The position numbers and the translations under genes were made by a program. The notes below the pieces were generated by a model. The model had not been told where the DNA came from, did not search any database, and saw only the letters and a program-made list of their open reading frames with translations. From contig CALKOC010000007.1 of assembly GCA_938091085.1 (NCBI GenBank), positions 1 to 53,142 on the forward strand: DNA of 53,142 nt, written 5' to 3'. The first letter of the stretch is position 1, and the number at the start of each line of letters is the position of its first letter. The stretch is from an uncultured Alphaproteobacteria bacterium (GTDB lineage Bacteria > Pseudomonadota > Alphaproteobacteria > RS24). Of this stretch, positions 1 to 53,142 are shown one piece after another.

Positions 1-868
1 ACGCCGCTGAAGCTGCCACCTGAATGGGGGTAAACGCTCCATAATCAAGATAGGATTTGATGCGCGTCAAAGCCCCAATCAGACGCTCATTACCTACCGC
101 AAAGCCCATGCGCCAGCCAGGCATAGAATAAGTCTTTGAAAGAGAGGTAAATTCAACCGCAATATCTTTCGCCCCCTCAACCTGCAAAATAGACGGCGGG
201 GGGTTATTCGAGTCGTAGTATATCTCAGCATATGCAAGGTCTGATAAAATCAAAATATCATATTTTTTACAATAGCTTACAACTTCTTTGTAAAAATCCA
301 GATCAACTACTTCAGCCGTTGGATTTCCTGGGAAGTTCAAAACCAAAGCCTTAGGAGGCGGAACGGAATTTCGAACATTTTGATCCAAAACTTCAAAGAA
401 ACCATCTGGAGTAGACATAGTGTCAGGAAGAATTGGCAAATGCTGGATGGTTGCACCGGAAATGATAAAACCAAATGCGTGAATTGGATATGTCGGATTC
501 GGTACCAAAATAACATCGCCCGGATTAACCATAGCTTGAGCCATATTGGCGAAACCTTCTTTGGATCCGAGGGTGGCGATAATCTCAGTATCAGGGTTCA
601 ACTTTACCCCAAAGCGGCGTTCATAGTAACGAGCTTGCGACTGACGTAAGCCAGGTATGCCTTTAGAGGCAGAATATCTATGGGTTTTAGGGTTATTAAT
701 CGTCTCCACCAATTTATCGACAATATGCTTAGGCGTTGGTAAGTCAGGATTTCCCATACCAAAATCAATAATATCAGCCCCATCTGAGCGCGCCTGATAT
801 TTGAGCTTATTTACCTGCTCAAAAACATAAGGTGGGAGTCTTTTTATTCTTTGAAAATCTTGAACCAT
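1..868 (-). CDS. alaC: AlaC-like PLP-dependent aminotransferase (C-terminus beyond window edge)
   Basis: Fold-type I aminotransferase, probably a glutamate-pyruvate transaminase of the AlaC type; such proteins are often labelled LL-diaminopimelate aminotransferase. The frame is open from the ATG at 868 to the left edge, giving 289 residues of an expected 400 or so. Visible landmarks are the start MVQDFQRIKRLPPYVF, the substrate-site segment DFGMGNPD, the NFPGNPTAE loop that contacts PLP, and SLSKTYSMPGWRMGF with the Schiff-base lysine near residue 245. It lies downstream of the lipoprotein gene on the same strand, about 68 bp away. The fold and cofactor are certain. Substrate is inferred from close resemblance to E. 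coli AlaC through the N-terminal two thirds. Confidence 0.85.
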   Translation of the reverse strand, partial: MVQDFQRIKRLPPYVFEQVNKLKYQARSDGADIIDFGMGNPDLPTPKHIVDKLVETINNPKTHRYSASKGIPGLRQSQARYYERRFGVKLNPDTEIIATLGSKEGFANMAQAMVNPGDVILVPNPTYPIHAFGFIISGATIQHLPILPDTMSTPDGFFEVLDQNVRNSVPPPKALVLNFPGNPTAEVVDLDFYKEVVSYCKKYDILILSDLAYAEIYYDSNNPPPSILQVEGAKDIAVEFTSLSKTYSMPGWRMGFAVGNERLIGALTRIKSYLDYGAFTPIQVAASAA

Positions 869-936
869 GTGAATTTCTTAATTATCGATAATAATATATC
901 TAATATACTCTTAAATGCGGCAAGCTTGTGGCAATT

Positions 937-1356
937 CTACTGAACCACCCCAGATAAACCTGGAAAAGCCAGATTTTTATCCTGTTTTTGAGTTTGATCG
1001 TCTATTTGAGGTTTCTCCTCATTATTAGAAGTTGGCTCAGCAAGAGGTTTTGTCTCAACCGGCTCGGATGGCTGCGGGGTAATCCCCTCATCAGTTTGTA
1101 ATGATGGTAATCGGGAGAGTGACCCACCGCGCAATATGAAATCTGAATGGGCGCGGTTTTCAACATCAGCTTTCAGAACATCCGAACGTGATGACTTACT
1201 TTGGAAGATATCACTGTAAATATTTCCGGGGTTTAAAGCATTCGTTACCGACGAACACCCAGCCAGCCCGAACGAAATAACAAGCGTTAAAGTCAGAGGT
1301 TTTAGTGAGCGAAAAAAACCATAAATTGAAAATATCTTCATTGAGCGTGTGTCCAT
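937..1356 (-). CDS. Small lipoprotein of unknown function
   Basis: I do not recognise the family. The 139-residue product has a basic and hydrophobic N-terminus followed by a lipobox, LAGC, with the lipidated cysteine at residue 34, so it is likely an envelope lipoprotein. Residues 45-85 are polar with no clear domain. From about residue 85 onward the chain is rich in Pro, Glu, Thr, Lys and Gln and is probably disordered. A second ATG at codon 6 (1341) would also leave a normal signal peptide; neither start has a clear Shine-Dalgarno. It begins 7 bp after the argC stop codon, so it may ride on the argC transcript, and alaC follows it. Confidence 0.6.
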   Translation of the reverse strand: MDTRSMKIFSIYGFFRSLKPLTLTLVISFGLAGCSSVTNALNPGNIYSDIFQSKSSRSDVLKADVENRAHSDFILRGGSLSRLPSLQTDEGITPQPSEPVETKPLAEPTSNNEEKPQIDDQTQKQDKNLAFPGLSGVVQ

Positions 1357-1363
1357 TTCTAAA

Positions 1364-2407
1364 TTATGGGTAAAGTGGCAATTGCGTTAAGCCGCTTGTT
1401 TCTTCAAATCCGCACATTAAGTTCATATTTTGTATAGCCTGTCCGCTAGACCCTTTAACCAAATTATCTAGCGTTGCTACCAATATAACCCTATTAGGCA
1501 CGCGGTCATCATAAACACCGACATGGCAATAATTTGAACCTCTTACATGACGCGTAGCCGGGATTTCATCCGCGCCGACTATCCGCACAAAAGGTTTATC
1601 GTCATAAAATCTATCCAACGTAGACCTGATTTCGTCTGCATTTTCACCATTCGTCTTAGCGTAAATGGTTACCAACTCACCCCGATTCATTGGCACTAAA
1701 TGCGGCGTAAAGTTTATAGTCACATTATCCAATCCGGCTGCAAATCCAAGCTCTTGTTCAATTTCAGGTGCGTGGCGATGATGCGCGATACCATAGGGGG
1801 CCAGTCCTTCGGCAATTTCGCTGAACAAATTAGTTTCCTTTAAACTCCGCCCAGCCCCAGTTACGCCTGACTTGGCATCAATTATTAAATCTTCACAGAT
1901 CACCTGCCCTGCTTTTATAACAGGCAATAGAGCCGTCAAAACAGCAGTTGGATAACACCCCGGACATGCGACAAGGCGCGCCGTAGAAATTGCATCGGCA
2001 TAATGCTCACTCAAGCCATAAACTGCCTCGGATAATAAATCAGGAAAGTCATGCGATAAACCATACCAGTCCTGATAGGTCGTCGTATTTTTAAGCCTGA
2101 AGTCCGCTGACATGTCGATGATTTTCACATTGTCTGGAATAGAGGCGATAAGTTTTTGTGAGGTGCCATGTGGCAAGCCACAAATCGCAACATCAACCTT
2201 GGACCAATCAATCTCATCGGTTGTCTGTAATATCTGAGGCGAAACGCCAGAGAATTGAGGGTAAATGTCGGATAGATTTTTCCCGGCATGCTGATGCGCC
2301 GTGAGTGCCATAATATTGGCAAACGGATGCTCAGCCAGCAACCGAATAGCATCGGCGCCGGTATATCCGGAAGCTCCAATTATCACAACATTTACTGCGG
2401 GTTCCAT
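1364..2407 (-). CDS. argC: N-acetyl-gamma-glutamyl-phosphate reductase
   Basis: NADPH-dependent reductase that converts N-acetylglutamyl phosphate to N-acetylglutamate semialdehyde, the third step of arginine synthesis, in the cytosol. The 347 residues show the N-terminal nucleotide-binding loop IGASGYTGADAIRLL, the catalytic cysteine in CPGCYPT near residue 148, DAKSGVTGAGR, and the conserved histidine region GIAHHRHAPEIEQEL. Length is normal for the long (type 1) form. It starts 15 bp after fabZ ends, so the two are probably cotranscribed; no other arginine gene is in the window. Confidence 0.95.
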   Translation of the reverse strand: MEPAVNVVIIGASGYTGADAIRLLAEHPFANIMALTAHQHAGKNLSDIYPQFSGVSPQILQTTDEIDWSKVDVAICGLPHGTSQKLIASIPDNVKIIDMSADFRLKNTTTYQDWYGLSHDFPDLLSEAVYGLSEHYADAISTARLVACPGCYPTAVLTALLPVIKAGQVICEDLIIDAKSGVTGAGRSLKETNLFSEIAEGLAPYGIAHHRHAPEIEQELGFAAGLDNVTINFTPHLVPMNRGELVTIYAKTNGENADEIRSTLDRFYDDKPFVRIVGADEIPATRHVRGSNYCHVGVYDDRVPNRVILVATLDNLVKGSSGQAIQNMNLMCGFEETSGLTQLPLYP

Positions 2408-2422
2408 CAGCTCATCTAACTT

Positions 2423-2890
2423 TTACTCTTTTGGTTCATAATTCATGGCTGACACCTCGGCTTGCGCGCAAACAACATCATCAACCTTAGCGACACCACT
2501 ATATTTCCATACCGCACCCCTACGATGAATAAGGTTTACGTCAATCTTAATATCGGAACCTGGAAAAACAGGTTTCCTGAATTTAACCTTATCAATGCCT
2601 AGGAAATAAATGACTGAAGCGTTGATTTCATCTTTCCGGTGATGAGCGACAAGCGCACCAGCAGTTTGAGCGATAGCTTCAATAATTAAAACACCAGGCA
2701 AGACCGGGTGCGCTGGAAAGTGGTCGGGAACCCAAAATGCATCCTCAGATACTTTGAATGTACCCGTGCAACTATCTTCACCGTTTAGATTCTCTAATGA
2801 ATCAATAAGTTGAAAAGTTCCGCGATGAGGCAGAAGCTCTAGAATTTCTTCACGTTCAACCCGCAATTTATTTTCTTTTTCATCACTCAT
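2423..2890 (-). CDS. fabZ: 3-hydroxyacyl-[ACP] dehydratase, FabZ family
   Basis: Hot-dog fold dehydratase that removes water from 3-hydroxyacyl-ACP in fatty-acid elongation. The 155 residues include LLPHRGTFQLID, the catalytic histidine in DHFPAHPVLPG (His57) and the catalytic glutamate in VLIIEAIAQTAG (Glu71). In most proteobacteria fabZ sits in the lpxD-fabZ-lpxA cluster. Here it lies between rpsI and argC, so it may be a second copy or a relocated one. An intrinsic terminator sits only about 20 bp upstream of its ATG, leaving little room for a private promoter; expression may depend on read-through from rpsI. Confidence 0.88.
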   Translation of the reverse strand: MSDEKENKLRVEREEILELLPHRGTFQLIDSLENLNGEDSCTGTFKVSEDAFWVPDHFPAHPVLPGVLIIEAIAQTAGALVAHHRKDEINASVIYFLGIDKVKFRKPVFPGSDIKIDVNLIHRRGAVWKYSGVAKVDDVVCAQAEVSAMNYEPKE

Positions 2891-2907
2891 TATTAAGTTT
2901 CACCATA

Positions 2908-2936
2908 TAAAAAAAGGAGCCACAAGGCTCCTTTTT
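2908..2936 (-). terminator. Intrinsic terminator after rpsI
   Basis: In the minus-strand transcript, a perfect GGAGCC/GGCTCC stem with a 4-nt loop is extended by A-T pairs to about 11 bp and followed by a run of U. It lies about 22 bp after the rpsI stop. Because both flanks are A/T runs it could work in either direction, but only minus-strand genes are near. It separates the ribosomal pair from fabZ-argC. Confidence 0.85.
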
Positions 2937-2957
2937 AAACGAGTCTTGAGTATTTCA

Positions 2958-3467
2958 CTAGCGTTTAGAGAACTGGAAGCTTCTACGCGCTTTGGCACGA
3001 CCAAACTTCTTACGTTCAACAACCCTGCTGTCACGGGTTAAGAAACCACCAGATTTCAATACGCCACGCAACTCAGGTTCATAATAGGTGAGCGCTTTTG
3101 AGATACCGTGGCGCACTGCACCAGCCTGACCAGAAAGCCCGCCGCCGCTTACTGTAGCGACAACATCATAAGATTCAGGACGACCCGCAGCAACCAATGG
3201 CTGACGTAAAATCATTCGGAGTACAGGACGTGCAAAGTAGGTTTCTTCGCCTTTACCATTCACAGTAATACTCCCTGCGCCAGGCTTAATCCAAACACGA
3301 GCAATCGCATTTTTACGTTTACCTGTAGCGTAGGAACGGCCTTGAGCGTCGATTTGGGGTTCAGCAGGTGTTGAAGGTGCCGCCTCAACCGCATCATCAG
3401 AAGCTTGTGAAGGTGTTTCGCCTTTAAGGGCCTGATCAAGATTTTCGAGAGTAGTTTCTTCGCTCAT
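2958..3467 (-). CDS. rpsI: 30S ribosomal protein S9
   Basis: Small-subunit protein whose C-terminal tail reaches the P-site tRNA. The 169 residues carry an acidic, Ala/Pro/Glu-rich N-terminal extension of about 40 residues ahead of the conserved core, which starts near [17 protein letters not shown] and ends in the invariant S-K-R tail (RRSFQFSKR). Core landmarks are LRQPLVAAG and [16 protein letters not shown]. Such extensions occur in alphaproteobacterial S9. The start codon overlaps the rplM stop by one base (TAATG), so translation is likely coupled. Confidence 0.98.
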
Positions 3468-3943
3468 TATGACGACCTCAGATTTCTTGGAAGGTTTTTA
3501 TTATTCATGGATAAAACATCCAGAACTTCGGGGTTTTGAGCTTCATGTGGATGCTCTGAACCCTGATAAATTCTTAAATTTGTGAGTTGCTGACGCGTCA
3601 GCGGCCCACCCGGCATCATTCTTTTGACAGCCAATTCCAAAACTCTTTCGGGAAACTTACCCTCAAGAATCTTTTCAGGTGTTGTCGCCTTAATACCGCC
3701 TGGATAACCGGTATGGCGATAGTAGGTCTTATCGCCAGTTTTGTTACCGGTGAACTTTACCTTGTCGGCATTGATAACAATAATGTTATCACCACAATCC
3801 ATATGAGGCGTAAAAGTAGGTAAATGCTTACCCCTTAAACGCATTGCAATAATGGAAGCCAAACGACCGACAACCAAGTTCTCGGCATCAATCAGCACCC
3901 ATTTTTTTTCTATATCAGCAGGTTTTGCAGAATAAGTTTTCAT
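3467..3943 (-). CDS. rplM: 50S ribosomal protein L13
   Basis: Early-assembly large-subunit protein. The 158 residues match the family throughout: [18 protein letters not shown] near the start, [19 protein letters not shown], and the signature region [21 protein letters not shown]. It is the first gene of the rplM-rpsI operon and has its own promoter about 40 bp upstream of the ATG. Confidence 0.98.
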
Positions 3944-3985
3944 AAGTCAAAATCCAATAAATTTGAATGAAACAAATTTTCAGAG

Positions 3986-4014
3986 TTTGTAAGCGGTCAT
4001 TACATTTATGTCAA
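3986..4014 (-). promoter_or_regulatory. Promoter of rplM-rpsI
   Basis: On the minus strand a perfect -35 box TTGACA (4009-4014) is separated by exactly 17 bp from TACAAA (3986-3991), a 4/6 match to the -10 consensus. The predicted leader is about 36 nt to the rplM ATG at 3943. Position, strand and strength suit a highly expressed ribosomal operon. This is a sequence match only. Confidence 0.7.
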
Positions 4015-4095
4015 CACGGGAATTAGTAAAATTATACAGCTTTATCAGCTATTTATAAATATGGTAATATGTTACCTATATCTAACCCATTGGTG

Positions 4096-5154
4096 TTAAA
4101 CAGTTTGATTTACGTGTGGCGTATGCCGCAATTTGTAAACATGATAAACAGTAAGAGCCAATACAAAAACAGCGCCTAACTGGTGAAGCGCACCCAAATG
4201 CATGGGCACCGCCTGCATTAAGGTAATAATTCCGAGTATCGCCTGTCCGAAAACCCCAAGCATCAATAACCCAGCCGTTAAACGGGTCGGTGCGTTATGC
4301 TTAATCTGCGACCAAAAATGCAGGATAACTAAAATTAACAGTAAATACGCGCCAATCCGGTGATCAAACTGAACCGTCAAATGGTTTTCAAAAAAATTAT
4401 TTATAGTCGGCTGCATGTCCACCAAACCAGACGGAATTAGATCTCCATCCATATAAGGCCAATCAGTGTATGTTTTCCCGGCATTCAGCCCCGCCACCAA
4501 AGCGCCAAGCAAAGACTGCATGAAAACCATAAAAATTAGGAAATATCCGAAATAAATTTGTTTTGAGGTTCGTGCGATAAATTGTGCGGGTTGCAACAAA
4601 CGTAGCGCCTGCCAAAAAACCAAACAAAAAATGATAAGCGCCAGTCCCAAATGCATGGCAAGGCGGTACTGGCTAACATCTACGCGGTCTGTCAAACCAC
4701 TTTGCACCATGTACCAACCCATAAAACCCTGAAGCCCACCCAGAAAAAAAATGCCTGTCAGGGGTAAAATATTTTGTTTAGCTATAAATCCTCGCAGGAG
4801 AAAAAACATAAAAGGAATAAAGAAAACGAGACCAATGACACGGCCAAGTTGACGATGTCCCCACTCCCACCAGTAAATATATTTAAATTCTTCGAGGCTG
4901 AAGTCTTTATTGATTAGCTGATATTCAGGAATGGCTTTGTATTTATCAAATTCAGACATCCAGTCTGCAAGCGACAAAGGCGGCAAAGCCCCTGTCACTG
5001 GTCTCCACTCAGTGATGGACAGTCCAGAATCCGTCAATCGTGTGAGCCCACCTACTAAAACCATAAGAATGATCAACCCAGCAACGCTGAGAAGCCAAAC
5101 ACCAACGAGACGGTCCGCCCGTGAAACATAATTTTGTGAAGACATAATATCCAT
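4096..5154 (-). CDS. ctaA: Heme A synthase (COX15/CtaA)
   Basis: Inner-membrane enzyme that oxidises the C8 methyl of heme O to the formyl of heme A for cytochrome c oxidase. The 352 residues contain about eight hydrophobic segments and the expected heme-ligand histidines: WEWGHRQLGRVIG, QYRLAMHLGLAL, VQFDHRIGAYLL and VPMHLGALHQLGAVF. The length fits the alphaproteobacterial/mitochondrial type. ATG codons at positions 1 and 4 are both possible starts. It is followed by the rplM promoter region and is probably monocistronic. Confidence 0.95.
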   Translation of the reverse strand: MDIMSSQNYVSRADRLVGVWLLSVAGLIILMVLVGGLTRLTDSGLSITEWRPVTGALPPLSLADWMSEFDKYKAIPEYQLINKDFSLEEFKYIYWWEWGHRQLGRVIGLVFFIPFMFFLLRGFIAKQNILPLTGIFFLGGLQGFMGWYMVQSGLTDRVDVSQYRLAMHLGLALIIFCLVFWQALRLLQPAQFIARTSKQIYFGYFLIFMVFMQSLLGALVAGLNAGKTYTDWPYMDGDLIPSGLVDMQPTINNFFENHLTVQFDHRIGAYLLLILVILHFWSQIKHNAPTRLTAGLLMLGVFGQAILGIITLMQAVPMHLGALHQLGAVFVLALTVYHVYKLRHTPHVNQTV

Positions 5155-5281
5155 TTAACGGATTTAACCCTGTGCTTATATCAGGGCAAGACGAAGACTT
5201 GCGACAAATTAACCAAGCCCAACATAAGGTGATGAATTGTCAAACCTCAACTGTCTGCTATATCAATTGCAGGAGATAAAT

Positions 5282-5515
5282 ATGAGATTACCCGTTCGCC
5301 TTAGAAAATTTATTGGCATGTTGCTGTTGCTTATAGTGCTGTTCTTTTATGCCATGATTGTCATGACAATCGCAGTAAGTGGATGGATGCCTAAAAACGG
5401 CTTTATTGAATTTATGTTTTATTTGATAACCGGACTATCTTGGACATTTCCGGCAGGGCTTATCATATGGTGGATGCAGAAACCTGAAAAAAAGACTGAC
5501 AAAGAAGCCGTCTAA
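5282..5515 (+). CDS. DUF2842 family small membrane protein
   Basis: A 77-residue protein with two predicted transmembrane segments (about residues 8-30 and 43-64) separated by a short GWMPKNGFIEF loop and ending in a charged tail. This matches the alphaproteobacterial DUF2842 family, whose function is unknown. I chose the ATG at 5282 over an upstream in-frame ATG at 5237 because AGGAG (5271-5275) lies 6 nt ahead of it and because family members begin with the basic MRLPVRLRK-type segment. It is divergent from ctaA. Confidence 0.82.
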   Translation: MRLPVRLRKFIGMLLLLIVLFFYAMIVMTIAVSGWMPKNGFIEFMFYLITGLSWTFPAGLIIWWMQKPEKKTDKEAV

Positions 5516-5524
5516 ATTATTCTA

Positions 5525-5605
5525 CTAATCAATGCTACCAAACTGTGTAATGTTCAGCACAATAATAACAGCAATGAAGATAACAATTGGCAAAATAGCA
5601 AACAT
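5525..5605 (-). CDS. Possible 26-residue membrane peptide
   Basis: An ATG at 5605 opens a 26-codon frame encoding a nearly continuous hydrophobic segment (MFAILPIVIFIAVIIVL) and a polar tail NITQFGSID. An in-frame GTG and TTG lie 12 and 15 bases upstream. It sits about 75 bp past the ABC-F stop codon on the same strand and ends 9 bp from the convergent DUF2842 stop. A small GC hairpin (5655-5669) lies between the ABC-F gene and this frame. There is no convincing Shine-Dalgarno. The composition is protein-like but the frame is short enough to be chance. Confidence 0.3.
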   Translation of the reverse strand: MFAILPIVIFIAVIIVLNITQFGSID

Positions 5606-5678
5606 AACGCGCACCAAATCTATACATTTTTAAACTGTTCACGGCGTACCATGCGCCGAATAGCTCGGCAAGAAGATT

Positions 5679-7502
5679 TTATCCTTCTAATTCTTCGCGC
5701 AATATTTCAAGCTCCAACCACTCCGCCTCTGCTTTTGCAAGACGAGTTTCGGCCTTATCAAGAGCCGTAGCCGTTTTATTGAATAACTCCAGGTCTTTCG
5801 TAAAAAGAGAACTGTCAGATAAAAGCTTTTTGCTATCCGCAATAAGTGATTCAAGTTCACTTATTTCACGGGGTAATTGTTCGAGGGCGTATTTTTGCTT
5901 GTAACTTAATTTGGTGACAGTCTTTGGAATTGCGGGTGCGCTTACTGGGGGTTTTTCTTGATTTTTATTATCAGGTAATTTGGATAAATCTTTATCAGAA
6001 TTTTCTGAGCCGGTTTTGCGTTGTGACAACATATCACTATATCCGCCGGCATATTCAATCCACTGCCCCTCACCTTCCGAGTTAATAACAGAAGTCACAG
6101 TGCGATCTAGAAAATCTCTGTCGTGGCTAACTAGAATGACTGTACCTTGATAATCAGCGATTAATTCTTGAAGTAAATCCAGCGTCTCTAAATCAAGATC
6201 ATTGGTTGGTTCATCCATAATTAACACATTAGATGGATGCCGTAATCCAAGCGCCAGCAAGAGGCGAGCCAACTCCCCGCCCGATAAAACATTGGCAGGT
6301 GTTCGCATTTGCGAAGGATGAAACAGAAAATCCTTCATGTACCCAATGACATGCATTTTATCTTCGCCAATAGTGACGTAATCCCCTGCCCCATCCGTCA
6401 ATGCGTCTTTAATTGTCCAATCCCGCTTTATACCTGCTCGTGCTTGATCAAGCACAAGCATTTGAAGGTTCTTGCCAAGACGCACATTACCGTCATCTGG
6501 TTCCAATTCACCAATCAGCATATTTAGCATCGTGGTCTTACCTGCCCCATTTGCGCCGACTAGCCCAACTCTGTCTCCACGCTTAATTTGAGTTGAAAAC
6601 TGGGCGACAATTTTTTTATCCCCGTAACTTTTGACAATCTTATCAGCTTTGACCACAAGCTTTCCGGACATTTCTGCTTCGTTAACTTGCGCCTTTACAT
6701 TGCCCGTCGGACCTTGATGGTCGCGACGTTGTTTTTTTAGAGACGCTAAATCAGCGAGCCGCTTCACGTTTCGTTTGCGACGTCCTGAAACACCATGGCG
6801 CACCCAATGCTCTTCACGTTCAATTTTCCTGTCGAGTTTTTCAACTCGTGTCATCTCAAGCTCAATCTCCTGATCCCGCCAATCCTCAAAATGATGAAAA
6901 CCTTTTTTAAGCAAACTTGTCTTTCCTCTATCCAGCCACAAAGTTGACCGGGACATATTGCTTAAAAACCTTCTGTCGTGGCTAATAAGAACCAGCGCAG
7001 AACGCAAAGATTTTAATGCATTTTCTAACCATTCAATCGCCGGCAAATCCAAATGGTTGGTCGGCTCATCAAGCAAAAGAATATCAGGATCAGGTGCCAT
7101 GACTTTCGCCAACGCCACGCGTCGCCTTTCACCTCCAGAAAGATTTTCAAGTCCCTGCTCAGGAGACAAACGCAAATCAGCCATCAACTGAAAAGCTCGT
7201 TGCTTATCTTCATTATCCATAAGCTCAGCAAGAACGTAATCGCCAATGGTCGAAGACCCTTTAAATGTCGGGTCCTGATCGAGATAACTCACCATAATTC
7301 CGGGCTGAACAAATCTCTCACCACTATCCGGCTCAACCATTCCAGCAGCAATTTTTAGAAGCGTCGATTTGCCCGATCCATTTCTTCCGACTACGCATAG
7401 CCTCTCCCCCGGTGCTATAGAGAGATCTGCACCCTCAAGAAGGGGCGTCACACCAAAAGTCAGGTTTACATCCTGAAGATACAAAATAGGTGGGCTGGAC
7501 AT
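5679..7502 (-). CDS. uup: ABC-F family ATPase, Uup type
   Basis: Soluble tandem-ATPase of the ABC-F class, with no transmembrane domains; family members act on the ribosome, and Uup is also linked to transposon excision and replication-fork processing. The 607 residues hold two nucleotide-binding domains: Walker A GRNGSGKST and GANGAGKTT, signatures LSGGERRR and LSGGELAR, Walker B/EQ2 segments LLLDEPTNHLD and LIMDEPTNDLD. A charged inter-domain linker lies near residues 210-275. The C-terminal 90 residues are Lys/Glu/Leu-rich and form the coiled coil that marks Uup. A 9-bp tandem repeat lies upstream. Confidence 0.9.
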   Translation of the reverse strand: MSSPPILYLQDVNLTFGVTPLLEGADLSIAPGERLCVVGRNGSGKSTLLKIAAGMVEPDSGERFVQPGIMVSYLDQDPTFKGSSTIGDYVLAELMDNEDKQRAFQLMADLRLSPEQGLENLSGGERRRVALAKVMAPDPDILLLDEPTNHLDLPAIEWLENALKSLRSALVLISHDRRFLSNMSRSTLWLDRGKTSLLKKGFHHFEDWRDQEIELEMTRVEKLDRKIEREEHWVRHGVSGRRKRNVKRLADLASLKKQRRDHQGPTGNVKAQVNEAEMSGKLVVKADKIVKSYGDKKIVAQFSTQIKRGDRVGLVGANGAGKTTMLNMLIGELEPDDGNVRLGKNLQMLVLDQARAGIKRDWTIKDALTDGAGDYVTIGEDKMHVIGYMKDFLFHPSQMRTPANVLSGGELARLLLALGLRHPSNVLIMDEPTNDLDLETLDLLQELIADYQGTVILVSHDRDFLDRTVTSVINSEGEGQWIEYAGGYSDMLSQRKTGSENSDKDLSKLPDNKNQEKPPVSAPAIPKTVTKLSYKQKYALEQLPREISELESLIADSKKLLSDSSLFTKDLELFNKTATALDKAETRLAKAEAEWLELEILREELEG

Positions 7503-7556
7503 TACTATTTCTCAATTATTCTCGATAATTATGAAAGGGCTTCATATCATGTCCTA

Positions 7557-7592
7557 ACAATCCATCCAATCCTACCAATCCTAACAATCTTA
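7557..7592. repeat. Four imperfect 9-bp tandem units
   Basis: Four consecutive units read ACAATCCAT, CCAATCCTA, CCAATCCTA and ACAATCTTA; the middle two are identical. They lie between the divergent uup and mutA genes, about 55 bp upstream of the uup start. No coding frame explains them. The array could be slippage-prone, or could carry repeated protein-binding sites. Confidence 0.6.
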
Positions 7593-7745
7593 ACTATGCG
7601 CTTAATACAGCCCATGCATCATAGCGCCATAAATGATAAGAGTTTGTTGAGGTGTCTAATGATTGTGCTAGCTCTCAAAATTTGAAATTATTCTCTGTAA
7701 ATGTTATGTGCCTATCACATTATAGATAAATCTGAGTCTCCATTC

Positions 7746-9560
7746 ATGACGCAAAAAACAAACCTATCACTTGGAAATGATTTCCCGGATGCCAATAAAA
7801 AAGATTGGTTAGACGCCGTTGAGAAAGCTCTTCGGGGAGCCGCTTACGAGTCATTGCAAAGCCGCCATAATGGATTAAGTAGAGAACCTATCTACACAAA
7901 TGAGACAGTCAAGTTATCTAAATCTGCTCATGGTATGCCAGGCCAAGCCCCCTTTCTGCGGGGAAGCCAATCACTTTCAAATTCATTTTTACCTTGGCAA
8001 ATTGCATCGCGCTTCACCCTCGGGCGTAAAGGTAATAGCAATGAAGATGTTCTCACTGACCTAGAAGGCGGTGTAAGCGCATTGCTTCTGGAGTGTCGGT
8101 TTGATGACGTTACGCCTACGCATCTTGATAAATTGCTTCAAGGTGTAGATTTGAACATTGCGCCTGTATTTTTGCGCGCTGACGACAATGCAATCAACCT
8201 TGCGCTTCATCTTACAAGCAAAGTAGGTGAAGAAACTTCATTATATCTTGATCTCGACCCGCTAGGTTATGCCGCCGCTTCGGGTTTAAAGATTGACGAT
8301 GATATCGACAAAATTTTCCCCGGCATGGCGGGGCTTATTTCACAAACCCAATCATCAAAAAATATTCGTCTCATGACAGCCAGTGGAGTGCCTTATCATA
8401 ATGCGGGAGCAGACGCGATAACGGAACTTGCTACCATTATTGCTACAGCTACTCATTATATGCGCTATCTCGAACAATCAGGACTTGATGTTATAGACAT
8501 ACTCACTCGCCTGACTTTGACAGTAAGTTCTGACACTGATTTCTTTGGCTCTATTGCCAAGCTACGTGCCTTGCGTCTCCTTTGGGGGAATGTTTGCGCT
8601 GCACTTCAGCAGGATAAAATTGTCCCGCCGTTTATTCACGCTGAAGGGTCTGAAAGATATTTCTCACTCGCTGACCCATGGGTCAACATGCTGCGAGCTA
8701 CGATGTCTACACTTGCCGCAGGTATTGGGGGAGCTGACGTAGTGACCGCTCTGCCATGCACATCAATTGCCGAAAGTGATAATCTCTTAACCCGACGTGT
8801 CGCAAGAAATACGCAGGTAATTTTACAAGAAGAAAGTCATATTGGCCAAGTTATGGATCCCGCCGGTGGCTCTTGGTATGTCGAGTCCCTTTCCGAAGAA
8901 CTTGCCTCTGATAGCTGGTCGCTTTTCCAAGACGTAGAAAAAGCAGGCGGCATTGCTTCCCTTGAAGGCATGCGGATAATCTCCTCGCGGATTGAGGATA
9001 ATCAAATTTCAGAAAATAAAGATGTAGCAAAACGTAAAATGCCCGTCTTGGGTGCTGGTGATTTTGCCAATCTGGAAGAAGCTTTACTAAAGCCCCGTCA
9101 AGCCTATGGGAGTGGTATTCTTAGAGAAACTCGGCCTGCATCAGCATTTGAACAATTACGTTTTGCTGCTGAAACCCATAAGCCTAAAGTTTATTTAGCT
9201 GTAATTGGGGAAACTGCAGAATTCACTGCCAGATCTAATTTTGCCACAAACCTTTTTGCAGCCGGTGGGATTGAAAGCCATCTTGGCTGTGGCGGAAGTG
9301 ACCTGACTAAAATTATTGATGACTTTACAACCAGCGGGGTTTCTGTCGCAGCTATTTGCGGCACAGATGCCGCTTATGAAGAACATGCTGACACCCTTGC
9401 ACAAAGCCTCGCTGAAGCAGGATGCGCACATGTGTGGCTCGCTGGAAAATATGAGTCAGACGCAATTAACGGAAATATTTTTATGGGCTGCGACACTATC
9501 TCGGTTTTGCAATTAACGCTCAGCCTTTCAGGTATCTCATTTAAAGAGGGTCAATCATGA
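7746..9560 (+). CDS. mutA: Methylmalonyl-CoA mutase, small (beta) subunit
   Basis: Non-catalytic partner of the adenosylcobalamin-dependent mutase that interconverts methylmalonyl-CoA and succinyl-CoA. The 604 residues follow the mutase fold (TIM-barrel region with [44 protein letters not shown]). The C-terminal flavodoxin-like part, from about [15 protein letters not shown], lacks the DxHxxG cobalamin motif, which identifies this as the small subunit. I start at ATG 7746 ([10 protein letters not shown]) rather than the in-frame ATG at 7701, because the 15 extra residues look unlike the family. The stop overlaps the mutB start (ATGA). Confidence 0.92.
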
Positions 9561-11749
9561 GCCGGCTTCCTGATTTTAGCAACATCGCCTTTGATGCCAA
9601 CGCAGCTACTGAGCCGGAAAAGCAAAAACAAGATTGGCAGGAAGCTATCACCCAAAATAATGATCGCAAATCCCGCGAAACGCCGGAAGGCCTGTCTCTC
9701 AAAAGGTTATACACTGAGGAAGATACCAAGGATTTGCCGCATATGGGAGGGTATCCCGGTATTCCACCCTATATTCGCGGCCCCTATGCAACCATGTATG
9801 TCAATAAACCATGGACTGTAAGGCAATATGCAGGTTTCTCAACTGCAGAAGCTTCTAACGCCTTTTATCGCCGTAATCTAAAAGCAGGACAAAAAGGTCT
9901 TTCGGTAGCCTTCGACCTCGCAACACATAGAGGTTATGACAGTGACCATCCCCGCGTGGCTGGTGATGTCGGCATGGCGGGTGTCGCGATTGACTCGATT
10001 TATGATATGCGCATGTTGTTTGACGGCATTCCGTTAGATGAAATGAGCGTTTCCATGACCATGAATGGGGCGGTTCTTCCAATCATGGCGCTTTATATTA
10101 TAGCCGCCGAAGAGCAAGGCGTTGGACCTGAGAAACTGGCCGGTACAATTCAGAACGACATCCTCAAAGAGTTTATGGTTCGCAATACATATATCTATCC
10201 GCCAAGACCTTCCATGCGGATAATCTCGGATATTTTTGCCTATACCTCAGCCCATATGCCTAAATTCAATTCAATTTCAATATCCGGTTATCATATGCAA
10301 GAAGCTGGAGCCACGGCCGATCTTGAACTTGCCTATACGCTTGCCGATGGGGTTGAATATGTTCGTGCAGGAATGGATGCAGGGCTAGACATTGATCTAT
10401 TTGCTCCCCGTATGTCTTTCTTTTGGGCTATTGGGATGGATTTCTTTATGGAAATTGCCAAAATGCGCGCAGGGCGTCTTTTATGGTCGCAACTCATGCA
10501 AGGGCTTGGTGCGAAAAACCCGAAATCACTAGCCCTCAGAACCCATTGCCAAACCTCAGGATGGAGCCTGACCGCTCAGGATATTTATAATAACATTACC
10601 AGAACCTGTGTTGAAGCTATGGCGGCTACGCAAGGTCACACCCAGTCACTTCACACCAACAGCTTTGATGAAGCCCTAGCATTACCAACGGACTTTTCTG
10701 CCCGGATTGCAAGGAATACTCAATTGCTTTTGCAGATGGAGAGCCGAACAACCAATGTGATTGACCCTTGGGGTGGCAGTTATTTTGTTGAACGACTGAC
10801 CCATGACCTTGCGGCGAAAGCACTTGAGCATATTAAAGAGGTCGAAAGCTCCGGCGGTATGACCAAAGCGATTGAACAAGGGCTCCCTAAAATGCGGATT
10901 GAAGAAGCCGCAGCCCATACACAAGCACGCATAGACAGTGGAAAACAGACAGTCGTTGGGGTGAACAAATTCCGCCTTGAACAAGAAGATGATGTTGATG
11001 TCCTGAAAGTTGATAACAGCGCCGTACGCAAATCTCAGATTGAGCGTCTTCAAAAACTCAAAAAAGAACGCAATAGTGAAGCAGTTACAAAATCCTTGGA
11101 AGCGCTTACTCACGCCGCAAGTTCAGGCGAAGGTAACTTGCTGGGACTTGCTGTAGATGCAGCTCGTGCCAAAGCAACAGTCGGAGAGATTTCCGATGCC
11201 ATGGAGAAAGCTTTTACCCGCCATGAAGCCATACCAAATGTTATTTCTGGTGTGTATGCCAACGACTTTGGTAACGACAGTGATGCCATAGTTGAAGTGC
11301 GTGATATGGTTTCACGTTTTGCACAAAGACAAGGCTGTAACCCCAAGATATATATAGCAAAAATAGGTCAGGATGGTCATGATCGTGGGCAGAAAGTTGT
11401 CGCGACAGCTTTTGCCGATTTAGGGTTTGATGTGATTGTCGGCCCTCTATTCCAAACACCAGCAGAGGCAGCTGCGGATGCTATTGAAGGCGGCGCGCAT
11501 GCTATTGGCGTGAGTTCCCTTGCTGCCGGTCATCTGACCTTAGTGCCTGAATTAAGGGAAGAACTGAGTTCAAAAGACAGGCAAGATATTATGGTGATTG
11601 TTGGCGGTGTTATTCCACCTCAAGATTTCGATGCTTTGTATAAGGCTGGCGCAAAAGCGATATTCCCGCCCGGTTCGGTTATCCCGGATGCCGCTAAAAC
11701 TTTGCTTACTGAACTTTCTGCACATCTTGGGCATAATGAACGCCCTTGA
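9557..11749 (+). CDS. mutB: Methylmalonyl-CoA mutase, large (alpha) subunit
   Basis: Catalytic, B12-binding subunit that links propionyl-CoA breakdown to the TCA cycle. The 730 residues include the N-terminal substrate-channel segment [55 protein letters not shown], and near residue 610 the cobalamin signature [10 protein letters not shown] with the histidine that replaces the lower axial ligand. The typical GGVIPPQD and the [10 protein letters not shown] end follow. It is translationally coupled to mutA by a 4-base overlap. The chaperone gene meaB is not next to it. Confidence 0.97.
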
Positions 11750-11763
11750 GTTAGGTTAATCCG

Positions 11764-12618
11764 CTAACTTCTTTCGCGCATAAGTCCTTCTTGACAGGCT
11801 GAGGCAACCAGCTTTCCATCGCGTGTATAGATGGAGGCAAAATTCAACCCCCTTCCCGCTCCCGTTACCGGTGAATGCTGAGAGAAAAGCAACCAATCAT
11901 CAATCTTATAGGGATGATAAAACCATAACGCATGGTCAAGGCTGGCAGTTTGCATATCTGTATTCATATAATCTTTGCCATGAACGCGCAGGCCACTATC
12001 CAGCAAAGTCAAATCGGACATATAAGTCAGCACGAGCCGTTGGTGATCAACATCATTGGGTATGGTGTCATCAGTTAAGCGTATCCAAACATTATTAAGG
12101 GATTCAATCGGCTGTGGGTTTAAGTAATCCATTGGTGTAACCGGGCGAACCTCATAGGCACGTTTGCGTAAAATATTTTCCCGAAACTCCTCTGGAATTT
12201 TATCGATAATATCCGATTGTAATTCCTGAAGAGATTTCAGGGTTTCGGGTGCAGGTACATCCGGCATCCCTTCGTCATGCTCCAGCCCAGACTCTTCTAC
12301 CTGAAACGACAGTGCCATATTGAGAATTTGCTTACCATTTTGAATGGCTGTCACCCTGCGACTTGAAAAACTTCTTCCGTCACGAGCAATGTCCACATCG
12401 TAAATAATCGGCTTCGAGCGGTCACCCGGCCTTAGAAAATAAGCGTGTAAAGAATGGCACGGTCTATTATCGACTGTATGGGAAGCGGCAGAGAGGCCTT
12501 GAGCAATCACCTGACCGCCATAGACTCGACCTGTTCCCCCTTGCGGCGTAAATCCGCGGAAAATCAAATCATCAATTTGTTCAATATCGAGAATGCTTTT
12601 TAAACTGACAGTCCCCAT
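11764..12618 (-). CDS. tesB: Acyl-CoA thioesterase II
   Basis: Hydrolyses acyl-CoA esters to free acid and CoA. The 284 residues show the double hot-dog layout: GGTGRVYGGQVIAQGLSAA in the first half, SLHAYFLRPGDRSKPI in the middle, and the catalytic-aspartate segment TASLDHALWFYHP in the second. It starts 12 bp after the iscA-like stop, so it probably forms the tail of the suf transcript, although no Fe-S link is known for TesB. It converges on mutB with a 14-bp gap. Confidence 0.93.
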   Translation of the reverse strand: MGTVSLKSILDIEQIDDLIFRGFTPQGGTGRVYGGQVIAQGLSAASHTVDNRPCHSLHAYFLRPGDRSKPIIYDVDIARDGRSFSSRRVTAIQNGKQILNMALSFQVEESGLEHDEGMPDVPAPETLKSLQELQSDIIDKIPEEFRENILRKRAYEVRPVTPMDYLNPQPIESLNNVWIRLTDDTIPNDVDHQRLVLTYMSDLTLLDSGLRVHGKDYMNTDMQTASLDHALWFYHPYKIDDWLLFSQHSPVTGAGRGLNFASIYTRDGKLVASACQEGLMRERS

Positions 12619-12630
12619 TTTATTCTTTCT

Positions 12631-13002
12631 TTAATTAGGTGTTTTCGCAGGTGTCAATGTAACGCTTTCTCCACAACCACAAGCATCAGTTTGATTAGGA
12701 TTATTAAACACAAATCCCGAAGCAAGTTTTTCAGTTTGAAAATCCATTTCCGTGCCTATTAGGAACAGAACTGCTTTGAGGTCGACCAAAACTGTAACGC
12801 CCTTATCCTCAACAACTTCATCTTGAGGCATGATTTCGGTGGCGTATTCCATTGTATATTCCATGCCTGCGCAACCCGCGTTTTTAAGACCGAGGCGCAC
12901 CCCAAGATAATCTTCATCCGACTGCGCCATAATGTGCTTTACGCGATCAGCCGCAGCATCTGTAAGTGTAATTGTTTTTGGCAATTGAAGAGTTTGGTTC
13001 AT
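12631..13002 (-). CDS. A-type Fe-S carrier (IscA/SufA/ErpA family)
   Basis: HesB-like carrier that receives clusters from the SufBCD scaffold and passes them to apo-proteins. The 123 residues contain the three ligand cysteines in the family spacing: Cys44 (NAGCAGMEY) and the C-terminal pair Cys108/Cys110 (ACGCGESV). It begins 15 bp after sufT. I leave the symbol open because sequence alone does not separate SufA from IscA or ErpA; operon position suggests SufA. Confidence 0.93.
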   Translation of the reverse strand: MNQTLQLPKTITLTDAAADRVKHIMAQSDEDYLGVRLGLKNAGCAGMEYTMEYATEIMPQDEVVEDKGVTVLVDLKAVLFLIGTEMDFQTEKLASGFVFNNPNQTDACGCGESVTLTPAKTPN

Positions 13003-13017
13003 TATCTACCCCTATAC

Positions 13018-13464
13018 CTAAAACATATTAAGTGCAACTCGGGCCTCATCGGTCATACGACTTGGATCCCAAGGTGGCTCAAAAACCATATTTACCTTCA
13101 CATCACCAATGCCATCAAGGGCACTGACAGCATCCTGAACCCAAACCGGCATATGTTCGGCAACCGGGCATCCGGGTGCTGTTAGGGTCATATCAATATT
13201 TACATCCCTGTCATCGGTAACCTCTACACGATAAATCAGGCCAAGCTCGTAAATATCAACTGGGATTTCAGGGTCATATACACTTTTCAAAGCGCCGACG
13301 ATTTCATCTGTTAGAGCCTGCATTTCAGGAGAAATTTCAGGGGCAGCAGTTTCATCATTACTTTCAGCAGGCATTTCAACTGAAACAGAAGGTGTCTGAG
13401 CAACTTGAGCTTCAGCTGAAGTATCAATAACTGGCATGTCTTTATCTTGTGTGCTCTCAGACAT
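13018..13464 (-). CDS. sufT: SUF-associated maturation factor SufT (DUF59/MIP18 family)
   Basis: MIP18-family factor implicated in Fe-S protein maturation. Of 148 residues, the first 45 or so are acidic, Ala/Pro/Glu-rich and probably disordered. The DUF59 domain follows, with LKSVYDPEIPVDIYELGLIY and the conserved cysteine in TLTAPGCPVAEHMP. The frame extends to a TTG at 13476, but the ATG at 13464 is preceded by GGTGAG and lies 4 bp past the sufS stop, so I prefer it. Placement between sufS and the A-type carrier supports the assignment. Confidence 0.88.
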   Translation of the reverse strand: MSESTQDKDMPVIDTSAEAQVAQTPSVSVEMPAESNDETAAPEISPEMQALTDEIVGALKSVYDPEIPVDIYELGLIYRVEVTDDRDVNIDMTLTAPGCPVAEHMPVWVQDAVSALDGIGDVKVNMVFEPPWDPSRMTDEARVALNMF

Positions 13465-13468
13465 TATC

Positions 13469-14719
13469 TCACCCAAAAAAACTTATAGCTTTGTGAATGG
13501 ACTCGACAAGCGAGTCAATTTCATCACGCGTATTATACATTGCAAAAGAAGCGCGCGCCGTTGCTGTCACGCCAAATCGTTTCATAAGCGGTTGAGCGCA
13601 ATGGTGTCCAGCACGCACAGCAACCCCTGAACGATCAATCACTGTCGCCAGATCATGCGGGTGAATATCTTTAATAGTAAAAGAAATAACACTGCCCTTT
13701 TCAGGCGCCGTACCCATAATCGACAAATTGTTTATTTCAGTCATTTGGCGGGTTGCATACTCTAGAAGGTCGTGTTCATGCGCTGCAATTTCTTTACGAC
13801 CATAGCTTTCAATATAACGAAGGGCTGCACCCAGACCGATGACCTCTAAAATAGGGGGGGTACCGGCTTCAAATTTGTGAGGCAAATCACCATAAGTCAC
13901 ATTATCAAGTGTGACCTCACGTATCATTTCCCCACCCCCTCGATAGGGTCGCATTTTGTTAAGATAGTCGGCTTTGCCGTATAAAGCCCCGATGCCTGTC
14001 GGACCATAAAGCTTATGCCCGGATAGAACATAAAAATCACAATCAAGATCCTGAACATCCGTTTCAAGATGCACTGCACCTTGACAACCATCCACCAAAA
14101 CCGGGGCATCATGCTCATGAGCCAAGCGGATGATTTCTTTCATTGGGGTAACCGTTCCCAAAGCATTGGACATTTGTGTCAACGCAACAAATTTGGTTTT
14201 TGGCCCAAGAAGATTTTTGTAATCTTCCATATCAAAGGACCCATCATCATTGACACGCACCCATTTGATAACCGCGCCTTTGTGTTCTCGTAAATAATGC
14301 CAAGGGACAATATTAGAATGATGCTCCATTTCAGAGAGGATAATCTCATCCCCCTCGCCAATATGGTCAGCACCGTAACATTGGGCAACGAGGTTTAAGG
14401 CATCAGTCGCTCCACCTGTAAAAATAACTTCCTCAAGTGACGGCGCGTTCAAGAAGCGGCGGACATCTTCTCGGGCCACCTCAAAATCATCCGTGGCTTT
14501 ATTTGAGAGATAATGCAGCCCCCTATGCACATTCGCATAGCCGGAGGTCATTGCCTCATTCATGGCATTCATTACCTGAAGAGGTTTTTGTGCTGAAGCA
14601 GCATTGTCGAGATAAACCAGAGGCTTCCCATAAACCTCCATTGACAGAATTGGAAAATCTGCCCGAACTTTCTGGACATCAAACATCGTATTTGTTGCCA
14701 TTACTTCAGTTACCTGCAT
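13469..14719 (-). CDS. sufS: Cysteine desulfurase SufS (group II)
   Basis: PLP enzyme that takes sulfur from cysteine and delivers it to the SUF scaffold. Landmarks: VYLDNAASAQKPLQV near the start, HHSNIVPWH, the PLP lysine in LSGHKLYGPTGIGALYG, and the group II catalytic cysteine in RAGHHCAQPLMKRF. The frame opens with GTG at 14728 inside sufD. The ATG at 14719, one base after the sufD TAA, or the ATG at 14701 are the realistic starts; I give 14719. This operon also encodes a group I desulfurase (18179-19342). Confidence 0.95.
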   Translation of the reverse strand: MQVTEVMATNTMFDVQKVRADFPILSMEVYGKPLVYLDNAASAQKPLQVMNAMNEAMTSGYANVHRGLHYLSNKATDDFEVAREDVRRFLNAPSLEEVIFTGGATDALNLVAQCYGADHIGEGDEIILSEMEHHSNIVPWHYLREHKGAVIKWVRVNDDGSFDMEDYKNLLGPKTKFVALTQMSNALGTVTPMKEIIRLAHEHDAPVLVDGCQGAVHLETDVQDLDCDFYVLSGHKLYGPTGIGALYGKADYLNKMRPYRGGGEMIREVTLDNVTYGDLPHKFEAGTPPILEVIGLGAALRYIESYGRKEIAAHEHDLLEYATRQMTEINNLSIMGTAPEKGSVISFTIKDIHPHDLATVIDRSGVAVRAGHHCAQPLMKRFGVTATARASFAMYNTRDEIDSLVESIHKAISFFG

Positions 14720-14720
14720 C

Positions 14721-15914
14721 TTACGCACTCTTCTTTAAAAATGTTGCAACACGCTTCAACAAATTTTCTTGCAAGACAGCCCCTGCCGCAAAATCATCTA
14801 GACGTCCCAAAATTTCAGAAACAAAACCTTCAACTAACATGATGCGCGCTGCCTCTTCGCCAATGCCTCGGCTACGGAGAAAGAATAATGCTTCATGATC
14901 AATCTCTCCAATCGCTGAACCATGAGCACAAGCAACATCATCAGCATAAATCTCTAACTCAGGCTTCACATTCATCATCGCATCGGCTGACAACATTAGC
15001 GCATCAGATTTTTGCGTTGCTTCCACACGTTGGGCATCTTGATGAACAATCACCTTGCCCTGAAAAATCCCACATGCCTCATCATCCAAAATAGTTCTGG
15101 CAACTGTGTCACTGGTTGTATCGGCGCTAAGATGGTTTAGCCGTGTCGTGATATCAATATGTTGCTTACCACGCGAAAGAAGCGCAGTCGCAAGACCTGC
15201 ATGACTCCCAGGGGCATTAAATGTTACCCGGGTTTCAAGACGTCCAAGACCCCCAGACAAACTAATAGCAACATTATGATATTGCGCCCGCGCATCCAGA
15301 GAAACTCTATTAAGCAACAAGGAAACTTGTGTGTCCTCGGCCTGATGCAATCTTAAATGCCGGAGCATACTGTCTTCATGTTGATAGACATCGCTAACAA
15401 GTTGAGTATGCCCCCAGCCACTATGACTTTCTAGCAATGTAAGGCTTGCCCCCTCAGCGAGACGAAAGACGATACGCACAAAGGAAGCCTCTTCAGAAGA
15501 AGTGTTATGAAAATGAATTTCCATAGGCTCTTCAATAACCTGCGAAACATCAATCACAATACCCGTTTCAAGATGAGCGAGATTGGCATATAGAAGCGGA
15601 TCAGTAACATCTTCGTCAGACTGTTGAACAAGTTCTGGGTGATCTATGAGCGCACTAATCTCAAGCCCGTCAGGCAGTTCTTCCACCTCGGTCAATAGTC
15701 CATTGATAAAATCAAGCTGAAGCGCATCCTCAATATCGCATGTGAGCTTATCTAGACGAACATCTTCAGAAAGCTCAAGCGACTGGTTTTGAAAAGACGA
15801 AGGCAAACGAGCTGAAAGATCGGTATAGTGCCAATCTTCATTCCTTTTGTTCGGCCAGCCATTCGCAGCGAAAATTTCTTTCGCTTCTTGCTGCATATGA
15901 TTGAAACTGGTCAT
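14721..15914 (-). CDS. sufD: Fe-S assembly scaffold subunit SufD
   Basis: Component of the SufBC2D scaffold. The 397 residues begin with a helical region and the typical RNEDWHYTDL segment. A beta-helix core follows, and the protein ends in the SufB/SufD signature ACAHGSAIGEIDHEALFFLR with RGIGEEAARIMLVEGF. It starts 17 bp after sufC and ends one base before the chosen sufS start. Confidence 0.94.
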   Translation of the reverse strand: MTSFNHMQQEAKEIFAANGWPNKRNEDWHYTDLSARLPSSFQNQSLELSEDVRLDKLTCDIEDALQLDFINGLLTEVEELPDGLEISALIDHPELVQQSDEDVTDPLLYANLAHLETGIVIDVSQVIEEPMEIHFHNTSSEEASFVRIVFRLAEGASLTLLESHSGWGHTQLVSDVYQHEDSMLRHLRLHQAEDTQVSLLLNRVSLDARAQYHNVAISLSGGLGRLETRVTFNAPGSHAGLATALLSRGKQHIDITTRLNHLSADTTSDTVARTILDDEACGIFQGKVIVHQDAQRVEATQKSDALMLSADAMMNVKPELEIYADDVACAHGSAIGEIDHEALFFLRSRGIGEEAARIMLVEGFVSEILGRLDDFAAGAVLQENLLKRVATFLKKSA

Positions 15915-15931
15915 GATTTACATGCTTCCAT

Positions 15932-16693
15932 CTAGGCCACCACTTCGCCCACATAATCGGCGTAACCAGATTTTTCGAGCTCCAAAGCAAGTTCAGCTGA
16001 GCCAGTTTTGACAATCTGACCCCCAGCCAAAATATGCACAATGTCAGGTTTGATATAATCCAGCAGACGTTGATAATGCGTGATAACAAGCATGCCTCGT
16101 TGAGTATCCCGCAAAGCATTCACGCCCTCAGCCACAGTTTTAAGGGCATCAATATCCAGCCCGCTATCTGTCTCATCCAATATTGCCATCAATGGCTCAA
16201 GCACTGACATTTGTAAAATTTCATTCCGCTTCTTTTCGCCGCCAGAAAAACCAACATTGAGCGGACGCTTCAACATGTCATCATCCAGTCGCAAGGCTTT
16301 CGCCTTTTCTCGGACAAAACGCAGGAAGCTCGCTGCATCCATTTCCTCTTCGCCACGTCCGCGCCGCACAGCATTCACAGATGTTTTCAAAAAGGTCATA
16401 TTTGTAACGCCGGGGATCTCAAGCGGATATTGAAAGGCAAGGAATAATCCCGCAATGGCTCTGTCCTCGGGGTTCATGCCTTTAAGGCTGACACCATTCA
16501 GCAAAATATCGCCATTTGTGATTTCATAACCATCACGACCCGCAAGAACATATGAAAGCGTGGACTTACCGGAACCGTTCGGCCCCATAATTGCATGAAC
16601 TTCACCAGCAGAGACACTTAAACTCAGACCTTTGAGAATTTCCGTGTCGGCGACAGAAACATGTAGATTCTTAATTTCAAGCAAAGCACTCAT
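15932..16693 (-). CDS. sufC: Fe-S assembly ATPase SufC
   Basis: ABC-type ATPase that drives conformational change of SufB-SufD. The 253 residues contain Walker [10 protein letters not shown], the SufC signature [14 protein letters not shown], Walker [17 protein letters not shown], and the H-loop [12 protein letters not shown]. There is no transmembrane partner, as expected. Its ATG overlaps the sufB TGA (ATGA, 16690-16693). Confidence 0.97.
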
Positions 16694-18174
16694 CCAACGC
16701 TTCCTTCCAGTGATATGCCGACAAGCTTTTGCGCTTCAACGGCAAACTCCATGGGCAGGTGTTGCAGAACATCTTTACAAAAACCATTAACGATAAGAGA
16801 AACAGCTTCCTCCGCATCCAAACCACGTTGCTGACAATAAAATAATTGGTCATCACTGATTTTGGACGTTGTGGCCTCATGCTCCAAAATGGCCGAGGGG
16901 TTTTTGGTTTCGATATATGGCACTGTGTGGGCTGAACAGGTATCCCCAATCAGCAAACTATCACACTGCGTAAAATTGCGAGCCTTATCAGCTTTGCGGT
17001 GAATACTCACCTGACCGCGATAAGCATTTGAGGACTTACCTGCTGAGATACCTTTGGAAATGATGCGGCTAGATGTGTTCTTTCCAAGATGTATCATCTT
17101 CGTGCCACTGTCTATTTGCTGATAATTATTACCAATAGCAATGGAGTAAAATTCACCAACAGTATTATCGCCGCGCAAAATGCAGGAAGGGTATTTCCAA
17201 GTGATTGCCGATCCAGTTTCAACCTGTGTCCATGAAATCTTGGCGTTATTCTCGCGGCAGTCGCCCCGTTTAGTAACAAAATTATAAATTCCGCCACGGC
17301 CTTCTTCATCACCAGGATACCAGTTTTGAACCGTGGAATATTTAATTTCAGCATCTTCTAACGCCACAAGTTCAACAACCGCCGCATGGAGTTGATTTTC
17401 ATCACGCATAGGCGCTGTACAACCCTCAAGGTAACTGACATATGACCCTTTATCGGCAATCAGGAGTGTCCGCTCAAATTGACCCGTATTGGGCTCATTA
17501 ATCCGGAAATAAGTCGATAGCTCCATCGGACAGCGTGTGTTGGGTGGAATGTAAACAAATGACCCGTCAGAAAATACAGCGGAATTTAGAGCCGTGAAGT
17601 AATTATCGGATTTTGGTACAACCGTGCCTAGGTATTTTTTTACCAGTTCCGGGTGTTCTTTTACCGCCTCGGAGAAAGAGCAGAATATCACGCCCGCAGT
17701 AGCAAGCTCTTCTCTAAATGTGGTTGCGACAGATACACTGTCGAAAACGGCGTCTACCGCTACTCTGTTTTTAACACCAGCAAGAACTTCTTGCTCATAT
17801 AAAGGAATACCAAGCTTTTCATAAGTTCTGAGCAATTCAGGATCCACCTCATCCAATGTTTCGGGGCGGTCATCCATACTTTTAGGCGCGGAATAATAAT
17901 ATAAATCCTGATAGTCAATCTGAGGGTAATCCACCATGGCCCATTCAGGCTCGCTCATAGTTAACCAACGTTCGAAAGCATCTAGGCGCCATTCCAACAG
18001 CCATTCCGGCTCTTCTTTTTTTGCTGAAATGAATCTGATGATATCTTCATTGAGACCTTTGGGTGCTTTCTCACTGTCAATGTCAGTAGAGAAGCCATAT
18101 TTATACTTCTCCCCCGCTAGGCTTTGAACCTTCTCGACGGTTTCTTTTTCAATATTTTGTTTTGCCTGACTCAT
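16690..18174 (-). CDS. sufB: Fe-S assembly scaffold subunit SufB
   Basis: Main scaffold on which the nascent cluster forms. The 494 residues show [19 protein letters not shown], the [20 protein letters not shown] segment, [20 protein letters not shown], and SQCDSL-like [11 protein letters not shown] near the C-terminus, all diagnostic for SufB. Length is usual. It starts 4 bp after the upstream desulfurase gene. Confidence 0.97.
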
Positions 18175-18178
18175 AAAG

Positions 18179-19342
18179 CTACATCCGGTTCGCTGACTGA
18201 AGTTGGGGTTGAGAAAGATCTACATGACCTTTCAAGGCTGAAATTAAATGGTTGATATCCGAGGCCGTATTGGTCTGCCCAAAACTGATACGTATGGTAC
18301 CCTCTAATAGATTGTGCTGGACACCCATAGCTTCAAGGACATGACTCCGCGTCACCTTGCCGCTGGAACAAGCTGCACCTGAACTCACTGCGATACCCGC
18401 AAGATCCAATGACATAATCATGGTTTCTGAGCGCATATCCGGCAATGCAAAACAACTCGTATTAGGAAGCCGTTCCACACTTTCGGCAAAAATAGAAATT
18501 TCAGGAAAAGCAGCGACAAGTTGACTTTCCAAATCATCGCGCAATGTCGATAGATTTGAATAAGAAGAAAGCCCTTGCTTTGCGAGACGCGCCGCCAAAC
18601 CAAATCCGACACATCCAGCAAGGTTTTCTGTTCCTGCACGGCGGCGCAATTCCTGACCACCACCTCTAATAAGTGGGTTTAAAACAATACCGTCACGCAC
18701 AACCAATGCACCGACACCCGCCGCGCCACCGATTTTATGCGCTGATAGGCTAAGAATATCAATATTCATATCCTTCATGGAAAGTGGAATTTTGCCCGCA
18801 GCTTGAATAGCATCGCAGAAGAATAAACTGCCATGAGCCCTAACCATCGCGCCAATCTCACCAATTGGCTGAACCACCCCCGTTTCATTATTTGCAGCCA
18901 TCACAACTACCAATGCGGGGGATGGGTCCTCCAGAGCCAAAGAAAGCGCATTTAAATCAACAATGCCCTGCCCTGACACTGGAAGATGCGTCACAGTAAT
19001 ATTCGAATATTCGGCTAAATCATCAAGCGGAGCCAAAACAGCGGCATGCTCGATAGAAGAAACAATGATGCGGGTGATATTACCTGCAGGCGCTTTTCTT
19101 GTTTGCAAAGCCAAATTGCATGCCTCAGTTCCACCACCTGTGAAAATAACACCTCCAGCTTCACCATCTACAAAAAGGGCTATTTGCTCTCGAGCAACTT
19201 CCAAAAATTGCCGGGCTTTACGACCTTCGGCATGAACAGATGAGGCGTTTCCACCAATCTGTAAAACTTCAGACATAGTATCCAGCACTTCCGGTCTAAT
19301 CGGGACCGTCGCATTATGATCAAGATAAACACGTTGGGTCAT
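18179..19342 (-). CDS. Cysteine desulfurase, IscS/NifS type (group I)
   Basis: PLP-dependent desulfurase of the NifS/IscS class. The 387 residues start with [15 protein letters not shown], carry the PLP lysine in [15 protein letters not shown], and place the catalytic cysteine in a [11 protein letters not shown] loop followed by SHVLEAMG, which is the group I pattern. Its stop lies 4 bp before sufB, and its ATG overlaps the iscR stop (ATGA). A group I desulfurase at the head of a suf operon that also encodes SufS is a common alphaproteobacterial arrangement. Confidence 0.93.
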
Positions 19343-19821
19343 GACAGATGTGCCGATACTTGCGCAGACCCATTTGTTGGTTTGCCTGTATTGCCTGAAA
19401 TAACATCATTCAAAGATACGCTGTTAAGAAACCCGTCAATCTGGCTAGTTAAATCCGCCCATAAATCATGGGTCAGACACCGCGCATGTCCTTTTAAGCA
19501 GCCGTCGGAGGTCTGACAACGGGTGATATCAACCACTTCTTCAACACTGGAGATAATATCCCCAATCCAAATTTCTTGCGGCGAGCGAGATAAACGAAAA
19601 CCACCATGTGCACCTCTGACGCTTTCAACAAGACCAAACTTCCTCAAGTCCTGAAATATCTGTTCCAGATAGGGTAAAGATATTTGCTGGCGTTCGGCTA
19701 CCATCGTTAATGCAACAGGTTTGGTAAGCGCAGACTCATCACGCGATTTATCGGCATAGTAATGCTGAGCAAGGTCCGTCATGGCCATTACGGCATATCT
19801 TCCGCGCGTGGATAATTTCAT
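19339..19821 (-). CDS. iscR: Rrf2-family Fe-S regulator IscR
   Basis: Cluster-sensing winged-helix regulator. The 160 residues begin MKLSTRGRYAVMAMTDLA and carry the recognition-helix region ISLPYLEQIFQDLRKFGLV plus the wing SVRGAHGGFRLSR. Three candidate cluster-ligand cysteines sit at 102, 108 and 115 (TRCQTSDGCLKGHARCLTH), a C-x5-C-x6-C spacing. The C-terminal tail of about 30 residues is variable. It is the first gene of the operon and lies behind a promoter containing a palindrome, which suggests autoregulation. Confidence 0.93.
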   Translation of the reverse strand: MKLSTRGRYAVMAMTDLAQHYYADKSRDESALTKPVALTMVAERQQISLPYLEQIFQDLRKFGLVESVRGAHGGFRLSRSPQEIWIGDIISSVEEVVDITRCQTSDGCLKGHARCLTHDLWADLTSQIDGFLNSVSLNDVISGNTGKPTNGSAQVSAHLS

Positions 19822-19899
19822 AACCCTATGTTCCTACAAATAAATTATTAAAAAGCTTGATTTTCATGGGCTGGTCTGTGCTAAACACATTTCAAGTTT

Positions 19900-19928
19900 T
19901 ATATAGTAATCCTGACTGGATTAGTCAA
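19900..19928 (-). promoter_or_regulatory. Promoter of the iscR-suf operon
   Basis: On the minus strand TTGACT (19923-19928, 5/6 match to -35) and TATATA (19900-19905, 4/6 match to -10) are separated by exactly 17 bp. The predicted leader to the iscR ATG is about 70 nt. The -35 box forms one arm of the palindrome at 19913-19927. Confidence 0.65.
19913..19927. promoter_or_regulatory. Palindrome TGACT-N5-AGTCA, probable IscR operator
   Basis: A perfect 5-bp inverted repeat (TGACTGGATTAGTCA) covers the -35 box and spacer of the iscR promoter. A bound protein there would block RNA polymerase, as expected for autorepression. Its centre is 53 bp upstream of the divergent hydrolase ATG, so that gene could share the control. 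Assignment to IscR is inferred from position. Confidence 0.6.
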
Positions 19929-19972
19929 GTTTGTGCATATCTAATTTTTTACTTTCAAAATGGACCCTATAA

Positions 19973-20674
19973 ATGCCAGAAATTATCTTTAACGGCCCAG
20001 ATGGACGCCTCGAAGGTCGTTATGTTCAAAAGGCGACTGAGGGGAAGCCGATGGCGCTGATACTCCATCCTCTGCCCCAACTCGGCGGAAATATGAATAA
20101 CCCTGTTACCTATCAGCTTTATCAATCATTTCTGAACAGAGGGTTTACGGTATTAAGGTTTAACTTTCGTGGTGTTGGGAAAAGTCAGGGAAGTTATGAT
20201 CACGGAATTGGCGAATTATCCGATGCCGCCGCTGCGCTGGATTGGCTTCAAAGCTTTAACCCTGATGCTAAGCAATGCTGGCTGGCTGGTTATTCTTTTG
20301 GCGCATGGATTGGTATGCAATTATTGATGCGCCGCCCAGAAATTAACGGCTTTATATCTGTTTCGCCCCCAGCCAACCTTCATGATTTTAGTTTTCTCGC
20401 GCCCTGCCCGTCTTCAGGATTGATTGTTCATGGTGACGAAGACAAAATCGTCGATACGGAGAGTGTTGGAAAAATGGTAGAACGACTGCAAGCGCAAAAG
20501 GGAATTGAAATCACTTATAAAAACATCAATGGTGCCAATCATTTTTATAATGACCATTTGGAAGAGCTGGATAAGACAGTTAATGATTATCTAGATGAGC
20601 GCCTTGTAATTCCTGAAAGCCCGGTTGCTGAGCCGGCACCTTCCCCCGAGGAAGAGCCATCTCAGGACGAATAA
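19973..20674 (+). CDS. Alpha/beta hydrolase (COG2945-like)
   Basis: Serine hydrolase of unknown substrate. The 233 residues contain an oxyanion region HPLPQLGGNMNN, FNFRGVGKSQG, the nucleophile elbow GYSFGAW with serine near residue 108, an acid residue in VHGDEDKIV and the catalytic histidine in GANHFYNDH. The last 20 residues are Pro/Glu-rich. Its stop lies inside the convergent anmK gene (13-bp overlap). It is divergent from iscR, with the palindrome between them. Confidence 0.82.
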   Translation: MPEIIFNGPDGRLEGRYVQKATEGKPMALILHPLPQLGGNMNNPVTYQLYQSFLNRGFTVLRFNFRGVGKSQGSYDHGIGELSDAAAALDWLQSFNPDAKQCWLAGYSFGAWIGMQLLMRRPEINGFISVSPPANLHDFSFLAPCPSSGLIVHGDEDKIVDTESVGKMVERLQAQKGIEITYKNINGANHFYNDHLEELDKTVNDYLDERLVIPESPVAEPAPSPEEEPSQDE

Positions 20675-21762
20675 TAAACACCCCCAATTGTCGGCTGTGC
20701 ACATCCAGTCGTTTCAGGCAAAGTTAGAGGCAACCCATAGCGCGACCTAATAGCAAGCCATGCAAAGGCCTGCGCCTCTAGCTCGTCTCCCGGCCAACCT
20801 GCGGCTTCAGCCGTCATGACTTCTCCTCTCAGCACACGAGACAGATAATCCATCATAAAATTATTATGTCGCGCACCGCCGCATATAATCCATGTCGTGG
20901 GAGTTGTTTCCAGCAAGCCCTCGGCTTTTAAAATAGAATTCACAGTAAAGGCCGTCAGTGTCGCGGCACCATCTTCAAGTGATAAATTTTCAAGCCCCAA
21001 TGTTGCGAAGCCCTGACGGTCTAAAGATTTAGGTGCGCCTTTATCAAAATAAGGATGGCTCATCCAAATCGCTAAAAGCTCATCATCGACCACCCCGGTA
21101 CGGGCCGTTTCACCCTGGGCATCAAGTGGGCGTCCAGTGTGTGTCATCATCCAATCATCAAGCAGAGCATTACCAGGGCCCGTGTCAAAAGCGAGAATGC
21201 CTTTGGCATTTATAAATGTGATATTACCAACCCCGCCAAGGTTGAGAATGGCAATATTCTCTTTGCCTAAAAGTTTGGCGCTCAAAGCCTTATGATATAG
21301 CGGTACAAGAGGCGCACCCTGCCCCCCTGCTTGCATGTCTGCCGAACGGAAATCACCAATAACATCTATCCCGGTCAATCGCGCCAATGCTCGCCCGTCC
21401 CCAATTTGACAACTATATTTCTCGTCAGGTCGGTGCAAAATCGTCTGCCCATGAAAGCCCAGCAAATCAATTTCTCGTGCGGAAAGACCATGTTCCTTTA
21501 GAAACGCCTTAACTGCGTAAGCATGTTTTTGAGTCACAAGGCCTGCGGCTTCGGCGAAAATACCGGTAAGAGGCACCGGCCCTTCACATAAGCGTGCTTT
21601 TTGCATAGCAGACTCTAGTAGACCACGTTCCGCCATTGAATAGGCCACACTCCCCGATGGTCCAAAATTAATCTCATCACCGCCATTGCTTTCGATGATA
21701 GCCAGATCAATCGCATCCATTGATGTGCCACTCATAAGCCCAATAGCCGTTAACGATTTCAT
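20662..21762 (-). CDS. anmK: Anhydro-N-acetylmuramic acid kinase
   Basis: Phosphorylates and opens 1,6-anhydro-MurNAc released during wall turnover, yielding MurNAc-6-phosphate. The 366 residues start MKSLTAIGLMSGTSMDAID, the family's ATP-binding opening, and carry LGFHGQTILHRP, IGDFRSADMQAGGQGAPLVP, LNLGGVGNITF and DTGPGNALLDDW. The frame extends upstream to a TTG at 21822 and an ATG at 21801, but the family begins just before GLMSGTS and a GGA lies 7 nt before the ATG at 21762. It is divergent from tyrS. Confidence 0.93.
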   Translation of the reverse strand: MKSLTAIGLMSGTSMDAIDLAIIESNGGDEINFGPSGSVAYSMAERGLLESAMQKARLCEGPVPLTGIFAEAAGLVTQKHAYAVKAFLKEHGLSAREIDLLGFHGQTILHRPDEKYSCQIGDGRALARLTGIDVIGDFRSADMQAGGQGAPLVPLYHKALSAKLLGKENIAILNLGGVGNITFINAKGILAFDTGPGNALLDDWMMTHTGRPLDAQGETARTGVVDDELLAIWMSHPYFDKGAPKSLDRQGFATLGLENLSLEDGAATLTAFTVNSILKAEGLLETTPTTWIICGGARHNNFMMDYLSRVLRGEVMTAEAAGWPGDELEAQAFAWLAIRSRYGLPLTLPETTGCAQPTIGGVYYSS

Positions 21763-21851
21763 CTCGTTATCCGACCTTTTTGGAATTATGTTGTTAACCA
21801 TGTTGTTTCCGTTCTTGACCAATAAGGCCGCTTGTCTTACCCATTCACATC

Positions 21852-23105
21852 ATGACAGAATTTAAATCAAATTTCCTTAATCTAATGTCGTCTCGTGGAT
21901 ATATTCACCAATGCTCCGACGAGGCCGGACTGGACGCTGCCGCAACCGATGGAATTGTGACGGCATATATAGGTTATGACTGCACAGCAAAAAGTCTGCA
22001 TGTCGGGAATTTAATTTCTATTATGATGCTCCGCAAACTTCAGCAAGCTGGTGGCAAACCGATTGTTCTGATGGGTGGCGGAACGACCAAGGTTGGCGAC
22101 CCATCCGGTAAGGATGAAAGCCGACAATTACTCACTGAAGATGATATTGAAGCCAATAAAAAATCTATTCAGAAGGTTTTTGAAAAATTTCTTACATTCG
22201 GAGATGGCCCAACAGATGCCATTATGTTGGATAATGATGTTTGGCTTTCTGAATTAAATTACATCTCTTTTTTACGGGATTACGGACGTCATTTTTCAGT
22301 AAACAGAATGCTGAGCTTTGACTCTGTCAAACTCAGGCTTGACCGCGAGCAGCCACTCTCATTTCTTGAATTTAATTATATGATTTTGCAAGCATACGAT
22401 TTCCTAGAATTGTATCGTCGTCATGGCTGTACTTTACAGATGGGTGGATCAGATCAATGGGGCAATATCATTAATGGCATTGAACTTGGACGCCGAACAG
22501 ACCAGGCACAGCTCTATGCTCTGACAACTGAACTCCTCACCACATCCTCTGGTGCGAAAATGGGTAAAACCGCACAGGGTGCAGTCTGGCTCGATGCCGA
22601 TATGCTCAGCGCATGGGAGTACTGGCAATTTTGGCGGAATACTGAGGACTCGGATGTCGGTAGGTTTTTAAAACTATTTACCGAATGCCCTCTTGATGAA
22701 GTTGCACGCCTTGAACAACTAGAAGGTGCCGAGTTAAACGAAGCCAAAAAAATTCTTGCGACACAAGCAACGGCTTTAGTGCACGGGGAAGAAGCCGCGC
22801 AAGATTGCCTTAAAACAGCTACTGAAACGTTTGAAGCAGGTGGCACAAGCCAGAATTTACCTACTATTGATATGTCTGCTGAAAGTTTAAAGATGGGTAT
22901 CGGTATTCTTGAAGCCTTTGTAATGGCAGGGCTGGCAAGCTCTAACAGTGAAGCCCGTCGGCTGGTTCAAGGTGGCGGTGCAAAGTTAAACGATGCTACT
23001 GTCAGTGATATAAAGCTCCAAATCACACCTGAACATGCTGTTAATGACGGCACAATTAAGCTGTCATCTGGCAAGAAAAAACACGTTCTCTTAAAACCTG
23101 TTTAG
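21852..23105 (+). CDS. tyrS: Tyrosyl-tRNA synthetase
   Basis: Class Ic synthetase that charges tRNA-Tyr. The 417 residues include the HIGH-equivalent [10 protein letters not shown], the tyrosine-site segments [12 protein letters not shown] and [20 protein letters not shown], the KMSKS-equivalent [10 protein letters not shown], and a C-terminal S4-like RNA-binding domain ([18 protein letters not shown]). Its stop is 3 bp from the convergent AsmA-like gene. Confidence 0.97.
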
Positions 23106-23108
23106 ATA

Positions 23109-26100
23109 TTAGCGCGTGGATCTGACGGAAACGATTTCTTTCAACACTTCCGGCACCAGTATGGATAACGGATTCACATTAACATTCAGATTAGAGAGTG
23201 GGCCTTTCAGATCATAGCTAATACCAACAACCCCTTCACGCCCACCTGTCAACACTTGCCCAACAACCGGCAGATTGCCGACAATTGAATTCAGGGAATA
23301 AGCCGGATAAATATTCCCCCCTAAATTTGCCTGAGTATTACGCAGATTAATTTGTCCGTCTAATGTCAGCCCCATTGATTGCCCATTGGCCTTCAAGCGG
23401 ATAAATTTAAACTCTTCTGGCGTAAGGCGATATCGCATTTCGGCACCGTCAAACCTAAGGCCTTCGCCGCTAAGAATATCAGAAATACCCTGAAATGAGC
23501 CAAGTGACAAAATTCGCGCCAACACCGGTAAATCTCTCATGCTGAAGTCCACAAGATAAGCATAACCCTCAGCGAGTATTTCATCAGTGGCAAGCCCTGA
23601 ACCATCATCCGGGGATGTATCCGGAATTGTTCCATTCAAGCTCATATAACCGCCCTCAATGCCATCAAGGAACCCAAGTCCATTAAAGAAATATTCTGCT
23701 TTGGGGACTTCAAGAGATATATGACGCTTCAGGTTTTCATCTCTATAGAGAACATAACTAAGGCGATTGTTTTCTGTGAATGAACCATTCAAAACAATTT
23801 TCTCAAAAATATTGTCATGTCTTTCGACAACCGCAGACAAACCCTTCAAAATAATGCCATTATTCATAAGCAAATTATCAACATCGACTTTGATTGATAG
23901 ATTTCCACCAAGCTTATTAACCCAGTCAAAAGGCGATTGACCTTTTTTTTGTGTCACCATAATGCCATCCGGCAAACCGAAATCAGTCGGGTTAGTCAGT
24001 GCAGAGATATCGAAAAAATTTCCTTGAATCGAAATTTCATGGAGGTTTTCATTTTCGTCAAACGATAATGAAAAATCATATTTATCTTCAATTACAAATG
24101 GAGATATCTTTAATCTGGTGAGAAAAGTATCATAAGTTAATTCAACCTGTGTCGAAAAATCAGGAAGTTTAAAGTCTATTATTGTGTCTTTAACACGCCC
24201 TTGTTTAGCAAAGTCTGTTCGCAGTTTTATGGTACCAGGCGTATCTATGGGTTTGATATAATTGAGAGGTGAAAAACTCACCTTTGCTTTGGACAAATCA
24301 GCCGAAACTTCTAACCGAGTAAAATTATTTAATTTGCCCGAAAGGGTTACATCGGCCTGTACATATCCACGTATGCGAGAGGATAAAGAGTCCATGTTCA
24401 AAGCAATCAGATGCTGCTCATTAACTTCACTTGAAATATTAATAATCGTTGATAAGCCAATATTTTCACTATCTTTTTTCTGTATTTTTTCTGACCATTC
24501 CACTCGCGAAGGTACAGTATTAATTCGCGCTTCGCCGGTCACATAAATCTGGTCATTTGTCGCTTTAAGTTGTAACTGATCGGCATCAAGACGGTAGCCA
24601 GCAACAGGTGTTGTCAATACAAAATCACTAATCTGTGCATCTACTTTGGCACTTATGCGATTAAGTGGAAGTTGTTTCAATCGCGGAAATTGCAACCGAA
24701 CCAAACCATTAAAATTTCCAAGTATCGTGTCAGGCTCAAAGGCAAATCCACGCATGAGGCGAAGGGGATCTTGATCAATATACTTCAAAATATTTGGTGT
24801 GGACCCCTCCATCTTGGCCGTCACGATTATATCGCTATAGCGGATATGGTTTTCAGGGATTACTGCATTGCCTCCCTTTATTCGAATGGGGGCATCACCT
24901 GGTGAGGGCAACAGAGCATTTTGCACCTTCACTTCCAAACGACTGCCTTTAATAAGTAGCTTACCGTCAATATCGTACATGGCAGGTAACTTGCTGTAGT
25001 AGTTTAGACTGGATTTTTCGATATCAATATCAACGAATAAATCGGTTTCTGATAACCTCTCCCCTTTCCTGGATTTTCTGAGGCGCTCAAAAGTCGTATC
25101 CATCGTCATTCTACCGCGGGTCATAACACCCTCATGAACATTTCGGAAAAACCATCCTCTTGTGTTTTTTAATAGATTATTCGGCCAAAGCTTTTTAAAA
25201 CTCTCGACAGGTAAATTGTTAAGATGCCCTGTAAAAATAATAGGCAAATCCAATTGATCATAAAATATTTCAGCGCCAGCCCCCAACACGCCTCCACCAC
25301 TAGAAAATTTAATCTCAGTTATGTCCAAACGAGCGCTGGGCAAATTAACTTCAAAACTTAAAGTCAAATCATCCGGCGAAAACATATCTCCTCCGGCATT
25401 GTCAAAAGACAAGGCAATGACATCTGCGGATAAATTTCCCGAGATAAAGTCCAACTGGTTAAGCAGAGTTCGTTCAAACCTGACTTGGCCTGAAAACGCC
25501 CCCTGATGCGGGCCAACATCAAAATCCAACTGAGATATTTCGCCATCTCCGGCTTTTAAATCTAAGGCAGCCCTAAGACCCAGCTTTCGCACAGGAAGGT
25601 TTTTGCTGCCGATTTGCATATTACCTCTTGCAAAATCAAACCTGACTTCAGCCCGAGAAAACTCACCTTGATCATTGGATGTAAAATCAATCTGTCCATC
25701 AATCGGCACATTCAGGCGATCCATTACAGAAGCAAAAGGGTAAATTGAGCTTAATAATACCGGACGAATATTTTGTAACTTTAAAGCTCCATGCCCCGCG
25801 GCTGAGAAGGGCTGGTAAAGCTCGAAAGTTAAACGGCTTTCGAGGCCTGTTTCGTTGATTGCCAGATTAACATTTGCTTGGCGGATATCAGGCACACTTT
25901 TATAGAAAACTGAAGAGCCACTTGTTTCATATCTTTCCCCTGTGGTTTCGTTCATTACCAATAGTCGAATATCAGGAAAGTGGATGCTTTCTATATAAGG
26001 TAAATCATTGCCACTTTGAAAATCCCTTACAGTTTTAAGAATATCACCAATCTGAGGAAAAGGTGTTTTGGGGTCGACACCTTTTACGCCCCCAGTCTCA

Positions 26101-26534
26101 TCGCCAGCTCTTTGCTCAAACTTTTGTTGACTGATAATGCTCAGATAAACCTTTTCGGCTCTTATTGTCTTTGGAACAAATTTAAGACCATTTAAAAAAG
26201 CTTGTGTACTGATACTAAGATTGACCTGGTCAAGCTTGTATTGGTTTCCGCTAATCATTCGAACTTCAGCAGTGCCGGCTGTGATTGCCAGACTCCTGAG
26301 ATCTAAATCGTAATAAAGTGTAAGCTGTTTAAGGTTCGCCGTGCTTATCAAATCCGATTTTTCAATAAAATAATTTATCACTGACCCTGAACGATCAAGG
26401 CTTAGAGGGCTAATGGAAAGACGCACCAGAAAACCGACAGTGATAAGAGAAAGCAGCAAAACAAGAAGAAATAATATTCTTAATGGCCAAAAAGTCGTTA
26501 GCGACAAAAAATAATTTCTTAAGTTATTTAACAA
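23109..26534 (-). CDS. Large AsmA/YhdP-like envelope protein
   Basis: A 1141-residue protein with one N-terminal transmembrane segment (about residues 15-37), then a long beta-rich chain typical of the DUF3971/AsmA-like C-terminal (YhdP/TamB-type) superfamily, whose members bridge inner and outer membranes and are implicated in phospholipid transport. Recognisable parts are the DGQINLRNTQANLGGNIYPA region and VGNLPVVGQVLTGGREGVVG near the end, both AsmA_2-like. No ATG occurs before about codon 87, so the start must be non-ATG; TTG 26534 has GGTGAG 6 nt upstream and retains the membrane anchor. It is divergent from bcp. Confidence 0.82.
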   Translation of the reverse strand: MLNNLRNYFLSLTTFWPLRILFLLVLLLSLITVGFLVRLSISPLSLDRSGSVINYFIEKSDLISTANLKQLTLYYDLDLRSLAITAGTAEVRMISGNQYKLDQVNLSISTQAFLNGLKFVPKTIRAEKVYLSIISQQKFEQRAGDETGGVKGVDPKTPFPQIGDILKTVRDFQSGNDLPYIESIHFPDIRLLVMNETTGERYETSGSSVFYKSVPDIRQANVNLAINETGLESRLTFELYQPFSAAGHGALKLQNIRPVLLSSIYPFASVMDRLNVPIDGQIDFTSNDQGEFSRAEVRFDFARGNMQIGSKNLPVRKLGLRAALDLKAGDGEISQLDFDVGPHQGAFSGQVRFERTLLNQLDFISGNLSADVIALSFDNAGGDMFSPDDLTLSFEVNLPSARLDITEIKFSSGGGVLGAGAEIFYDQLDLPIIFTGHLNNLPVESFKKLWPNNLLKNTRGWFFRNVHEGVMTRGRMTMDTTFERLRKSRKGERLSETDLFVDIDIEKSSLNYYSKLPAMYDIDGKLLIKGSRLEVKVQNALLPSPGDAPIRIKGGNAVIPENHIRYSDIIVTAKMEGSTPNILKYIDQDPLRLMRGFAFEPDTILGNFNGLVRLQFPRLKQLPLNRISAKVDAQISDFVLTTPVAGYRLDADQLQLKATNDQIYVTGEARINTVPSRVEWSEKIQKKDSENIGLSTIINISSEVNEQHLIALNMDSLSSRIRGYVQADVTLSGKLNNFTRLEVSADLSKAKVSFSPLNYIKPIDTPGTIKLRTDFAKQGRVKDTIIDFKLPDFSTQVELTYDTFLTRLKISPFVIEDKYDFSLSFDENENLHEISIQGNFFDISALTNPTDFGLPDGIMVTQKKGQSPFDWVNKLGGNLSIKVDVDNLLMNNGIILKGLSAVVERHDNIFEKIVLNGSFTENNRLSYVLYRDENLKRHISLEVPKAEYFFNGLGFLDGIEGGYMSLNGTIPDTSPDDGSGLATDEILAEGYAYLVDFSMRDLPVLARILSLGSFQGISDILSGEGLRFDGAEMRYRLTPEEFKFIRLKANGQSMGLTLDGQINLRNTQANLGGNIYPAYSLNSIVGNLPVVGQVLTGGREGVVGISYDLKGPLSNLNVNVNPLSILVPEVLKEIVSVRSTR

Positions 26535-26633
26535 TTCCAGCTCACCCAGCTCATAATGTTGTCAAAGATTGATTCACAGTCCTATTTGACTTAATTACTA
26601 TAACACTCATTACTAAAGGAGAAACAAATCATC

Positions 26634-27098
26634 ATGCCCCTTACCGAAGGTACAAAAGCGCCAAAATTCAACCTCGCATGTGATGGCGACATAAAAGCCA
26701 AACTCTCTGATTATGCAGGCAAAAAACTCGTCTTATATTTTTATCCTAAAGACGATACCCCCGGTTGCACCACCGAGGCGTTGGACTTCACCTCGCAAAT
26801 CAAAAACTTTGAGAAAGTTAATACTGCGATTCTTGGAGTATCAGCGGACCCAGTTGCCAAGCATGAAAAATTTAAGAACAAACATAATCTTAAAATTCTA
26901 CTCGGCAGTGATGAAGATCATGAGGTGCTTAATGCATATGAAGTTTGGGTTGAAAAAAATATGTATGGTAAGAAATATATGGGTATTGAACGCGCCACTT
27001 TTCTGATTGATGAAAAGGGTAAAATCCAAAAAATTTGGCGAAAAGTTAAAGTCAAGAACCATGTGGCAGACGTTTTGGAAGCCGCAAAAGCTGGCTAG
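26634..27098 (+). CDS. bcp: Bcp-type thioredoxin-dependent peroxiredoxin
   Basis: Thiol peroxidase that reduces hydroperoxides. The 154 residues show the active-site region FYPKDDTPGCTTEALDF with peroxidatic Cys45. Position 50, where E. coli Bcp has its resolving cysteine, is leucine. The only other cysteine is Cys16 (NLACDGD). The enzyme may therefore use a 1-Cys mechanism or an unusual partner. AAAGGAG lies 13 nt before the ATG. The DUF455 gene follows after 14 bp. Confidence 0.93.
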   Translation: MPLTEGTKAPKFNLACDGDIKAKLSDYAGKKLVLYFYPKDDTPGCTTEALDFTSQIKNFEKVNTAILGVSADPVAKHEKFKNKHNLKILLGSDEDHEVLNAYEVWVEKNMYGKKYMGIERATFLIDEKGKIQKIWRKVKVKNHVADVLEAAKAG

Positions 27099-27112
27099 AA
27101 CAAAGCGTAAAG

Positions 27113-27919
27113 ATGTCGGACATTCAAATCAGCTTAAGAGAACAAGCTCGTGACGTGTTACTCTGCAGTAATGCCGAAAAGAAGGCACAATACGCCCTTG
27201 ATGTTTTTACCGCTCACCAAAAAGGGAAGCAAAGAACATCACTGCTCGTAAACAAAGGATGGCCTGAACGCCCCGGCAGACCAGAAAAACCAGAGCTTCT
27301 TAGCCCAAAAGACATGCCTAAAAGACGTTCAGGTGGTCCTGCTGGGCGTATTGGACTGCTCCATGCGCTCGCACATATTGAATTAAACGCAATTGATTTG
27401 GCATTTGACCTGCTCGGGCGCTTCAAAAACACCCCTATGCCTGAAGAGTTTTATACTGACTGGCTTCGTGTCGGCGCCGAAGAGGCAAAGCATTTTATGC
27501 TTTTACAAGGACGGCTAAAGTCTTTGGGAAGCTATTACGGTGCCCTGCCCGCTCATGACGGCTTATGGGAAGCGGCTCAGAATACTGCGGATAATCTTGC
27601 TGCGAGACTTGCAATTGTGCCTATGGTTCTGGAGGCCAGAGGGTTAGATGTCACCCCACAAATGATTGAAAAGCTTACCAAAAATGGCGATGATGAAAGC
27701 GCAAACATCCTCGGCATCATTTACGAAGATGAAAAAACTCATGTTGCCATTGGAAGCAAGTGGTTTTCATATCTATGCGAGAAACAAAATAAAGATTCAC
27801 AAATTCAATATCAGAAGTTTGTGCAAACTTATTTTAAAGGCAATATCAAGCCCCCATTTAATAAATCCGCACGAGAAGAAGCTGGCCTGCCGGAAACATT
27901 TTACATATTCGACAGATAA
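27113..27919 (+). CDS. DUF455 ferritin-like protein
   Basis: A 268-residue member of the DUF455 (COG2833) ferritin-like family, related to the MiaE fold; function unknown. Candidate metal-ligand motifs of the four-helix bundle are visible in order: LLHALAHIELNAIDLAFDLL, GAEEAKHFMLL, VPMVLEARGLDVTP and YEDEKTHVAIG. Residues 55-85 are Pro/Arg-rich (RPGRPEKPELLSPKDMPKR), a family hallmark. It is probably cotranscribed with bcp. A role in iron or peroxide handling is inference. Confidence 0.82.
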   Translation: MSDIQISLREQARDVLLCSNAEKKAQYALDVFTAHQKGKQRTSLLVNKGWPERPGRPEKPELLSPKDMPKRRSGGPAGRIGLLHALAHIELNAIDLAFDLLGRFKNTPMPEEFYTDWLRVGAEEAKHFMLLQGRLKSLGSYYGALPAHDGLWEAAQNTADNLAARLAIVPMVLEARGLDVTPQMIEKLTKNGDDESANILGIIYEDEKTHVAIGSKWFSYLCEKQNKDSQIQYQKFVQTYFKGNIKPPFNKSAREEAGLPETFYIFDR

Positions 27920-28009
27920 CTTTTTTGTTTCCAAGATGTTGAAAAATAATGTAATTACTTTCTTTGTGTTACTCTAAAACGAGTTTTGTGTCATTTAAAG
28001 GCGAGTATC

Positions 28010-29332
28010 GTGCGCAAATTTTTATTAAAAATTTTCTCTAGTAAAGAGCTTTATATTCGAAACCAAGGCTCGGTAAGATATTTTACCCTGACGACTGGAA
28101 TGCAAATTTCTGGTCTCATTATTTCTATCGTTATCGCTCTGACCCTTATCGTTTCGATAACTTTCATCAGCATGCAAGATGAAATTATCGCCTTTAGAAA
28201 TGAAAAATTACAAGAAACAGTTCAGAATTACGAAATTCAACTGGCTCAAATGCAGTCAAATCTCGACTCATTAGACAAGAAGCACCAACTCACGCAGGAG
28301 TGGTTTAAAGAAATCACCTCTACACTTGAGCTTCGTCATAACGAATTGACAAAAATCTTTGAAAAAAATGCAAGTGTGACCGCTCAACTTGAAGACATGA
28401 AAACCAAATTCGCGGTTGCATCCAGCCGCGTTATTAGAAGTAAATCACGAACGAATATAATTGCTTCACCTATTGGAAATAAAAGTGACCAGTTTCAAAG
28501 TCGTGTTGATACTGGTGTAAACAATTCCGACAAAATTATTCTCTCTGATAGTTATGAAATCAATTACAATGATTTTGTTTCCAAGCAAGATTTTATGGAT
28601 GTCCCCGCCAATATCCGCGACAGGGTTCAACGACTTACAATCCGTCAGCAAGAACTCCTTGACGCTTTAGAAGAAAACACCGATCAAAAGATTGCGGAAG
28701 CAACTGCGATAATTAATGCAACTGAAACAGTTAATGCCGAAGAATTCATCGCAAGCATCTTACCTGAGTCCACCATTGCTTCGGGCGGGCCGTTCATTCC
28801 GATGGTTGCGGATATTGATCGCTCGGATCCAAAATTTAAACAGATGTTGCGTATTTCCAACAATCTGGAACAGCTTTCAAATTTAAACCTGTCTCTTGCG
28901 AAGTTACCTTTATCTGTGCCTGTCCATTATTACAAAACCACAAGTGATTTCGGACCTCGTATTGACCCCATTAACAAGCGCCGTGCATTTCATGCGGGCC
29001 TTGATTTTGGCGCCCCCTCTGGCACAAAAGTACATGCCACCCTTCCTGGGCGGGTCCTTAAAGCAGGTCACAAAGGCCCTTATGGTTTGGCCGTTGAAAT
29101 TGATCACGGCAATGGATTTCGTACCCGATACGCCCACCTCAAATCAATAGAAGTGAAACGTGGACAAAAAATTGACTTCCATCAGGTTGTTGGTACGGTA
29201 GGTTCAAGTGGGAGGAGTACCGGACCACATCTTCATTACGAGATTTGGTATAAAGATAAGGTGCAAAACCCAATGAATTTCACGCAGGCTGGAAAGCATC
29301 TATTTTCAAGTAGCTTACCCGGCGGACAATAG
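28010..29332 (+). CDS. Membrane-anchored M23 (LytM) peptidase
   Basis: Murein endopeptidase of 440 residues. A cytoplasmic N-terminal stretch of about 35 residues precedes one transmembrane segment (ISGLIISIVIALTLIVSI), then a coiled-coil region of about 100 residues and a C-terminal LytM domain. The zinc ligands are intact (HAGLDFGAPSGT and GPHLHYEIW), as is the YAHL segment, so it should be active. The frame begins at TTG 27986, but GTG 28010 has AAGG 8 nt upstream and yields a more usual N-terminus. The bactofilin gene follows after 9 bp, which suggests the two work together at a localised site. Confidence 0.88.
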   Translation: MRKFLLKIFSSKELYIRNQGSVRYFTLTTGMQISGLIISIVIALTLIVSITFISMQDEIIAFRNEKLQETVQNYEIQLAQMQSNLDSLDKKHQLTQEWFKEITSTLELRHNELTKIFEKNASVTAQLEDMKTKFAVASSRVIRSKSRTNIIASPIGNKSDQFQSRVDTGVNNSDKIILSDSYEINYNDFVSKQDFMDVPANIRDRVQRLTIRQQELLDALEENTDQKIAEATAIINATETVNAEEFIASILPESTIASGGPFIPMVADIDRSDPKFKQMLRISNNLEQLSNLNLSLAKLPLSVPVHYYKTTSDFGPRIDPINKRRAFHAGLDFGAPSGTKVHATLPGRVLKAGHKGPYGLAVEIDHGNGFRTRYAHLKSIEVKRGQKIDFHQVVGTVGSSGRSTGPHLHYEIWYKDKVQNPMNFTQAGKHLFSSSLPGGQ

Positions 29333-29341
29333 GAGTTTCCG

Positions 29342-29818
29342 ATGAGTTCAACAAAAGTGAACACGTCAAAAATTAGTAAATCCGGTAAAGCGGCGCCGTC
29401 TATCTTGAGTTCAGATATTAATGTTCTGGGTCAACTCTTTGCTGATGGTGAAATTCATATTGATGGGCATGTTGATGGTGATGTGCGTTCTAGCAAGCTT
29501 GTTATCGGCGAGTCTGCAAATGTTAAGGGCGAGATTGCCGCTGACGATGTGACTATCCGTGGCCGCGTAAAAGGTACAATCTTAGGCAAGCGGGTACATC
29601 TTTGTGCAACAAGTCATGTTGAAGGTGAGATTTTCCATGAAGCGCTAGCAATCGAGTCAGGCTCTTTTTTCAATGGTTCTGTTCATCGTGAAAAAGACCC
29701 TCTTGCTAAAGCTTCTATTCCATTGGAAGTTCCTGCGACAAGCACAGATGCTAAGCCTGCAACAAATGGGCACTCGGATAAGACGGCTCAACAGCCATCC
29801 AGCCAAACGATTAATTAA
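29342..29818 (+). CDS. Bactofilin
   Basis: Cytoskeletal protein that polymerises through a right-handed beta-helix and positions cell-wall enzymes. Of 158 residues, the core (about 25-115) shows the repeating G-x-I/V hydrophobic pattern (LGQLFADGEIHIDGHVDGDV, GEIAADDVTIRGRVKG), with disordered N- and C-terminal tails rich in Ser/Lys and Thr/Pro/Gln. Adjacent M23 peptidase and bactofilin genes occur in other bacteria where the bactofilin places the peptidase. Its stop codon shares bases with the convergent prfB stop. Confidence 0.92.
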   Translation: MSSTKVNTSKISKSGKAAPSILSSDINVLGQLFADGEIHIDGHVDGDVRSSKLVIGESANVKGEIAADDVTIRGRVKGTILGKRVHLCATSHVEGEIFHEALAIESGSFFNGSVHREKDPLAKASIPLEVPATSTDAKPATNGHSDKTAQQPSSQTIN

Positions 29819-30943
29819 TCTATATCAGAAACGTCAACAGCCTCGCCGCTTACCCTTTGAGCGAGCGCTGCCTCCATGAACTGATCTAATGAACCGTCAA
29901 GGACAGCTTGAGGATTGCCGTTTTCCACGCCGGTTCTGAGGTCTTTGACCATCTGATAAGGTTGGAGCACATAAGAGCGAATTTGATGCCCCCAACCAAT
30001 TTCAGTTTTGCTTTCGGCTGCGGCATTAGCTTCTTCTTCTTTTTTCTTGAGTTCCATTTCATAAAGCCGTGCGCGCAACATATTCCAAGCCGTTGCCCGA
30101 TTTTTATGTTGTGATCTTTGATTCTGGCACTGCACAACAATCCCTGTCGGATTATGTGTAATCCGTACAGCACTATCCGTCGTGTTAACATGCTGGCCAC
30201 CGGCTCCACTGGCGCGGAATGTATCAATCCGCACATCTGCATCCGATACCTCAATATTAATATTTTCGTCCACATGCGGATAACACCAAACACTCGCAAA
30301 GCTGGTATGACGGCGCGACTGACTGTCAAAAGGTGAAATGCGTACGAGACGATGCACACCGGACTCAGTTTTTGACCATCCATAACTATTATGCCCTGAA
30401 ATTTTTATCGTCGCGGATTTAATGCCCGCCTCTTCGCCGGACGTCTCTTCAATAATTTCGGTCTTAAATCCCTTTTTCTCAGCCCAGCGGAGATACATCC
30501 GTAATAACATTGACGCCCAATCCTGACTCTCCGTACCGCCAGCACCCGCATGAACCTCAAGATAACTGTCGTTGGAATCGGCCTCACCTGATAGTAGTGT
30601 CTCCACCTCCATACGCTCAGCCTGTGAGAAAAGACGAGAAATCGCTGCTTCGCTCTCAGCAACTATATCCGCGTCGCCCTCAGCTTCAGCCATTTCTATC
30701 ATATCGAGATTATCAGTTAGCTCTCGCTCAACCTCCGTGACGGATTTAATTGACTCGTCAAGCCGTGTCCGTTCACGCATGAGCGCTTGTGCCTTTTCCT
30801 GATCTTGCCATAAGTCGGGGTCTTCGGCTTTGCTGTTTAATTCCTCTAGCCGCTTAAGCGCTGCATCCCAGTCAAAGATGCCTCCTCAGCAGTTCAAGTG
30901 ACTGCTTAATCTTATCTATTTGCGCTTGTATATCGGCTTTCAC
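29815..30943 (-). CDS. prfB: Peptide chain release factor 2, with programmed +1 frameshift
   Basis: Recognises UGA and UAA stop codons. The gene is in two frames. Codons from GTG 30943 to CTT 30875 encode 23 residues (VKADIQAQIDKIKQ then SLELLRRHL) and end at an in-frame TGA. Skipping one base (30874) continues with GAC TGG GAT and runs to 29815, giving 375 residues in all. The long frame carries the stop-codon recognition tripeptide S-P-F (ISPFDSQSRRHTSF) and the GGQ motif (GAGGQHVNTTDSAVR). Frameshifting at UGA lets RF2 levels control their own synthesis. No ATG fits the N-terminus, so GTG is inferred. Confidence 0.93.
30871..30886 (-). promoter_or_regulatory. prfB +1 recoding site (AGGAGG CAT CTT TGA C)
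   Basis: On the minus strand an internal Shine-Dalgarno AGGAGG is followed by one codon (CAT), the slippery CTT and the stop TGA followed by C. This matches the layout of the E. coli RF2 site (AGGGGG TAT CTT TGA C), with a perfect anti-SD complement. It explains why the open frame downstream seems to start late, at 30780. Confidence 0.93.
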
Positions 30944-31007
30944 AGCTTCTTCCCAAAAGGTTTTATTAAATCCAGAATTGTCAGGAGTAAAGCCCTGATC
31001 ATAAATT

Positions 31008-33455
31008 TCAGTATAGACCGCCCGTGCCAGAACCAATCGCTGAATTCTCTGTACTTTCTGATTTTGGTGCGATTTCACCACGACCAATAACGGCTTGAGC
31101 ACGTCCAGGGGCTGGTTCTGTGCCGACTTTGAAGGCCTCAAGAATAACTGACCCATCCCCAGCCTTTGCGAGTTTACCGGTCTGAGCGTTAACTCTGACA
31201 AGATTAACAGAAGACGGTATCCGAAACGGCGTTGCGGGTGCCTCCCGTAATGCCTTGGTCATAAAATCTCTGAATACCGGTGCTGCTATTCGCCCGCCGG
31301 TTTCCCCTTCACCAAGCGTTCTGGGTGAATCAAAACCGATATAAACACCTACTGCTAAATCAGGTGAAAACCCGACAAACCATGCATCACGACTATCATT
31401 AGTGGTGCCGGTTTTCCCCGCCAAAGGCTTTCCAACCGAACGAATAGAACGTCCTGTTCCTCGCTTTACGACGCCTTCGAGCATGGACACAATTTGATAA
31501 GAAGTCTGCGGCGACAAAACGCGTTCTCGTATATCCGGCAAAATAGGCTTTTCCTGCCCTGTCCAGATCGCATTACACCCGACACAAGGACGTTCATCAT
31601 ATCTGTAAATCGTCTCACCATATCGGTTTTGAATGCGGTCGATGAGTGTCGGAGAAACTTGCTTACCCCCATTCACCAGCATGGCATAGGCAGTCGTAAG
31701 GCGCATTAAAGTCGTCTCACCTGCCCCGAGTGCCATCGACAACACAGGCGGCATGTGATCAACAATATTAAATTTTCGTGCATAGCTGACGACCGGACGC
31801 ATACCTATTTGCTGTGCAAGCCTGACTGTCATCAAGTTCCGACTCTTCTCAATGCCTAGACGTAAAGTCGATAAGCCATAAAATTGTCGTCCATAATTTT
31901 CAGGTTTCCATAGCCCCATATCCTTACCCTGTTGCATGACAAATGGAGCATCCAGCACAAGACTTGTTGGGGTGTATCCGGCATCAAGGGCGGCGGCATA
32001 AACGAAAGGTTTAAAAGCTGAACCGGGCTGGCGGCTAGCTTGAGTGCTGCGATTAAACTCACTGGCCTGAAAACTAAACCCACCAACCATAGCAAGCACT
32101 CGGCCTGTATGTGGGTCAATCGCTACCAGACCACCATTCACATCTGGTATCTGGCGTAAAATATATCCTGCACCGGATTTCTCGACCCAAACAATATCTC
32201 CGGGAGATAAAACATCTTTAACAGACGAGATGTTTGGCCCAAGTCCGCCCTTAACTGATTTTCGTGCCCATTTTACCCCGTCCAGAAAAATATTTCCGGT
32301 TTCGCGTTTTTCCTCAAACTTACCTGCCGCCGTTCGACGAGGTCGCAACCCTATTTCAGCTTGATCATCCTCTACCTTTAAAATAATTGCTAACCGCCAA
32401 GGTGCAAGATCGGAAGGAATGGAAACATCCTGAACAGGCAGTGCCCAATCTTCTGTATCCTCTAACGCAACCTGCTTCACTGGCCCACGCCAGCCATAAC
32501 GTTTATCGTAAGATAATAAACCTTCACGCAGCGCTTTTTGAGCATATTGCTGATAATCCGTATTCAGCGTGGAACGAATAGATAGACCACCGCCATAAAG
32601 CTGCCTTTCACCATACATATTGAAAGCCTGTCGGCGAATTTCTTCAACAAAATAAGCTGCATCAATTGATTTTGATTTTTTATCGGAAGACTTAACCCCA
32701 AGGTCTTTTTGCTTCGCAACCATTGCATCAAGCTGTGTGATGTAACCATTCTCATACATTCGGTCGATAACCCAGTTACGACGCGCCAATGCGCGCTGAG
32801 TTTTACGGAATGGATGATAATTATTTGGTGCTTTAGGTAACGCCGCGAGATATGCCACTTCTGAAATTGTCAGCATATCCAATGGCTTATCAAAATAAGC
32901 GAGCGCCGCCGCAGCGACGCCATATGTTCCCATGCCGAGATAAATCTCATTAAGGTAAAGCTCCAAAAGCTCTGCCTTTGAAAATGTGCGTTCTAGGCGA
33001 ATAGCCAGCACAGCTTCCTTTAATTTACGTTCAATGGTGACATCACTGGTCAACAAAAAGTTTTTGGCAATTTGCTGAGTAATAGTAGATGCGCCCTCTA
33101 ACCTTTTTCCTTGAGTGATATTTGACACATTTTTTATCATTGCCCGCACGACGCCAAGCCCATCTACGCCCTTATGTTCGTAAAAGTTTTTGTCTTCTGA
33201 GGATAAAAACGCTTGAACCAATCTTTTGGGAATAACCCTAATTGGCACAAAAAGCCTGTGTTCTTGGGCAAATTCGGCAATCAAATCACCGTCAGCAGCA
33301 TGAACACGGGTCATGATTGGCGGCGCATAATCAGCAAGGTGATCATGGTCAGGGAGTTGCTTATTTAATCGCCATAGATAAACACCGGCGAAAAAACTTA
33401 GTAGCGCCGCCATAGTGAGACCCAGACCAAATAAATAACCGATAATGCGTATCAA
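31008..33455 (-). CDS. mrcA: Penicillin-binding protein 1A, bifunctional
   Basis: Class A PBP that polymerises glycan strands and crosslinks peptides. The 815 residues have a membrane anchor near residues 3-27, a glycosyltransferase domain with the catalytic glutamate in SSEDKNFYEHKG, and a transpeptidase domain with the SxxK serine in RQPGSAFKPFVYA, SRN (EKSRNLMTVRLA) and KTG (LAGKTGTTNDSRD). The frame extends to a TTG at 33524, but TTG 33455 has GGAG 6 nt upstream and gives the short basic start (MIRIIGYLFGLGL) expected for the family. The gene lies between amiC and prfB. Confidence 0.94.
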   Translation of the reverse strand: MIRIIGYLFGLGLTMAALLSFFAGVYLWRLNKQLPDHDHLADYAPPIMTRVHAADGDLIAEFAQEHRLFVPIRVIPKRLVQAFLSSEDKNFYEHKGVDGLGVVRAMIKNVSNITQGKRLEGASTITQQIAKNFLLTSDVTIERKLKEAVLAIRLERTFSKAELLELYLNEIYLGMGTYGVAAAALAYFDKPLDMLTISEVAYLAALPKAPNNYHPFRKTQRALARRNWVIDRMYENGYITQLDAMVAKQKDLGVKSSDKKSKSIDAAYFVEEIRRQAFNMYGERQLYGGGLSIRSTLNTDYQQYAQKALREGLLSYDKRYGWRGPVKQVALEDTEDWALPVQDVSIPSDLAPWRLAIILKVEDDQAEIGLRPRRTAAGKFEEKRETGNIFLDGVKWARKSVKGGLGPNISSVKDVLSPGDIVWVEKSGAGYILRQIPDVNGGLVAIDPHTGRVLAMVGGFSFQASEFNRSTQASRQPGSAFKPFVYAAALDAGYTPTSLVLDAPFVMQQGKDMGLWKPENYGRQFYGLSTLRLGIEKSRNLMTVRLAQQIGMRPVVSYARKFNIVDHMPPVLSMALGAGETTLMRLTTAYAMLVNGGKQVSPTLIDRIQNRYGETIYRYDERPCVGCNAIWTGQEKPILPDIRERVLSPQTSYQIVSMLEGVVKRGTGRSIRSVGKPLAGKTGTTNDSRDAWFVGFSPDLAVGVYIGFDSPRTLGEGETGGRIAAPVFRDFMTKALREAPATPFRIPSSVNLVRVNAQTGKLAKAGDGSVILEAFKVGTEPAPGRAQAVIGRGEIAPKSESTENSAIGSGTGGLY

Positions 33456-33555
33456 GCTCAACTCCAACAAGAACGTACAAACTGTACGCGTTTCAAGTGT
33501 CTGGTTAGACCACAAATAAGGCAACCCTGTGACATAATATTATTAAATTTTCAGC

Positions 33556-34860
33556 TTATTTAGGGCGGAAATAATTATCTATTGCATCAACCATGCCGGT
33601 TGCAACACGGCCGCGCCATTTATTCGATGTGAGCTGTTTTTCATCTGTACGGTTAGTTATGAAACCCAATTCAACAAGAACCGAAGGCACATCGGGGGCT
33701 TTTAGAACCCTGAAACCAGCAAATCTATGAGTTCTATCTAGAAGCATAGTTTTCCCGCGTGCAGAACTTATAAGGCTTTCTGCGAATCTCACGGAAGCAT
33801 TTTTGGTGTCGCGCTGGGCAAGATCAATTAAGATATTTGCAACCTCAGGCAACTGGTCACCAAAATCAACACCGGCAATAATATCGGACTGGTTTTCCTT
33901 GCGAGCGAGAGCTGCTGCTTCACGGTCAGAAGCTTTTTCAGACAATGTATAAACAGAAAGGCCGCGAATATTTTTCTTTTTTATGGCATCGGCATGTATA
34001 GATATAAATAAATCAGCTTTGCGGTTTCGAGCAATCTGGACTCTCTGTCTTAGCGGAATATAGACATCCGTTGAGCGAGTTAAATATACATCATACCGGC
34101 GTGTGGCTTTGAGTTGCCGAACTAGTTCTTTGGAAAAAGCGAGGACGATGTCTTTTTCACGAGATCGTGCGCCCATCGCTCCGGGGTCAACCCCGCCATG
34201 TCCAGGGTCTATTACAACAATTTTGCGGGTTTTGCGTGGGCGAGGCTTTGGCGTAAATTCCCCTGATGGTGCAGAGTATTGAGGCTCTAATGAAGGTTTT
34301 GGTGAGGGCGCGACTGTTGGCAATGACTGAACATTGGGGGCAGCAATCGAGGCTGTTTGTGTTTCAGAAACAGATGGCTTTAACTGCCGAAAAGTAGCAA
34401 TAGTTGCCGGTTCAAAATCTATGACCAGACGGTAATTTTCAATAGCCACTGAGGGCGGTAATATAAAATGCTTATGCACATTAACCGGCCCACGAAGATC
34501 AACAACGATACGCCCCTGCCCCGGTTTAAAGGATCCGAACCGTACGCCAGACACCAGCCCCTTATCCTGAATTGCATCAGGGATGTCCCATTTTGTTTCA
34601 GGTAGGTCTATGACGGCACGATAGGGACGCGATAAAGTGAAAAGTTTGTAATCCACCTCCCCTGTAAACTCGACAACTACTCTTGTGTGTTCATCAATCG
34701 CACCCAATCTTAGGCTCTTAGCTGTTAATGGTGAAGAGGTTGGGGATTGGGTTTGGGCTTGTGCTGAGAACAAAAAAGAAGCAAGCGGCAGTGCAGGACT
34801 TAAAACGGCGTTTAAGACCAGCAAGACGATAAATATGATTATGCTTCTTAGTTTATGCAT
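33556..34860 (-). CDS. amiC: N-acetylmuramoyl-L-alanine amidase, AMIN plus Amidase_3
   Basis: Periplasmic zinc amidase that cleaves stem peptides during septum splitting. From ATG 34860 the product has 434 residues: a signal peptide ending near SAQAQ, an AMIN domain (about residues 50-145), a Pro/Ser-rich linker, and the catalytic domain with zinc ligands in DPGHGGVDPGAMG and FISIHADAI and the late glutamate in VLVELGFITNRTDE. The frame runs up to a TTG at 34911, but a promoter-like element overlaps that region and the signal peptide is normal only from 34860. mrcA follows. Confidence 0.93.
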   Translation of the reverse strand: MHKLRSIIIFIVLLVLNAVLSPALPLASFLFSAQAQTQSPTSSPLTAKSLRLGAIDEHTRVVVEFTGEVDYKLFTLSRPYRAVIDLPETKWDIPDAIQDKGLVSGVRFGSFKPGQGRIVVDLRGPVNVHKHFILPPSVAIENYRLVIDFEPATIATFRQLKPSVSETQTASIAAPNVQSLPTVAPSPKPSLEPQYSAPSGEFTPKPRPRKTRKIVVIDPGHGGVDPGAMGARSREKDIVLAFSKELVRQLKATRRYDVYLTRSTDVYIPLRQRVQIARNRKADLFISIHADAIKKKNIRGLSVYTLSEKASDREAAALARKENQSDIIAGVDFGDQLPEVANILIDLAQRDTKNASVRFAESLISSARGKTMLLDRTHRFAGFRVLKAPDVPSVLVELGFITNRTDEKQLTSNKWRGRVATGMVDAIDNYFRPK

Positions 34861-35308
34861 TAACGACTCACAGAACCTTTTCGCATCATACAAAAATTTT
34901 ATAAAAATCAACGTTAAATAATCGTGTCATCCGCTTGCAAAGCTCTTGGCCTATGGTTAAACAGTTTATGCCGGTAATAATTCAGTTTTGTTTAGAACGG
35001 AATCCAATTACCAAAATAACTATCCGTTTTTGACTAAAGGTGTTTGAACAACTCAAAAAACCTTTTTGCAATAATGGTTAACAAATGAATTTCGGCATGT
35101 ATGACCTCCCATCTGGGGAGTCACATTCAGATACAAAGCAATGAAGCGTTAAGGGTTAAAAAGAAAATGGAACATTTTTTAAATATCCCAAATGGTAGTG
35201 ACTTAAGGTCATCCCATCCTGCACTTCTATTGCAAACCCTAACCTATAGCACTAAGCCGCTGGCTGAGACTTTACTCGCTCGTCGCTTAGATTGCGGAGA
35301 AAAAATTT
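34861..35308. other. Long amiC-rne divergent intergenic region, probable rne leader
   Basis: This is the longest gene-free stretch in the window. It holds the candidate amiC promoter at its left end and a stable-looking hairpin at 35103-35122 (GACCTCCC paired with GGGGAGTC, one bulged base, loop of about five). An open frame at 35101-35394 runs into rne in another frame and looks non-coding. Known rne genes have long structured leaders through which RNase E controls its own mRNA, so a leader function is plausible. I see no convincing -35/-10 pair for rne. Confidence 0.5.
34885..34911 (-). promoter_or_regulatory. Candidate amiC promoter
   Basis: On the minus strand TTGATT (34906-34911) and TATGAT (34885-34890, 5/6 match to the -10 box) are 15 bp apart, two less than ideal. 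A start about 7 nt downstream would leave a leader of roughly 20 nt before ATG 34860. The short spacing makes this weak. Confidence 0.35.
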
Positions 35309-37837
35309 ATGACAGAAAAAATGTTAATCGATGCAGCCCACTCGGAAGAGACCCGAGTCGTGGTTATGCATGGGAACCAGATCGAAGAATTTGATTTTGA
35401 GTCCGAAAATAAACGCCCAATAAGAGGCAATATTTACCTCGCACAGATTACCCGTGTCGAGCCTTCACTTCAGGCTGCATTTGTTGAATATGGTGGTAAT
35501 CGCCATGGATTTCTTGCGTTCAATGAAATCCATCCTGACTTTTATCAAATCCCTCTTTCCGATAGAGAAGAGTTGATACAAGCCCAAGCGCAAGCACATA
35601 GTGAAGATAACGATAATGATGACCTCATTGAAACATCCGGTAAATCGAATGATAATAATGGTGAAGATAACGGAGAAGATGCTGGCGACACCCCTACAAT
35701 GGATGTTGAAGATATTGGCGGTGACGCCCATGAAGAAGCTTCACGTTCCAGAAGCCTGAGACAACTCTCACGAAAATATAAAATTCAGGAAGTTATCAAA
35801 CGCCGCCAAGTTATTCTTGTTCAAGCTGTAAAAGAAGAGCGCGGGAATAAAGGCGCTGCATTGACAACCTATCTTTCTCTAGCGGGCCGTTATTGTGTTT
35901 TGATGCCTAACACAGCCAAAGGTGGTGGTGTTTCCAGAAAAATTAATAATATTGGCGATAGAAAAAAACTGAAGAAAATCACTGAAAAACTCGACGTGCC
36001 TCAAGGCATGGGGTTGATTATCAGAACCGCCGGCGCACAAAGAACCGCTGTCGAGATTAAACGTGATTTTGAGTATCTCATGCGGATGTGGAAAAACATC
36101 CGAGAGCTAACTCTTGAAAGCTCCGCACCCTCTCTCGTCTACGAAGAAGGCAGTCTGATTAAACGATCCATTCGTGATTTATATCATAAGGATTTTGAAG
36201 AAATTCTTATCGAGGGTGAAGACAGCTATAAAAATGCCAAAGAATATATGAAACTGCTCATGCCGAGCCATGCGCGAAAGATTAAACTATTCAAAAAAGA
36301 TGAAGCTTTGTTTCAAGAAACCGGCATTGAAGATCAATTGTCCGCTATGTTTAATCCTGTCGTACCCTTGCCTTCTGGTGGTTATCTTGTGATTAACCCG
36401 ACCGAGGCCCTGGTTTCGGTTGATGTAAACTCAGGTCGTTCAACCAAAGAGCATTCCGTTGAGAAGACAGCTTTAAAAACAAATTTAGAAGCCGCCACAG
36501 AAATTGCCCGTCAAATGAGACTGCGTGACCTTGCCGGTCTGCTTGTAATTGATTTCATTGATATGGATGAGAACAGAAACAACAGAGCCGTTGAGCGCCG
36601 GATTAAAGACGCACTTAAAAAAGACCGCGCACGGATTCAAGTTGGCAAAATCAGCCCCTTCGGATTGCTTGAAATGTCAAGGCAGCGTATGCGCTCAGGT
36701 GTTCTTGAAGGAAGCTCAAACCACTGTAGTCATTGTAATGGCACAGGGATGGTGCGCTCAATTGAAAGTCGCGCTTTACACGTACTGCGAATGATTGAAC
36801 ATGAAACTGTTAGCCTGAAGGATCAGGATGACAAAACAATCGAAGTAAAAGTGCCGCGCGAAGTAGCGGAATACATTCTAAACCACAAACGAACACATCT
36901 CGTAACTATTGAGGTCAATTCAGGCTGCCACGTTGTTGTATCCATTGACGAGACGCTTAATGAAATGGAAATGTCCATTTCAAGTGCTGTATCCCGCAAT
37001 AGCAACCAGATCAGAATGGACGGTAATCCGGAAATTACACCCGGCGTGGAAGAAGAGCCTCGCGGGCGTAAACGTCGTAGGCGCGGAAAAAGAGGAAGTG
37101 GCGACACCTCTAGTGATAATACGCATGAAAATTCTGACGATAACCAACAAACTTCAAGTTCTAGTGATGCGGACAGCACGGAGGACGATGATAGACCGTC
37201 GGAACATTCTGATGGGATTGAAGATGATGAGGACAAGCCACGTCGCCGGAGACGGGGTCGTCGTGGCGGAAGAAGACGTCGCAAAGCTTCATCCGAATAT
37301 GATGAAAATAATCAAGGCGATAATGATGGCTCAAATAATGGTAATGAACAATCGTCTGGCAATAGTGAGAATGCATCAACTCCAGAGCTGCCGCCGGCGC
37401 CGCCATTTGAGTTCTCTCAAAATGACGACATAGATGATGGGCTGGTTATCACCTCCCCGGCGCCTCAAAGCCTAGATGAAAGTTCAGGAAATAGTAATGA
37501 AGAGAGTTCTACTGACTTTACTGTTGAGGCCATAGCAGACAAACCCGTAAAAAAACCAAGACGCGCACCACGGAAAAAGAAACAAGAGGATACTGTTGAT
37601 GAGGCTGCTTCAGCAATATCTGAAGCCGAAGAAACCCCAAAACCCAAAGCGGCAGCAAAAAAGCCGAGACGCGCTCCAAGGAAAAAAGCCAGTACAAAAG
37701 ACGATGCGGCAGGGTCTGACGTACCATCAACGCAAGAACCTCCTATTGAGGCAATTCAGTCCGATAATATTGAAACTAAATCTGCGGAAACTGAAGTACC
37801 TGACGGAGAAAAAAGATCAGGATGGTGGCGTCGATAG
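35309..37837 (+). CDS. rne: Ribonuclease E
   Basis: Essential endoribonuclease and degradosome scaffold. The 842 residues begin with an RNase H-like part and an S1 domain (RGNIYLAQITRVEPSLQAAF) interrupted by an acidic Asp/Asn/Glu-rich insert at about 95-145. The catalytic aspartates lie in LVSVDVNSGR and LVIDFIDMDENRN, and the Zn-link is in NHCSHCNGTG. From about residue 570 the chain is disordered, alternating acidic runs with Arg-rich patches, including KKPRRAPRKK twice. It ends in RSGWWRR, resembling the GWW tail that binds PNPase in Caulobacter. GGAG lies 9 nt before the ATG. Confidence 0.96.
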   Translation: MTEKMLIDAAHSEETRVVVMHGNQIEEFDFESENKRPIRGNIYLAQITRVEPSLQAAFVEYGGNRHGFLAFNEIHPDFYQIPLSDREELIQAQAQAHSEDNDNDDLIETSGKSNDNNGEDNGEDAGDTPTMDVEDIGGDAHEEASRSRSLRQLSRKYKIQEVIKRRQVILVQAVKEERGNKGAALTTYLSLAGRYCVLMPNTAKGGGVSRKINNIGDRKKLKKITEKLDVPQGMGLIIRTAGAQRTAVEIKRDFEYLMRMWKNIRELTLESSAPSLVYEEGSLIKRSIRDLYHKDFEEILIEGEDSYKNAKEYMKLLMPSHARKIKLFKKDEALFQETGIEDQLSAMFNPVVPLPSGGYLVINPTEALVSVDVNSGRSTKEHSVEKTALKTNLEAATEIARQMRLRDLAGLLVIDFIDMDENRNNRAVERRIKDALKKDRARIQVGKISPFGLLEMSRQRMRSGVLEGSSNHCSHCNGTGMVRSIESRALHVLRMIEHETVSLKDQDDKTIEVKVPREVAEYILNHKRTHLVTIEVNSGCHVVVSIDETLNEMEMSISSAVSRNSNQIRMDGNPEITPGVEEEPRGRKRRRRGKRGSGDTSSDNTHENSDDNQQTSSSSDADSTEDDDRPSEHSDGIEDDEDKPRRRRRGRRGGRRRRKASSEYDENNQGDNDGSNNGNEQSSGNSENASTPELPPAPPFEFSQNDDIDDGLVITSPAPQSLDESSGNSNEESSTDFTVEAIADKPVKKPRRAPRKKKQEDTVDEAASAISEAEETPKPKAAAKKPRRAPRKKASTKDDAAGSDVPSTQEPPIEAIQSDNIETKSAETEVPDGEKRSGWWRR

Positions 37838-37847
37838 CCCTTTACCC

Positions 37848-39053
37848 TTAATGAAATCGAGCAAGGAATTCATTCAAGCGGTTAACGGCACGATCAATTT
37901 CATCTGATGATCGCGCATAGGAAAAACGGACATAACGTGCGCCTCTGTCTTTGTCGAAATCCATGCCGGGTGTTGCCGCGACTTTTGCTTCCTTAAGCAA
38001 TTGGGCGCAAAATGTTCCGCTTTCTAAAGACGGCGATAAAGAGTGCAAATCTGCATAGAGATAAAATGCACCATCCGCGGGTGCAATATTGGTCACGCCA
38101 TTATCTTGTAAGCATGCAAATAACTTATCTCGATTATCTTGGTAAAGCTCAACATGCCTTTTTAGTTCATCTTGAGCTGCTGAAGTGAGTGCGGCACATG
38201 CGGCATATTGCGATAATGTTGGGGCAGATATGAATAAGTTTTGTTGAAGTCGTTCAACCGGTCGCACCAATTTTGAAGGTACAATCATCCATCCAATCCG
38301 CCAGCCGGTCATAGAAAAATACTTGGAAAAACTATTCATCACGATCAAGCGATCATGGTCAGCAACTTGCAAAGCCGAAATCGCCTCCTGAGAATAGGTC
38401 AGCCCGTGATATATCTCATCTGAGAAAAACCAACGCCCGGCTTTAGCGCAATCCAGAGAGAGATCTGTTAAAGCCTGTTTACTTAGCATAGTTCCTGTTG
38501 GATTAGCCGGGCTAGCCATCAATAAAGCATCGATACCCCCATGAGCTTTTTCTGCATCATGCACATTGGTAGCTGTAAGCGTCCAATTATTCTCATGACA
38601 CAGAGGGATTGTCACAGGTGTAAGATCTAGCGACTTGATAATATTTGTATATGCGGGGTAACCGGGTGAAGTAATGGCGACTTGCTGTCCAGCATCCAAA
38701 CAAGCAAGAAATGCCAGAATAAAACCTGCGGAAGATCCGGTTGTGATAACGAAGCGGTCGGGTGAAACATCAACCTTGTAAGTCTTGAGGTAATAAGCAC
38801 TAAGCGCTTGCTTTAAGTCAGCAAGACCTAAGGCATCAGTATAACCAATAAGTTCGTTATCAAGGGCCTGACGGGCGGCCTCCAGCACAACTTGCGGCGC
38901 TTTAGTTGAAGGTTGCCCGACCTCCAAATGACAAATATCCTGCCCGGTTTGTTGCAGTATATTCGCCTCACGCATGACATCCATAGCCAAGAATGAAGAA
39001 ATATTGCCTCGGTTGGAAAAAGATGAGGATGTCATAGGCACCAAAACTCTCAT
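37848..39053 (-). CDS. Class I/II PLP-dependent aminotransferase
   Basis: Fold-type I aminotransferase of about 400 residues, substrate not identifiable from sequence. Landmarks: HLEVGQPSTKAP, GYTDALGLADLKQALSAYY, the PLP-contacting SPANPTGT and SDEIYHGL, and the Schiff-base lysine in NSFSKYFSMTGWRIGW, followed by RYVRFSYARS near the C-terminus (substrate-carboxylate Arg). An ATG at codon 7 (39035) is an equally good start. It is convergent with rne (10-bp gap) and divergent from the M48 peptidase. It differs clearly from the AlaC-like enzyme at the left edge. Confidence 0.85.
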   Translation of the reverse strand: MRVLVPMTSSSFSNRGNISSFLAMDVMREANILQQTGQDICHLEVGQPSTKAPQVVLEAARQALDNELIGYTDALGLADLKQALSAYYLKTYKVDVSPDRFVITTGSSAGFILAFLACLDAGQQVAITSPGYPAYTNIIKSLDLTPVTIPLCHENNWTLTATNVHDAEKAHGGIDALLMASPANPTGTMLSKQALTDLSLDCAKAGRWFFSDEIYHGLTYSQEAISALQVADHDRLIVMNSFSKYFSMTGWRIGWMIVPSKLVRPVERLQQNLFISAPTLSQYAACAALTSAAQDELKRHVELYQDNRDKLFACLQDNGVTNIAPADGAFYLYADLHSLSPSLESGTFCAQLLKEAKVAATPGMDFDKDRGARYVRFSYARSSDEIDRAVNRLNEFLARFH

Positions 39054-39233
39054 AATTTTAATGTTTGAACAGAATGTTCTATGGTACGAAATAGTATGTT
39101 TTTGTATCTAATAAGACAATCTAGTCAAGCTTATCAGTTTAATTCTCCAGATAAGCCAATGACTTAAACTCGTGCAATAATGACAATTAAAATATGCAGC
39201 CTCAATAATGGCAAAAATCAAATCAACAAAAAT

Positions 39234-40553
39234 ATGAAGTGGCTTTCGATGATAAAGAAGCACACCACAATTTTTATTTTTCTTGTTTTATTGCTAACAC
39301 AGCATGCTAAGGCTCAGTTTATTCGTGATGCCGAGATAGAAAATCTGCTGTTGGATTACAGCAAGCCAATTTTTCTGGCTGCCGGATTGAAGCCCGATGA
39401 AGTCCATATCGGGATTATTAATAATAAAAGATTAAATGCTTTTGTAGCCGGTGGTAAAAACATGTATTTCCACACCGGACTTATTCTAGAAGCCGAAACG
39501 CCAAATGTTGTTATCGGCGTCATTGCTCACGAAACTGGACATATTGTCGGGGGGCACCTTGCTCGCACTGGAGATGCTATGGCGAAAGCAAGCAGACCCA
39601 TGTTACTTGCGACAATTCTTGGCGTTGGAGCGCTGGCGGCTGGTCAAGCAGATGCGGGTATGGCCTTGATTACCGGTGGACAGCAAATTGCAAAAGGAAG
39701 CTTTCTGAGTTTCAGCCGAGCGCAAGAGGCATCCGCTGACCAAATTGCACTCCGTCTATTGGAAAAGACCGAACAATCCGCCCAAGGTATCCGCGATTTT
39801 ATGGATGAACTTGCTGATCAGGAAGCGCTATCGGGAGTTCATCAGGACCCTTATGTAAGGTCTCATCCTTTGTCTCGTGACCGTGTGAACTTTCTGGACC
39901 AAGGAATGAAATCATCTGACTTTACCAACCGGACCGACAGCCCCGAACTGCAATTCAGACATGACATGGCTAAGGCTAAAATATATGGCTTTCTTGATCA
40001 TCCTGGCACGACTTTTCGCAGATACGCCAATCAAAACAATCTACCCGCCAAATACGCACGCGCCATTGCATTTTATAAAAATGGGGAAACTCAAAAAGCG
40101 GTTGAATTGGTTGATAAACTGATTAACAGCCAACCCAATAACCCTTATTTCTTCGAACTAAAGGGGCAAATACTTTATGAAGCAGGCAAGCTAAATAAAA
40201 GTATTACCCCCTACCGAAAAAGTGTTGCTCTCGCACCTAACGAGCCACTGCTTCAAATTGGACTGGCAACATCTTTGTTATCACTCGAAAATAAATCTTC
40301 CGCTGAAGAAGCACTGGGAATTCTCAAAAATGCGCTCAGGATAGAAGAAGACAATATGACCGCGTTTTACCAAATGGCAACAGCCTATGCACTTTTAGGC
40401 GATACTGGCAGAGCAGAACTTGCAACGGCTGAAAGATACTATATTCTTGGAAACATTAAAAAAGCCTCTATGCATGCACACCGTGCGATGAAATATCTTC
40501 CCAAAAATTCACCGGAATGGCTCAAAGCACAAGATATTATGGCTAACCTCTGA
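39234..40553 (+). CDS. BepA-like M48 metallopeptidase with TPR domain
   Basis: Periplasmic zinc protease resembling BepA (YfgC), which degrades misassembled outer-membrane proteins such as LptD. The frame opens at ATG 39180; ATGs at 39234 and 39249 give a conventional signal peptide (IFIFLVLLL, cleavage near QHAKA). The active site is HETGH in VIAHETGHIVGGHLA, with a third ligand glutamate in RAQEASADQIAL. The C-terminal 190 residues form TPR-like helices (ARAIAFYKNGETQKAVELV). A DsbA-like gene follows after 12 bp. Confidence 0.87.
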   Translation: MKWLSMIKKHTTIFIFLVLLLTQHAKAQFIRDAEIENLLLDYSKPIFLAAGLKPDEVHIGIINNKRLNAFVAGGKNMYFHTGLILEAETPNVVIGVIAHETGHIVGGHLARTGDAMAKASRPMLLATILGVGALAAGQADAGMALITGGQQIAKGSFLSFSRAQEASADQIALRLLEKTEQSAQGIRDFMDELADQEALSGVHQDPYVRSHPLSRDRVNFLDQGMKSSDFTNRTDSPELQFRHDMAKAKIYGFLDHPGTTFRRYANQNNLPAKYARAIAFYKNGETQKAVELVDKLINSQPNNPYFFELKGQILYEAGKLNKSITPYRKSVALAPNEPLLQIGLATSLLSLENKSSAEEALGILKNALRIEEDNMTAFYQMATAYALLGDTGRAELATAERYYILGNIKKASMHAHRAMKYLPKNSPEWLKAQDIMANL

Positions 40554-40565
40554 CCGGAGATTGTA

Positions 40566-41309
40566 ATGAAAAAGTTTGTTTTAGTTTTTTTTCTCGCTGT
40601 CTGGATGATAGCGCCCTTGAATGTGAGTGCGGAAGATAAAACCGCGCCCATTTCACAAGATGCGTTAGGAGAAGCCATCCGAACCTACTTGCTTGAAAAC
40701 CCTGATGTAATGGCTGAAGTTTTTGAGAACACTCAAAAATATCTTATTGCCGAAGATGAAAAACGTCAGAGCGAGATGCTAAAGAAAAATAGTGATGCGC
40801 TTTATAATGATGAACGCGACTTCAGCATAGGAAGTCCAGATGCACCGATAACTATTGTAGAATTTTTTGACTATAATTGCGGGTACTGCAAACGGGCGTT
40901 TCCGGACATTATGAAACTCACACAAAAAAACTCTGATGTTCGTGTAGTTTTTAAAGAATTTCCAATCCTCGGCCCTGCTTCAGAACAAGCTGCACGTGTG
41001 GCTTTAGCAAGTAAAGAGGAAGGTAAATATTTTGCACTTCACCAAGATCTACTCAATGCACGTGGCAGTGTTAGCGGCGCTGCTCTTTCAAGCCTGATCA
41101 AAAAACACGGACTTAATGCAGACGAGATTGTTACCCGCGGAAAGAATAAAGACATTGATGCACACATTAAGGATGTTAGGAATCTCGCACAGAGCCTTGG
41201 TGTGAGCGGAACGCCAGCATTTATTATTGATAATCAATTGTTTAGCGGCGCATTAAGCTATGATGATATGCAGAGCTTGATTGATGAAATCAGAGGTTCA
41301 TCAAACTAA
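40566..41309 (+). CDS. DsbA-family thiol:disulfide oxidoreductase
   Basis: Exported thioredoxin-fold protein of 247 residues. A signal peptide ([22 protein letters not shown]) precedes a charged helical stretch (35-75) like the oligomerisation stem of ScsC/Com1-type proteins. The redox motif C105-G-Y-C108 ([11 protein letters not shown]) follows, then the cis-proline in [17 protein letters not shown] lies just ahead of the ATG. It probably acts on envelope disulfides together with the upstream BepA-like protease. The stop overlaps the convergent thiG stop by 4 bases. Confidence 0.9.
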
Positions 41310-42079
41310 ATCAGGCCCGCAAGTGGTGAGCTTGGATCGGCGTACATCTTTTTCGGCATCCGACCGGCAAGATATGCTTGGCGACCTGCGATAACTGCAT
41401 TTTTCATAGCTTCCGCCATCAAAACCGGTGATTTTGCCTCAGCTATCGCTGTGTTCATTAACACGGCATCACATCCGAGTTCCATAGCAATGGCAGCGTC
41501 TGACGCGGTACCAACACCAGCATCAACCAGAACCGGTACATTTGATTGCTCAATGATTAATCTGATATTTACCGGATTTTGAAGCCCAAGCCCCGACCCT
41601 ATCGGTGCTCCCAATGGCATAATGGCGCAACATCCCATTTCCTCTAATTGTTTGCACATAATTGGATCATCACTGCAATACACCATCACCTCAAACCCTT
41701 CAGCTAACAAAAGTTCAGCAGCTCTTAAGGTCTCTGGCATATTAGGATAAAGTGTTTTTTCATCGCCAAGAACTTCTAGCTTGACCAATGACCACCCGCC
41801 TGCCTCGCGGGCAAGCCTCAACGTACGAACAGCATCCTCACCTGTGAAACAACCAGCCGTATTGGGCAAATAAGTATATTTCTTCTGATCTAGAAAATCG
41901 ACAAGCATGGGTTTATTAGGGTCTGTCAAATTCACACGGCGGACAGCGACAGTGATAATCTCTGCTTCAGCGGCTTCTGCGGCGGCGGCATTTTCTGCAT
42001 AATCTTTATATTTACCAGTGCCAATAATGAGACGGGACTGGAATTTTCGACCTGCGATTTCAAGCGGTGCATCAGGCAT
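41306..42079 (-). CDS. thiG: Thiazole synthase
   Basis: Forms the thiazole phosphate of thiamine from deoxyxylulose-5-phosphate, dehydroglycine and ThiS thiocarboxylate. The 257 residues start [17 protein letters not shown] and include [18 protein letters not shown], the Schiff-base lysine in [25 protein letters not shown] and the end ASSPLAGLI-like PSSPLAGLI. The frame extends upstream into thiS, but ATG 42079 lies 4 bases after the thiS stop and has GGAGGGGG ahead of it. It is the second gene of a two-gene thiS-thiG unit. Confidence 0.96.
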
Positions 42080-42083
42080 AATT

Positions 42084-42284
42084 TCATCCCCCTCCAATAA
42101 AATGAACGATTTCAACTGTGTCGTTTTCCTTTAACATGGTGGTTACATAAGCTGATTTGGGAACAATTTCCAGATTACGTTCAACAGCAACTTTAGTTGC
42201 AGGCAATTCGTAAAGATCAATTAATCCCATAACACTAAGGCTGTCAGCTATATTTATCTCTTCACCATTTAAAACAATATTCAT
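42084..42284 (-). CDS. thiS: Sulfur carrier protein ThiS
   Basis: Ubiquitin-like sulfur carrier of 66 residues with the beta-grasp start [18 protein letters not shown] and the C-terminal GG (HFIGGG) that is adenylated and thiocarboxylated. ThiG is next. No thiF, thiO, thiE or thiC is in the window. Confidence 0.94.
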
Positions 42285-42377
42285 CTTATGCCTGCTTATG
42301 CTCTTGCGCTATTTAGGTGCCAATTTGCCGGAGTTTGCTTATTATTCATAAAATTTGCAAGATAGTGGCGGCAAAAT

Positions 42378-42404
42378 AATCAAGACCACTCATTAATCTT
42401 GATT
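42378..42404. repeat. 8-bp inverted repeat between thiS and aroQ
   Basis: AATCAAGA (42378-42385) and TCTTGATT (42397-42404) form a perfect 8-bp dyad with an 11-nt spacer in the 194-bp divergent region. No U-run follows that would make a strong terminator, and the conserved TPP riboswitch cores are absent. It could be an operator or an mRNA hairpin. Confidence 0.5.
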
Positions 42405-42478
42405 TACTCGTATTTTACTGTCTGATGTAGTATGAAACATGAATCAGTTATTACTAATTAAACCTCTTTCGGGAAAAA

Positions 42479-42910
42479 ATGGCTAAAACCATATACATAT
42501 TAAATGGCCCTAACCTGAATCTGCTGGGAACGCGGGAGCCTGAAATTTATGGCACAACCACATTGGCTGACATAGAAGCCATGTGCCAAAAACATGCTGA
42601 AAAGCATGGCCTGTCAGTTTCATTCCACCAGTCAAATGACGAAGGTGCTCTCGTGGAGCTTATTCAAGAAGCTAGGAAGTCAGGCGCAGGCGTTATTATC
42701 AATGCCGGTGCTTATACCCATACGTCAGTTGCAATTCTAGATGCAATATTGGCTCTTGAAATTCCTGTTGTCGAGGTGCATCTCTCAAATCTATTCAAAC
42801 GAGAAGAATTCCGTCATCACTCTTTCATCACACCTGCTGCACAAGGCCTGATTTGTGGCCTTGGCGCTCAAGGTTATTTGATGGCTATTGATTATCTGTC
42901 ACAATCATAG
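42479..42910 (+). CDS. aroQ: Type II 3-dehydroquinate dehydratase
   Basis: Shikimate-pathway enzyme that dehydrates 3-dehydroquinate. The 143 residues show [19 protein letters not shown] with catalytic Arg19 and Tyr24, [26 protein letters not shown] and [18 protein letters not shown]. It heads an aroQ-accB-accC-aat run; the aroQ-accB-accC order is common in proteobacteria. Confidence 0.97.
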
Positions 42911-42931
42911 GTTTAAAAAAAGGACGCCAGA

Positions 42932-43375
42932 ATGGTTAAAAAATCTGACAGCGAAAAAATTCGTGAACTCGCCGACCTTCTTAACGAAACGGGGTTGAGC
43001 GAAATCGAAATTGAAAGCGGCGATACACGCATCCGTGTCGCAAGAGGTGGTGTTTCCATATCAGCAGCACCCATAGCCCAAACCGCTGCCCCAGCTTCAC
43101 CAGCAGGAAATGACGATGCCCCCGCGGATTTATCTACCAATCCCGGTGCATTAACGTCACCAATGGTTGGCACAGCTTATATATCCCCTGAACCCGGTGC
43201 GCCGCCTTTCTGCAAAGTCGGAGATCAAGTGAGTGAAGGGCAAACATTATTCATTGTCGAAGCTATGAAAACAATGAACCCGATCACTGCTCATAAAAGC
43301 GGAAAAATCGATCAAATACTTGTCGCCAATGCCCAAGCCGTTGAATTCGGCGAAGTGCTGGCGGTTATTAGCTGA
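42932..43375 (+). CDS. accB: Biotin carboxyl carrier protein of acetyl-CoA carboxylase
   Basis: Carries the biotin that shuttles CO2 in malonyl-CoA formation. The 147 residues have a helical N-terminus (KIRELADLLNETGLSEIEIE), an Ala/Pro-rich linker (45-75) and the biotinyl domain with Lys113 in VEAMKTMNPI. AGGA lies ahead of the ATG. It lies 21 bp after aroQ and 11 bp before accC. Confidence 0.97.
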   Translation: MVKKSDSEKIRELADLLNETGLSEIEIESGDTRIRVARGGVSISAAPIAQTAAPASPAGNDDAPADLSTNPGALTSPMVGTAYISPEPGAPPFCKVGDQVSEGQTLFIVEAMKTMNPITAHKSGKIDQILVANAQAVEFGEVLAVIS

Positions 43376-43386
43376 GACATATCCTG

Positions 43387-44736
43387 ATGGTTTCAAAAGT
43401 TCTCATTGCCAATCGCGGTGAAATTGCCCTCCGGGTTATAAGAGCATGTCAAGAAATGGGCATTGCCACTGTAGCGGTACATTCAACGGCAGATGAAAAT
43501 GCAATGCATGTTAGGCTCGCAGATGAAAGTGTCTGTCTTGGCCCACCTGCAGCCAAAGATAGCTACCTCAATATAGCAGCCATCGTCTCTGCCTGTGAAA
43601 TTACCGGGGCAGATGCCGTTCATCCGGGTTATGGTTTTTTATCTGAAAATGCAAAATTCGTTGATGTTTTAGACGCACATCATATCACTTTTATCGGCCC
43701 AACCGGTGACCATATTCGTCTCATGGGGGACAAAATCACTGCCAAAGATAAAGTCAAAGAACTGGGCATACCCGTTGTTCCCGGTTCTGATGGTGAGGTT
43801 CTCACGGCAGATGATGCCATTAAAGTTGGCCGGGAAATTGGGTATCCGGTTCTGGTCAAAGCCTCTTCCGGCGGTGGTGGGCGTGGCATGAAGGTCGCCA
43901 AAAGCGACGCTGAAATGAAAGAGGCATTTTCCACAGCGCGAAGTGAAGCAAAAGCCGCCTTTGGTGATGATGCGGTCTATATTGAAAAATTTCTTGAAAA
44001 ACCTCGCCATATTGAAATCCAAGTTATTGCTGACACACATGGCAATGTTGCCCATCTCGGCGAAAGAGATTGCTCCCTGCAACGTCGTCACCAAAAAGTT
44101 TTTGAAGAAGCTCCATCAACTGTTCTTGACGATGCCGCACGAGCAGATATTGGGGAAATTGTTTCAACAGCAATTAAAAACCTCGGTTATCGCGGCGTAG
44201 GCACAATCGAATTTCTTTATGAAGATGGTCAATTTTATTTCATTGAAATGAACACACGCCTACAGGTTGAGCATCCCGTCACTGAAATGATTACCGGTCT
44301 GGACCTTGTCCGTGAACAAATTCGAATTGCATCCGGCGAAAAGCTCAATTTCACTCAAGAAGATATTGAATTTCACGGACATGCGGTTGAATGCCGAATT
44401 AATGCAGAAAACGCCAGAACATTCACCCCCTCCCCCGGATTAATTACGCATTATCATGCGCCCGGTGGATTGGGTGTCCGAATGGACTCAGCCGCTTATG
44501 GGGGGTATACCATCCCGCCACATTACGACAGTCTTATCGGCAAACTCATTATTTATGGTCGCGACAGGGACGAATGTCTGATGCGGATGAAGCGCGCATT
44601 GAATGAACTTGTAATTGATGGCATTGACAGCACTATTCCGCTTTTTGAGGAATTACTCGAAGCTGATGATTTTAATAATGCCGATTATGATATTCACTGG
44701 CTTGAGCATTGGCTGGAAAACTCTACCAAAAGCTAA
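43387..44736 (+). CDS. accC: Biotin carboxylase subunit of acetyl-CoA carboxylase
   Basis: ATP-grasp enzyme that carboxylates biotin on AccB. The 449 residues include VLIANRGEIALRVIRA, HPGYGFLSENAKF, the glycine-rich ATP loop SSGGGGRGMK, RDCSLQRRHQKV, EMNTRLQVEHPVTE and ECRINAENARTFTPSPG. The stop abuts the aat start directly (TAAATG). Confidence 0.98.
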   Translation: MVSKVLIANRGEIALRVIRACQEMGIATVAVHSTADENAMHVRLADESVCLGPPAAKDSYLNIAAIVSACEITGADAVHPGYGFLSENAKFVDVLDAHHITFIGPTGDHIRLMGDKITAKDKVKELGIPVVPGSDGEVLTADDAIKVGREIGYPVLVKASSGGGGRGMKVAKSDAEMKEAFSTARSEAKAAFGDDAVYIEKFLEKPRHIEIQVIADTHGNVAHLGERDCSLQRRHQKVFEEAPSTVLDDAARADIGEIVSTAIKNLGYRGVGTIEFLYEDGQFYFIEMNTRLQVEHPVTEMITGLDLVREQIRIASGEKLNFTQEDIEFHGHAVECRINAENARTFTPSPGLITHYHAPGGLGVRMDSAAYGGYTIPPHYDSLIGKLIIYGRDRDECLMRMKRALNELVIDGIDSTIPLFEELLEADDFNNADYDIHWLEHWLENSTKS

Positions 44737-45414
44737 ATGAGCAATCGTACCAAAATTAACATCACACCCGATGTCATATTGAGAGCCTATATGCTTGGTG
44801 TGTTTCCTATGGCTGAAACAAAAGAGTCCAAAGAGATTTTTTGGGTCGACCCGGAAAGCCGTGGTGTATTGCCTTTTGATAAATTCCATATTCCTAAAAG
44901 TCTCGTTAAGACGGTTAAAAAAGAAAAGTTCACCATTCAAATTGATAAGAATTTTCGAGGTGTCATGGAAAATTGCCGCGCCACCCGACCCGACCGCCTT
45001 AACAGTTGGATTAATGACGAAATTCTCGACCTTTATTGTGATTTAGCTGAACGCGGCCATGCCCACTCAGTTGAAGCGTGGCTGGCTGATGGTGAAGAAG
45101 ACAGGTTGGTTGGTGGGCTTTACGGTGTCTCTATAGGGGCAGCCTTTTTTGGCGAAAGCATGTTTAGCTTTGAAACCGACGCCAGTAAGGTCGCGCTTGT
45201 CTACCTTATGGCACGCTTACGACATGGTGGGTACACCATGCTGGACACACAATTCACAACGGATCATCTATCTCGATTTGGTGCTATTGAAGTACCCCGT
45301 GGGCGCTACCATACCTATCTACAAGATGCACTTGAGCAACCGGCTGATTTTTATTCTTTGCCAATCAGCACATCATCGACGAGCATTTTACAACTTTCAG
45401 GCCATAAATCATAA
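44737..45414 (+). CDS. aat: Leucyl/phenylalanyl-tRNA-protein transferase
   Basis: Adds Leu or Phe to proteins with N-terminal Arg/Lys, marking them for ClpS/ClpAP. The 225 residues start with the family's LRAYMLGVFPMAE and carry FWVDPESRGVLPFD, GHAHSVEAWL, GGLYGVSIGAAFFGESMFS and LDTQFTTDHLSRFGA. It follows accC with no gap. The last 21 codons overlap the convergent DUF2155 gene by 64 bp; the tail beyond the catalytic domain is poorly conserved. Confidence 0.95.
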   Translation: MSNRTKINITPDVILRAYMLGVFPMAETKESKEIFWVDPESRGVLPFDKFHIPKSLVKTVKKEKFTIQIDKNFRGVMENCRATRPDRLNSWINDEILDLYCDLAERGHAHSVEAWLADGEEDRLVGGLYGVSIGAAFFGESMFSFETDASKVALVYLMARLRHGGYTMLDTQFTTDHLSRFGAIEVPRGRYHTYLQDALEQPADFYSLPISTSSTSILQLSGHKS

Positions 45415-45743
45415 ACTGGATGTTCTAAGCCATTTAGCCCTGGGCTGGATGCAAACATCCAGCCAGAAAACAGACGCTCGGTTTTATTCTCACGACTTTC
45501 ATCAATTTCAAGATAAACACTTGTCTCGGGCGGCTCTTCCGGTGGCGTTGTTTTACAAGTCCGGACGGTAATGGTCAGCGGACCAAGAACTGTCGGTAGC
45601 CCAACCTCTGCCTCAAGACTACTTATTTTCGCAGTCACTTTATCAAGAGTTTTAAAGGTCACCATCTGGGCCAAGGCCGGTGACATAAACATCACCGCAC
45701 CAAGAAGCAGGCCAAAGAATTGAACTTTATTCGCTATTTTCAT
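45351..45743 (-). CDS. DUF2155 periplasmic protein
   Basis: A 130-residue alphaproteobacterial protein of unknown function. From ATG 45743 it has a signal peptide (FFGLLLGAVMFMSPALAQ), then a beta-rich domain with the family features KVTAKISSLEAEVG, LTITVRTCKTTPPEEPPE, FSGWMFASSPGLNGLEHPVY and a second conserved cysteine in WPESCK; the two cysteines may form a disulfide. The start overlaps the mlaD end by 17 bp, so translation is probably coupled. The frame extends to 45779 but would lack a signal peptide start. Confidence 0.82.
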   Translation of the reverse strand: MKIANKVQFFGLLLGAVMFMSPALAQMVTFKTLDKVTAKISSLEAEVGLPTVLGPLTITVRTCKTTPPEEPPETSVYLEIDESRENKTERLFSGWMFASSPGLNGLEHPVYDLWPESCKMLVDDVLIGKE

Positions 45744-46182
45744 TTTGTGTGCTGAACATCGCCTGACTGACAAGACCAATTAAATCAACAGAGCCTTGCG
45801 TGTATGAGATTTCATCACCATCAGCGAGCAAATCAAAACTCCCGCCAGGGGTAAGAGAAACATAATTCCCGCCGAGCAACCCTTCCATCGTGATTTTAGC
45901 ACTTGTGTCATCAGGAAGTTCAATATCGTCATTAATGGAAAGCGTGACAGTCGCGTAGAAATTTTGCTTATTTAACGCCTGATCAATCACGGTACCGACT
46001 TTAATCCCGGACATGCGAACATCACTTCCAACGGTTAAACCATCAATACGGTCAAACTCGGCGACTAGCTTATATCCGGATTTAGGCGACATATCGCTTA
46101 CAGAATAGCCATAGAATAGAAAAACTGCTGAAACGGCAACGACAAAGGCTCCGACCAAAGTTTCTACGAGATTATGTTGCAT
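45727..46182 (-). CDS. mlaD: MlaD-like MCE-domain protein
   Basis: Substrate-binding subunit of phospholipid-trafficking MCE systems. The 151 residues hold one N-terminal membrane anchor (LVETLVGAFVVAVSAVFLFY) and a single MCE domain (about 38-115: YKLVAEFDRIDGLTVGSDVR, MSGIKVGTV, ITMEGLLGGNYVSL), with an acidic end. mlaE and mlaF are not adjacent, unlike the E. coli operon. The gene lies 35 bp after NDUFA12 and overlaps the DUF2155 gene. Confidence 0.9.
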   Translation of the reverse strand: MQHNLVETLVGAFVVAVSAVFLFYGYSVSDMSPKSGYKLVAEFDRIDGLTVGSDVRMSGIKVGTVIDQALNKQNFYATVTLSINDDIELPDDTSAKITMEGLLGGNYVSLTPGGSFDLLADGDEISYTQGSVDLIGLVSQAMFSTQNENSE

Positions 46183-46217
46183 GGCTGTAATCCTGTTAAA
46201 TGATTTTTCTAGTGAAC

Positions 46218-46616
46218 CTATTCAGGCTTCCAAGCCTGATATCCGACACCCTCAGCGGCTTCTGGGACATCGTCGAGCAAGCTACCTTTAGGTTTATGTG
46301 CTTGTGAAGTGCCGGTCAAATTAACTTGATGCGGCTTTTCCCAACTATTACGCGCTGGCATCGCTTCGCTTGGCGGCGTATCAATAGTATAATGTAGCCA
46401 CGCATGCCATTCTGGTGGCACACGGCTCGCTTCCACATCACCATCATAAATCACCCAACGGCGAACTTTGCCATTTAGCGATTGGTTTTTCTTATCGACA
46501 TAATATTTATTGCCTTGGTCATCCATTCCGATGAGGCGACCACGACGGCTGGTAAACAGTGCCGTGCCAAGTGTCGCGCCGTGCCACCAAGTGAAAAGCA
46601 TTTTCAAGAACTGCAT
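46218..46616 (-). CDS. NDUFA12-like complex I accessory subunit
   Basis: Homologue of the mitochondrial complex I subunit NDUFA12 (B17.2), present in Alphaproteobacteria. The 132 residues show TWWHGATLGTALFTSRRG, GMDDQGNKYYVD, the RRWVIYDGDVEASRVPPEWH-type core and the C-terminal YQAWKPE. The nuo operon is not in the window; separation from it is normal. It is 62 bp downstream of aspS on the same strand. Confidence 0.92.
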   Translation of the reverse strand: MQFLKMLFTWWHGATLGTALFTSRRGRLIGMDDQGNKYYVDKKNQSLNGKVRRWVIYDGDVEASRVPPEWHAWLHYTIDTPPSEAMPARNSWEKPHQVNLTGTSQAHKPKGSLLDDVPEAAEGVGYQAWKPE

Positions 46617-46678
46617 AGACCGACTCTCTTTCTACTTACAGTTTGCCATTTAACCTATCATGCGTCCAGTCAGAGAAA

Positions 46679-48454
46679 TTAATCTTTCTTAGTTTCAATA
46701 ACGCGTAGACCCAATTCAAGAAGTTGAGCATTTGTAGCCGGACTAGGCGCCTGCATAAGCAGGTCTTCGGCTTGTTGGTTCATTGGAAACGCAACAACTT
46801 CACGAAGGTTTTCCTGTTCCGCCAGAAGCATCACAATCCGGTCAACACCTGGTGCAATTCCACCATGAGGCGGGGCGCCAAATCTAAATGCGTTTAGCAT
46901 GCCGCCAAACTCCTTTTCGACAACTTCAGCTTCATATCCAGCAATCTCAAAAGCCTTAAGCATAATCTCCGGTTTATGATTCCGAATTGCGCCGGACGAC
47001 AACTCAATGCCATTACATACAATGTCATATTGGTAACCAAGAATATCCAGTGGATCCATGGTTTCCAAAGCTTCCATTTCACCTTGAGGCATGGAGAATG
47101 GGTTATGCGAGAAATCGATTTTCTGCGCCTGCTCATCAAATTCATAAAGTGGGAAGTCAACTATCCAACAAAACGCAAATTGATCAGCATCAATAAGTTC
47201 CAAATCATGCCCAAGCTTATTTCGCGCCGCACCGGCAAAGCTCATAAAATCTTTTGGCACACCTGCACAGAAAAATATGGCGTCGCCATCTTCAAGCCCA
47301 AACTGAGCACGTATTTGCTCAGTTCTCTCCGGCCCAATATTTTTTGCAACCGGCCCCGCTCCCTCACCTTCCCTAAAGAAAATATAGCCAAGTCCAGCTT
47401 GCCCCTCACCTTGAGCCCAACTGTTCATACGGTCACAAAATGTCCGGCTTCCGCCCGTTTTGGCAGGAATACCCCAGACCTCAACCTTGGCATCTTTTTC
47501 AATCATATTGGCAAAGATTTTAAAGTCCGAACCGCGGAAGGCATCCGTAACATTTTCCATTTCAATAGGAATACGCAAGTCGGGCTTGTCAGAACCATAT
47601 TTCCTCATTGCTTCTGCGTAAGGAATTCGCGGGAATGTTTCCGTCACACGCTTGCCATTGCCAAATTCGACAAAAATATCGTGAAGCACAGGTTCAACTG
47701 CATTGAACACATCCTCTTGAGTGACAAAGCTCATTTCTATATCCAGTTGATAAAACTCACCGGGTGACCTGTCTGCGCGCGCATCCTCATCTCTGAAGCA
47801 GGGCGCAATCTGAAAATAACGGTCAAAGCCTGCCACCATTAAAAGTTGCTTAAACTGTTGCGGTGCTTGCGGCAGGGCATAGAAACTTCCCGGATGCATG
47901 CGTGAAGGCACAAGAAAATCACGCGCACCTTCAGGGCTGGAGGCCGTTAAGATAGGCGTTTGATATTCGGTAAAACCTTGCCCTATCATTCGTTGTCTAA
48001 GCGAAGAGATGATCTGCGAACGAAGAACGATATTTTTATGAATTGTCTCCCTACGTAAATCCAGAAATCTGTAACGTAGTCTGATATCTTCAGGGTAATC
48101 AGGCTCACCAAAAACTGGTAAGGGTAAATCGCCAGCTGCTGAAAGAAGCTCATATTCATCCAGCCGAATCTCAATCTCTCCGGTCGGCAGATTGGGGTTC
48201 ATGGCCTCGCCGTCACGTGCAATCACCGTGCCCGCGATTCGGATAACGCTTTCTGCGCGAACATTTTCTACATCTGCAAAAAATGGGTTTTCCGGTTCAA
48301 TGACCAACTGCGTCAAACCAAAATGATCTCGCAAGTCGATGAAAAGCAAACCGCCATGGTCTCTTTTACGATGCACCCAACCTGAGAGGCGCACTGTTTC
48401 GTTTATATTCTCTTTGCGAAGTTCTCCGCAATTATGAGTCCTGTAAATGTTCAT
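46679..48454 (-). CDS. aspS: Aspartyl-tRNA synthetase, bacterial type
   Basis: Class IIb synthetase. The 591 residues have the N-terminal OB-fold ([20 protein letters not shown]), motif 2 [19 protein letters not shown], a GAD insertion domain (about 290-420) and motif 3 [14 protein letters not shown]. Many alphaproteobacterial AspRS are non-discriminating and also serve tRNA-Asn through GatCAB; I cannot settle that here. The ATG is preceded by GGAGG within CCGGAGG, which has an upstream complement in the leader region. Confidence 0.97.
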
Positions 48455-48458
48455 AAAA

Positions 48459-48516
48459 CCTCCGGTCGGGTGGTGGTAAGAAGACTCTCTATGTGCCGGA
48501 AATCACACGCCGGAGG
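48459..48516 (-). promoter_or_regulatory. Inverted repeat including the aspS Shine-Dalgarno
   Basis: CCGGAGG (minus strand, 48459-48465), 4 nt before the aspS ATG, contains the ribosome-binding site. Its perfect complement CCTCCGG lies at 48510-48516. If both are transcribed they could pair and hide the site. A TTGACA -35 box (48523-48528) with only a weak -10 17 bp on would place the transcription start downstream of the distal arm, so the pairing depends on where transcription begins. Confidence 0.4.
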
Positions 48517-48588
48517 CTGTTTTGTCAAGCACCTTTCGAGACTCAATTTGCTTTTAGAATACCCCCGACTGGTCTATAAACCAAACCG

Positions 48589-49740
48589 ATGCAATTACTA
48601 ACCACAACTTCCGAGCTTAAGCAGGCCTGCGCCCAGTTTGAAACAAGCAGATATGTCACCATTGACACTGAATTTCTTCGTGAAAAAACATTTTGGCCAA
48701 AGCTTTGTCTGATTCAAATAGCCATGCCAGGCTTCGAAGTATTGATTGACCCCCTTGCTGAAGACATTGATTTATCGTCATTTTTTGAGATTTTAAAGAA
48801 TCCAAATGTCATTAAGGTTATGCATGGTTGCCGTCAAGATATAGAAATCTTTCATAAAGAAGCCGGTGTAATCCCCACCCCGCTTATGGACAGCCAGGTC
48901 ATGGCAATGGTGTGCGGTTATGGCGACTCAATTAGCTATGAAGCGTTGGTAAAGCGCATCGCACAGGGAACTATCGACAAGGGTTCGCGATTCACTGATT
49001 GGAGTCGACGCCCCTTAAATGAACACCAACTAACTTATGCTCTCGCTGATGTAACCTATTTAAGAGACATTTACGAAAACCTTGAGAGTGAACTTGAAAA
49101 AACTGGACGTCTGGCATGGCTTTCAGAAGAAATGGATATTCTCACCAATCCAGAAACCTATAATCAATCCCCTGAACTCGCTTGGAAACGCCTGAGATTT
49201 CAAGATAAGCGGCCCCATATTATGGGGGTTATTATTGAACTTGCTAAATGGCGTGAAACGCAAGCTCAGACCCGAGACCTCCCGAGAAACCGGATACTTA
49301 AAGATGAGGCTATTCGAGAAATAGCGCTTCAAAACCCTAAAACACCTGAAGACTTTGATAAGTTACGCTCAGTTCCCAGAGGCTTTATCGCCTCACGAAA
49401 TGCAGCAGGTCTAATGGAAGCGATTGAAGCAGGACGTAAGCTAACAAAAAGTGATTTACCTCCACCCCCACCCGTGGTGGACAATCGCCCTGGGATCGGC
49501 CCTCTGATAGATTTATTGAAAGTTCTTCTGAAATATTGTTGTGAAGAAAACCAAGTCGCACCAAAGCTGATTGCCAATGTTGCCGATCTAGAACGCATCG
49601 CGAGTGATGAAAACCCCGACGTCAAATGTATGGAGGGGTGGCGCAAAGAGGTTTTTGGTTCTGCAGCTATGGATTTAAAAAACGGAAAACTGGCGCTGGC
49701 TTCCGAAAATGACAAAATCGTTATTATCGCTAGGAACTAA
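48589..49740 (+). CDS. rnd: Ribonuclease D
   Basis: 3'-5' exoribonuclease of the DEDDy class that trims tRNA and other stable RNA. The 383 residues show Exo I VTIDTEFLREKT (Asp26, Glu28), Exo II MHGCRQDIEIFHKE (Asp84), Exo III YALADVTYLRDIY with the tyrosine and aspartate, and HRDC domains in the C-terminal half (RDLPRNRILKDEAIREIA). It is divergent from aspS and convergent with ppx, 22 bp apart. Confidence 0.95.
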   Translation: MQLLTTTSELKQACAQFETSRYVTIDTEFLREKTFWPKLCLIQIAMPGFEVLIDPLAEDIDLSSFFEILKNPNVIKVMHGCRQDIEIFHKEAGVIPTPLMDSQVMAMVCGYGDSISYEALVKRIAQGTIDKGSRFTDWSRRPLNEHQLTYALADVTYLRDIYENLESELEKTGRLAWLSEEMDILTNPETYNQSPELAWKRLRFQDKRPHIMGVIIELAKWRETQAQTRDLPRNRILKDEAIREIALQNPKTPEDFDKLRSVPRGFIASRNAAGLMEAIEAGRKLTKSDLPPPPPVVDNRPGIGPLIDLLKVLLKYCCEENQVAPKLIANVADLERIASDENPDVKCMEGWRKEVFGSAAMDLKNGKLALASENDKIVIIARN

Positions 49741-49762
49741 CTACAGAGATTAATAACTGAAT

Positions 49763-51319
49763 TTAGCTAAGCTGTATCTTATCCGCCCCGATGTAAATTT
49801 CTGGCTGTAGATTTAATGCATCTGCTAGCGCGCATAAGCGTTTTTCAACAATTGGGCCGTAAAGACGACTTCGCCCTGCGTCCATTTCAAAAACAAGTTT
49901 TTTCCCACGCCGAAAAAGCCGCGTGTCATTAATTAATCCATGCAGTGAACCTGATAAACAATGCGCTAATCTAAACGCCAATCCCAAGGCTCGGCTCAAA
50001 TCAAGGGTCTTGTTATCAATGGGCTCCATACCCAGAGGCAACTCACTGAGGCTCCCGTTATGGCGCGTATATAAGGCATGAGCGAGAAAACGACGCCCCT
50101 TATGATTAATGCAATTCAAAGGAGCGCGTAAAATCGTATTCGCAGCAAACCAGCCCCGATAATCATTGTGTTGATTCCAAGCCATATCTCCGATGAGACA
50201 GGCAGCCCTCCGAAGGCGATTATATTTCTTTAATTTTTTAGGGGACAGCCCCTGCCCGTTAAATAGGTCGGCAGTCCATTGCTGAAGTTCCACACCATAA
50301 AGCGGATCTTTAGTCATTCGTTTCGAAATATCTTCGCAAGCGACCATAAGCGGGTCTTTGTCTTTTAAAGCTGTTGATAGAGAATTATAGATAATGCCTT
50401 CCCGCAATCCGTTTGCAGAGACAATAAGCTTGTTACAGCCCGTCAATTTAGCAATACGATAAAGCACCATAGCGCTAACGGGAAGATAAGGGCGCCTCAC
50501 CGCATTCGCCTCATGTATATGCTCCACTGACTCCGGAGATAAATTACCAATAAGCTTTGAGAAATCTAAAACGTCAGCAGAACGCATTTGATAATGATGC
50601 AACATTTTAAGGTCATATTTTTTTTGCGCCATATGGATGCGCGCCAATGCACGCCATGTTCCTCCGACCATATAGACTGGTTTATCAGAGGATTTTTGCA
50701 GCCATTGAAGTGACGAAATTTGTTCTTTGATATGAGCCGCCATTTTGGCTTTATCATCACCGAATTCCGCAGTTAGACGCAATACACCCAGTGGAAGAGT
50801 TTCAGCATCAATAATCTCGCCTTTGACAACCCTAACAAGCTCAAGGCTGCCACCCCCAAGATCAGCAACCACGCCATCTACTTTTTCAAAACCCATCATG
50901 ACGCCCTTGGCGGCATATTTGGCTTCCATCTGACCAGAGATAACTTGAATATCTGTTCCTAAGGTAAGGCTGGCATCTTTAACAAATATATCACTGTTTT
51001 CAGCTTCACGAACGGCTGCAGTCGCGACGACACGGTAATCAGAGATACCAAGGCGCTTACCGATAGCCCTAAATCTTTTCAGCGTTGCCAGTGTCAACTC
51101 CAGCGATGAACCTTCTATCCGACCAGTCGCTGCAACACTCTCACCAAGCTTACAAAATATTTTTTCATTATAAATTGGCACTGGAGACCTGGCAGATCCC
51201 CCAAAGGCAACAAGACGAACAGAATTCGAACCAATATCTACAATTCCAAGTGGTGCTTCCGGTGACCGAAATTGACGGCCGAAGCTAATTTTAGGGAATT
51301 TGAGACCGTTTTTAGACAT
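49763..51319 (-). CDS. ppx: Exopolyphosphatase / GppA-family phosphatase
   Basis: Hydrolyses terminal phosphates of polyphosphate or converts pppGpp to ppGpp. The 518 residues have the ASKHA-fold ATPase landmarks GIVDIGSNSVRLVAFGG and VADLGGGSLELVRV, then a helical HD-like C-terminal domain (RAACLIGDMAWNQHNDYRG, LAFRLAHCLSGSLHGL). It directly follows ppk (30-bp gap), the classical ppk-ppx pairing, which favours polyphosphate as substrate. Confidence 0.92.
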   Translation of the reverse strand: MSKNGLKFPKISFGRQFRSPEAPLGIVDIGSNSVRLVAFGGSARSPVPIYNEKIFCKLGESVAATGRIEGSSLELTLATLKRFRAIGKRLGISDYRVVATAAVREAENSDIFVKDASLTLGTDIQVISGQMEAKYAAKGVMMGFEKVDGVVADLGGGSLELVRVVKGEIIDAETLPLGVLRLTAEFGDDKAKMAAHIKEQISSLQWLQKSSDKPVYMVGGTWRALARIHMAQKKYDLKMLHHYQMRSADVLDFSKLIGNLSPESVEHIHEANAVRRPYLPVSAMVLYRIAKLTGCNKLIVSANGLREGIIYNSLSTALKDKDPLMVACEDISKRMTKDPLYGVELQQWTADLFNGQGLSPKKLKKYNRLRRAACLIGDMAWNQHNDYRGWFAANTILRAPLNCINHKGRRFLAHALYTRHNGSLSELPLGMEPIDNKTLDLSRALGLAFRLAHCLSGSLHGLINDTRLFRRGKKLVFEMDAGRSRLYGPIVEKRLCALADALNLQPEIYIGADKIQLS

Positions 51320-51349
51320 TGTATTATAATTTCCGGTCAGTCTGTTTTA

Positions 51350-53142
51350 TCACAATTCGCTTTGATTAGCTGATTTACCGCGTCCTGAAAGACTTGGATT
51401 AGTCATAAAATAATCATGAGCATTTACCGATGATTCTCCATCAGCGACTACCCCCCGGTTATAAGTTCCGTCTGTTTGCATATACCAACTCTGTTGATTA
51501 TCCAGCAAATTGACATGCATAATCTGATGCACCACTTGTTCATGAACTGTCGGGTTGATGATAGGTGTGAGCACTTCAACGCGCCTATTCAAATTTCGGG
51601 GCATCCAGTCAGCCGAGGTGATAAAGGCTAATGCATGCTCAGAGGGCATTTCATGGCCATTCCCAAAACACAAAATCCGCGCATGCTCTAAAAAACGACC
51701 AACTATGCTTTTTACTCTAATATTTTCAGAAAGACCTTCAACGCCGGGGCGTAAACAACATATACCCCGCACAATCAAATCGATTTTGACACCGGCTTGG
51801 GAGGCTTCATAGAGTTTATCGATAATGAAAGGGTCAACAAGCGAGTTCATTTTTGCCCATATAGAACCGGGACGCCCCTCTTTGACATGCTCAATTTCAG
51901 CATCAATTTTTTCTACAAGTGTCTCTCGCAAATTAACCGGGGAGACAGCGATATGATTCAAATCGTTCGGTTCGGCATAACCGGTAAAGAAATTAAAAAC
52001 CTGACCGGCATCACTGGCAATTTCAGGATTACAAGTGAATAAAGATAAATCAGTATAAACTTTGGCAGTAATTGGGTGATAGTTACCTGTGCCAAGGTGC
52101 ACATATGTTTTTAGTCCTGCCCCCTCGCGCCTTACAACCAACGAGACTTTGGCATGGGTTTTCAATTCAATGAAACCGTAAACAACCTGAACACCTGCAC
52201 GTTCCAAATCTCGTGCCAGCCGAATATTCGTCGCCTCGTCAAAACGTGCTTTCAGTTCAACCAACGCCGTGACGGTTTTACCAGCCTCGGCGGCCTCAAT
52301 TAGAGCTTTAACAATCGGACTGTCTTCAGTGGTTCTGTATAGCGTTTGCTTAATTGCGACCACATTTGGGTCTGCGGCTGCCTGACGAATAAATTGGACA
52401 ACAACATCAAAACTTTCATAAGGGTGATGAACCAGAATATCCTTTACTTGAATGGCCGCAAAACAATCACCGCCATGTTCACGCACGCGCTCAGGGAAAC
52501 GCGCTATAAAAGGTTTGAACTTAAATTCCGAGCCAATCGCTTCAACAATTTGATCTGTCTGTGAAACACCCACTAGACCATCAACAAAAACCACATCCTC
52601 GGATTGCACTTCAAGTTCATCCACCACGAGGCGAACTAGGTTTTCTGGCATTAACTTATCAATCTCAAGGCGGATTACCATACCGCGACGCCTGCGTTTT
52701 AATGCTGTCTCAAATAATTGCACAAGGTCTTCAGCTTCCTCGGCAACTTCTATATCGCTGTCTCTCAGAATTCTAAAAACGCCTTGCCCAAGAATTTCAT
52801 AGCCGGGAAAAATACGTTCCAGATAAAGCGAGACAAGATTTTCCAAAGGCAAGAATACAGTTTTGTCTGCCTTTGTAGGTAATTTAATAAACCTCTTGAG
52901 TTGTTGCGGTAGAGGCAAGAGCGCATTCATTTTCTTACCATCTGTCAGACGAGACATTTGCAAGACAAGTGCAAAGCCAAGATTTGGAATAAATGGAAAT
53001 GGATGAGCCGGGTCAATAGCCAGAGGTGTTAAGACAGGCAATACCTCAGATAAAAAATAAGACTCCAGCCACTCTTCATTTTCTTCGGGAATATCATGCG
53101 CCTCAGCAACTTGAATATTATGCGCCTTCATTTCTTTAAGAA
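51350..53142 (-). CDS. ppk: Polyphosphate kinase 1 (N-terminus beyond window edge)
   Basis: Reversibly transfers the gamma-phosphate of ATP to polyphosphate. The frame is open to the right edge, so about the last 597 residues are present. Visible: [20 protein letters not shown] (middle domain), [34 protein letters not shown], the active-site histidine segment [26 protein letters not shown], and the second PLD-like half ([36 protein letters not shown]). The final 55 residues are a Ser/Asn-rich tail. Confidence 0.95.

Follow-up and report, generated by a model that had tools for sequence, protein, structure and literature searches.

An iscR-headed Fe-S operon is encoded in the stretch of 53,142 bp analysed here (the window), and an exact palindrome overlaps the promoter in front of it. 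This arrangement raises the questions whether the palindrome is an operator, which regulator would bind to it and how far the resulting control extends.

Palindrome and promoter upstream of iscR

The site and the promoter are made up of the following elements.

19913-19927, no strand assigned: core dyad TGACT-N5-AGTCA, TGACTGGATTAGTCA, exact match and unique in the window
19928-19923, minus strand: -35 hexamer TTGACT of the iscR promoter, sharing one dyad arm; a single copy per 300 bp upstream in 25/25 family sequences
19905-19900, minus strand: -10 hexamer TATATA, 17 bp from the -35 hexamer; TATA at this place in 24/25 family sequences

The initial annotation had placed TGACT-N5-AGTCA over the -35 box and the spacer of a promoter with 17-bp spacing, and this description holds exactly, with the dyad at 19913-19927 and the hexamers TTGACT and TATATA flanking a spacer of 17 bp (AATCCAGTCAGGATTAC). 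On the minus strand, i.e., toward iscR, the site reads AAACTTGACTAATCCAGTCAGGATTACTATATA, the iscR start follows 78 bp downstream of TATATA and, by the usual spacing rule, the iscR transcript would begin near 19893. The promoter had also been called a good one, of which the 17-bp spacing stands, whereas only 9 of the 12 hexamer letters agree by our own count, making it moderate by E. coli rules, and a scan of the intergenic region for E. coli-type consensus promoters listed none, the TTGACT/TATATA pair included. According to our own reading of the scanner, the pair is missed because TATATA probably fails its rule of a T at position 6. A hairpin in the RNA was rejected on geometric grounds, as the dyad, being upstream of the -10 hexamer, should be absent from the iscR transcript.

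While TGACTGGATTAGTCA has one exact copy in the 53,142-bp window, allowing up to two mismatches results in 28 matches versus 19.1 ± 4.5 in 100 shuffles, with 28 being reached by 2 of these. In 5000 first-order Markov copies of the 151-bp intergenic region, the exact word TGACTGGATTAGTCA never occurred, but a perfect 5+5 dyad of any word with N5 spacing was present in 25%. When spacings from N3 to N8 are considered, four 5+5 dyads are observed in the intergenic region, and 13% of 5000 Markov copies have at least four. The frequency of N5-spaced dyads, as well as the identity of one arm with the -35 itself, would suit an explanation of the palindrome as a by-product, with a left arm that is merely the -35 hexamer and a right arm that happens to form its reverse complement within the spacer. 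Taken by itself, the dyad carries little weight, and the case for an operator is made by conservation.

Operon and regulator

All genes of the operon are encoded on the minus strand.

19339-19821, minus strand: iscR, 160-aa Rrf2-family regulator with Cys3His cluster ligands (TIGR02010, E 1.1e-46; Pfam Rrf2; alignment)
18179-19342, minus strand: cysteine desulfurase of the IscS/NifS type, second gene (best model NifS TIGR03402, 380.3 bits, under the cut-off of 530.75)
16690-18174, minus strand: sufB (family search)
15932-16693, minus strand: sufC (family search)
14721-15914, minus strand: probable sufD (ORF, named from reading the translation)
13469-14728, minus strand: probable sufS (ORF, named likewise)
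13018-13476, minus strand: probable DUF59/SufT-like gene (ORF, named likewise)
12631-13002, minus strand: probable IscA/SufA-like gene (ORF, named likewise)

The promoter bearing the box precedes iscR-iscS-sufB-sufC, an iscR-headed Fe-S operon. Among the NCBIfam models, the regulator is best matched by the IscR model TIGR02010, at 158 bits and under the cut-off of 207.55, and NF008110 is likewise missed (139.2 bits, cut-off 275); the Rrf2 superfamily model (134.2 versus a cut-off of 73.3) and Pfam Rrf2 (112.6 versus 30) are passed. As the NCBIfam cut-offs for IscR are missed, the protein is referred to as an IscR-like member of the Rrf2 family that has the ligands and the context of IscR but stands outside those equivalogs. 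Its alignment places C, C, C and H at E. coli positions 92, 98, 104 and 107, respectively. Across 109 aligned IscR sequences, a set which includes repeats of a genome, the three cysteines at 92/98/104 are present in all 109 and His107 in 108. From the DNA-contact residues of E. coli IscR named in the available text of PMC11475020 (S40, Y41, E43, Q44, and R59), the window protein keeps Y41, E43, Q44, and R59, i.e., four of five, and has Pro at the place of Ser40. Similarly, Y41 is found in 108 and E43, Q44, and R59 in 109 of the 109 sequences, with position 40 occupied by S (72), N (17), P (12), A (6) or L (2). Judged by iscR, the closest named records are those of PS1 clade MED-G50 and Rhodobiaceae UBA6963 (both 96% identity) and of the isolate IMCC14465 (89%).

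The genome (1.70 Mb, 90.6% complete) encodes a second Rrf2-like protein (L002, 1474-1935) with 28% identity to IscR. Hence, the main ligand of the palindrome might be sought in another Rrf2 or iron-family regulator, be it this second Rrf2 protein, Fur, Irr or a RirA-like protein, and the available text of PMC4618611 and PMC6956336 indeed reports the Iron-Rhodo-box as being similar to the RirA box. As judged by reading, however, the L002 paralogue does not possess the three-cysteine ligand set and is located beside a cysteine-synthase-like gene; it is perhaps a CymR-like regulator.

Agreement with the IscR Type 1 consensus

The palindrome is embedded in a longer predicted site.

19908-19932, minus strand: predicted IscR Type 1-like operator, 25-mer AAACTTGACTAATCCAGTCAGGATT, 21/25 consensus positions; top matrix score in the window

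The published IscR Type 1 consensus ATASYYGACTRWWWYAGTCRRSTAT, taken from the available text of PMC6599224, agrees with the 25-mer at 21 of 25 positions. In 2000 Markov copies of the window's intergenic region, a score of 21 was never obtained and a score of 20 in two cases. With a matrix derived from 19 family sites of other genera, 19908-19932 is the best site in the window (28.6), followed by its own opposite strand (15.0) and, as next independent site, one scoring 9.4.

Conservation within the family

The comparison of the DNA upstream of iscR covered 109 sequences (95 distinct ones over 150 bp), from which the window's own copy (L001), the paralogue (L002) and a locus with a cut start (L075) had been dropped beforehand. 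The 28 family genomes gave 25 readable upstream regions, as one had no match (G004), one only a paralogue-level match (G021) and one a cut gene start (G012). The twenty-fifth region (G014), in which the box reaches 21/25 and TATA is in place, is absent from the counts based on 24 regions. A search of related genomes for the dyad ahead of iscR had been suggested in the initial annotation, and within the family it turned out clearly positive: a box scoring 19-22 of 25 is found upstream of iscR in all 25 readable regions, with the TATA of the -10 at the same distance in 24 of them, and a common form of this box is CTTGACTAATTTAGTCGGA. In one family member (L026) the operator scores 19/25, though in its IscR the aligned position of the His ligand is occupied by Arg.

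Located within the spacer, the right arm has an exact AGTC in 18 of 24 family sequences and GGTC in 3 more, and G or A and then G come after it in 24/24. In the 24-region family alignment, the AGTC amounts to 1.46-2.0 bits per column, compared to at most 0.67 bits for columns -25 to -2; more generally, the columns outside box and -10 show 0.03-0.67 bits, with 0.81-1.26 at the edge positions -1, 25, 26, and 32. Sigma-70 requires no fixed letters in the spacer. In this alignment, the box is conserved beyond what the -35 would require, the right arm included, while the flanks have diverged.

The boxes were chosen as best fit to the consensus, which by itself creates some sameness, and therefore the same picking was run on 100 sets of 24 Markov copies. 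The mean score of the 24 family regions was 20.6 versus 15.8 in the Markov sets (highest set 16.3), the right-arm information 1.68 versus 0.30 bits (highest 0.61), and TATA was at the -10 place in 23/24 versus at most 1/24. An anchor free of picking gives the same picture, as TTGACT occurs once per 300 bp upstream in 24/24 regions and is followed by TATA 17 bp on in 23. Markov controls ignore shared descent, for which the diverged flanks of the family alignment serve instead.

The conserved right arm between diverged flanks, in agreement with the picking control, and the fit of the 25-mer to a published operator consensus both argue against a palindrome arisen by chance from the -35 hexamer, making this origin extremely improbable. 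Likewise, a site in agreement with the IscR Type 1 consensus, positioned in front of iscR itself in the family, speaks against Fur, Irr, a RirA-like protein or the Rrf2 paralogue as main ligand, a possibility which is considered very unlikely. IscR, on the other hand, had been named in the initial annotation as ligand and autorepressor due to the position of the site, and this proposal gains support from the boxes in 25/25 family regions and the Type 1 fit of 21/25, as far as sequence comparison can tell.

Conservation outside the family

In more distant relatives, conservation of the box is patchy on the basis of the sequences compared. The best site is anchored at TTGAC in 44 of 46 Caulobacterales regions, but scores are 15-17 of 25 in 39 of the 46, a range which chance also reaches, and 18-22 in 7, among them the best Caulobacterales boxes in L105 (Phenylobacterium, 22) and L051 (Caulobacteraceae, 21). 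The usual Caulobacterales form is like ATACTTGACC-N3-GCGCTTGGTCTT with a degenerate right arm, and this degenerate arm is seen at the same promoter place in L042, L056, L059, and L073 as well as in other Caulobacterales loci. Homology of the Caulobacterales site would rest mainly on the shared position, and, with the family alignment as reference, the degenerate site may represent a derived Type 1 box.

Among 10 further class-level regions, a clear box at TTGAC is present in three (L177, 24/25; L179, 19; L181, 20), and L182 has a TTGAC-anchored box of 17/25. Six of the 10 regions have no trustworthy box, though L173 reaches 19 without TTGAC. The near-perfect Type 1 box of L177, a distant class-level relative, is close to the iscR start codon, between 39 and 15 bp ahead of it. 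No credible box was found in the 300 bp upstream in, among others, L028, L029, L030, L091, L096, L100, and L102. Two Type 1-like boxes, 28 bp apart, occur upstream of iscR in L061 (Reyranellaceae), L054, and L065, and these pairs resemble the tandem sites of P. aeruginosa.

Search for further sites in the genome

The exact operator pattern CTTGACTNNNNNAGTCRGRWT has one copy in the genome, at iscR, although such a count would miss degenerate sites. Allowing up to three mismatches yields 56 genome matches versus 62 for the reversed control, and at two mismatches there are two matches, namely the opposite strand of the iscR site and one on C17. The relatives' matrix was applied to 30 loci retrieved on the basis of the 56 matches, and among these the best besides iscR was L126 with 12.8 versus 28.6. 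This match is situated within a reading frame judged EF-hand-like from its translation and is probably due to chance. In eight relatives, an 18-base looser pattern with up to two mismatches gave no excess over the control among the matches listed, which include one further exact match (G013 C33). A wider IscR regulon in the genome was rejected, the match count being no higher than in the reversed control and the iscR site alone being exact. A single exact copy in a 90.6% complete genome would suit a regulator acting locally on its own operon better than a global one.

Divergent hydrolase gene

On the other side of the predicted operator, a gene of opposite orientation is encoded.

19973-20674, plus strand: divergent alpha/beta hydrolase, start codon 40 bp from the operator

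Among the 95 distinct regions, 85 contain a divergent homologue of this hydrolase at a distance of up to 600 bp from iscR, and in 6 others it is 0.91-1.09 kb away; it was not found in 4, two of which had only 154 bp readable. The gene is retained near iscR in many Alphaproteobacteria. The best box is TTGAC-anchored in 71 of the 85 hydrolase loci and begins at most 25 bp from the hydrolase start codon in 20 of these 71, so that there the polymerase transcribing the hydrolase gene must share DNA with the box or transcribe across it. A single near-symmetric IscR box that also switches the divergent hydrolase is conceivable but rather unlikely; if true, the box would exert bidirectional control and the hydrolase would belong to the Fe-S response. 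For the Rhodobacter putative hydrolase RSP_0444, the available text of PMC4618611 and PMC6956336 gives only small expression changes and describes its position as being kept in most Rhodobacteraceae and Rhizobiaceae, with function data lacking there. Because of this published position, the iscR-hydrolase neighbourhood is already in print.

Proposed regulation

Taken together, the palindrome is with high probability an IscR Type 1 operator mediating feedback repression of iscR-iscS-suf by holo-IscR. Starting from what is observed, i.e., a site that overlaps the promoter and is conserved in the family, together with an IscR that bears the cluster ligands, the relatives and the published biochemistry of IscR point to IscR binding, cluster dependence and repression. 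When clusters are plentiful, dimers of [2Fe-2S]-IscR would occupy the 25-bp site, cover the -35 hexamer plus most of the spacer and thereby exclude RNA polymerase from the iscR-iscS-suf promoter. When clusters are scarce, cluster-free IscR would leave the Type 1 site and the operon would be derepressed. Points that count against this reading are the patchy conservation of the box outside the family, the Arg in the IscR of L026, the Pro at the Ser40 position of the window protein and its scores under the NCBIfam cut-offs for IscR.

By this, a PS1-clade genome, a small-genome relative of the marine isolate IMCC14465, would join the standard IscR feedback scheme. A limited literature search on the PS1 clade found no report of this operator site for it. 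The site is ordinary, being a known operator type in a new clade, and the family alignment yields a clean Type 1 matrix for the relatives compared in it.

Comparison with known systems

In P. aeruginosa, the Type 1 sites on the iscR promoter require cluster-ligated IscR, and repression is brought about by promoter overlap (PMC6599224, available text). The window site shares with the Type 1 sites of E. coli and P. aeruginosa the consensus (21/25) and the overlap with the promoter, and in the window, too, iscR is the leading gene of its operon and IscR possesses the cluster ligands. In contrast to these systems, the operon of the window is a mixed isc-suf one, and whereas P. aeruginosa has tandem A and B sites, the intergenic region of the window contains one such site.

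In Caulobacter crescentus, according to the available text of PMC11475020, the iscR promoter is derepressed in the absence of iscR, an IscR ChIP peak overlaps the -35, and a second, IscR-independent rise occurs at low iron. Caulobacter and the window thus have in common an iscR-headed isc-suf operon with a site at the -35, evident from the ChIP peak in the former and as a predicted box in the latter. However, in the same text the Caulobacter iscR promoter sequence is of low similarity to the authors' TypeII motif, while the window site has a clean Type 1 form.

For Rhodobacter sphaeroides, the available text of PMC4618611 and PMC6956336 describes a predicted IscR box in the main iscR promoter, extending from -36 to -19, and reports repression by IscR as well as its binding to the iscR promoter region. 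Accordingly, both R. sphaeroides and the window have a predicted box over the -35 and spacer of the iscR promoter and a gene described as a hydrolase on the opposite strand (the putative RSP_0444 in the former). The regulators differ: IscR of Rhodobacter contains only one cysteine and ligates its cluster in an unusual way, whereas the window protein bears the Cys3His set. Together, the reports on IscR in P. aeruginosa, Caulobacter, and Rhodobacter make autorepression by IscR the expected reading of the palindrome upstream of iscR.
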